Shown here piece after piece: positions 1 to 40,886 of a stretch of 40,886 nt of DNA. The stretch comes from Pseudomonadota bacterium (GTDB taxonomy: Bacteria > Pseudomonadota > Alphaproteobacteria > SP197): contig JAQCLG010000015.1 of assembly GCA_027592745.1 (NCBI GenBank), positions 1-40,886 on the forward strand, written 5' to 3'. The notes under the pieces were generated by a model. It searched no databases, was not told where the DNA came from, and saw nothing but the letters and a program-made list of their open reading frames with translations. A program made the position numbers and the translations under genes. Numbering within the stretch: the stretch's first letter is position 1; each line of letters starts with the position of its first letter.

Positions 1-110
1 GTAAGAAAGACCTGCCACAGCCAGGGATCGCACCAGCCGTCGATCTCCCTGAACGGCCCGTCCAGGTAGGCGCTGAGGTCCTTCATGGTCACGGTGGCCC
101 CCTTCGGCAT
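1..110 (-). CDS. 5' end of an unidentified protein (partial, runs off the window)
   Basis: The first 36 codons of a minus-strand gene are visible and continue past base 1. The ATG at 110 is preceded on the minus strand by AGGGGA at good spacing (tgaggggaccg-ATG), which favours it over the in-frame ATG at 86. The visible peptide begins MPKGATVTMKDLSAYLDG and continues with a Trp-rich stretch (residues about 25-33, GWCDPWLWQ). It has no signal peptide. An N-terminal 'DGW' stretch of this kind occurs in some SAM-dependent methyltransferases, but this is too little sequence to assign a family. Confidence 0.5.
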   Translation of the reverse strand, partial: MPKGATVTMKDLSAYLDGPFREIDGWCDPWLWQVFL

Positions 111-294
111 CGGTCCCCTCAGCCCGGTTTAGCATCCTGACCGTCCGGATCAATGCCGGGCGGGCTCGGGGAAGCGGGCCGCAGGGAGGGTGACCTGCCG
201 GAGGGGGAGGATGAACACCGACGGAGCACCCTCGCGCGTCGACGGCGTCATGATGATCGCGGCGACCAGGACTACTCCTGCCATCGCCGGATCG

Positions 295-1440
295 TCAGTC
301 GGAAAAGTCCATCGCCGCGATCGTCTCGAGCATGGCAATGACGGGTGGGTAGTAGTCGAGCGGATAACCATCCTTGTCCTCGACGACGCTGTAGAACACA
401 CCGACGACCCCGCTCGTGAGATCTGCCAGCATGTACTGGCCGCCGTAGCCGCCATGGCCGATCCAGCGACCGTTCGTATTGAGGTGGTTGGAATAGCGAA
501 GGTGCTGTCGCGGCGGGGCCAAGCCGACGCCGCGCGCAAGGCTGTTCTCGAGAAAGGTCGCGCCGCCGATGCGGCGCCCGTCGACCCCGACCCCACGCCG
601 CACGAAAAGCGCGCCGTAGCGTGCAAGGTCGCGCGCCGTCAGGCTGAGGCCTCCGGCCATGCTCGGGAAGCCTTCGCGGTCGGTGGTCATGTGGAAGCGC
701 CCCTCGATACCGGCGGCATCGGCGATCTCGGCCAGGCCATCGCGCAGAGGACGGCCTCCGACACGTTCGGCGATCCAGGCCAGGACATCGGTGTTGGCAT
801 CCTTGTAGTGGATGACCCCGCTTCGGTTGGCCGTGTCGCTGCTGGTGATGCCGCAGAGAAACTGCCGCACCGAAGGGACCTGACTGCCCGCCGGCGGAAG
901 GCGGAAGCCAAGCGCCACCTCGTGGTCCCAGTAGGTTGTCTCGGGGTCGGTAAAGTCCTCGCTGTAGTCGTTGACCACATTCATGTCGAGGACCTGCTGC
1001 ACGGTTGTGCCACGGTAGCCGCTGCCGATTTCCGGCACGAAGTGCTCGACGGGCATGTCGAGGTTCAAGCGGCCTTCCTCGACCAGTCGTCCGATCATCA
1101 GGTGCATGATGGTCTTGCTGATCGACTGGGTGGTGTGCGGCCGCTCCGGACCGAAGTCAGCGGCATAGGCCTCGTGCAGGATGTAGCCGCCCCGGATCAC
1201 GACCATCGCCGAAAACGCAGGGTGCGCGACATGACGACGCACCGCATCCATGTCCGCAATACGCATGTCGAAACGCTTGCGCAGCACCATCACCCGCTCG
1301 GCACGATAGCTCGAGCCGTAGCGTGTCATCAGGTGCATGTCGTGGAAGCCGCGCCGCCGGTGGTCGGGCAGGTTCCAGTGCGCCTTGTTGTCCTCCGTGA
1401 CGGCAAGGTCGGGATTGGCAATGGTCGCGATCTCGGTCAT
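295..1440 (-). CDS. Serine hydrolase, class C beta-lactamase / penicillin-binding fold
   Basis: This 381-residue protein of the beta-lactamase-related family contains the three expected motifs in order. These are S106-I-S-K109 (SxxK nucleophile and base), Y212 in the YKDAN segment (the Y-x-N equivalent) and H329-G-G (the KTG/HGG equivalent). The family includes esterases, D-aminopeptidases and beta-lactamase-like hydrolases, so the substrate cannot be read from sequence. No signal peptide is evident (MTEIATIANP...), which suggests a cytoplasmic esterase or amidase rather than a resistance enzyme. The ATG at 1440 gives the full expected length. The gene lies 61 bp downstream of the molybdopterin enzyme on the same strand and may be cotranscribed. 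The ORFs opposite it on the plus strand are shadows. Confidence 0.85.
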   Translation of the reverse strand: MTEIATIANPDLAVTEDNKAHWNLPDHRRRGFHDMHLMTRYGSSYRAERVMVLRKRFDMRIADMDAVRRHVAHPAFSAMVVIRGGYILHEAYAADFGPERPHTTQSISKTIMHLMIGRLVEEGRLNLDMPVEHFVPEIGSGYRGTTVQQVLDMNVVNDYSEDFTDPETTYWDHEVALGFRLPPAGSQVPSVRQFLCGITSSDTANRSGVIHYKDANTDVLAWIAERVGGRPLRDGLAEIADAAGIEGRFHMTTDREGFPSMAGGLSLTARDLARYGALFVRRGVGVDGRRIGGATFLENSLARGVGLAPPRQHLRYSNHLNTNGRWIGHGGYGGQYMLADLTSGVVGVFYSVVEDKDGYPLDYYPPVIAMLETIAAMDFSD

Positions 1441-1501
1441 GGCGCTCTCCGCGTTGGGCCGGCGCCACTATGGGGCCGCCGCGCAGCTGCACGCCAGCGG
1501 C

Positions 1502-3547
1502 TCACGCCGCCGAAAGCGTCACCTCCACCCCATGCACGCTCGTGCTTTCGCCCATGTCCGTCTTCTGCGGCACGTGCAGCACGTTGACGTTGCTGCCGCC
1601 TTCCTTGCCCGGCCAGCGGGACTTGTCGGTAAGCAGGGCGCCGGCGGGGATGATGTCGGAGATGACGGCCTTCAGCGTCAGGCAGCCTGCGGCGTTGGAC
1701 AGCGTCACCGCGGCGCCGTCGCCGATGTTGTGGCGGCGGGCGTCGTCGGGGTGGATGGCGACGGTGGCCTGCCCCATCAGTTCGACGATACGCGGGTCGT
1801 TGCCGTAGAGCGAGTTCATCAGCCACTTGCCGGCGGGCGAGAGCAGGCGCAGGCGGCCGTCCGCGGGCGGCGCGTCGGCCTGGGGTCTGGGCAGGCGCGG
1901 ATGGCCGTCGGCGGCGGCGCGTTCGCTCGCCAGTTCGATCTTGCCCGAGGGCGTGGGGAAACTGCCTTCCAACCACAGCACCAGCGGTTCGGGCGTGCCC
2001 CAGGCCCAGCCCTTTTCCTTCAGCTGCGCGAAGGAAAGGCCGGTGCCGGAGCGGGCCATGATCTTCTCCAGCATCTCCTCGTCGCGGGCGTGCAGGTGCT
2101 TGTCCTCGAACCCCATGGCGGTGGCCAGGCGGCGGAAGATCTCCTGGTTGGGCAGGCTCTGCCCCATCGGCTCGGCGGCCTTGGCCTGGGCGCCGATGGT
2201 GAAGTGGAAGTAGCTCGTGGAGATGTCGTCGAACTCCAGGAAACTCGCGGCCGGCAGCACGATGTCGGCATAGGCTGCCGTGTCGGTCGGGAAGCAGTCG
2301 ATGACGACGGTGAAGAGGTCCTCGCGTGCAAGGCCGCTCCGCATCTTGGTCTGGGCCGGGTTGGAGGCCAGCGGATTGCAGTTCCACACGACGTAGCTGC
2401 GGATGCGGCTGGCATCGTTGAGCTGGTCGGGCACGTCCATCTGGCTGACGCTGGGCGGGCCGTCGGGCATGTCCTCGGGCGCGGCCCTGGCCGGCGGCTG
2501 CCAGGCCGGCGCCGCCCCCTTGCGCGCGACGATGCCCATGGCGTCGTTGAGGTAGTAGAACCCCGCGCCCGGCTTGCCGATGTTGCCGCTGGCCGCGGGC
2601 AGCATGGCGCAGGCACGGAAGATGTTGCCGCCGCTGGGCTGGCGCTGCAGGCCCTGGCCGAGCCAGAGCAGGCTGGGGCCGGCGCCGTAGATGCGGGCGG
2701 GCTCCTCGATTTGGGCAGCGGGCAGCCCGGTCTGGGCCGCTGTCCACGCCGGCGTCGCCATGGCGATGTCGGCCTGCAGTTCGTCCCAGCCCAGGACGTG
2801 GGCATCGATATAGGCCTGGTCGATCAGGCCTTCGCGGACCATCACATGAACCAGGCCGAAGGCGAGCGCGGCATCGCTCCCCGGGCGCAGCTGCAGGTGC
2901 AGGTCGGCGGCCGCCGCGGTCTCGTGGCGCACGGGATCGACCACGATCACTTTTGCCGGGCTTTCCTTCAGCCAGTGCTTGTGGGCATGCGGTGCCGAAT
3001 GGCTGGGGTTGGCGCCCCAGACCAGGATGCAGGCGCTGTCCCTGGCCGTGCGCGGATCGAAGCCGATGTGGCTGTCGCCGAAGACGTAACCCCAGGCGAC
3101 GTGGCCGGCGTTGTTGCAGATCGTGTCGGGTTCGGCTTCGGTCGCGCCCAGCCTGGCGAAGAACCGGCCCGGAAAGCCGATCGCCAGGGAGGAACAGGTG
3201 CCGGTGTAATGGGTGTGCAGGATGCGGTCGAAGCCGCTCTCGCGCCCGATGGCGTGGAACCGCTCGGCGATGGTGCTGAGCGCCTCGTTCCAGGAGATCG
3301 CGGTGAACTGGCTGCTGCCCTTGGGCCCGGTGCGTTTCATCGGGTGGAGCAGGCGCACCTCGGGATCGAGCCAGACGCCGTTGTAGGCCACCGCGCACTT
3401 GCCGCAGAGCGCGCCGCGCGCCGTGGGGTGATCGGGATCGCCCAGCACCTTGGCTATCCTGCCGTCGCGCTTGACCACGGCGATGCCGCAGCCGTCGTAG
3501 CAGTCGCGCGGACAGGTGGTCTTGATGATCTCGCGTTCGCCCGCCAT
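1502..3547 (-). CDS. Molybdopterin (bis-MGD) oxidoreductase, DMSO-reductase superfamily
   Basis: At 681 residues this is the catalytic-subunit size of the family. The N-terminal [4Fe-4S] motif is visible as C12-x3-C16-x3-C20-x27-C48 (TCPRDCYDGCG ... GALCGK). The body has typical MGD-binding stretches (WGANPSHSAP, near residue 170) and a C-terminal molydopterin-dinucleotide-binding beta-barrel domain (about 560-675, ending in a VNVLHVPQ-like segment). There is no twin-arginine leader, so the enzyme is probably cytoplasmic. No electron-transfer partner subunit is adjacent, which resembles the many single-subunit 'molybdopterin oxidoreductase' genes of alphaproteobacteria with unknown substrates. 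The start at 3547 is preceded by AGGGAGCG. Its promoter lies in the 3548-3752 divergent region shared with the binding-protein gene. Confidence 0.9.
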   Translation of the reverse strand: MAGEREIIKTTCPRDCYDGCGIAVVKRDGRIAKVLGDPDHPTARGALCGKCAVAYNGVWLDPEVRLLHPMKRTGPKGSSQFTAISWNEALSTIAERFHAIGRESGFDRILHTHYTGTCSSLAIGFPGRFFARLGATEAEPDTICNNAGHVAWGYVFGDSHIGFDPRTARDSACILVWGANPSHSAPHAHKHWLKESPAKVIVVDPVRHETAAAADLHLQLRPGSDAALAFGLVHVMVREGLIDQAYIDAHVLGWDELQADIAMATPAWTAAQTGLPAAQIEEPARIYGAGPSLLWLGQGLQRQPSGGNIFRACAMLPAASGNIGKPGAGFYYLNDAMGIVARKGAAPAWQPPARAAPEDMPDGPPSVSQMDVPDQLNDASRIRSYVVWNCNPLASNPAQTKMRSGLAREDLFTVVIDCFPTDTAAYADIVLPAASFLEFDDISTSYFHFTIGAQAKAAEPMGQSLPNQEIFRRLATAMGFEDKHLHARDEEMLEKIMARSGTGLSFAQLKEKGWAWGTPEPLVLWLEGSFPTPSGKIELASERAAADGHPRLPRPQADAPPADGRLRLLSPAGKWLMNSLYGNDPRIVELMGQATVAIHPDDARRHNIGDGAAVTLSNAAGCLTLKAVISDIIPAGALLTDKSRWPGKEGGSNVNVLHVPQKTDMGESTSVHGVEVTLSAA

Positions 3548-3673
3548 GACATCGCTCCCTGTGCCTTACCTAAAGCCTAGAGCGGAACAGGGTAGGCTGG
3601 CGAGGCGTTCGCGCAAGGGCCACTTCGCCGCGGTCGGGCGGTCCGCTCTCCGCGTCCGCAAGAGCGTTCGTAT

Positions 3674-3686
3674 ATTGTATACCAAT
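3674..3686. promoter_or_regulatory. GTATAC-centred operator-like site in a divergent promoter region
   Basis: An AT-rich island in otherwise GC-rich DNA contains ATTGTATACCAAT, with a GTATAC core and outer ATTG/CAAT pairing. GntR-family (FCD/FadR-type) regulators in alphaproteobacteria often bind TTGTATACAA-like sites, and this is one mismatch away. It sits between the divergent molybdopterin enzyme gene (start 3547) and the binding-protein gene (start 3753) and could serve either. No GntR-type gene is in the window. The call rests on the pattern alone. Confidence 0.35.
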
Positions 3687-3752
3687 TAAACAGGTTCTAG
3701 CCTTGGGCCATGGCGCCCGTCTGCCATGGGCGCGACAGGGGAGAGGAAACCG

Positions 3753-4856
3753 ATGATGAAACCCAATTCCGCCTTTGCTCCGGGTGCTGACCGGCGCCGC
3801 GTCCTGCAGGCCATGGCGGCCACCGGCCTGGTGCCCGTGACCATGACCTGGCGCGGCACCGGGGCGCAGGCCGCCGCCGACCTGCTGGTCTTCGACTGGA
3901 CCGGCTACGAGATTCCCGAGCTGCACGGGCCCTACATCGAGAAATACGGCGCCTCGCCCGAGGTTGCCGTCTATGCCGATGTCTACGAGGCCTTCAGCAA
4001 GGTCCAGGCGGGTTTCAAGGTCGACACCGTGCACCCCAACATCTGGGACGTGCGCCAGTTCTACGATGCCGGGCTGCTGCAGCCCTGGGATACCTCGCGG
4101 CTTGCCAACTGGCCCGACGTCTTCCCTTCGCTCGCCGCCATGCCCGGGGCGCAGTTCGACGGCCAGCAGTACCTGATCCCGACCGACTGGGGCGTCAACG
4201 CGCTGATCGTGCGCTCCGATATCGTCGACATGAGCGATCCCTCCTGGGGCATCCTGTGGGATCCGGCCTATGCCGGGCGCATCTCGGTCCACACCGAGAT
4301 GGAGGCCACGGTCCAGACCGCGGCGCTGATGCTCGGCATCACCGACCCGTTCCATGCCAGCGACGAGGAGATCGCCGCGATCAAGGCCAAGCTGGAGGAG
4401 CAGCGCGCCCTGCTGCGCTTCTACTGGTCCGATCCCACCGAGCTGGAGCAGGCGATCGCCTCGGGTGAGGTCGTGGCCGCCTGGGCCTGGCCGCAGGTCT
4501 ACGGCGACCTCGTCAAGGAAGGCCAGCCGGTTGCCTATCTCAACCCGAAGGAAGGCGTCTACTCCTGGATGACCGGTTTCGTCCGCATGGCCGATGGCCC
4601 GGGCCTCGACCAGAACGCCTACGACTACGTCGATGCCTGGCTCTCGCCCGAAACCGGCAAGTGGCTGATCGAGAACTACGGCTACGGCCACACCAACCGG
4701 AAGTCCTTCGAACTGGTCAGCGCCGAGGTGCTCGAGGAAAAGGGCCTGGGTTCGCCCGACGAGGTCCTGGGTGCCGCCCACGCCGTGCAGGAATACGACG
4801 TCGAGGTGCGCGAGAAACTCGTCAACATGTTCGAGGAAGTGAAGGCCGGATTCTGA
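3753..4856 (+). CDS. PotD-like periplasmic substrate-binding protein of a polyamine-type ABC transporter
   Basis: The protein has 367 residues from the ATG at 3753, which has GGGGAGAGGA 5-6 bases upstream. An ATG at 3726 in the same frame lacks a ribosome site and precedes that GGAGA. The N-terminus carries DRRRVLQAMAATG followed by a hydrophobic stretch and an AQAAA cleavage-like site, so a Tat-style export signal is likely. The mature part matches family 1 binding proteins of the spermidine/putrescine type (VFDWTGYEIPEL, IPTDWGVNALIVRSD, WAWPQVYGDL). The true ligand could be another cationic or small organic solute. No ATPase or permease gene is adjacent, so it is an orphan binding protein here. 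It is followed by two hairpins and then a GMC dehydrogenase gene in the same direction. Confidence 0.85.
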   Translation: MMKPNSAFAPGADRRRVLQAMAATGLVPVTMTWRGTGAQAAADLLVFDWTGYEIPELHGPYIEKYGASPEVAVYADVYEAFSKVQAGFKVDTVHPNIWDVRQFYDAGLLQPWDTSRLANWPDVFPSLAAMPGAQFDGQQYLIPTDWGVNALIVRSDIVDMSDPSWGILWDPAYAGRISVHTEMEATVQTAALMLGITDPFHASDEEIAAIKAKLEEQRALLRFYWSDPTELEQAIASGEVVAAWAWPQVYGDLVKEGQPVAYLNPKEGVYSWMTGFVRMADGPGLDQNAYDYVDAWLSPETGKWLIENYGYGHTNRKSFELVSAEVLEEKGLGSPDEVLGAAHAVQEYDVEVREKLVNMFEEVKAGF

Positions 4857-4882
4857 CATCCGGAACGTTGTCGTGTCTTGTT

Positions 4883-4914
4883 GCGGTTCCGCGCCCCGCG
4901 GGGTGCGGAACCGC
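4883..4914 (+). terminator. Strong hairpin after the binding-protein gene
   Basis: There is a perfect 10-bp stem (GCGGTTCCGC / GCGGAACCGC), and the 12-base loop is itself able to pair (CCCC/GGGG). It starts 26 bp after the stop codon. No T-run follows, so it may act as an mRNA 3'-end stabiliser or a weak terminator rather than a classical intrinsic terminator. Confidence 0.45.
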
Positions 4915-4930
4915 GTGATTTCGTGTGGTT

Positions 4931-4957
4931 CCGGATGGACCCGGCATGGTCATCCGG
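4931..4957 (+). other. Second hairpin in the leader of the GMC gene
   Basis: CCGGATG (4931-4937) pairs with CATCCGG (4951-4957), with further ACC/GGT pairing inside. It lies about 20 bp upstream of the GGGAG ribosome site of the GMC oxidoreductase gene. With the hairpin at 4883-4914 it makes the 133-bp spacer highly structured. Function is unknown. Confidence 0.35.
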
Positions 4958-4989
4958 TCAAGCATGCCGCGCGAAAACGGGAGTGATGC

Positions 4990-6627
4990 ATGGCCAAGGG
5001 TTTCGACTACGTCATCGTGGGCAGCGGTTCGGCAGGTTCGGTCCTGGCGACCCGCCTCAGCGAGGACCCCGACGTTCGCGTCCTGGTGCTGGAGGCCGGC
5101 ACCGACAACAAGGACTTCCGCGTCTACATGCCCACGGCCAACGCCCTGGCGCTGGGCAACCCGAAGTTCGACTGGAACTACTACACCGAACTCCAGCCCA
5201 ACCTCGCCAACCGGCGGATCTACTGGCCGCGCGGCCGGGGCCTGGGCGGCTCCAGCGCGATCAACGGCATGATCTACATCCGCGGCAACGCCCGTGACTA
5301 CGACGGCTGGCGCCAGCTCGGCCTGGAAGGCTGGGCCTACGGCGACGTGCTGCCCTATTTCAAGCGCGCCGAGAGCCGCCAGACCGGCGGCGATGCCTTC
5401 CGCGGCGATTCCGGTCCGCTGCTCACCGGCAAGGCGGGCAATCCCCTGCCCATCGACCACGCCTTCGTCGAGGCCTGCCGGCAGACCGGCCTGCCCGACA
5501 ACGAGGATTTCAACGGCAAGGGCCAGGTCGGCACCGGCCTCTTCGACTTCACCATCCGCGACGGCAAGCGCTCGTCCGTGGCGCGCTGCTACCTGGGCAA
5601 GGCCATGGGCCGCCCGAATCTGGAGGTGCGCACGGGCTGCTTCGTCACCCGCCTGCTGTTCGAGAACGGCCGTGCCGTGGGGGCGGCCTACCAGCGCGAG
5701 GGCAGGGACGAGGAGGCCCGCGCCGAGCGCGAGGTCGTCGTCTGCCAGGGCGCCATCGGTTCGCCCCAGCTCCTCATGCTCTCGGGCGTCGGGCCGGCCG
5801 ACCACCTGCGCGAACTCGGCATCGGCGTCGTCGCCGACGTGCCCGGTGTCGGCCAGAACCTGCAGGACCACCTCAACGTCTCGGTGCAGTTTGCCTGCAG
5901 CGATCCCGATGCCACCTTCGACAAGTGGGCAAGGCCCCACCGCGCCCTGCTGCTGGGTGCCTCCTACTTCCTCTCGGGCGGCAGGCTGGGGCCGGGCGGC
6001 AACGCCTTCTGGTCGGCCGGCGCCTTTTCGCCGGGCGAGGCGGGCGACCCCGACTTCCCCAAGTTCCAGGTCTTCTTCACGCCCATGCGCGTCGTCGAGG
6101 ATCCCCAGACCCACAAGAAATCGGCGATCTCGGGTTTCCAGCTCGACGTTAACCAGATGCACCCGGAGGCGCGCGGCTGGATCAGGCTGCGCAGCACCGA
6201 CCCGCGCGCGCATCCGGTGATGGAGCCCAACTACCTCTCGACCGAACGCGACCGCCAGGAGTTCATCGATGCGGTGAAATGGGCGCGCGAGATCGTCGCC
6301 CAGCCGGCCATGGCGCCCTACCGCGGCGAGGAGATCCAGCCCGGCCCCCAGGCGCGCACCGATGCGGAGATCCTGGAGGGCGTCGCACGCTCGGCCATCT
6401 CGGGCTACCACCCGGTCGGCACCTGCAAGATGGGCATCGCCAGCGATCCCATGGCCGTGGTCGACAAGGAGGGCCGCGTGCGCGGCGTCGAGGGCCTGCG
6501 CGTCGTCGACGCCTCGTTGATGCCCGTGCTCGTCACCGGCAACACCAACGCTCCGACCGTGATGATGGCCGAGAAGATCAGCGACGCCATGCGCGGCCGC
6601 CCGCCGCTGCCGCGGGCCGAGGTGTAG
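4990..6627 (+). CDS. GMC-family FAD-dependent alcohol/choline dehydrogenase-like oxidoreductase
   Basis: The 545-residue length is usual for the choline dehydrogenase/alcohol oxidase class. The N-terminal dinucleotide fold is G11-x-G13-x-x-G16 (VGSGSAGSVLA), with E35 in LEAG to bind the FAD ribose. The GMC signature RGLGGSSAINGMIYIRG follows near residue 85. The C-terminal catalytic pair is H474 (SGYHPVGTC) and N518 (TGNTNAPT), with the 44-residue spacing seen in choline oxidase-type enzymes. Resemblance to BetA is general and the substrate alcohol is not established. The start is preceded by GGGAG. The gene is downstream of the PotD-like binding protein and could oxidise an imported hydroxyl compound (inference). 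It ends 10 bp from the convergent FAH gene. Confidence 0.9.
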   Translation: MAKGFDYVIVGSGSAGSVLATRLSEDPDVRVLVLEAGTDNKDFRVYMPTANALALGNPKFDWNYYTELQPNLANRRIYWPRGRGLGGSSAINGMIYIRGNARDYDGWRQLGLEGWAYGDVLPYFKRAESRQTGGDAFRGDSGPLLTGKAGNPLPIDHAFVEACRQTGLPDNEDFNGKGQVGTGLFDFTIRDGKRSSVARCYLGKAMGRPNLEVRTGCFVTRLLFENGRAVGAAYQREGRDEEARAEREVVVCQGAIGSPQLLMLSGVGPADHLRELGIGVVADVPGVGQNLQDHLNVSVQFACSDPDATFDKWARPHRALLLGASYFLSGGRLGPGGNAFWSAGAFSPGEAGDPDFPKFQVFFTPMRVVEDPQTHKKSAISGFQLDVNQMHPEARGWIRLRSTDPRAHPVMEPNYLSTERDRQEFIDAVKWAREIVAQPAMAPYRGEEIQPGPQARTDAEILEGVARSAISGYHPVGTCKMGIASDPMAVVDKEGRVRGVEGLRVVDASLMPVLVTGNTNAPTVMMAEKISDAMRGRPPLPRAEV

Positions 6628-6637
6628 AGGACGGCTC

Positions 6638-7324
6638 TCAGACCAGCTGGCAGTCCATCGGAACGAGCCCGGCGATCTCGCAATGGACGCGCTCGCCTCG
6701 CGCGATCGGTCCGACGCCTGCCGGCGTGCCGGTGAACATCAGGTCGCCGGGGCGGATCTCGACCAGGCGGGAGAGGTAGGCGATCGCCTCGGCCGTCTTC
6801 CAGATCATCTGGTTGACGTTGCCCGACTGGCGTACCGCGCCCCCAACCGAAAGGCTGATCGCGGCATCCGCGACATGGCCGCAGGTCGCCACGGGTGTCA
6901 GCGTGCCGATCGGGCCGGAGGCGTCGAAGCCCTTGGCCATGTCCCAGGGGCGGCCGGCCTTCTTGGCGACTTCCTGCAGGTCGCGGCGGGTCAGGTCGAT
7001 GCCCACGGCATAACCAAAGACGCAGTCGAGCGCGCCCTCGACCGGGATGTCGCCCCCGCCGCGCGCGATGGCGACGACCAGCTCGACCTCGTGGTGCAGG
7101 TTTTCGGTTGCGCTGGGATAGGGCAGGCGGCCGCCGCTGGGGATGATGGCGCTGGCCGGCTTCATGAAGAAGAACGGCTCCTCGCGGTCGGGATTGCCGC
7201 CCATCTCGATGGCATGGTCGGCATAGTTGCGCCCGATGCAGAAGGCGCGGTTGACCGGGAAGAGGTCCTCGCTGCCCGCGATCTTCAGGCAGACGGGTTC
7301 GGCAGGCGAAATCACGAAGCGCAT
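6638..7324 (-). CDS. Fumarylacetoacetate hydrolase (FAH) family protein
   Basis: This 228-residue protein is the size of the short FAH enzymes (fumarylpyruvate or acylpyruvate hydrolases). Visible features are FCIGRNYADHAIEMG near residue 33, the metal-ligand segment HHEVELVVAI, VGIDLTRRDLQ, the GRPWDMAKGFDASGPIG block and the C-terminal GDLMFTGTPAGVGP. These place it with maleyl/fumaryl-pyruvate and oxaloacetate decarboxylase-like members, though the substrate is not certain. The reading frame stays open upstream to 8173, but the MRFVISP start at 7324 fits the family N-terminus. The region upstream of it is a shadow of gph. Confidence 0.88.
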   Translation of the reverse strand: MRFVISPAEPVCLKIAGSEDLFPVNRAFCIGRNYADHAIEMGGNPDREEPFFFMKPASAIIPSGGRLPYPSATENLHHEVELVVAIARGGGDIPVEGALDCVFGYAVGIDLTRRDLQEVAKKAGRPWDMAKGFDASGPIGTLTPVATCGHVADAAISLSVGGAVRQSGNVNQMIWKTAEAIAYLSRLVEIRPGDLMFTGTPAGVGPIARGERVHCEIAGLVPMDCQLV

Positions 7325-7443
7325 GGCTGGCTCTGGTCCGGAGGGGAACGGGAAACGTGCCTGAAGCGACGGGTTCGACGCTGTTCTTGCGCCAAACGGG
7401 CCGTCATACAAGACGAAACCGGCGATGTTCCGGCCGTGTTGTC

Positions 7444-8112
7444 CTACAGCCCCGGCATCACGTCGTGCAGTTCGGCCAGCCGGTCGATCAGGCGGTCGCC
7501 GCCCAGTTCCTCGACGGGAATGGCGGTATAGCCGTAGCGCACCAGCACCACCGGCATCGCCAGGCCGCGGGCGGCATCGACGTCGGCCTTGCTGTCGCCG
7601 ATCATCAAGGCGTCGCTGGGTTCGACGCCCAGCTTGTCGAGCACCTTGGCGATATGGCCGGGATCGGGTTTCATGACGCCGTTGTCGCCACCCACCACCG
7701 CGTCCATGTAGGCCGACAGGCCGAAACCCTCGACCACGATGTCGGTCGCCGACTGGCGCTTGTTGGTGCAGATGCCGAGCTTGACGCCCTGGCCGTGCAG
7801 CGTGCGGATCGTGTCCATGGCCGTGGGATAGACGCTGGAAAGCCGCGTGCTGCGCGGCAGGTAGAAATCCCGGAAACGGTCGGTGACCCAGTCCAGGCCC
7901 TGCTCGGGCTGGCCGCCGGTCATCGTCATGGCCCGCTCCAGCAGGCCGTGCCAGCCGCTGCCGACCATGTTGCGCACCGTCGTCTCGGTCAGGCCGACCC
8001 GGCCCAGTTCGGCCAGCACCATGTTGAGTGCATCGGCGATGTCGGGGGCGCTGTCGATCAGCGTGCCGTCGAGATCGAAGACCACGGCGCGGAAACGATG
8101 GGGCTGGGACAA
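7444..8112 (-). CDS. gph: Phosphoglycolate phosphatase (HAD superfamily)
   Basis: This is a 222-residue HAD phosphatase with all four motifs. Motif I is VFDLDGTLIDS (nucleophile D13, general acid D15), motif II is ICTNK, and motifs III/IV are KPDPGHI with GDSKADVDAA. The alpha-helical C1 cap between motifs I and II is typical of Gph, which hydrolyses 2-phosphoglycolate formed by oxygenation or DNA repair. The family also includes promiscuous sugar phosphatases. The gene is divergent from glmU, with 174 bp between the start codons, an arrangement that could share regulatory DNA. A 119-bp gap separates it from the downstream FAH gene. Confidence 0.88.
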   Translation of the reverse strand: MSQPHRFRAVVFDLDGTLIDSAPDIADALNMVLAELGRVGLTETTVRNMVGSGWHGLLERAMTMTGGQPEQGLDWVTDRFRDFYLPRSTRLSSVYPTAMDTIRTLHGQGVKLGICTNKRQSATDIVVEGFGLSAYMDAVVGGDNGVMKPDPGHIAKVLDKLGVEPSDALMIGDSKADVDAARGLAMPVVLVRYGYTAIPVEELGGDRLIDRLAELHDVMPGL

Positions 8113-8286
8113 GGCGGGACTCCGGCAGGCAGGGCGGCAACCTAGATCGGATCGCGCCCGGGCGAAACCACAAGCATGCCGCCGCGGCCCGCCGTTTGCT
8201 GTAAGCCTTTGAAAGAGAGTTTGAGTTGGTGACCGGCGTGCCGCTATGGCACGGTCGCGCCGCTCGCTGAACCCCTTTGAGGTCCC

Positions 8287-9678
8287 ATGGATCAGCCCCT
8301 AGCCCTGCCGGGCGTTGCCGTCGTCGTCCTGGGTGCCGGCCTGGGCACGCGCATGAAGTCGGCGCTGCCCAAGGTCCTGCACCCCGTCGCCGGCCGCCCC
8401 ATGGTCAACCATGTCCTGGCCGCCGCCGCCGAACTGGCGCCCGAACGCACCGTGGTCGTGGTCGGCCCCGGCATGGACAACCTTGTCTCTGCCGTCGCGC
8501 CGGCCCTGACCGCCCTCCAGGAGAATCCCCTGGGTACCGCCCACGCGGTGCTTGCCGCACGCCAGGCCCTCGACGGATTCCCCTCGGGCAAGGGGCCGGC
8601 CGACGTCGTGATCGTCTTTGGCGATGCCGCCATGATCGGCGCCCGGACCCTCCACGATCTCGTCGCCGCCCGCCGCGCCGGCGATGCCGCCATCGCCGTG
8701 CTCGGCGTTCGCGTGCCGGGAGAGAACCGCTATGGCCGGCTCGTCACCGGGCCGGACGGCGACCTCGAGCGGATCGTCGAATTCCGCGAGGCGCGCGACG
8801 TCGATAAGGCAATAAATCTATATAATTCCGGCATGATGTCGATCGATGCTCATGTCATGTTTGAGCTTCTCGACGCGGTCGACAATGACAACGCGAAGGG
8901 TGAGTTCTATCTCACGGATATCGTGAGGATTTCCCGCGCCAGGGGGCGTCGTTCCACGGTCCTGGAGATCGACGATCCCGAGGATCTGGTCGGGGCCGAC
9001 GATCGCGCCGACCTCGCCCGTTTCGAGGCCGCCATGCAGCGGCGCCTGCGCGTCCGCGCCATGGCCGAGGGCGCCAGCCTTGCCGCACCCGAGACCGTCT
9101 TCCTGTCCTGGGACACCCGGATCGGGCGCGACGTCACGATCGAACCCCATGTCGTGATCGCACCGGGCGTCACCATCGCCGACAACGTCGTGATCCGCAG
9201 CTTCAGCCATCTCGAAGGCGCCTCGGTCGGTGAGGGCGCTACCGTCGGCCCCTATGCCCGCCTGCGGCCCGGCGCCCGGATCGGCGTCGATGCCCACATC
9301 GGCAACTTCGTCGAGATCAAGAACGCCACGGTCGAGGCCGGGGCCAAGGCCAACCATCTGAGCTACATCGGCGATGCCCGGGTCGGCGCCGGCGCCAACA
9401 TCGGCGCGGGCACCATCACCTGCAACTACGACGGTTACCTCAAGCACCACACCGACATCGGCGCGGGCGCCTTCATCGGCTCGAACACGGCCCTGGTGGC
9501 GCCGGTCCGCGTCGGCGACCGTGCCATCGTCGGTGCCGGCAGCACGATCAGCCGGGATGTCCCGGCCGATGCCGTGGTCGTGGAACGCTCCGAGCAGGTC
9601 GTCCGCGAGGGCCGGGCGGTGAGCCTGCGGCAGGCCAAGGCGGCCGAGAAGGCGCGCATCAAGAAGGAAGGACGTTAG
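8287..9678 (+). CDS. glmU: Bifunctional UDP-N-acetylglucosamine pyrophosphorylase / glucosamine-1-phosphate N-acetyltransferase
   Basis: GlmU makes UDP-GlcNAc for peptidoglycan and lipopolysaccharide. The 463 residues split into an N-terminal nucleotidyltransferase domain (GAGLGTRMKSALPKVLHPVAG, residues 16-36; VFGDAAMIG, where D is the metal-site position) and a C-terminal left-handed beta-helix of hexapeptide repeats (about 265-440, with IGAGTITCNYDG). The second residue of the usual LAAGxGTRM motif is Gly here. Codons 174-178 (8806-8830, ata aat cta tat aat) and the next 100 bases are AT-rich and use codons rare in the neighbours. The gene stops 3 bp before glmS, so the pair is an operon. 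A weak promoter-like TTGAGT-18-TATGGC lies at 8221-8250. Confidence 0.97.
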   Translation: MDQPLALPGVAVVVLGAGLGTRMKSALPKVLHPVAGRPMVNHVLAAAAELAPERTVVVVGPGMDNLVSAVAPALTALQENPLGTAHAVLAARQALDGFPSGKGPADVVIVFGDAAMIGARTLHDLVAARRAGDAAIAVLGVRVPGENRYGRLVTGPDGDLERIVEFREARDVDKAINLYNSGMMSIDAHVMFELLDAVDNDNAKGEFYLTDIVRISRARGRRSTVLEIDDPEDLVGADDRADLARFEAAMQRRLRVRAMAEGASLAAPETVFLSWDTRIGRDVTIEPHVVIAPGVTIADNVVIRSFSHLEGASVGEGATVGPYARLRPGARIGVDAHIGNFVEIKNATVEAGAKANHLSYIGDARVGAGANIGAGTITCNYDGYLKHHTDIGAGAFIGSNTALVAPVRVGDRAIVGAGSTISRDVPADAVVVERSEQVVREGRAVSLRQAKAAEKARIKKEGR

Positions 9679-9681
9679 TTC

Positions 9682-11505
9682 ATGTGCGGCATCATCGGCG
9701 TCATCGCCAACCATCCGGCAGCCCCCATGCTGGTCGACGGGCTGCGTCGCCTGGAATACCGCGGCTATGACTCCGCGGGCGTCGCCACGCTAGATCACGG
9801 CGCCATCGGCTGTCGACGGGCGCCGGGCAAACTCGCCAATCTCGACGACAAGCTGCGCGCAGAGCCTCTTGCTGGCAACGTCGGCATCGGCCACACCCGC
9901 TGGGCGACCCACGGCGTGCCCAACGAGACCAACGCCCACCCCCATGTCGCCGGGCGCGTCGCCGTGGTGCACAACGGCATCATCGAGAACTTCCGTGCCC
10001 TGCGCGCGGAACTGGCCGTCAAGGGCGCGGTCTTTGCCAGCCAGACCGACACCGAGGTCGTCGCCCACCTGCTCGACGACCTGCTGGGCCAGGGCCTTTC
10101 GATCGAACAGGCCATGGTTGCCCTGATGGGCAGGATCGAGGGCATGTTCTCGCTCGCCTTCCTGATCGCCGGCGACGACGAGGTGCTGGTCGGCGCCCGC
10201 CGCGGCGCCCCGCTGGCCGTGGGCTGGGGTGATGGCGAGATGTTTCTGGCCTCGGACGCCATCGCCCTGGCGCCCTTCACCCAGAAGGTCAGCTACCTGG
10301 AGGAGGACGATTTCGTCGTCGTGCGGCGCAACGGTGCCGTCTTCCACGACGCCCGCGGCAAGGTGGTGCGGCGCCCGCTCGTCAACACGCAGCTTTCGGG
10401 TGCGTCGATCGGCAAGGGCAACCATCGACACTTTATGGAAAAGGAGATTTACGAGCAGCCCACCGCCGTGGGCGAGACCCTGGCGCGTTACCTCGACCCC
10501 GTGGCGCGCGAAGTGCGCCTGCCCGGGCTCGACGTCGACCTGGCCGCCGTGCCCCGCATCACGCTGGTGGCCTGCGGCACGGCCTATTACGCCGCCCTGG
10601 TCGGCAAGTACTGGCTCGAACAGGTCGGGCGCATGCCCGTCGAGGTCGATGTCGCCTCGGAATTCCGCTACCGCAATGCGCCGATGCCGGCCGGCGGCAT
10701 CGCGATCTTCGTCTCCCAGTCGGGCGAGACGGCCGACACCCTGGCGGCGCTCCACTACGCCCGCAGCCAGAGTCAGACCATCGTCACGATCACCAACACC
10801 GAGACCAGCACCATGGCGCGGGCCTCCGACGTCGTGCTGCCGACCCACGCCGGGCCGGAGATCGGCGTCGCCGCGACCAAGACCTTCACCTGCCAGCTTT
10901 CGGTCCTGCTGGCGTTGACCATCGCCTGCGGCAGGGCCAGGGGCGCTCTGGAGGGGCAGGCCCTGCAGGCCGCGGTCGATGCGCTCGCCAGCCTGCCCAG
11001 CCAGATCGGCCGCGCGCTGCGCCTGGAGGAGGAGGTCAAGGCTATCGCCCACGTCATTGCCGACGCCCGCGACGTCCTCTACCTGGGTCGCGGCACCTCC
11101 TACGTCCTGGCGATGGAGGGCGCATTGAAACTGAAGGAAATCAGCTACATACATGCGGAAGGTTATGCAGCAGGTGAGATGAAGCACGGCCCCATCGCGC
11201 TGATCGACGAGCAGGTCCCGGTGATCGTGGTGGCGCCCAGCGACGCGCTGTTCGAAAAGACCATGTCGAACACCCAGGAGGCCGCCGCGCGCGAGGGTCG
11301 CATCGTCCTCATCACCGACGAGGAAGGCGCCCGCCAGGCCGGCGATCTGCCCGAGCATGTCATCGTCATGCCCACGGTCGATCCCCTGATCGCACCGGTG
11401 ACCTACGCCGTGCCGGTACAGCTGCTCGCCTACCACGCCGCCGTGCGCAAGGGCACCGACGTCGACCAGCCGCGCAACCTCGCCAAGAGCGTCACGGTGG
11501 AGTGA
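9682..11505 (+). CDS. glmS: Glutamine--fructose-6-phosphate aminotransferase (isomerising)
   Basis: GlmS converts fructose-6-phosphate and glutamine to glucosamine-6-phosphate, the first committed step feeding GlmU. The N-terminal Ntn glutaminase begins MCGIIGV with Cys2 as nucleophile, so the start is certain. GYDSAGVA and HTRWATHG follow. Two SIS sugar-isomerase domains (about 285-425 and 455-600) end in the invariant DQPRNLAKSVTVE. The length of 607 is standard. Two short patches (10418-10460 coding HFMEKEIYEQP and 11122-11185 coding ALKLKEISYIHAEGY) have unusually low GC and atypical codons. No glmS ribozyme-like leader can fit, because the gene follows glmU by 3 bp. Confidence 0.97.
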   Translation: MCGIIGVIANHPAAPMLVDGLRRLEYRGYDSAGVATLDHGAIGCRRAPGKLANLDDKLRAEPLAGNVGIGHTRWATHGVPNETNAHPHVAGRVAVVHNGIIENFRALRAELAVKGAVFASQTDTEVVAHLLDDLLGQGLSIEQAMVALMGRIEGMFSLAFLIAGDDEVLVGARRGAPLAVGWGDGEMFLASDAIALAPFTQKVSYLEEDDFVVVRRNGAVFHDARGKVVRRPLVNTQLSGASIGKGNHRHFMEKEIYEQPTAVGETLARYLDPVAREVRLPGLDVDLAAVPRITLVACGTAYYAALVGKYWLEQVGRMPVEVDVASEFRYRNAPMPAGGIAIFVSQSGETADTLAALHYARSQSQTIVTITNTETSTMARASDVVLPTHAGPEIGVAATKTFTCQLSVLLALTIACGRARGALEGQALQAAVDALASLPSQIGRALRLEEEVKAIAHVIADARDVLYLGRGTSYVLAMEGALKLKEISYIHAEGYAAGEMKHGPIALIDEQVPVIVVAPSDALFEKTMSNTQEAAAREGRIVLITDEEGARQAGDLPEHVIVMPTVDPLIAPVTYAVPVQLLAYHAAVRKGTDVDQPRNLAKSVTVE

Positions 11506-11526
11506 CGCCCGACCCTTGCAGCCAGG

Positions 11527-12741
11527 TCACCGATTCGACCCCAGCGCCCCGGCGATCCGCTCCAGTGCCTCCGCGAGCATGGAGCGCGGGCAGGCCAGGT
11601 TGACGCGGAAGAACCCGGCACCCCCTTCGCCGAAGGCCGCGCCGTTTTCCAGGCGCACCCGCGCCCGCTCGACCAGCAGCGCGACGATCGCCTCGGGCTC
11701 CAGGCCGAGGCCGCGCAGGTCGAGCCAGGCAAGATAGGTCGCCTCCATCGGCTTCGCCGCGATCCGGGGCAGGCGCTCGGCCAGGAAGTCCACCATGTGC
11801 GCCCGGTTGCCCGCGATGTGCTCCATCAGCGCATCGAGCCATGGCCCGCCTTCGCGCCAGCCGGCGATGAAGCCCGCCATCGAGACCGGATTGACGCCGA
11901 AGTGGCCGGCCGCGTAGGCCAGCGCCTCCACCCGTTCGCGCAGCCCGGCATCGGGCACCACGATGTTGCACAGGTGCAGGCCGGCCAGGTTCATCGTCTT
12001 GGACAGGCCGTTGGCGACGATGGTCCGGGGGGCGGCCTGCGCGCCCAGGGAGGCAAAGGGCGTGAAACGCTGGCCGGGCATCGTCAGGTCGCCGTGGATC
12101 TCGTCGGCAAAGACCAGCACGTCATGGCGCGCGCAGAGCTGCGCCACCGCTTCCAGCTCCTGCGCATCCCAGGCCCGGCCGACCGGATTGTGCGGGTTGC
12201 ACAGCACGAACATCGCGACCTCGGGATCGGCAAGCGCCCGTTCCAGGCCGGCCATGTCCATGCGGTAGCGCCCGTCGTCGCCCAGCACCAGCGGGTCGGT
12301 CGCTACCACGGCGCCGCTGCGGGTCACCGCGTCGACGAAGGGCGGGAAGGCCGGCGTCTGCAGCAGCACCTTGGCGCCCGGCGCGACCAGGCCGCGGATC
12401 GCCAGACAGAGCGCAGGCAGCACGCCCTGGAAGGTCAGGATCGCCTCGCCCGGCATGTCCCAGCCGTGGCGTTCGCGCTGCCAGGCGCAGGCTGCGGACC
12501 GGTAGTCCTGCCCGATCATGGTGTAGCCGAAGATGCCGTGGTCGATGCGCGCCTTCATAGCCTCGAGCACCACCGGGGGAGCGGCAAGCTCCATGTCGGC
12601 AACCGACAGCGGGATCGGCTCGGGCCCGCCGTCGAGCCAGGCCGCGCCCGGTGCCGGCTGGCCGTGGGCGGCAAGCTGGCTGTTCCACTTGGCCGCGCCC
12701 GTGCCGCGCCGGTCGATGCGTGTCTCGAAGTCGAAGGCCAT
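11527..12741 (-). CDS. MalY/PatB-type PLP-dependent C-S lyase / aminotransferase
   Basis: This is a 404-residue fold-type I PLP enzyme. Diagnostic stretches are LSVADMELAAPP (residues 45-56), GVFGYT-like GIFGYTMIG, CNPHNPVGRAW (181-191), FADEIHGDL (211-219) and the PLP lysine K248 in ANGLSKTMN. This pattern is that of cystathionine beta-lyase MalY/PatB, which cleaves cystathionine or cysteine conjugates. Members of the group may also transaminate. The ATG at 12741 gives the normal N-terminus. It is convergent with glmS, 21 bp apart, and divergent from the Ntn-hydrolase gene, with 88 bp between starts. Confidence 0.87.
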   Translation of the reverse strand: MAFDFETRIDRRGTGAAKWNSQLAAHGQPAPGAAWLDGGPEPIPLSVADMELAAPPVVLEAMKARIDHGIFGYTMIGQDYRSAACAWQRERHGWDMPGEAILTFQGVLPALCLAIRGLVAPGAKVLLQTPAFPPFVDAVTRSGAVVATDPLVLGDDGRYRMDMAGLERALADPEVAMFVLCNPHNPVGRAWDAQELEAVAQLCARHDVLVFADEIHGDLTMPGQRFTPFASLGAQAAPRTIVANGLSKTMNLAGLHLCNIVVPDAGLRERVEALAYAAGHFGVNPVSMAGFIAGWREGGPWLDALMEHIAGNRAHMVDFLAERLPRIAAKPMEATYLAWLDLRGLGLEPEAIVALLVERARVRLENGAAFGEGGAGFFRVNLACPRSMLAEALERIAGALGSNR

Positions 12742-12829
12742 GCCCGGATGCTCCCCCTTGCTCCGGCAACGCACTAGCATGATCGCCTGCCGTCTTGAAT
12801 GCCCTGCGCCTCCTGCCGATATCCCAGCC

Positions 12830-13837
12830 ATGGAGCACACCGCCCCGCTGCCCGCCGTTCCGCTTGTCGATGCCGGTCGCGGCGGCGCCTTGGCGCTGTT
12901 CCATGCCGCACCCGATGCCGCCCACGCCCAGATCGACGATGCGGTGTCGCGCTTCACACGGCTGGGCGTCGCGTTCGCCGACCGTCGTTCACGCCGCTGG
13001 CTCGAACGCGCCGACAATCCCCTGCGCCACGAGATCGCCGCGGTGGCCGATGCCGTCGCCCGTCCCGGCGCCCATCTGCTCAACCTGTCCTACGAATGGG
13101 GCTGCAGTGCCGCCGTGGCGCCCGATCCGGCGGGGCCGGGCATGCGCCTGCTGCGCACGCTCGACTGGCCCTTCCACGGCCTGGGTGCCGGCCTGCTGGC
13201 GGCGCGGATGGAAGGCCCGGCCGGGCGCTGGCTCAACCTGACCTGGGCCGGATTTGCCGGCGTCCTCACCGCGTTGGCGCCCGGCCGCTTTGCCGTCGCC
13301 TTCAACCAGCCTCCCATGCATGCGCGGCGCCTGGCGGGCTTGGGCCTGCCGATGCCGCTCGACTGGGCGCTCAACCGCCTTGTCCTGGCGCGCAGCCGGG
13401 CGCTGCCGCCGGCCCATCTGCTGCGCCGGATCTGCGACGAGGCGGGCGACTACGAGGAGGCCAGGGCGCGTCTTGTCGCTACGCCGCTGGCGGCACCCTG
13501 TTTCGTTACCCTGGCGGGCACCGGCCCCGGCCAGGGCTGCGTCATCGAGCGCACCAGCCATGACGCCGTGGTGCACGAGGCGCCCGCGGCGATCGCCAAC
13601 CACTGGCTATCGGCGGGCAGGGGCGGACATCCCCGGACCGGCCACAGCCGCGAACGCCTGGCCATGATCGCTGCCGACATGGCCGGCCCCGGCGATTTCG
13701 CCTGGTTGCGAGCGCCCGTCCTCAAAGCCGACACGCGCCTTGCCGCCGAACTCAACGCCGCTTCCGGTCTCGCTCTGGTCCAGGGCTGGGAGGCCGACGG
13801 CCCGGCGACGCGCCCGACCCGGATCGAGGCCGGCTGA
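12830..13837 (+). CDS. NAAA / acid-ceramidase-like Ntn hydrolase
   Basis: This 335-residue protein has the cysteine N-terminal-nucleophile layout of N-acylethanolamine acid amidase and acid ceramidase. C92 lies in SYEWGCSAAV, followed about 20 residues later by LLRTLDWPF, equivalent to the RNLDYPF of the human enzyme. NLTWAGFAGVLTALAPGRFAV-like and FNQ segments match the beta-sandwich. Activation would require cleavage just before C92. The likely reaction is amide-bond hydrolysis of an N-acyl compound, with unknown substrate. The start is unsure: ATG 12830 has no clear ribosome site, and an in-frame ATG at 12779 would add 17 residues. There is no export signal from either start. It is transcribed away from the MalY-like gene. 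Confidence 0.7.
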   Translation: MEHTAPLPAVPLVDAGRGGALALFHAAPDAAHAQIDDAVSRFTRLGVAFADRRSRRWLERADNPLRHEIAAVADAVARPGAHLLNLSYEWGCSAAVAPDPAGPGMRLLRTLDWPFHGLGAGLLAARMEGPAGRWLNLTWAGFAGVLTALAPGRFAVAFNQPPMHARRLAGLGLPMPLDWALNRLVLARSRALPPAHLLRRICDEAGDYEEARARLVATPLAAPCFVTLAGTGPGQGCVIERTSHDAVVHEAPAAIANHWLSAGRGGHPRTGHSRERLAMIAADMAGPGDFAWLRAPVLKADTRLAAELNAASGLALVQGWEADGPATRPTRIEAG

Positions 13838-13961
13838 GTCTTCGCCATCCCCGTTCCCAACGACCCCACACCCCTCCTATAGTGCCGGCCACGCGACATC
13901 AGCCCCCATGACGCCCGCGGCCCTGGCCGGTGGGCGCGCCCAAGGTCTAAGGAGACATCCC

Positions 13962-15416
13962 ATGAAGCTCAAGGATCCCTCGCTGCTGCGTCAGCAGAGC
14001 TACATCGACGGCAAGTGGTGCGATGCCGACTCGGGCGAGACCATCGACGTTACCAATCCGGCCAACGGAGAGAAGATCGGCACCATCCCCAAGATGGGCA
14101 CCGCCGAGACGCGCCGCGCGATCGATGCCGCCAATGCCGCGCTGCCGCTCTGGAAGAAGAAGACCGCCAAGGAGCGCGCCACCATCCTGCGCAAGTGGTT
14201 CGACCTGATGATGGCGAACCAGGAGGACCTGGCGATCATCATGACCTGCGAGCAGGGCAAGCCGCTGGCCGAATCCCGAGGCGAGATCGCCTATGCCGCC
14301 GCTTTCATCGAGTGGTACGCCGAAGAGGGCAAGCGCATCTACGGCGAGACCATTCCCGGCCACATGCACGACCGCCGCATCTTCGTGCTGAAGGAGCCGA
14401 TCGGCGTCGTTGGTGCCATCACGCCATGGAACTTCCCGGCCGCCATGATTACCCGCAAGGCCGGCCCGGCGCTGGCCGCCGGCTGCACCTTCGTCTGCAA
14501 GCCCGCAACCGAGACGCCCTATTCGGCCTTCGCCCTGTGCGAGCTGGCCGAGCGCGCCGGCATCCCCAAGGGCGTGCTCAACATCCTCTCGGGCAAGTCC
14601 TCCGAGATCGGCAAGGAGCTGACCGAAAGCAGCATCGTGAGGAAGATCACCTTCACCGGGTCCACCGAGATCGGCAAGCAGCTGATGCGCCAGTCGGCCT
14701 CGACCGTGAAGAAGGTGACGATGGAACTGGGCGGCAACGCACCCGTACTGGTCTTCGACGACGCCGACATCGACAATGCGGTCGAGGGCGCCATGGTCTC
14801 GAAGTTCCGCAACATGGGTCAGACCTGCGTCTGCGCCAACCGCATCTACGTCCAGTCGGGCGTCTATGACGCCTTCGCCGAAAAGTTCGCCGCCAGGGTC
14901 AAGGCGATGAAGGTCGGCGATGGCCTTGAGGACGGCGTCATGCAGGGCCCGATGATCAACCCGGGTGCCATCGCCAAGATCGAGGAGCACATTGCCGACG
15001 CCAAGGCCAAGGGCGCCAGGGTCGTCACCGGTGGCAAGCGCCATGCCCTCGGCGGTACCTTCTTCGAACCGACCGTGATGGTCGACGTCAACCCCCAGAT
15101 GATCGTGGCCCGCGAGGAGACCTTCGGCCCGCTCGCCCCGCTGTTCCGCTTCGAGACCGAGGAGGAGGCGATCGGCCTGGCCAACGACACCGAGTTCGGC
15201 CTGGCGAGTTACTTCTTCGCCAAGGACATGGGGCGCGTCTGGCGCGTTGCTGAGGCCCTGGAATACGGCATCGTCGGTATCAACACCGGCATCATCTCGA
15301 CCGAGGTGGCGCCATTCGGCGGCGTCAAGGAATCGGGCGTGGGCCGCGAGGGCAGCCACATGGGCCTCGAGGAATACCTCGAAGCCAAGTACATCTGCCT
15401 GGCCGGGGTCGACTGA
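13962..15416 (+). CDS. gabD: Succinate-semialdehyde dehydrogenase (NADP+)
   Basis: This 484-residue aldehyde dehydrogenase closely tracks E. coli GabD through its length. Shared stretches include NPANGEKIG, TPWNFPAAMITRK, FTGSTEIGKQLM, MELGGNAP with E255, and GQTCVCANR with catalytic C289. The paired CVC is the redox-switch arrangement of GabD-type enzymes, and the end matches in EVAPFGG and SGVGREGS. It oxidises succinate semialdehyde to succinate in the GABA shunt or polyamine catabolism. The start has AAGGAGA 6-7 bases upstream. No gabT is adjacent. A perfect 13-bp hairpin follows 24 bp after the stop. Confidence 0.95.
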   Translation: MKLKDPSLLRQQSYIDGKWCDADSGETIDVTNPANGEKIGTIPKMGTAETRRAIDAANAALPLWKKKTAKERATILRKWFDLMMANQEDLAIIMTCEQGKPLAESRGEIAYAAAFIEWYAEEGKRIYGETIPGHMHDRRIFVLKEPIGVVGAITPWNFPAAMITRKAGPALAAGCTFVCKPATETPYSAFALCELAERAGIPKGVLNILSGKSSEIGKELTESSIVRKITFTGSTEIGKQLMRQSASTVKKVTMELGGNAPVLVFDDADIDNAVEGAMVSKFRNMGQTCVCANRIYVQSGVYDAFAEKFAARVKAMKVGDGLEDGVMQGPMINPGAIAKIEEHIADAKAKGARVVTGGKRHALGGTFFEPTVMVDVNPQMIVAREETFGPLAPLFRFETEEEAIGLANDTEFGLASYFFAKDMGRVWRVAEALEYGIVGINTGIISTEVAPFGGVKESGVGREGSHMGLEEYLEAKYICLAGVD

Positions 15417-15440
15417 ACCTTGGCCCCATCCCCTGCCGCG

Positions 15441-15471
15441 CATCACCCTCCGGTCCTTCCGGAGGGTGATG
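15441..15471 (+). terminator. Perfect 13-bp hairpin after gabD that buries the next ribosome binding site
   Basis: The stem CATCACCCTCCGG (15441-15453) pairs perfectly with CCGGAGGGTGATG (15459-15471) around a TCCTT loop. The right arm contains GGAGGG, the likely Shine-Dalgarno of the ABC ATPase whose ATG is at 15474. No T-run follows. It could be a 3'-end hairpin for gabD, a translational lock on the next gene, or both. Confidence 0.6.
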
Positions 15472-15473
15472 CG

Positions 15474-16433
15474 ATGGCGCCCCCTGCCGCTCCCGATGCC
15501 GCCGTCGCGCCGGCCGTCGCGGTCGAGAACCTGATCTTCGACTATCCCACTCTGCGCGCGCTCCACGGCGTTACCTTCGCGGTCGAGCCCCGTTCGGTGA
15601 CCGCCCTGGTCGGTCCCAACGGGGCGGGCAAGACCACCCTGCTGCGCTGCATGGCCGCGCTCGAGACGCCCTATGATGGGCGCGTGCTGATCGAGGGGCG
15701 CGATGCCCATCTCGAACCGCGCGCCTCGCACCGGCGCATCGGCTATCTCTCCGACTTCTTCGGCCTCTACGACGAACTCTCGGTCTTGCGCTGCCTGCGC
15801 CATGCCGCGGCGATGCACGGCCTGGAGGGTGCGGCCGAACGGCAGGCCGCCGAACGCGCCATCGCCCAGCTCGATCTGGGCGACCTCGCGGCGCGCCCGG
15901 CGGGTGAACTCTCCCGCGGCCAGCGCCAGCGCCTGGCGATCGCCCAGGCGATCGTGCACCAGCCGGCCATCGTGCTGCTCGACGAACCGGCCTCGGGCCT
16001 CGACCCGCTGGCGCGCCACAAGCTTTCCGAGCTGCTTCTGGGGTTGCGCGACGGCGGCATGACGCTGATCGTCTCCTCCCACATCCTGGCCGAGCTGGAG
16101 GACTATTCCAGCCACGTCCTGGTCATGGACCGCGGCCGCCTGGTCGAACACCGCGCCATTGCCGGGGGCAGCGAAAGCGCGACCCTGGCACTGGAACTGG
16201 CGGCGCCCTGCGACGATCTTGCCGCACGGCTTGCGGCCGTTCCGGGCATCGAGGATGTCGCGGTCGACGGCCTGACGGCGGTCTTCCGTGCTCCGGCCGG
16301 TGCCGCCTTCCGCCACGACCTGCTCAGGAACCTGATCGGCGCCGGCGTCCCGGTTGCCAGCCTTGCCGAGCGCCGCCTTGGCCTGCGCGACATCTACCGC
16401 GAGGTCGCGCGCGACGATGGGAGCGGTGCATGA
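15474..16433 (+). CDS. ABC transporter ATP-binding protein
   Basis: This is a 319-residue ATPase. It has Walker A GPNGAGKTT (residues 47-55), signature LSRGQ (146-150), Walker B IVLLDEPASGLDP (166-178) and the H-loop SSH near 203. A C-terminal extension of about 90 residues after the nucleotide-binding domain is common in CcmA/NatA-like ATPases that pair with multi-spanning permeases. The ATG at 15474 is 8-9 bases after GGAGGG. A TTG at 15420 in frame is less likely. Its stop overlaps the permease start (ATGA at 16430), so the two form an export-type ABC system. The cargo cannot be inferred. Confidence 0.92.
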   Translation: MAPPAAPDAAVAPAVAVENLIFDYPTLRALHGVTFAVEPRSVTALVGPNGAGKTTLLRCMAALETPYDGRVLIEGRDAHLEPRASHRRIGYLSDFFGLYDELSVLRCLRHAAAMHGLEGAAERQAAERAIAQLDLGDLAARPAGELSRGQRQRLAIAQAIVHQPAIVLLDEPASGLDPLARHKLSELLLGLRDGGMTLIVSSHILAELEDYSSHVLVMDRGRLVEHRAIAGGSESATLALELAAPCDDLAARLAAVPGIEDVAVDGLTAVFRAPAGAAFRHDLLRNLIGAGVPVASLAERRLGLRDIYREVARDDGSGA

Positions 16434-17851
16434 ACCGTCTCAATCCCGAACTGCGCCGTTATCTGTGGCTCGAACTCTCGCCGGCGCGCCTGGTCGCGAT
16501 GCCCCTGGTCATCGGCGCGCTGATGCTGCTGGTCGGCGCCTGGGCCTTCGAGCCGGGCAGGGCGCTGGGCGGTCCCGGCCTGCTCGAGGGCCTGGCCACC
16601 CTGGGCAGCTCCGGCTTTGTCGTGCTTGTGCTGCTCTGGGGCGCCCGCCTGGCGGCCAATGCCGTGGTCCGCGAGATCGCCGGGCGCACCTGGGACCAGC
16701 AGCGCCTGAGTTCGGCGGGCGCCTGGACCATGACCTGGGGCAAGCTCGCCGGCAGCACGGTGTTCGTTGCCTATGGCTGCCTCCTCCTGCTGCTTCTCAC
16801 CCTGGTCTCGCTGGTCTGCTGGCAGGTCTTCTACGGCGGCGTCGAGGCCACGTTCCGCGCGCCGCTCTGGGCGGTGCTGGTGCAGGCCGCGGTCGGGCTC
16901 ATCGCCTTTGCCGTCCTGGTCGAGGCGAGTGTCATGCTGATCGCGATGACCGCGGTGGCGCGGCGCGAAACCGGGCGCCAGCTCGACGTCTCGATCGCCC
17001 AGATCGTCGTCATCGTCGTGGCCTTTTCGCTGTTCTCCTCGTTCAGCAACCAGGGCGGCGGCGCCGATCTCGTCTGGTACGGCCTGGCGATCGACGAACT
17101 GTGGTTCGCCGTCGCCAGCCTCGTCGCCTTTGCCGCCTGGGCGGTGATCGGGCTGTGGCGGCGCATGCGGGTGGAGCTGCAGGTGCGCAACTGGCCGGTG
17201 ATGTGGCCGCTCTTCGTCCTGTTTGCCGCATTCTGGGCGGCTGGTTTTGCCCAGGGGCAGGCAGCGGTCGTGGTCGCCGCGGTGGTCATCCTGATGGCCG
17301 GCTACATCCCGGCCGTCCTGGAACAGCCCGATCCGGTGCGCCTGCGTCGCCTGTTCGGCGCCCTGGCCCAGCGCGATGCCGGGACCGCCCTGCGGTTCCT
17401 GCCCTTGTGGCTGGTCAACCACGCGCTGGCGCTGCTCGCCGTCGCCATCGCCGCCCTGGTCCTGCTGGGCGGCAACGACGGGGAGGGCGCCCAGGCCGGC
17501 ATCGAGAGCATCGACGGGCTTTCCTTTGCCGCGGGCACGCTCGTTGCCTTCTACCTCTTCGTCACGCGTGACCTGCTGCTGCTGGTCTTTGCCGCGCTGG
17601 GCCGGGGTGGCAGGCGGGCCTTCGCGACATGGCTGCTCTGGATGGCGGTGCTCTACGGCCTGGTCCCGATGATCCTTGCTGCGCTCGGCCTCTATGCCAG
17701 CCTGCCGGTCTTCGTGCCGGTCTGGGATATCCCGTTCCTCAGCTTTGCCGTGCCGCCGGTCCTCTGGCCGCTGCTGCAGGTCGTCATCGTCCTCGCCCTG
17801 ATCCGCTGGCGCTGGCGCCGCTTCGCCACGGGCAGGCTTCAGGCCCCGTAG
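16430..17851 (+). CDS. ABC transporter permease-like membrane protein
   Basis: This 473-residue polytopic protein is translationally coupled to the ATPase by a 4-bp overlap. Hydrophobic segments occur near residues 20-40, 55-75, 110-135, 140-170, 180-205, 220-240, 258-300 and 320-470, giving roughly ten to twelve membrane spans. No periplasmic binding protein or second permease accompanies it. That fits an ABC-2-like exporter or a tail-anchored enzyme-exporting system more than an importer. The last 13 bp overlap the 3' end of the convergent transaminase gene (17839-17851). Confidence 0.85.
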   Translation: MNRLNPELRRYLWLELSPARLVAMPLVIGALMLLVGAWAFEPGRALGGPGLLEGLATLGSSGFVVLVLLWGARLAANAVVREIAGRTWDQQRLSSAGAWTMTWGKLAGSTVFVAYGCLLLLLLTLVSLVCWQVFYGGVEATFRAPLWAVLVQAAVGLIAFAVLVEASVMLIAMTAVARRETGRQLDVSIAQIVVIVVAFSLFSSFSNQGGGADLVWYGLAIDELWFAVASLVAFAAWAVIGLWRRMRVELQVRNWPVMWPLFVLFAAFWAAGFAQGQAAVVVAAVVILMAGYIPAVLEQPDPVRLRRLFGALAQRDAGTALRFLPLWLVNHALALLAVAIAALVLLGGNDGEGAQAGIESIDGLSFAAGTLVAFYLFVTRDLLLLVFAALGRGGRRAFATWLLWMAVLYGLVPMILAALGLYASLPVFVPVWDIPFLSFAVPPVLWPLLQVVIVLALIRWRWRRFATGRLQAP

Positions 17852-18783
17852 TTGACCGGCGTGGCCTTCCAGCCTTCCCCGTGTTTCTTCCAGTATTCGG
17901 CGTGGATCGCGCGGCTGATCGGGCCGGGTGCGCCGTTGGAAAGGATGCGGTCGTCGATGCGCCGGATCGGCATGACGCCGCCGGCGGTCGAGGCCATGAA
18001 GATCTCGTCGGCGTCGAGGAACTCCTGCTTGCTGATGTCGCGCACCTGGTTGGGCAGGCCCATCATGTCGCACAGCTCGTGCACCGCCTTGCGCGTGATG
18101 CCCTCCAGCGCGCCGTGGCCGGGGCTGGTGACGACGCCGTCGAGCACGGCAAAGACGTTCGATCCCGGGCATTCGGCGATGCAGCCGTCGGGCCCCAGCA
18201 GCACGGCATAGTCGGCGCCGGCGTCCTCGACCTCGAACAGGGCGTTGGTGAAATCGCCCCAGTGGTAGTTCTTGATCGTGGGATCGACCGCGCTGGGCGA
18301 GATGCGCTCCGAACGCGCCACGATCATGTGCGCCCCGGTTTCCTGGACCTCGGGTTTCATGATCCAGATGAAGGGGATGGCGTAGCAGATCAGGTTGTTG
18401 CGCCCCTTGAAGTTGCTCGGCAGGCGCTTGGGCCAGCTCGGGTCGGGCAGGCCCCGCGTCAGCACCATGGCGACATAGGCATCCTTCAGGCCGGCCCGTG
18501 CGACACAGCCGTGCAGGATCGCGGCAAGCCCGTCGCGGTCGACCGGCAGCTGCATGCGCAGCCCGTTCACCGAGTTCGTGAAGCGGTCGAGGTGATCGTC
18601 CAGGCGGAAGAAGCTGCCCTGCCAGACATGGACCACGTCGTAGGTCACGTCCGAACGGGTAAAGCCCCAGTCGAACACCGAGAGCTTCGCCTTGGCCGCG
18701 GGGACGAAGGCGCCGTCGACCCATGCCGCACCCTTGGAGAAGTCGGCGGCCTCCTCGGCACGAGGTTTTTCAACGGCAGCCAT
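17839..18783 (-). CDS. Class IV PLP aminotransferase resembling (R)-selective amine transaminases
   Basis: This 314-residue fold-type IV enzyme has PLP lysine K171 (DPTIKNYHWGD) and E204 in AECPGSNVF. The N-terminal SDVTYDVVHVWQGSFFRLDD (44-63), the K171 block and ASTAGGVMPI with a C-terminal HAEYWKKH all resemble, from memory, (R)-amine transaminases of the ATA-117/Aspergillus type. In those enzymes SDxTYDVxxVWxGxFFRLDDH is conserved. They are more distant from IlvE or D-alanine transaminase. The reaction would be amino-group transfer from a primary amine to pyruvate or another keto acid. Substrate and stereochemistry are inference. The gene is convergent with the ABC permease, overlapping by 13 bp. 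The start at 18783 is 67 bp from the divergent CDF gene. Confidence 0.82.
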   Translation of the reverse strand: MAAVEKPRAEEAADFSKGAAWVDGAFVPAAKAKLSVFDWGFTRSDVTYDVVHVWQGSFFRLDDHLDRFTNSVNGLRMQLPVDRDGLAAILHGCVARAGLKDAYVAMVLTRGLPDPSWPKRLPSNFKGRNNLICYAIPFIWIMKPEVQETGAHMIVARSERISPSAVDPTIKNYHWGDFTNALFEVEDAGADYAVLLGPDGCIAECPGSNVFAVLDGVVTSPGHGALEGITRKAVHELCDMMGLPNQVRDISKQEFLDADEIFMASTAGGVMPIRRIDDRILSNGAPGPISRAIHAEYWKKHGEGWKATPVNYGA

Positions 18784-18849
18784 GGCAGCCTCCCGGCGTT
18801 GTCCCTGCGCAAGGATAGTCGCAGACGAGGCCTGCCGCTATGGTCAAGC

Positions 18850-19803
18850 ATGGACGCAAACGCCTCGAAAAAATTCATCTATGCCGCGCTGGCCGGCAAC
18901 ACACTGATCGCCATCACCAAGTTCGGCGCCGCGGCCTGGACCGGCAGTTCCGCGATGCTGAGCGAGGCGGTGCACTCGCTTGTCGATACCGGGAACCAGG
19001 GCCTGATGCTGTTCGGCATCCGGCGCGCTTCGCGTCCGGCCGATGTCCACCACCCCTTCGGCTACGGGCCGGAGCTCTACTTCTGGACCTTCGTGGTTGC
19101 CATCCTGATCTTTGCCGGGGGCGCGGGCATCTCGCTCTATGAGGGCATCTCCAAGGTGCGCCACCCGCACGTCGCGACCGACGTCTACATCAACTACATC
19201 GTGCTGGGATTCGCGATGGTCTTCGAGGCCGGCGCCTGGTGGGTCGCCTACAAGGAGTTCGACCGGCGCCGCGGTGCGCTCTCGCTGTTCCGCGCCGTCC
19301 GCCTCAGCAAGGACCCCACGGTTTTCACCGTGCTCTTCGAGGACAGTGCGGCGATGCTCGGGCTCTTCATCGCCTTTGTCGGGGTCTTTGCCGCCGACCA
19401 GCTTGCGATGCCGGTTCTCGACGGTGTCGCCTCGATCGGCATTGCGATCGTCCTGGGCGGTACCGCGATCGTGCTCGCCATCGAGACCAAGGGGTTGCTG
19501 ATCGGCGAGGCGGCCCTGCCCGAAACGGTGGAGAGCATCCGCCGTGCGGCGCGCTCCCATCGCGCCGTCGAGAAGGTCAACGAGGTGCTGACCATGCACA
19601 TCGGACCGGGCGAGATCCTGCTCAATCTCAGCCTCGACTTTCACGGCAGCCTTTCCGCAGGGGAGATCGAGGATGCGGTCTTCGAGATCGAGCGCGACAT
19701 CCGCCGCCGTCACCCCGAGGTCCGGCGCATCTTCGTGGAGGTCCAGGATTGGGCCGAACACCGGCGCGAGCGTCAGGTCGAGGCGCGCGACCACCATCGC
19801 TGA
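18850..19803 (+). CDS. Cation diffusion facilitator (CDF) family metal transporter
   Basis: This is a 317-residue CDF protein with six predicted membrane spans and a cytoplasmic C-terminal domain (about 215-300). The transmembrane metal site is represented by H42-SLV-D46 in TM2 (SEAVHSLVDTGNQ) and E164/D165 in TM5 (LFEDSAAMLG). That TM5 variant is typical of the SLC30A9/ZnT9-like branch rather than HxxxD zinc exporters such as FieF. HHPFGYG after TM2 is a family hallmark. Zinc or another divalent cation exported against protons is the family role; the metal is not known here. A second ATG at 18840 is in another frame. The gene ends 35 bp from the convergent ATP-grasp gene. Confidence 0.88.
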   Translation: MDANASKKFIYAALAGNTLIAITKFGAAAWTGSSAMLSEAVHSLVDTGNQGLMLFGIRRASRPADVHHPFGYGPELYFWTFVVAILIFAGGAGISLYEGISKVRHPHVATDVYINYIVLGFAMVFEAGAWWVAYKEFDRRRGALSLFRAVRLSKDPTVFTVLFEDSAAMLGLFIAFVGVFAADQLAMPVLDGVASIGIAIVLGGTAIVLAIETKGLLIGEAALPETVESIRRAARSHRAVEKVNEVLTMHIGPGEILLNLSLDFHGSLSAGEIEDAVFEIERDIRRRHPEVRRIFVEVQDWAEHRRERQVEARDHHR

Positions 19804-19838
19804 CGGCGCCCGCCCTTGGGGACGGCCGACGCCGGCGC

Positions 19839-20831
19839 TCAGCGGTCGCGCGCGAGCACCGCGATGTGGTCGTGCAGGGCATCGCGTACCGGGGCGCCGG
19901 CCTTTTCCCAGGTGCCGGTCCAGACGCCGTTGGCGTTGACCTCCAGCACGAACAGCGTCTCGCCGACCGGCATCAGGTCGAACACCGCATAACCCAGTTC
20001 CAGGCGCCGGGCGCAGGCAATCAGGTCGGCATCGAAACGGCGCCAGGCCTGGGACAGGCCGACATCGCCGGGACCCAGGCCGCGGGCGCGCACGTCGGGA
20101 TTGGCCTCGTCGGTGCCGGCGCGCGACATTTCCAGCGTCAGCACCTTCTCGCCGATGACGTAGCTCCGCAGTTCCAGCGGGGCGTCGATGCGCTCCTGCA
20201 GGATGATCGGGGCGTCGCGGGCGGCGCCGTCCTGCGCCCCGGCGGAGCGCGCCAGCAGGATGCGGCCTTCGCCCAGCAGTTCGCCGGTGAAGGTGCCCTC
20301 GGAAAGGTTCTTGGCGACGCTGCGGCGCCCGGCCAGGAAGGCGCCGGCGCTGGCATCGTTGCCGATCCAGGTCGGCGGCACGGCCAGGGGCAGGCGGAAG
20401 GCCGACATCTGGATCAGCTTGTTCGAGGCGGCCCGCGCCTTCAGCGGCGCGTTCAGGCAACGGCCCCAGACCGGCGCGGCGCTCTCGATCCAGGCCTGGA
20501 TCGCGCGCCACTGGCGGTGTTCCCAGTGGCCTTCCTCGCGCGCGCGCTCCGGCGGGCGCAGGGTGAGGTCCTCGGGCTCGAAGGAATAGGGGAAGTAGAC
20601 ATAGGCCGAGGCTGCGGAGAGTTCGATCGTGCCGCAACCGTCCTGCTGCAGCACGGTGACATCACCCTGCACCCGGACCCGCGTGCTGGGATCGTTGAAG
20701 AACACGGTTCTCGTCTCGATCTCGGGAAAGCGCTGCCGGAACCGTTCGATGGAAAGGTAGTCGCCGGCGTCTCCGGCACGTGTCGTGCGCCAGGGCGGCG
20801 TCACGAAAAAAACCAGATCGGGTCGTTCCAC
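19839..20831 (-). CDS. RimK/MvdC-MvdD-like ATP-grasp ligase, orphan
   Basis: In this 330-residue protein, an N-terminal pre-ATP-grasp domain (about 1-115) precedes an ATP-grasp core. NAPLKARAASNKLIQMSAFR and VPPTWIGND (about 128-160) mark entry to the nucleotide site. IILQERIDAPLELRSYVIGEK (about 210-230) and the C-terminal metal motif LEVNANG (E-x-N, near 299-305) match RimK-type and microviridin-ligase (MvdC/MvdD) enzymes. These form amide or ester bonds on peptide side chains or C-termini. No precursor-peptide gene, transporter or acetyltransferase of that pathway is next to it. It diverges from gor, with 195 bp between starts. The catalytic class is likely; the substrate is unknown. Confidence 0.75.
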   Translation of the reverse strand: MERPDLVFFVTPPWRTTRAGDAGDYLSIERFRQRFPEIETRTVFFNDPSTRVRVQGDVTVLQQDGCGTIELSAASAYVYFPYSFEPEDLTLRPPERAREEGHWEHRQWRAIQAWIESAAPVWGRCLNAPLKARAASNKLIQMSAFRLPLAVPPTWIGNDASAGAFLAGRRSVAKNLSEGTFTGELLGEGRILLARSAGAQDGAARDAPIILQERIDAPLELRSYVIGEKVLTLEMSRAGTDEANPDVRARGLGPGDVGLSQAWRRFDADLIACARRLELGYAVFDLMPVGETLFVLEVNANGVWTGTWEKAGAPVRDALHDHIAVLARDR

Positions 20832-21026
20832 GGCGCTCCTTGCGTGTGCAGCGCTGCGGCCCCGTGGCCCGCACGCGCGCTCACCTTCCCTGCGGCAGGG
20901 CGGCAGTCTGGGGCTTGGCTGCCAGCACCTGCAAGCGCGATCGTGTGAACGCAGCCGTGATGAGCCGCGCTATGGGAACCCGGCCCCGCTGCGCCATATT
21001 AGGGGAGCGAATCGAGAGGAAACGGC

Positions 21027-22406
21027 ATGTCGGACTACGATTACGATCTCTTTGTCATCGGCGGCGGCTCCGCCGGGGTGCGCGCCGCGCGGTTTTCCGC
21101 AGGCTACGGCGCCCGCGTGGCGATTGCGGAGGAGCGCTACTGGGGCGGCACCTGCGTCAACGTCGGCTGCATTCCCAAGAAGCTGTTCGTCTATGCCTCC
21201 CATTTCGCAGAGGACTTCCGCGATGCCGCCGGTTTCGGCTGGGACGTCGGCAAGCCGAGCTTCGACTGGCCGACCCTGCGCGACAACAAGACCCGGGAGA
21301 TCGAGCGGCTCAACGGCATCTACGATCACATGCTCAAGAACGCCGGCTGCGACCTGCACTGGGGCAGGGCGCGCATTGTCGATGCCCACACCGTCGCCGT
21401 CGGCGACAAGACCCTCAGCGCCCGTTACATCCTGGTCGCCGTGGGCGGCTGGCCCTTCGTGCCCGATATCCCGGGCAAGGAACACGTCGTCACCTCCAAC
21501 GACGCATTCTTCCTGGAGAAGCTGCCCGAGCGCATGGTCATCGTCGGCGGCGGCTACATCGCGGTGGAATTCGCCGGCATCTTCCACGGCCTGGGCGTGG
21601 AGGTGACGCAGCTCTACCGCGGCCCGCGCTTCCTGCGCGGCTTCGACGACGACATCCGCGAGCGCCTGGCGATCGAGATGCGGCGCAAGGGCATCGACCT
21701 GCGGTTCAACGCCAACCTCGATGCGGTGCTGAAGGAGGACGGGCGCACGATCGCCTGCCTCGACACCGGCGTAGAGCTGGAGACCGACCTCGTGATGTAC
21801 GCCACCGGGCGCAAGCCCCTGACGGCCGGCATCGGCCTGGAGGAAGCCGGCGTCGCGCTGGAGAAGGACGGCACCATCCAGGTCGACGAACACTTCCACA
21901 CCAGCGTGCCCTCGATCCTGGCCCTGGGCGACATCACGGAAGGTCCCGAACTGACGCCGGTGGCGCTCGCCGAAGGCATGGCGATCGCCCGCACCCTGTT
22001 CGACGACAGGCCGACCACGGTCAACTACGACCTCGTGCCTTCCGCGGTCTTCAGCCAGCCGCCGATCGCCAGCGTCGGTCTCACCGAGGCCCAGGCCCGC
22101 GACCGCCACGGCGAGGGCCTCGACATCTTCGTCTCCGAGTTCCGCGCCCTCAAGAACACGCTGTCGGGCAACGAGGAGCGCACCCTGATGAAGCTCATCG
22201 TGGAGCAGGAAACCGACCGCGTGCTGGGCGTCCACATGATCGGCCCCGACGCGGGCGAGATCGTCCAGGGCCTTGCGGTCGCCCTGCGGGCCGGTGCGAC
22301 CAAGGCGGTGTTCGACGCCACCATCGGCATCCATCCCACCGCCGCCGAGGAGTTCGTCACCATGCGCCAGGCGACCCGCAGCGGCGCCCGGGAGGCCGCC
22401 GAGTAG
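21027..22406 (+). CDS. gor: Glutathione-disulfide reductase
   Basis: This is a 459-residue flavoprotein disulfide reductase. The FAD fold is GGGSAG (12-17), the redox-active pair is C43/C48 in [12 protein letters not shown], the NAD(P)H fold is [13 protein letters not shown], and the second FAD segment is [10 protein letters not shown]. The C-terminal catalytic His-Glu lies in [10 protein letters not shown]. The [14 protein letters not shown] sequence distinguishes glutathione reductase from dihydrolipoamide dehydrogenase and mercuric reductase. It keeps glutathione reduced in the cytoplasm. The start has GAGAGG upstream. Confidence 0.95.
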
Positions 22407-22409
22407 GGG

Positions 22410-22922
22410 TCAGCCTCGGGGCGCCTTGAACGGCGGCGCGGCCAGCAGCGACAGGCGGTGCTCGCCCAGGGCGGAGCCGTAGTCGCCGCCGAGCTTGACG
22501 TAGCCGTGGCGCTCGAAGATCCGCTTCAAGGGTGCCGCGTCGGCACGCACGGTGGCAAACAGGCCCCAGCCGGGGGCTGCCTGGCGTCCGGCCGCGACGA
22601 GGCGGTCGGCGTGGCCGTTGCCGCGCTCGCTGGGCAGGACGTAGAGCCAGCCGAACTCGAGCGGGAAGGCGGCCACGCGCTCGGCAGCCCCGGCATGGCC
22701 GAAGACCCGCATGCGGTAGGAGGGAGAGGGCAGCTTGACCGCGCTGACCCAGATCAGGCGTTCTCCGGTGAAGAGATAGATCAGGCGATAGGCGCGCCGG
22801 ATTCGGCGCTCCAGCCGTTCGGGTTCGACGCCGATTTCGCCGGCGGCGTGGAAGAAGGGCTCAAGGCCGCCTTCGGGCACCTTGTCGGGTTCCACGACCA
22901 GGAGGGTGGGCGTTTGCGCCAT
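22410..22922 (-). CDS. GNAT-like acetyltransferase domain protein
   Basis: The protein has about 170 residues. A motif-A-like stretch LYVLPSERGNGHADRLVAA (acetyl-CoA pyrophosphate loop, R/Q-x-x-G-x-G/A class) and a later RIFERHGYVKLGG segment (motif B) suggest the GNAT fold. The N-terminal part (VEPDKVPEGGLEPFFHAAGEIG...) is less typical. The start is uncertain. ATG 22922 has AGGA 5 bases upstream. ATG 22934 and GTG 22952 in the same frame would add 4 or 10 residues. It ends 3 bp after gor on the opposite strand. The acceptor substrate is unknown. Confidence 0.65.
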   Translation of the reverse strand: MAQTPTLLVVEPDKVPEGGLEPFFHAAGEIGVEPERLERRIRRAYRLIYLFTGERLIWVSAVKLPSPSYRMRVFGHAGAAERVAAFPLEFGWLYVLPSERGNGHADRLVAAGRQAAPGWGLFATVRADAAPLKRIFERHGYVKLGGDYGSALGEHRLSLLAAPPFKAPRG

Positions 22923-23070
22923 GACGTCCTGCATGTTCTGCGGGGCCTTCACCGGGTGTAGCGCTTCGTTCGCGGGGAGGCCAGCACCAGGGTCACGGGC
23001 ACGCCGGAATGTCCACCTTTCGCTGGAAAACGGCGGACTCGGGGCGTATACCCGCCAGTCCGCCCGAGCC

Positions 23071-23079
23071 TGTGGATAA
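23071..23079 (-). promoter_or_regulatory. Perfect DnaA-box 9-mer upstream of the DAHP synthase gene
   Basis: TGTGGATAA on the plus strand is the reverse complement of TTATCCACA, the high-affinity DnaA box. It lies 26 bp before the start codon at 23105. Single, isolated copies can occur by chance and no cluster was seen. Confidence 0.3.
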
Positions 23080-23104
23080 CTTCTGACGTGATGAGGACGA
23101 GACG

Positions 23105-24484
23105 ATGACCGCGAAATGGACCCCGTCGACCTGGCGCGACCTGCCCATCCAGCAGGTCCCGTTTTATCCCGACGCCGAAGCCGTGCGCGATGTCGAGGCC
23201 CAGCTGCGCCGCTCGCCGCCGCTCGTCTTTGCCGGCGAGGCGCGCAACCTGAAGCGTTCGCTCGCCCGTGTCGCCTCGGGCGAGGCCTTCCTGCTGCAGG
23301 GCGGCGACTGCGCCGAGAGTTTTGCCGAATTCCATCCCGACAACATCCGCGACACCTTCAGGGTGCTGCTGCAGATGGCCATCGTGCTGACCTTTGGCGC
23401 GGCCTGTCCCGTCGTGAAGGTCGGCCGCATGGCCGGCCAGTTCGCCAAGCCGCGTTCGGCCGATACCGAGACCATCGACGGTGTCGAACTGCCCAGCTAC
23501 CGCGGCGACATCATCAACGGCATTGAGTTCGAGGCCGGTGCCCGCACGCCCGATCCCCAGCGCGTCATGCGCGCCTACAACCAGTCGGCCTCGACGCTCA
23601 ACCTGCTGCGCGCCTTCGCCCAGGGCGGTTTCGCCGATCTCCATCGCGTCCATCGCTGGAACGCCGATTTCGTCGCCGACAGCCCCCAGGGCCACCGCTA
23701 CGAGGAAATGGCCCAGCGCATCCAGGAGGCGCTGTCCTTCATGGGAGCCTGCGGCCTGACGCCCGAACTGGTGCCCCAGCTGCGCGAGACCGATTTCTAC
23801 ACCGCCCACGAGGCGCTGCTGCTGAACTACGAGGAGGCCATGACCCGCGTCGATTCCACGACCGGCGACTGGTACGACACCTCCTCGCACCTGCTCTGGA
23901 TCGGCGACCGCACGCGCCAGCCCGACCACGCCCATGTCGAGTTCCTGCGCGGCGTCAACAATCCCATCGGCATGAAGTGCGGCCCCAGCCTCGATCCCGA
24001 GGAGCTGATCCGCCTGATCGACATCCTCAATCCGGCCAACGAGCCCGGCCGCCTGACGCTCTACAGCCGCATGGGTTCCGACAAGGTCGAGGAGAAGCTG
24101 CCCGCCCTGATCCGCGCCGTCGAGCGCGAGGGCCGTTCGGTCGTCTGGGCCTGCGACCCCATGCACGGCAACACGATCAAGGCCTCGACCGGCTACAAGA
24201 CGCGACCCTTCGATCGCATCCTGGCCGAGGTGAAGGGTTTCTTCGCCGTGCACCGCGCCGAGGGCACCTATCCCGGCGGCGTTCACTTCGAGATGACCGG
24301 CCGCGACGTCACCGAATGCATCGGCGGCGCCCAGGCAATCACCGACACCGATCTCTCGGACCGCTACCACACCCATTGCGACCCGCGCCTGAATGCCAGC
24401 CAGTCGCTGGAACTGGCCTTCCTGATCGCCGAGCAGCTGCGCGAGGAGCGCGGCGAGGCCGAACGGGCGGCCGCGGCGCAGTAG
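23105..24484 (+). CDS. aroG: Class II 3-deoxy-D-arabino-heptulosonate-7-phosphate (DAHP) synthase
   Basis: This 459-residue protein is of the plant/actinobacterial class II (AroA_II) family, which condenses phosphoenolpyruvate and erythrose-4-phosphate at the entry to the shikimate pathway. Signature stretches are [10 protein letters not shown], the metal-site Cys region, [65 protein letters not shown] and [15 protein letters not shown]. It is full length and unrelated to class I AroF/G/H of E. coli, although the symbol aroG is used in some genomes. A perfect DnaA box lies in the short promoter region. The pncB gene follows 25 bp later and may share the transcript. Confidence 0.95.
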
Positions 24485-24509
24485 CGATCGGCGCCGGGGG
24501 AGGCGCAGC

Positions 24510-25661
24510 ATGGCCGAGGACGACGGCAAGCACGGCGACGGTGTCTGGCCCCGCGAGAGCGAGGTCGGTCGCTGGACCGACACCTACTTCAACCGCACGC
24601 GCACCACGGTGCAGGCCTTCGGCAATGTCGAGGTGACCTATGCCGTGTTCATGCGCCGCCCGGTGGTCTTTGCGCCGCGTCTGATGATCGGCTGGCTTGA
24701 GGCCATGGCCTCGGCGCGGGGCTCCAAGTTCCGCATCGAGCCGCAGTTCAACGAGGGCCAGTGGGTCGGCGCCGGCGAGCCGATGGTCTATCTCACCGGT
24801 TCCTTCGCCGACCTCGTCGACCTCGAGACGCTCTACCTGCAGAAGCTCGGCCCGGCCTGCGTGGCCGCCTACAACGCCTACACCATGTGCGTCGATCTGC
24901 CCCACACGGGGTTCCTCGCCATGGATGCGCGCCATTGCGCGGGCACCGAGATGGCCGAGATCATGGCCTATGCCGCCTCGGTCGGTTCGGCGCGCGCCCG
25001 GCGCAAGGCCGATGCCGTGGGTTTCGTCGGCAACGCCACCGATGCCACGGCCCATTACTTCGGCAACGAGCGCGGCCTGGGCACCATGCCCCACGCCCTG
25101 ATCGGTTACGCCGGCAGCACCGTGCGCGCCGCCGAGATGTTCCACGAGGCCAATCCGGGCGTGCCGATGACCGTGCTGGTCGACTACTTCGGCCAGGAGA
25201 TCTCCGATGCCCTGGAGGTCTGCCGCCGTTTCCCCGACCTTGCTGCCTCAAGCGAACTTTCCGTGCGCCTCGACACCGCCGGCGGGCGCTACGTCGAGGG
25301 CCTCGACACGCAGTCGAGCTACGCCGTCATCGAGCGCAACGAACCCTATGCCATCCGCGGCTACCGCTCCGAGACCGAGCTGCGCTACCTGATCGGCACC
25401 GGTGTCTCGGCCGCGGCCATCTGGCATACCCGCGAGGCGCTCGACGCGGCCGGCTTCGGCAAGGTCAGGATCGTCGCCAGTTCGGGTTTCAGCGCCGCCA
25501 AGTGCAAGGTCATGGCGATCGCCAAGGCGCCCATCGACGTCATCGGCACCGGCAGCTACCTGCCCGACACCTGGTCCGAGACCTACGCCACCGCCGACAT
25601 CGTCGCCTACGACGGCAAACCCCGCGTCAAGGTCGGCCGCGAGTTCCTGCTTCGCGGCTGA
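24510..25661 (+). CDS. pncB: Nicotinate phosphoribosyltransferase
   Basis: The 383 residues have the NAPRTase layout. An N-terminal TDTYFNRTR (Y/F-DLYxLTM-like entry) is followed by EPQFNEGQWVGAGEPMVYLTGSF, LDARHCAGTEMAEIMAY-like sequence with the conserved R-x2-G, and VDYFGQEISDAL. SVRLDTAGGRYVEG and IVASSGFSAAKC then form the phosphate-binding strands. It makes nicotinate mononucleotide from nicotinate and PRPP in the Preiss-Handler route, whose last enzyme (nadE) lies 1.5 kb downstream. GGGGGAGG precedes the start. It is somewhat shorter than E. coli PncB and closer to the compact family found in many alphaproteobacteria. Confidence 0.88.
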   Translation: MAEDDGKHGDGVWPRESEVGRWTDTYFNRTRTTVQAFGNVEVTYAVFMRRPVVFAPRLMIGWLEAMASARGSKFRIEPQFNEGQWVGAGEPMVYLTGSFADLVDLETLYLQKLGPACVAAYNAYTMCVDLPHTGFLAMDARHCAGTEMAEIMAYAASVGSARARRKADAVGFVGNATDATAHYFGNERGLGTMPHALIGYAGSTVRAAEMFHEANPGVPMTVLVDYFGQEISDALEVCRRFPDLAASSELSVRLDTAGGRYVEGLDTQSSYAVIERNEPYAIRGYRSETELRYLIGTGVSAAAIWHTREALDAAGFGKVRIVASSGFSAAKCKVMAIAKAPIDVIGTGSYLPDTWSETYATADIVAYDGKPRVKVGREFLLRG

Positions 25662-25672
25662 CGGGCGCCGGC

Positions 25673-25690
25673 CGGGCGCCCTTGCGCCCG
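25673..25690 (+). terminator. Hairpin just after pncB
   Basis: CGGGCGC (25673-25679) and GCGCCCG (25684-25690) form a 7-bp stem with a CCTT loop, 11 bp after the pncB stop. No T-run follows. The remaining bases up to 25846 show no gene and, in particular, no TRAP binding-protein (dctP) remnant that I could recognise. Confidence 0.35.
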
Positions 25691-25846
25691 AGCAGCAAGC
25701 GCGACACGATGCCATCCGTCAGGTGATGGCTCCGAAGAGGGCCGCACCGTTGGATGCGGCGCGGGGGCGACGGCGGGGGCGATGGCAGGATTCCATGACC
25801 ATGGGACGGTCGACCTCGCGGCGCGGGTCGCCTGGGGAGTGAGGGC

Positions 25847-26365
25847 GTGAGCCTGCTGGCGACCTATGTCCGCGTCGTCGAGGCCTGGGCCTACGGCATC
25901 GGCCGCTTCGCCATGCTGCTGCTCTTCGCGCTGATGGCCGTGCTGCTCTACGGCGTCATCGGGCGTGCCGGCTCGGCGCCGCCGATCTGGACCGACGAGA
26001 TGTCCCAGTTCCTGCTGCTGGGCTACTTCATGCTGGGCGGCGCCTATGCCCTGCAGCTCGGCTCAGCCGTGCGCATGGACCTGCTCTACACGCGCTGGTC
26101 CGACCGGACCAAGGCCGCCGTCGATGCCGTCACCATCCTGACGCTGCTGTTCTACCTCGGCGTCCTGCTCTGGGGCGGGGTCGAGAGCACGCAATACGCC
26201 ATCGAGACCGGCGAGTGGCGCCGTGGCCTCTGGCGCCCCTACATGTGGCCGGTCAAGGTGATGATGGTGCTCGGCATCGTCCTCATGATCCTGCAATGCA
26301 CCGCCTTCCTGATCCGCGACCTGGCCCGCGCGCGCGGACGGCCGCTGCCGGAAAGGGAGGCCTGA
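25847..26365 (+). CDS. TRAP transporter small permease (DctQ family)
   Basis: This 172-residue membrane protein has four hydrophobic segments (about 17-38, 48-68, 88-112 and 131-153). It carries the DctQ hallmarks: an aromatic EEMSQFLL-like segment after TM1 (WTDEMSQFLLLGYFMLGGAYAL) and R-x-D-LLY. The GTG at 25847 is preceded by GGGGAG at suitable spacing. The stop overlaps the ATG of the large permease (TGATG). A working TRAP importer needs DctP, DctQ and DctM. DctM is broken here and no DctP is present, so this subunit is probably non-functional even though its frame is intact. Confidence 0.85.
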   Translation: MSLLATYVRVVEAWAYGIGRFAMLLLFALMAVLLYGVIGRAGSAPPIWTDEMSQFLLLGYFMLGGAYALQLGSAVRMDLLYTRWSDRTKAAVDAVTILTLLFYLGVLLWGGVESTQYAIETGEWRRGLWRPYMWPVKVMMVLGIVLMILQCTAFLIRDLARARGRPLPEREA

Positions 26366-26685
26366 TGCCGGCCGAGTACATCGCCATCCTGATGTTCGGT
26401 TCGATGCTGACGCTGATGCTCACCGGGCAGCGCATGTTCGGCGTGATCGGTTTTGTCGCCGTGGTCGGCGCGATCTGGCTCTGGGGCGATCGGGGCGGCT
26501 ACGACCTCGCCTTCGCCCAGACCTTCAAGGTGATGGGCTGGTTCCCGCTCATCACCCTGCCGATGTTCATCTTCATGGGCTACGTGCTCAGCGAATCGCG
26601 CCTGATTGCCGGTCAGCGCGCCGATCAGGCGGGTCAGCCCGTCCCAGTGGTAGATGCGCTTGATGCCGCAAGCCTCGGGCATTGA
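26365..26685 (+). pseudogene. Truncated TRAP transporter large permease (DctM), N-terminal fragment
   Basis: The first about 83 residues (MPAEYIAILMFGSMLTLMLTGQ ... LPMFIFMGYVLSES) are the canonical start of a DctM permease, which normally has about 430 residues and 11-13 membrane spans. Similarity ends around 26605-26612, directly after GYVLSESRLIAG. The frame then runs 24 more codons through antisense halogenase sequence to a TGA at 26683-26685. Everything downstream that should encode the rest of the permease is absent. It is translationally coupled to DctQ by TGATG. This is a 3' truncation by deletion or rearrangement, not a simple point mutation. Confidence 0.85.
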
Positions 26686-27023
26686 ATCATAGGCCACGAG
26701 GTTCATGCGGAAGGGGCTGGTGTGGTGCACCGGATGCTCGGGCGGAAGCTGTCGAGACGATCGCGGTAACGCCCGTAGGCGATGTCTTCGTGGTCCTGCC
26801 GATGGGCCAGCGGCAGCAGCGCGGCCGCTTCGGCCGCCAGGCGGGCGGCCACGCCGGGCCGCAGGAAACCCGGCAGCGAACAGATGCCGGTGGCTTCCAG
26901 CCGCGCGCGGCTTTCCGCGATCAGCGCACGGGCCTGCGGGCTCTCGAGATCGGCGACGGGATAACGCGCGAGGCCCACGAGGCCGGATATCGCCGCGCCC
27001 GCCGCCCCATGTTCATCGACCAT
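26610..27023 (-). pseudogene. 5' fragment of a HalD/BesD-family halogenase/oxygenase gene, frameshifted and truncated
   Basis: The minus-strand ATG at 27023 opens a frame with RYPVADLESPQARALIAESR and GICSLPGFLRPGVA, closing at 26703. The family continues in another frame: LPPEHPVHHTSPFRMNLVAY then IYHWDGLTRLIGALTG. So a one-base-type shift lies about 26745-26775. The sequence then stops at the DctM junction near 26610. This matches the N-terminal half of HalD/BesD-like Fe(II)/2-oxoglutarate enzymes (free amino-acid halogenases and related oxygenases), as recalled from the family. The iron-binding HxG/D...H half is missing, so no activity is possible. The assignment rests on pattern similarity. 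The gene is tail-to-tail with truncated dctM. Confidence 0.65.
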
Positions 27024-27053
27024 CGTCTTTGCGCTCCCTGACTGCCGTGGTTT

Positions 27054-27099
27054 TTACATAATGGCGATTATGTAAGGGCGGCCCGGGCCGCCTTGTCAA
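27054..27099 (-). promoter_or_regulatory. Operator palindrome and promoter of the broken halogenase-like gene
   Basis: Arms TTACATAAT (27054-27062) and ATTATGTAA (27067-27075) are perfectly inverted around GGCG. They stand out as an AT-rich island in GC-rich DNA, 31 bp upstream of the ATG at 27023. On the minus strand a perfect -35 hexamer TTGACA lies at 27099-27094. A TTACAT/CATAAT -10 overlaps the right arm at 18-21 bp spacing (imperfect). A 16-bp palindrome GGCGGCCC/GGGCCGCC (27077-27092) fills the spacer. A repressor dimer bound here would cover the -10. No regulator gene is nearby. Confidence 0.55.
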
Positions 27100-27185
27100 T
27101 GGCCTCCCTCGGGGCCGCTCTCGATCCCATGTCGACAGGCGCGGGAAGGCCGTTCTAGTGTCGCGCTGCCTGTAGCGGACCCGAC

Positions 27186-28840
<1,655 letters not shown>

Positions 28841-28841
<1 letters not shown>

Positions 28842-30184
28842 TGGCCGGTATCGTCACGCGTTTTGCGCCCAGTCCCACGGGCCGGCTCCATGTCGGCAAC
28901 ATCCGCACGGCGCTCATCAACTGGCTCTTTGCGCGCAAGGCCGGCGGGCGTTTCATCCTGCGCCTGGACGACACGGACGCCGAACGTTCGACCGAGGCCT
29001 TTGCCCAGGCCATCCGCGAGGATCTCGCCTGGCTGGCACTCGCCTGGGACGGCGAGGAGCGCCAGTCCTCCCGCCTTGCCCGCTACGAGGAGGCACGCGC
29101 CGCACTGGCCGCCGCGGGCCGGCTCTATCCCTGCTACGAGACGCCCGAGGAGCTGGAGGTCCAGCGCAGCCTGATGCGCGGGCGCGGTCAGGCGCCGGTC
29201 TACGACCGCGCCGCCCTGAAGCTGTCGCCCGATGAACGTGCCCGGCTGGAGCAGGAGGGCAGGCGGCCCCACTGGCGTTTCCGCCTGGGCGAGGAGTCCG
29301 TCGTCTTCGAGGACCTGATCCGCGGCCCGGTGCGCTTCGAGCCAGGCCACGTCAGCGACCCCGTGCTGATCCGCGCCGACGGCGTGCCGACCTACACCCT
29401 GGCCTCGGTCGTCGACGACATCGACTTCGGCGTCAGCCATGTCATCCGCGGCGAGGACCACGTCGCCAACACCGCGGTGCAGATCGAGCTGATCGCCGCC
29501 CTGGGCGGCGGCCCGATCGCCTTTGCCCATCATCCCTTCCTGGTCGCCGCCGACGGCGCGGGGCTCTCCAAGCGCAAGGGCAGCGCCGCCATCGCCGAAC
29601 TGCGCGAGGAGGGTATCGAGGCCATGGCGCTGGTCTCCTGGCTGGCGCGCATCGGCACCTCGGACGCCATCGAGCCGGCCTATGCCATGGCAGACCTGAT
29701 CGCGGCCTTCGACCTGGCGAAGATATCGCGCAACCCGCCGCACTACGAACCGGGGGACGTTGCCGCCCTGTCGCGCCGCTGGCTTCACGGCGCGCCCTGG
29801 GAAGCGGTCGCCGAGAGCCTCGACGTGCTGGGCCTGGGCGAGGGCGGGGAGGTCTTCTGGCGCGCCGTGCGCGGCAATCTCGACCGGCTGGAGGATACCC
29901 GCGGCTGGTGGGCCGTCTGTACCGCCCCGCTGGCGCCGCACATCGAGGATGCCGCCTTCGCCGCCGCTGCCGCCGCCCTGATGCCGCCCGAGCCGTGGGA
30001 TGGGCAGACCTGGAAGACCTGGACCGCTTCGGTCGGGGAGAACACCGGGCGCAAGGGCAAGGCGCTCTTCCTGCCCCTGCGCCTGGCGCTCACGGGGCGC
30101 GAACACGGGCCGGACCTGGCCGCCCTGCTGCCCTTCATCGGACGCGAACGGGCGCTCGCCCGGCTTGGCGGCGATCGGGCGTGA
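28841..30184 (+). CDS. gltX: Glutamyl-tRNA synthetase
   Basis: This is a 447-residue class I synthetase. The HIGH-equivalent is H17VGN20 in [11 protein letters not shown] and the KMSKS-equivalent is LSKRKGS (242-248). A DTDxERS motif (44-50) and [10 protein letters not shown] (202-211) bind glutamate and the tRNA acceptor. The C-terminal helical anticodon-binding region runs from about 300. Alphaproteobacteria commonly carry two GltX proteins. This one is the short type with the KRKGS signature, and whether it charges tRNA-Glu only or also tRNA-Gln is not readable here. It is coupled to nadE by a one-base overlap. Confidence 0.94.
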
Positions 30185-30218
30185 CCCCGGACAGGGGACC
30201 CGGGCCGTTTCGGGCAGG

Positions 30219-30731
30219 TCAGTCGGCGCGTTTGTTCCCGGTCACCATGGCGCGGGCCAGGTTCTCGCGGTGGACCAGGCTGGCCAGCAGCACGCCGCCG
30301 ATGTGAAGCGCGACCACGGCGATGGCGATGTTGCCCAGGCTTTCGTGGATCTCCTCCAGCAGATGGTTGCCCGCATCCGCCTCGATGCCGCTCCAGCTGA
30401 TCGCAGCCGCCAGCCCGAGCAGCAGCACGGTCATGGCGCCGTCCGCGGGACTGTGACCCAGGTAGCGCTTGCCGCGAAAGCGCACCAGGTCGCCCAGATA
30501 GGCAAGCACCTTGGCCGGCCGGTAGATGAAGTCGCTGAACCGGGCGTGGCGGGAACCTGCGATGCCCCACAACGTGCGCACGCCGACGACCGCCAGGACG
30601 ACGTAGCCGGCGGCAAGGTGCACCGCCGCCAGTTCGTCGCCGGTCAGCCAGGCGACCAGGAAGGCGCCCGCCAAGGTCCAGTGGAGGATGCGTACGAGTG
30701 GGTCCCAGACCCTGATGGTTGCTGTCGTCAT
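30219..30731 (-). CDS. Cytochrome b (b561 / hydrogenase b-type) membrane protein
   Basis: This 170-residue protein has four membrane spans (about 14-32, 36-56, 98-115 and 132-154). Candidate haem-ligand histidines are H17 (ILHWTL), H38 (AAVHLAAGY), H129 and H143 (VALHIGG). The W-D-P-x-x-R-x-x-H-W opening (VWDPLVRILHWTL) is the hallmark of the cytochrome b561/Ni-Fe hydrogenase b-subunit domain. Such proteins pass electrons between the quinone pool and a redox partner. No cytochrome c, hydrogenase or YceI-type partner is adjacent. It is separated from the 311-residue membrane protein upstream on the same strand by 143 bp. Confidence 0.85.
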   Translation of the reverse strand: MTTATIRVWDPLVRILHWTLAGAFLVAWLTGDELAAVHLAAGYVVLAVVGVRTLWGIAGSRHARFSDFIYRPAKVLAYLGDLVRFRGKRYLGHSPADGAMTVLLLGLAAAISWSGIEADAGNHLLEEIHESLGNIAIAVVALHIGGVLLASLVHRENLARAMVTGNKRAD

Positions 30732-30874
30732 GCCGGTTCCGCCTGCGGTTTCGGACCCTCCACTAGGCTACCTGGCTTACCGCTGGCTGACGTGCATGCA
30801 GGCCCGCAAACGCAGATCGCCGCCGTCGGTGAGGACGGCGGCGATCGTGTGCAGGCCCGGAAGGCGAGGCGGCG

Positions 30875-31810
30875 TCAGCGCCAGCGCGACAGGATCGTGA
30901 ACTCGGTGCCTTCATCGCGGTGACGGCCGCCGACGCCGGCAGCCCACCAGGCGCCCAGGGCCGAGACCAGCATGGTCGCGGCGGTCAGGAAGGCGATCAG
31001 GATGCCGGCCTTGCGGGCGGCTTCGGCGGCCTCCCTGGCATCGGCTTGGGCAGCCTGGATTTCCGACATCGCGGCATCCAGGCGTTCTTGCGCCTCGGCC
31101 TCGCTGAGGCCGGTCCGCGCCGCGATCGTGCGGGCGGCATAGGCACGGTCGTCCTCGCTCAGGCCATCCTCGTCGGTCGCCCGGGCCAGGATGTTGGAGA
31201 GTTCGTTGCGGCTCTGCTGGGCCGTCGGCATGCGCAGGCTGGCCGTGCTGCCGTCGGTCGTGGCGGCATCTGGGGCGGGCTGGCGCAGCAGGCCGTCCAG
31301 CGTATAGCCCAGCGGATCGCTGCTCTCGTCGATCGCCCCGGCAATGCCGGCGGCCGCGCCGGAACCGACCGTGGCGGCGGCCTCGACGCCGGTGCGTGCG
31401 ACACCGGCAGCACCGGTGGCCGCCAGCAGGGCACCGATCAGGGCGCCCAGGGCCCAGACCATCAGGCCATGGCTGCCGTCGCGCACGTCGGATTCAAGGG
31501 GTGTGCCCTCGAACAGGCGGCGGCGCATGCGGCCGGCCAGGTATCCGCCGGCCATGAAGCTGGAAACCGCCACCCAGATGAACCACAGGCTGGCGGCGAT
31601 GATGAAGACGATGGGCGAGGGATTGTCGCTGTCGAGCGGCGAGGCGAGCGAAAGCCCGATCGCCGAGCCGAAGGTGAACATCACGAACGAGATCGATGCA
31701 GCCAGCACGGCCCCGGCGATGATGGCCGCCCAGTCGATGTAGGAGCCCTGGTCGGACGAGCGGCCCTGTCCGACGACGGCGACATCGGCCTCCTGTGTGT
31801 GGAGTGTCAT
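30875..31810 (-). CDS. Hypothetical membrane protein with a periplasmic or cytosolic helical middle
   Basis: In this 311-residue protein, hydrophobic segments sit near 27-52, 67-92, 114-135 and 270-293. The middle (about 170-265) is a hydrophilic, Ala/Glu/Asp-rich helical region (SEAEAQERLDAAMSEIQAAQ, coiled-coil-like). Related proteins occur widely in alphaproteobacteria without known function. GGAG lies 8 bases before the ATG at 31810. It follows a 24-codon membrane-peptide gene by 11 bp in the same direction, and the two appear to be one transcription unit. No function is proposed. Confidence 0.75.
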   Translation of the reverse strand: MTLHTQEADVAVVGQGRSSDQGSYIDWAAIIAGAVLAASISFVMFTFGSAIGLSLASPLDSDNPSPIVFIIAASLWFIWVAVSSFMAGGYLAGRMRRRLFEGTPLESDVRDGSHGLMVWALGALIGALLAATGAAGVARTGVEAAATVGSGAAAGIAGAIDESSDPLGYTLDGLLRQPAPDAATTDGSTASLRMPTAQQSRNELSNILARATDEDGLSEDDRAYAARTIAARTGLSEAEAQERLDAAMSEIQAAQADAREAAEAARKAGILIAFLTAATMLVSALGAWWAAGVGGRHRDEGTEFTILSRWR

Positions 31811-31821
31811 GTCCGGCTCCT

Positions 31822-31896
31822 CTAGCGCATGCCGAGGAAGGACAGGATGGCCATGATCACGACGATCAGACCGATGAGATAGATGATGGCATTCAT
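31822..31896 (-). CDS. 24-residue single-span membrane peptide
   Basis: A 25-codon frame begins MNAIIYLIGLIVV and ends SFLGMR followed by TAG. GGGGAG stands 6 bases upstream of the ATG at 31896, an excellent ribosome site. About 20 of the 24 residues are hydrophobic and form one transmembrane helix ending in a single arginine. Peptides of this form are common small unannotated ORFs in Rhizobiales and Rhodospirillales, as I recall. It lies 11 bp upstream of the 311-residue membrane-protein gene. It is likely a real small protein and possibly a partner or regulator of its neighbour (inference). Confidence 0.7.
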   Translation of the reverse strand: MNAIIYLIGLIVVIMAILSFLGMR

Positions 31897-31982
31897 GTCG
31901 GACTCCCCATGGGTGAACGAACCATCAACGAACATCGGGCCGGAATGTTCCCGCAGGGCGTGCAATCGGCGGCCGTGGCGGT

Positions 31983-32011
31983 TTGCTTCACCGGGGGAAG
32001 GGGGCTATAAG
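31983..32011 (+). promoter_or_regulatory. Sigma-70-like promoter of cysS
   Basis: A -35 hexamer TTGCTT (31983-31988), 17-bp spacer and -10 hexamer TATAAG (32006-32011) form a good vegetative promoter. Initiation would fall about 32018-32020, right at the ATG of the short leader ORF. GGGCT/AGCCC around the -10 also form a small inverted repeat. Confidence 0.6.
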
Positions 32012-32018
32012 CCCGGCC

Positions 32019-32075
32019 ATGGAGCACATCCGGTCCCATCGATGTCGCGGAGACAGCAGGCGAATTACCGCCTGA
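32019..32075 (+). CDS. Candidate leader peptide upstream of cysS
   Basis: An 18-codon frame, MEHIRSHRCRGDSRRITA, starts about 8 bases after the -10, so the transcript may begin at its AUG (leaderless). It contains one Cys codon (TGT, rare in this GC-rich DNA) and five Arg codons, including two rare CGA and one AGG. It stops at TGA 32073-32075, directly abutting a terminator-like stem at 32076. The arrangement resembles amino-acid attenuators, for example the leaderless trpL of Sinorhizobium. A single Cys codon is weak for a cysteine sensor. Expression is unproven. Confidence 0.35.
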   Translation: MEHIRSHRCRGDSRRITA

Positions 32076-32108
32076 CCGCGCCGCCTGTCCCATGGGGGCG
32101 CGGCTTTT
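32057..32108 (+). promoter_or_regulatory. Possible attenuator hairpins in the cysS leader
   Basis: CAGGCG (32057-32062) can pair with CGCCTG at 32069-32074 or with a second CGCCTG at 32082-32087. A terminator-like stem CCGCGCC (32076-32082) / GGCGCGG (32097-32103) is followed by CTTTT. The second pairing of CAGGCG overlaps the terminator's 5' arm, so the two structures exclude each other. The cysS start is 26 bp further on. Confidence 0.45.
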
Positions 32109-32133
32109 CGCTTCGCATGTCCGGGGACCGACC

Positions 32134-33492
32134 ATGACCTTTTCCGCCCACAACACGCTGACCCGCCGCAAGGAACCGCTGGAGCCCACCATCCATCCGG
32201 GCAAGGTCGGATTCTATGTCTGCGGCCCGACGGTCTATGACCTCATCCATATCGGCAACGCCCGTCCGCTCGTCGTCTTCGACGTGCTCTTCCGCCTGCT
32301 GCGCCGGACCTATGGGGCCGACAACGTCACCTATGTCCGCAACATCACGGACGTCGACGACAAGATCAACGTGGCCGCCGCCGAGCGCGGCATCCCCATC
32401 CGCGAGCTCACCGAGACCACCGCACAGCGCTTCCACGAGGACGCCGCCGCCCTGGGCTGCCTTGCGCCGACCCACGAGCCGCGCGCGACCGACCACATCC
32501 CCGAGATGATCGCCATGATCGCGGCGCTGATCGAGGCCGGTCACGCCTACGAGGCCGATGGCCACGTCCTGTTCGATGTCCCTTCATACGAGCGTTACGG
32601 CGCGCTTTCGGGCAACAGCCGCGACGAGATCGTCGCCGGCGCCCGTGTCGACGTCGCGCCCTACAAGAAGGACGCGGCCGATTTCGTCCTCTGGAAGCCT
32701 TCCACCGGCGACCTGCCGGGCTGGAATTCGCCATGGGGCCATGGCCGGCCCGGCTGGCACCTGGAGTGCTCGGCCATGAGCAAGCGGTTCCTGGGACAGA
32801 CCTTCGACATCCACGGCGGCGGGCGCGACCTGATCTTCCCGCACCACGAGAACGAGATCGCCCAGACCTGCGCGGCCGATGCCGACGCCGGCTTCGCACG
32901 CATCTGGATGCACAACGGCTATCTCACCGTGAACGGCGAGAAGATGTCGAAGTCGCTCGGCAACTTCTTCACCGTGCGCGACCTGCTGGAGGAGTTCCCC
33001 GGCGAGGCCCTGCGCCTGCTGCTGCTCGGCACCCACTATCGGCAGGCGCTGGACTTCACCAGGGAGCGCCTGGCCGAGGCCAAGCAGACGCTGGACCGTT
33101 TCTACAACGCGCTCTCCAAGGCGCGCGAGCCTGCCGCGGGCGACCTGCCCCAGGAGGTCGTCGCGGCCCTGGAGGACGACCTCAACACGCCGCTCGCCAT
33201 CTCTCACATGCATGCCCTGGCCGATGCCGTGTTCCGCGGCGAGGCGGGGGCTGCCGCCTCCCTGCGTGCCGCGGGAGCGATCCTTGGCCTGCTCGGCGCC
33301 TCCGGGCAGGGCTGGTTTCGCGGCGGCGCGGCCGACGACGAGGCCGCCGGGATCGAAGCGCTGATCGAGCAGCGCCTTGCCGCGCGCAAGGGCAGGGATT
33401 TCGCGGAAGCCGACCGGATCCGCGACGAGCTCAAGGCCCGCGGCATCGAGCTGATGGACGGGCCGGAGGGTACCGCCTGGAGGCGGGTGTGA
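32134..33492 (+). CDS. cysS: Cysteinyl-tRNA synthetase
   Basis: This is a 452-residue class I synthetase. Zn ligand C30 and the HIGH motif H39IGN42 are in YVCGPTVYDLIHIGNAR. Further Zn ligands are in WHLECSAM and FPHHENEIAQ, and the KMSKS motif is in NGEKMSKSLGN. The C-terminal DALR and anticodon region includes DFTRERLAEAKQTLDRFY. The length is standard. The ATG at 32134 is preceded by GGGGAC. An upstream ATG at 32092 in frame overlaps the terminator stem and lacks family sequence. The stop overlaps the cimA ATG (GTGATG), so cysS-cimA are coupled. Confidence 0.96.
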   Translation: MTFSAHNTLTRRKEPLEPTIHPGKVGFYVCGPTVYDLIHIGNARPLVVFDVLFRLLRRTYGADNVTYVRNITDVDDKINVAAAERGIPIRELTETTAQRFHEDAAALGCLAPTHEPRATDHIPEMIAMIAALIEAGHAYEADGHVLFDVPSYERYGALSGNSRDEIVAGARVDVAPYKKDAADFVLWKPSTGDLPGWNSPWGHGRPGWHLECSAMSKRFLGQTFDIHGGGRDLIFPHHENEIAQTCAADADAGFARIWMHNGYLTVNGEKMSKSLGNFFTVRDLLEEFPGEALRLLLLGTHYRQALDFTRERLAEAKQTLDRFYNALSKAREPAAGDLPQEVVAALEDDLNTPLAISHMHALADAVFRGEAGAAASLRAAGAILGLLGASGQGWFRGGAADDEAAGIEALIEQRLAARKGRDFAEADRIRDELKARGIELMDGPEGTAWRRV

Positions 33493-35081
33493 TGGTCGAG
33501 CGCGTCTATCTCTTCGACACCACCCTGCGCGACGGCGCCCAGACCCAGGGCGTCGACTTCTCGGTCGCCGAGAAGACCGAGATCGCCCATGCCCTCGATG
33601 CCCTGGGCGTCGACTATGTCGAGGGCGGCTGGCCCGGCGCCAACCCGACCGACGACGGCTTCTTTGCCAGCCAGCCCCAGCTTGCCCGTGCCACCTTCAC
33701 GGCCTTCGGCATGACGCGCCGGCCCGGGCGCAGCGCCGAGAACGACCCCGGCCTTTCCGCCGTGCTGGGTGCTGCCGCCCCTGCGGTCTGCCTGGTCGGC
33801 AAGGCCTGGGACTTCCATGTCGACGTTGCGCTGGAGATCGGTCGTGACGAGAACATCGCCATGATTGCCGACTCCATGGCGCTGGCCGTGCAGCGCGGCA
33901 AGGAGCCGATGTACGACGCCGAGCATTTCTTCGACGGCTGGAAGTCCGATCCGGGCTTTGCCCTTGCCTGCGTCGAGGCAGCGATCGATGCCGGCGCCCG
34001 CTGGGCCGTGCTCTGCGACACCAACGGCGGCACGCTGCCGTCGGAGATCGCCCGCATCGTCGAGGCGGTGCAGAAGTCGGTGCCCGGCGCGCGCCTGGGC
34101 ATCCATGCCCACAACGACACCGGCAATGCGGTCGCCAACAGCCTGGCCGCCGTCGAGGCCGGCGTGCGCCAGGTCCAGGGTACGCTCAACGGCCTGGGCG
34201 AACGCTGCGGCAACGCCAACCTCGTCTCGCTGATCCCCACGCTCAAGCTCAAGACCGGCTTCGAGACCGGCATCGGCGATCTCGACCTCACCCACCTGAC
34301 GCGGGCCTCGCGCCTGCTCGACGAACTGCTCAACCGCGCCCCCGACCGCCACGCGCCCTACGTCGGCGCCTCGGCCTTCGCCCACAAGGGGGGACTGCAC
34401 GTCTCGGCGGTGATGAAGGACCCGCGCACCTACGAGCACATCGAACCCGAGCGGGTCGGCAACCGGCGCCACATCGTCGTCTCGGACCAGTCGGGCAGGG
34501 CCAACGTCCTGGCGCGCCTGGCCGAGGCCGGCATCGTCGTCGAAGCCGACCATCCGCGCCTGCCGCGCCTGGTCGAGGAAGTGAAGATCCAGGAGTTCGA
34601 GGGTTACGCCTACGACGGCGCCGAGGCGAGTTTCGAGCTTCTCGCCCGCCGCACGCTGGGCACGGTGCCCGAATACTTCGAGGTCGAGAGCTTCCGCGTC
34701 ACCGTGGAGCGCCGCCACAATGCCCTGGGTAAGCTCATCACCATCTCGGAAGCCACCGTGAAGGTCGTCGTCGACGGCCAGCGCCTGCTGTCGGTGGCCG
34801 AGGGCAACGGCCCAGTCGACGCCCTCAACGCCGCGCTCGGCAAGGATCTGGGCAAGTATTCCGACTACCTCGCCGACTGGCGCCTGGTCGACTACAAGGT
34901 CCGCATCATCTCGCCCCAGGCCGGCACCGGCGCGGTGACCCGCGTCGTCATCGAGAGCATCGACGACAGCGGCATCGCCTGGAGCACGGTGGGCGTCTCG
35001 ACCAACATCATCGACGCGAGCTTCCAGGCGCTCTCCGACGCCCTGATCTACAAGCTCCTGCGCGAGAACGCGCCGGCCTGA
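33492..35081 (+). CDS. cimA: (R)-Citramalate synthase
   Basis: This is a 529-residue DRE-TIM aldolase-type enzyme. The catalytic FDTTLRDGAQTQG (8-20, with R13/D14), the metal-binding HAHNDTGNA, and GLGERCGNANLVSL place it in the HMGL/LeuA-like superfamily. YVEGGWPGANP and AFAHKGGLHVSAV are specific for CimA, which joins pyruvate and acetyl-CoA to citramalate for threonine-independent isoleucine synthesis. A C-terminal LeuA-type regulatory dimer domain (about 385-525) suggests isoleucine feedback. Alternative: 2-isopropylmalate synthase-related, but the length and N-terminus fit CimA. The start overlaps the cysS stop. Confidence 0.92.
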   Translation: MVERVYLFDTTLRDGAQTQGVDFSVAEKTEIAHALDALGVDYVEGGWPGANPTDDGFFASQPQLARATFTAFGMTRRPGRSAENDPGLSAVLGAAAPAVCLVGKAWDFHVDVALEIGRDENIAMIADSMALAVQRGKEPMYDAEHFFDGWKSDPGFALACVEAAIDAGARWAVLCDTNGGTLPSEIARIVEAVQKSVPGARLGIHAHNDTGNAVANSLAAVEAGVRQVQGTLNGLGERCGNANLVSLIPTLKLKTGFETGIGDLDLTHLTRASRLLDELLNRAPDRHAPYVGASAFAHKGGLHVSAVMKDPRTYEHIEPERVGNRRHIVVSDQSGRANVLARLAEAGIVVEADHPRLPRLVEEVKIQEFEGYAYDGAEASFELLARRTLGTVPEYFEVESFRVTVERRHNALGKLITISEATVKVVVDGQRLLSVAEGNGPVDALNAALGKDLGKYSDYLADWRLVDYKVRIISPQAGTGAVTRVVIESIDDSGIAWSTVGVSTNIIDASFQALSDALIYKLLRENAPA

Positions 35082-35129
35082 ACGATGTATTCGGGTTCGA
35101 GCATGCCTACCGCTGCGGGGCTCCCGGCC

Positions 35130-35304
35130 CGCTCTCCCTCTCCCCTCGTGAGAGAAGGTTGCGAAGACTTGGCGTGGCTGAAGGCCATGCCTGGGCGAAG
35201 CTGGGTGAGGGGGTATCGGCCGAGGCTGACGCAAGGGGTCATGTCCGCGCTGCCGCGCGTAGGACCCCTCACCCTGACCCTCTCCCACAAGGGGAGAGGG
35301 AAGA
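35130..35304. repeat. Intergenic inverted-repeat element between cimA and trmJ
   Basis: The 275-bp gap holds a compound palindromic element. GGGTGAGGGG (35203-35212) pairs with CCCCTCACCC (35265-35274). CCCTCTCCC (35278-35286) pairs with GGGAGAGGG (35292-35300) around a short loop, and a related CCCTCTCCCCTCGTGAGAGAAGG stretch opens the element near 35136. This composition matches dispersed CTCTCCC/GGGAGAG repeats seen between genes in many proteobacteria (recalled, not searched). No ORF is credible here. It also forms the upstream region of trmJ. Confidence 0.6.
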
Positions 35305-35356
35305 TGATTGCTTGCGCCGGGTTGCCAGGCAGTGCAACCCCATGCGGGTGCCGGCC

Positions 35357-36106
35357 ATGAGCGTGCCTGCCGTCATCCTGGTGCGCCCGCAACTGGGCGA
35401 GAACATCGGCGCGGCGGCCCGCGCCATGAAGAACTTCGGCCTCTCGGACATGCGCCTCGTCGCGCCGCGCGACGGCTGGCCCAATTCGGCCGCCGTGATG
35501 ATGGCGGTGGGTGCCGTCGACATCCTGGAATCGGCCCGTTTCTTTGACACCACCGCCGAGGCGGTGGCCGACCTGGAGAAGGTCTGGGCGACCACGGCGC
35601 GCCGCCGCTACATGCTCAAGCCGGTGCTCACCCCGCGCCGCGCGGTCGAGGACATGCGCGCGGCGACCCTGGAGGGGCAGCGCTGCGGCATCCTCTTCGG
35701 ACCCGAACGCACCGGCATGGAAAACGAGGAGATCGCGCTTGCCGACGCCATGCTGCGCGTCCCGGCCTCGCCGGGCTTCTCCTCCCTCAACCTCGCCCAG
35801 GCGGTGCTGCTGATCGGCTACGAGTGGTTCCAGCACGAGGCCGACCTGCCCGAGGAAGAGATGCGCAAGGGCCGCACGGAGCTGGCGACCAAGGGCGAGA
35901 TCGAGGGGTTCTTCGAACACCTGATCGGCGAACTCGACACCTGCGGCTTCTTGCGCAATGCCCAGCAGCGCCCCAGCATGATCGTCAACCTGCGCAACAT
36001 CTTCCTGCGCGCCGGGCTCCATGAGCAGGAGGTGCGCACGTTGCACGGCGTCCTCACCTGCCTGGTCCACGGCCGCCGCCCGATCCCGGGGAGGGAGGAG
36101 GAATGA
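35357..36106 (+). CDS. trmJ: TrmJ-family SPOUT RNA 2'-O-methyltransferase
   Basis: The 249 residues contain the SPOUT knot: IGAAARAMKNFGL near the N-terminus, FGPERTGMENEEIALADAML (about 114-133) and the SAM-binding VPASPGFSSLNLAQAVLL. TrmJ methylates position 32 of several tRNAs. The C-terminal helical part (about 170-245) is present. ATG 35357 is chosen because VPAVILVRPQLGENIG is the family start. ATG 35342, in frame, would add five residues. The stop overlaps the ATG of the next gene (36103), so the two are coupled. Confidence 0.88.
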   Translation: MSVPAVILVRPQLGENIGAAARAMKNFGLSDMRLVAPRDGWPNSAAVMMAVGAVDILESARFFDTTAEAVADLEKVWATTARRRYMLKPVLTPRRAVEDMRAATLEGQRCGILFGPERTGMENEEIALADAMLRVPASPGFSSLNLAQAVLLIGYEWFQHEADLPEEEMRKGRTELATKGEIEGFFEHLIGELDTCGFLRNAQQRPSMIVNLRNIFLRAGLHEQEVRTLHGVLTCLVHGRRPIPGREEE

Positions 36107-36846
36107 AGCATCCTGTCCGTGTCCTGGCTTGCCTGGCTTTGTGGTTCCTGCTTGGCGGTGCCGCCTGGGTGCAGTTCGAGAGCCTGCCGGCCGACGGCTC
36201 CCCGGGCATGACCGTGACCGGCCTGCTGCGCCTGCCCGAAGGCGAGGGGCCGTTCCCCGCCGCGGTCCTGCTGCCCGATTGCGACGGCATCTCGCCCCAC
36301 GAGCGGGTCTGGGGCGTGCGCCTGGTCGAGCAGGGGTATGCCGTCTACCTGATCGACAGCTTCTTCACGCGCAACGTCGAGCAGACCTGCGGCGAGGCCC
36401 CCGACGTGCCGGTCATGGACGACCTGCGCGGCGCCGTTGCCAAGCTGGCGACCCTGCCGGAGGTCGATGGCGGGCGCATCGCCGTGATCGGCTGGCAGGA
36501 CGGCGCCGATGTGGCGCTGGCCTGGGCCGCCCAGGACGGGCCCGGCATGGCGGTGGTCTTCTATCCTTCCTGCCCGTCCCCGGCACCGCTTGGCCGTCCG
36601 GTGCTGTTCGTCCTGCCCAGCGACTATTCCGGCTACGAGGCCTGCAATGCCTTTGTCTTCGCCGAGCACGAGGCCGGCAGGGTCGCCGTGCAGCGCATCG
36701 CGCCCTACGGCGTGGGTGCCGGCTACGACTGCGAATCCTGCGAAGGGGCCTATCTGGGCGGCCCCGGCGGCTGGAACGAACCGGCCGATGCGCTGGTCAA
36801 CGATGCGCTCTACGGTGAAATCCAGCGCCTGCTGGAGACACCCTGA
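36103..36846 (+). CDS. Dienelactone-hydrolase-like alpha/beta hydrolase lacking its nucleophile
   Basis: This 247-residue protein starts with a probable signal peptide (residues 1-22, hydrophobic LACLALWFLLGGAAW). The alpha/beta-hydrolase core is recognisable: PAAVLLPDCDG (about 52-62), the VYLIDSF strand, and VDGGRIAVIGW leading into the nucleophile elbow. There the expected G-x-S/C-x-G reads G130-W-Q132-D-G134, so Gln replaces the Ser/Cys nucleophile. The usual catalytic His block near the end (GAYHAFD-like) is also not seen; a Cys-pair loop (YDCESCEGAY) is there instead. It is likely a non-catalytic or repurposed periplasmic binding protein. It is coupled to trmJ and convergent with the next gene, 5 bp away. 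Confidence 0.75.
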   Translation: MKHPVRVLACLALWFLLGGAAWVQFESLPADGSPGMTVTGLLRLPEGEGPFPAAVLLPDCDGISPHERVWGVRLVEQGYAVYLIDSFFTRNVEQTCGEAPDVPVMDDLRGAVAKLATLPEVDGGRIAVIGWQDGADVALAWAAQDGPGMAVVFYPSCPSPAPLGRPVLFVLPSDYSGYEACNAFVFAEHEAGRVAVQRIAPYGVGAGYDCESCEGAYLGGPGGWNEPADALVNDALYGEIQRLLETP

Positions 36847-36851
36847 ACCCC

Positions 36852-37256
36852 TCAGGGCTGGTAGCCGCCGACGTGCACGCCGATCTGGAAGACCAGGCGT
36901 ATGTGCCCCGAGGTCGCCTCATCGTCGGGATCGAGGCCCGTGAAGGGGCGCGCGCGGAACCGGTCGAAGGCATCCTCCAGCGCGACCCGGGCGGCCTCCC
37001 GGTCTTCCGGGGTGCGCGCCTCGTCGATGGCGACGATCACGGCATCCCTGATTGCGCCGCCGGAATCGAGGTCGAGTTCCACCGTCAGGGTCGCCCCTTC
37101 CAGCGCCTTGCCTTCCTCGCGCGAGAGGTCCATCGCTGCGGCAAGCTGGCCCGCGATCACGCTGGGATAGCCGACCTCGCCGGCGCGCGGCGCGCTGGGC
37201 AGGGCAAGCTGGGCGGCCAGAAGGAAAACGACCGGCCAGGGTGCGCGAACGGGCAT
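36852..37256 (-). CDS. Small secreted protein, TonB-C-terminal-like fold possible
   Basis: This 134-residue protein starts at ATG 37256 with AGGAG 8 bases upstream. Upstream in-frame codons to 37352 have no support. Residues 1-26 form a signal peptide ([21 protein letters not shown]). The mature part has a beta strand pattern, [19 protein letters not shown], then a helix ([21 protein letters not shown]) and a final IRLVFQIGV strand. That order resembles TonB/TolA C-terminal domains, but no membrane anchor or proline-rich linker exists. The function is unknown. It is divergent from rpsD and convergent with the hydrolase-like gene. Confidence 0.65.
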
Positions 37257-37345
37257 AGGCAGCTCCTTGGGGAGACAATCGGGTTGCAGGGTGCGACAAA
37301 GGCGCAACGCGCAGGCCGGGGGCGGCGTTGCGCTGCCAAAGAGGT

Positions 37346-37374
37346 TTGACAAGGGCCTTCCGCCCCATTACAAA
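37346..37374 (+). promoter_or_regulatory. Sigma-70 promoter of rpsD
   Basis: A perfect -35 TTGACA (37346-37351), an ideal 17-bp spacer and -10 TACAAA (37369-37374) lie upstream of rpsD. The predicted start near 37381 leaves a leader of about 57 bases. This is the strongest promoter match in the window. Confidence 0.8.
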
Positions 37375-37437
37375 CCGCGCCTCTGCTGTGGCACAAGCCA
37401 TTGCGGCAACACTGACCTGCACAAAAGCGAAGGCTCG

Positions 37438-38058
37438 ATGACCAAACGACTGGCGTCGAAATACAAGATTTGCCGCCGTTACGGCGAAAATCTCTGGGGG
37501 CGTCCCAAGCGCTTCCTGACCAACCGTCTGTATGCCCCGGGGCAGCACGGCCAGAGCCGTCGGCGCAAGCCGACCGACTTCGGCATCCAGCTCGCGGCCA
37601 AGCAGAAGCTGAAGGGTTATTACGGCAACATCAACGAGCGCCAGTTCCGGCGCGCGTATGAGGAAGCCTACTCGACCCGCGGCGACACCATCGAGAACAT
37701 GATCGGCCTGCTCGAGCGCCGCCTCGATATCGTGATCTACCGCATGAAGTTCGTGCCCACGGTCTTTGCCGCGCGCCAGTTCGTCAACCACGGCCACGTC
37801 AAGGTCAACGGCAGGCGGGTCTCGATCCCCAGCTACCGCGTCTCGGCGGGCGACGTGATCGAGGTCAAGGAATCCTCGCGCGAACTGCCCCTGGTGCTGG
37901 AAGCCGTCTCGTCGGCCGAGCGTGAGGTGCCCGAGTACCTCAACGTGGACTTCGACAAGATGACGGGTACCTACAACCGCGTGCCGTCCTTCACGGACGT
38001 GCCCTATCCGGTTCAGATGGAACCCAACCTGGTGATCGAGTTCTACTCCAAGGCCTGA
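37438..38058 (+). CDS. rpsD: 30S ribosomal protein S4
   Basis: The 206 residues are the standard alphaproteobacterial length. The N-terminus [21 protein letters not shown], without the zinc cysteines, is followed by PGQHGQ. The S4 RNA-binding domain (about 95-160) contains RRLDIVIYR and [14 protein letters not shown]. The C-terminal [10 protein letters not shown] is typical. S4 nucleates 30S assembly on 16S rRNA. It is monocistronic here, with its own promoter and intrinsic terminator, as is usual for rpsD in alphaproteobacteria. Confidence 0.98.
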
Positions 38059-38080
38059 TCGCCGGTATCCGCTACGCAAG

Positions 38081-38117
38081 AGGGCCGCTTCCCCCGGGGG
38101 AGGCGGCCCTTTTCGTT
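38081..38117 (+). terminator. Intrinsic terminator of rpsD
   Basis: A 15-bp stem with one G-T pair, AGGGCCGCTTCCCCC (38081-38095) against GGGGGAGGCGGCCCT (38096-38110), is followed by TTTTCGTTT. It is the clearest rho-independent terminator in the window, 23 bp after the rpsD stop. Confidence 0.9.
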
Positions 38118-38215
38118 TGGGCGGGTCAGGCACGCACGCCAACCTGGCCTTGCCCGCAGGGGTGCTGGCCGGTCTATGATCGCAGCGAACGGACAAGCCG
38201 GATCGGAGCAGGACC

Positions 38216-39703
38216 ATGCGCGTCGTCGTCGCCATGATGAAACACGAGACCAACACCTTCTCGCCGGTGCCCACGCCCCTGGCGCGCTTCGCGCGCGGTG
38301 GCGACGACGTCGCCCGCGGCGATGCGGTCATCGCGAACTTCGCGGGCACCCAGAGCGGCGTTGCCGCCTACATCGACATCTGCCGCCGCGAGGGCTGGGA
38401 GATGGTCACACCCATCGCCGCCTCGGCCTGGCCCTCCGGCCCGGTCGAGGACGCCGCCTTCGAGGACATGGCGGCCGCGATCTGCGAGGCCGTGGCGGCC
38501 GGTTGCGACGCCATCATGCTCGACCTGCACGGCGCCATGGTGACCCAGAGCTTCGAGGACGGCGAGGGCGAGCTGCTGCGCCGCATCCGCGCCATCGCGC
38601 CCGAGGTGCCCATCGCCGTCGCGCTCGACATGCACACCAACCTCTATCCCGAGCTCGTCGACCGGGCGACCGTGCTCGCCGGCTTCATGACCTACCCCCA
38701 TGTCGACATCTACGAGACCGCCCAGCGCGCGGGCGAGGCCCTGGTCGCCACGATCAAGGGCAAGGTCAGGCCGACCAAGGCCTGGGGCAACCAGCCCATG
38801 CTGCCCCACATCATGCTCCAGGGCACCACCAGCGGCCCCAACGTCGCCCTGCAGAAGCGCTGCCGCGAGATGGAGGAGAGCGGTCAGGCGCTCTGCGCCA
38901 CCGTCTTCACCGGCTTCCCCCACGCCGACATCCGCAATGCCGGGCTTTCGGCCGTGGTCGTCACCGACGGCGATGCAAGGAAGGCCCAGGCGCTGACCGA
39001 CGAACTGCTCGACATGGCCTGGAAGGCGCGCGAGGACTTCGTCTACGAGATCGAACCGCTGGAGCAGTCGATCGAGCGCGCCAGGGCGATTCCCGACGGC
39101 CCCGTGATCCTGCTCGACCACTACGACAACGCCGCCTCGGGCGGCACCATGGACACCATGACCGTGCTGGCGGCCATCCTGCTGGCCGGACTGGACAATG
39201 CCTGCGCCTTTGCCATCCACGACCCCGAGAGCGTGCAGAAGATGATCGCGGCGGGCATCGGCGCGGAGGTCACGCTCGATCTGGGCGGTAAGGTCGACAT
39301 GCCGGCCCTGAAGCTGAAGGGCCAGCCCCTGCGCGTCACCGGCCGGGTCCGGCGCATCACCGACGGCCGTTTCCGCAACAAGGGCCCGATGGGCACCGGC
39401 GTACTGATGAACATGGGCCCGACCGTGGTGCTCGACACCGGCAAGGTCGAGATCGTCGTCATCTCGGCCTACCAGGAGCCCAACGACATCAACGCCTTCA
39501 CCAGCGTCGGCATCGACCCCTGGCAGAAGCGCTACGTCATGATCAAGAGCCGCGTCCACTGGCGCGCCGGCCTGGGCGAACTGGCCAGGCACGTCGTCGA
39601 CTGCGCCGGCACCGGGGTGTGCACGTCGGACTACAGTTCACTGGAGTTCGCCAACGTCCGCCGCCCGATCTATCCCCTCGACCGCATCAACGAGCCGGGC
39701 TGA
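38216..39703 (+). CDS. M81-family metallopeptidase, MlrC-like
   Basis: This is a 495-residue protein of the DUF1485/MlrC family, named after the microcystin-degradation peptidase. Characteristic stretches are MMKHETNTFSP (7-17), CDAIMLDLHGAMVTQ (near 110), DMHTNLYPELVDRA (near 143, Zn-ligand D/H positions), FMTYPHVDIYETA, FTGFPHADI and DHYDNAASGGTMDT. Most members are found in soil and marine bacteria that never see microcystin, so the natural substrate is probably another peptide or amide. It has no export signal. The 5-base gap to the DUF1653 gene suggests cotranscription. Confidence 0.88.
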   Translation: MRVVVAMMKHETNTFSPVPTPLARFARGGDDVARGDAVIANFAGTQSGVAAYIDICRREGWEMVTPIAASAWPSGPVEDAAFEDMAAAICEAVAAGCDAIMLDLHGAMVTQSFEDGEGELLRRIRAIAPEVPIAVALDMHTNLYPELVDRATVLAGFMTYPHVDIYETAQRAGEALVATIKGKVRPTKAWGNQPMLPHIMLQGTTSGPNVALQKRCREMEESGQALCATVFTGFPHADIRNAGLSAVVVTDGDARKAQALTDELLDMAWKAREDFVYEIEPLEQSIERARAIPDGPVILLDHYDNAASGGTMDTMTVLAAILLAGLDNACAFAIHDPESVQKMIAAGIGAEVTLDLGGKVDMPALKLKGQPLRVTGRVRRITDGRFRNKGPMGTGVLMNMGPTVVLDTGKVEIVVISAYQEPNDINAFTSVGIDPWQKRYVMIKSRVHWRAGLGELARHVVDCAGTGVCTSDYSSLEFANVRRPIYPLDRINEPG

Positions 39704-39707
39704 AGCC

Positions 39708-39926
39708 ATGGACGAACCCGCACCCGGCCGCTACCGCCACTACAAGGGCGGGGAGTACCAGGTCGTCGGCACCGCACGCCACAGCGAGACCGAGGAGCCG
39801 ATGGTCGTCTACCGCACGCTCTACGGCGATTTCTCGCTCTGGGTCCGGCCCCTGGCGATGTTCACGGAAACGGTGGAGGTCGCCGGCGCCCGCGTGCCGC
39901 GCTTCGCACCCGTTGCCGACACTTAG
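39708..39926 (+). CDS. DUF1653 domain protein
   Basis: This 72-residue protein is almost entirely the DUF1653 domain: GRYRHYKGGEYQVVGTARHS, then EEPMVVYRTLYGD and LWVRPLAMFTETV. The domain is a small beta-barrel-like fold of unknown function. It starts 5 bp after the M81 peptidase. Its stop codon TAG (39924-39926) is also the first three bases of a 64-bp inverted-repeat element, so the present C-terminus (RFAPVADT) may have been set by insertion of that element. Confidence 0.85.
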   Translation: MDEPAPGRYRHYKGGEYQVVGTARHSETEEPMVVYRTLYGDFSLWVRPLAMFTETVEVAGARVPRFAPVADT

Positions 39927-39987
39927 AGCAAATCATCTTTCTGCGGAATCGCTTCGCGATTACGCAGAAAGATGTGAATTTGCTCTA
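39924..39987. repeat. 64-bp inverted-repeat element, copy 1 (TAGAGC...GCTCTA)
   Basis: It begins TAGAGCAAATC and ends GAATTTGCTCTA. The arms pair over most of the length (ATCTTTCTGCG / CGCAGAAAGAT, then AATCGC / GCGATT) around a TTC loop. The left arm lacks three bases (TCA) present in the right arm. It overlaps the DUF1653 stop codon. GC is far lower than in the surroundings. Confidence 0.85.
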
Positions 39988-39998
39988 TCTTGTTGATG

Positions 39999-40062
39999 TA
40001 GAGCGGATTCACATGATTGGCCGGAACCGCCGCGTGGTTCCGGCCAATCGTGATCCGCTCTA
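39999..40062. repeat. 64-bp inverted-repeat element, copy 2 (TAGAGC...GCTCTA)
   Basis: It begins TAGAGCGGATTCACATGATT and ends GATCCGCTCTA. The inner stem GGCCGGAACC / GGTTCCGGCC surrounds GCCGCGT. It has the same terminal hexamers, the same length and a similar ATTCACAT segment as copy 1, but a different inner stem. The two copies are separated by 11 bp (tcttgttgatg). One arm again lacks three bases relative to the other. Confidence 0.85.
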
Positions 40063-40141
40063 GGTCCCCGGCGGGCAACGAAGCGCCATGCACGGCGTTC
40101 GCCGGGGTAAGGGGACGCACAAGCAACGAGAGGATCGTTTC

Positions 40142-40663
40142 ATGACCCGAGTTTGTACCGCACCCTGGCTCGATGGCCTGCTGGCCGCCGGTCTCTCCCT
40201 GCCTGCCCTTGCCGACAGCAGCGCCACGATGCACGCCGTCTCGGCCGATGGCGTGGGCGACAGCATCGGTGCCATCAGCTTCCAGGACAGCGATCACGGC
40301 CTGCTGATTCATCCCCAGTTGCAGGGTATGGCAGCCGGCCTCCACGGTCTTCACGTGCACCAGAACGCCGATTGCGGCCCGGGCACCAACGACAAGGGCG
40401 AGACCATCGCCGCCGGTGCCGCCGGCGGCCACATGGACCCCCAGGGCACCGGCAGCCATGAGGGACCCTATGGCGACGGCCACCTCGGCGACCTGCCCAA
40501 CCTAGTGGTCCTCGACGACGGCACCGCCGGTCTCGTCCTGCTCGCCCCGCGCCTCACGGTTGCCGACCTCGACGGCCGCGCCATCATGATCCACAGCGGC
40601 GCCGACGACTGCACCGACTCCCACCCCGGCGGCGACCGCGCCTACTGCGGCATCGTGGAGTAG
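40142..40663 (+). CDS. sodC: Periplasmic Cu,Zn superoxide dismutase
   Basis: This 173-residue protein has an N-terminal export signal (residues about 1-24, LLAAGLSLPALADS). Copper and zinc ligands are in HGLHVHQN (about 61-68), GGHMDP, SHEGP and the final IMIHSG. The disulfide partners are C in NADCGPG and in RAYCGIV, and the active-site Arg precedes the last Cys by three. The GGDNxSD loop of most bacterial SodC reads GADDCTD here and the following loop is short, with an extra Cys. It disproportionates periplasmic superoxide. GAGAGGA precedes the ATG. Confidence 0.9.
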   Translation: MTRVCTAPWLDGLLAAGLSLPALADSSATMHAVSADGVGDSIGAISFQDSDHGLLIHPQLQGMAAGLHGLHVHQNADCGPGTNDKGETIAAGAAGGHMDPQGTGSHEGPYGDGHLGDLPNLVVLDDGTAGLVLLAPRLTVADLDGRAIMIHSGADDCTDSHPGGDRAYCGIVE

Positions 40664-40683
40664 ACGGCAGACCGACAAACCCT

Positions 40684-40772
40684 CCTCATGCCCGCGAAAG
40701 CGGGCATCCAGGGTTCGGGGCAGGTCCAGGGTCGCAGCCGCTGCCCTGGATCCCTGCGTTCACAGGGATGAG
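40684..40772. repeat. Intergenic inverted-repeat element after sodC
   Basis: The left arm 40684-40712 (CTCATGCCCGCGAAAGCGGG then CATCCAGGG) is inverted at 40744-40772 (CCCTGGATCCCTGCG... ending GGGATGAG), with several mismatches. Each arm contains its own small hairpin (CCCGC-GAAA-GCGGG on the left, CCCTG-TGAA-type on the right). It resembles the widespread CATTCCCGCGAAAGCGGGAATCCAG repeats of alphaproteobacteria. It starts 20 bp after the sodC stop. Confidence 0.75.
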
Positions 40773-40859
40773 GAAACGGAAAGGGGCGCGGGAAGGGCGC
40801 GCCCGTTGCGGCACGCCGCCGCGGGGATCAACCGGCCGAGACCCCGCCCAAAAACTCTC

Positions 40860-40886
40860 CTCATGTCCGCGCAGGCGGGCATCCAG
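40860..40886. repeat. Second copy of the same intergenic repeat, cut by the window end
   Basis: The last 27 bases (CTCATGTCCGCGCAGGCGGG then CATCCAG) match the left arm at 40684 with three differences and continue off the window. The 87 bases between the two copies (40773-40859) contain no gene that I can support. Confidence 0.65.

Follow-up and report, generated by a model that had tools for sequence, protein, structure and literature searches.

A probable replacement scar between pncB and nadE in which a Paracoccaceae-type TRAP dctQM fragment abuts a truncated HalD-family oxygenase gene

The window analysed was a stretch of 40,886 nucleotides, contig JAQCLG010000015.1 of a draft alphaproteobacterial assembly of 263 contigs (G000). 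An intact pncB-like nicotinate phosphoribosyltransferase gene (24510–25661, plus strand) formed the left native flank. It showed 88% nucleotide identity to a genome of the same genus (G001), with homology ending at 25654, and its matches to the NCBIfam nicotinate phosphoribosyltransferase models were below their cut-offs. An intact nadE (27186–28841, plus strand), which scored above the cut-off of NF010588, formed the right native flank, and nucleotide identity to G001 was about 84% from 27125 onward. Overall, the flanks on both sides were native, with 84–85% identity to G001. Four features lay between these genes: an orphan stretch of 185 bp (25662–25846) that holds the left breakpoint; dctQ (25847–26365, plus strand), an intact open reading frame for a TRAP small permease of 172 aa; the first 80 codons of dctM (26365–26604, plus strand); and the 5' half of a frameshifted HalD-family Fe(II)/2OG oxygenase gene (26606–27023, minus strand), corresponding to about residues 19–154 of the 288-aa sister protein in G001. 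The origin of the 185-bp stretch was sought by blastn and tblastx against all compared loci, with zero similarity found.

The breakpoint between the two truncated genes (26604–26606) was located by alignment. DNA homology of dctQM to its relatives stopped at 26601–26604, and from 26606 onward the DNA aligned with the sister HalD-family gene. The join reads CTG (26602–26604, dctM codon 80), a lone A at 26605, and then TTGCCGGTCAG from 26606 on, which is identical to the sister HalD-family gene. The join is thus essentially blunt, and a search for microhomology found zero shared overlap. There was no clear step in base composition across the join, and no mobile element was seen adjoining the scar. 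A preliminary description of this DNA had placed the end of dctM similarity at 26605–26612, after 83 residues, which was right within a few bases, and had a minus-strand HalD-type gene losing its 3' half at the same point, as was found. It was also correct that both C-termini are missing, given that intact relatives have about 436–440 aa (DctM) and 271–288 aa (HalD family). Its estimate of at least about 1.5 kb lost fits the missing coding sequence, of which dctM accounts for about 1.07 kb and the HalD-family gene for about 0.4 kb.

DctQ matched PF04290 with an E-value of 4.6e-24, and the DctM fragment was identified by 63–89% amino acid identity to the N-termini of intact DctM proteins. The closest relatives were a Paracoccaceae group, with amino acid identities to the scar proteins of 71–78% for DctQ and 75–89% for the DctM N-terminus, whereas DctQ proteins of the organism's own family showed just about 53–56% identity to the scar DctQ. 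At the nucleotide level, the dctQM piece was 80% identical to Pararhodobacter SW119, compared with 67–69% to family relatives. In a tree of 69 loci, the scar DctQ/DctM N-terminus nested in Paracoccaceae, within sets of 3, 6 and 9 rows supported at 99/90, 95/88 and 96/88, respectively, and the TRAP genes native to the family fell in another part of the tree, far from it. Judged from these comparisons, the dctQM piece is a horizontally acquired fragment of Paracoccaceae type. Donor-type homology began at 25851–25863, i.e. at the dctQ start, and therefore donor DNA upstream of dctQ is absent. The titles of several of the nearest TRAP records point to saline or alkaline samples.

One donor-type locus (L126) has the gene order dctQ-dctM-dctP. 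Open reading frames for a glutamine-synthetase-like enzyme, an aldehyde dehydrogenase and an iron alcohol dehydrogenase were observed 3' of its TRAP genes, and L126:6946-15734 also holds those for an N-formylglutamate-amidohydrolase-like protein and an RpiR-type regulator; all were named by eye from the translations, except DctM and DctP, which were assigned by Pfam. These neighbours suggest that an amine or amino alcohol is taken up and catabolised.

A functional TRAP transporter would have a complete DctM and a cognate DctP, and neither was found at the scar. The remainder of the scar dctM was sought across G000 and not found, the other DctM matches being different paralogues. There was no dctP next to the scar, and none of the donor type was found elsewhere in G000, where the four DctP-like genes were of other types, with at most ~28% identity. 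The frames of dctQ and of the dctM stub are intact. The plus frame stays open to 26685, so that dctQ could be accompanied by a 106-aa product in which the DctM N-terminus is read into antisense HalD-family sequence (26365–26685), and a minus frame is open at 26239–26730. A functional fusion, or a new minus-strand gene, is nevertheless very unlikely: long spurious open reading frames are common at 65–70% GC, the fusion was present in no relative, and 80 residues out of a permease of ~440 would form no channel. It is scarcely credible that this lineage has kept the dctQ-dctM' remnant as an expressed gene whose product serves, for instance, as a membrane peptide with a new role.

The oxygenase stub matched the same-genus orthologue with 71% identity over residues 26–118 and 80% over residues 106–154. 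The two halves lay in different frames because one base is missing near 26749–26752, where the sister gene reads GGCGGAAAAC and the scar copy GGCGGAAGC; a frameshift at 26745–26775 had been proposed before. The stub lacks the 3' half of the gene, including the catalytic HxD and metal-binding region, and this half was not found across G000, the other HalD-family matches being different paralogues. The stub fragments alone matched no Pfam model, and the intact sister protein passed PF23169 (HalD) with 56.9 bits against a cut-off of 26. In a tree, the stub paired with the G001 protein (100/98), and both fell within the group of syntenic genes (100/99, 7 rows). On this basis, the stub is assigned as the orthologue of the HalD-family genes found between pncB and nadE in relatives. 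Its dN/dS of 0.27–0.38, obtained from few codons (140), was similar to the 0.28 of intact orthologues, so that relaxed selection, and with it any sign of long decay, was not detected by this measure.

The join was seen in one genome, and in no second genome among those compared. Together with the draft state of the assembly, which is possibly metagenome-derived, this raised the question of whether the 26604/26606 join, and perhaps the left join too, is an artefact in which strains or organisms were merged, the HalD-family gene or the TRAP operon being intact in the real genome. The mostly saline or alkaline record titles of the closest TRAP relatives are compatible with a donor sharing the sample. 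However, the foreign piece is just ~0.95 kb long between native flanks, which would take two wrong joins, or a single one between strains, and an assembler would have had zero shared overlap to follow. The stub also carries its own frameshift, as a dead gene would be expected to and a mis-joined intact gene would not. Given the native flanks, the missing overlap and the frameshift, mis-assembly was considered the less likely explanation and on the whole improbable, with a join between strains still conceivable.

To compare the pncB–nadE interval, pncB loci were read in 15 family genomes, as was the nadE-side contig of G013. In G001, the interval from pncB to nadE was without TRAP genes. Next to pncB it has a HalD-family gene on the minus strand, intact at 288 aa, with its 3' end running over the stop codon of pncB, and after that an EmrAB-type pair. 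A HalD-family gene was at the same place in three genomes of another genus of the family (G009, G012 and G015), and G013 had one beside nadE on a contig ending there. No TRAP gene was observed between pncB and nadE wherever both genes were in reach in these 15 genomes and the G013 contig. Since the interval of relatives holds a HalD-family gene and no TRAP gene, and since the stub groups with the syntenic genes, the HalD-family gene is the old resident.

Other genes were also observed in some of these intervals (L101:4483-7554 in G009, L103:3126-6277 in G015 and L104:2710-5397 in G013). All three contain a Methyltransf_7-type gene. A second 2OG oxygenase (DIOX_N) was assigned by Pfam in G009 and G015, and G013 has an open reading frame whose beginning resembles it. 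A HalD-family HxD oxygenase, a SABATH-type methyltransferase and a second oxygenase could possibly constitute a small-molecule tailoring cluster.

It was reported that HalD-type halogenases lack the carboxylate ligand, with Gly replacing Asp/Glu (HxG instead of HxD) and the site thus freed for chloride, and that putting Gly in at the ligand position is the key change converting a hydroxylase to a halogenase (PMC13244439). Every intact syntenic orthologue had HxD (as HVD, HYD or HFD), and so did each of the paralogues read whose sequence covers the motif; HxG was seen in none of them, and the scar copy lacks the motif region. The best PDB sequence matches of the intact sister protein were halogenase D and lysine hydroxylases. 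Because they carry HxD, the intact syntenic orthologues are best described as hydroxylase-like, not as predicted halogenases, and the earlier label of halogenase is not supported. The HalD-family genes here should accordingly be annotated as hydroxylase-like. G000 and G001 have about ten HalD-family paralogues each (e.g. at L066, L072, L074, L076, L080, L084, L086 and L088). Wherever the motif was read in these paralogues it was HxD, and such an expansion is unusual for a family named after halogenases.

The preliminary description had interpreted the locus as a long-standing TRAP importer beside a halogenase or oxygenase, perhaps for uptake and modification of a solute, lost in this strain by a single deletion. 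That both genes are cut at a single point, tail-to-tail, with missing ends totalling ~1.5 kb, would agree with this. But the intact cassette that it expected between pncB and nadE of sister genomes was in no relative examined, the two genes are of different ancestry by trees, and the orthologues carry HxD, not HxG. Moreover, TRAP loci of the scar type had no HalD-family gene beside them, and none of the 66 TRAP loci compared showed one in the stretches read. Such an origin is extremely unlikely. The two genes may have stood side by side briefly in the immediate ancestor, through insertion and not as a functional cassette.

We therefore regard the locus, with good though not full confidence, as a replacement scar, in which a foreign dctQM piece was inserted and joined to the HalD-family gene with loss of both ends. 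Relatives show the ancestral order: pncB (plus), then the HalD-family Fe(II)/2OG oxygenase gene converging on it (minus), then nadE (plus). Paracoccaceae-type dctQM DNA, whose horizontal transfer is shown by the tree, would have been inserted next to pncB, on the side facing the 3' end of the oxygenase gene, by a route that is inferred. Either this insertion or a deletion may have fused codon 80 of dctM with the oxygenase gene, midway along it, in a nearly blunt, non-homologous manner. In this way dctM would have lost its final ~1.07 kb and the oxygenase gene its final ~0.4 kb, and the stub would have been frameshifted after the join. The event would fit a fairly recent date because the dctQ frame is still intact. 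With more than 80% of the length of DctM gone and the oxygenase stub without its metal-binding half, neither product is predicted to work, and the locus is probably dead.

This type of scar is ordinary. It reflects routine genome decay and is a clear small example of how horizontal insertion and deletion break a resident gene; a transporter adjoining an enzyme at a scar is no evidence of a shared pathway. Compared with TRAP DctQ/DctM proteins (PF04290/PF06808) of the Paracoccaceae dctQ-dctM-dctP subtype, the scar is alike in its full-length DctQ and the identity of its DctM N-terminus, but differs in that DctM is cut at codon 80 and no dctP follows downstream. The intact sister protein matches the HalD family (PF23169; HalD, BesD and lysine hydroxylase 7JSD) with the 56.9 bits given above. 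Unlike the HalD and BesD halogenases with HxG, the intact orthologues have HxD as in lysine hydroxylases, and the scar copy is truncated and frameshifted. Compared with an ordinary pseudogene scar left by horizontal insertion and subsequent deletion, the locus is alike in its foreign fragment within native synteny and in its truncated and frameshifted resident gene, the sole difference being that the mobile vector is invisible.
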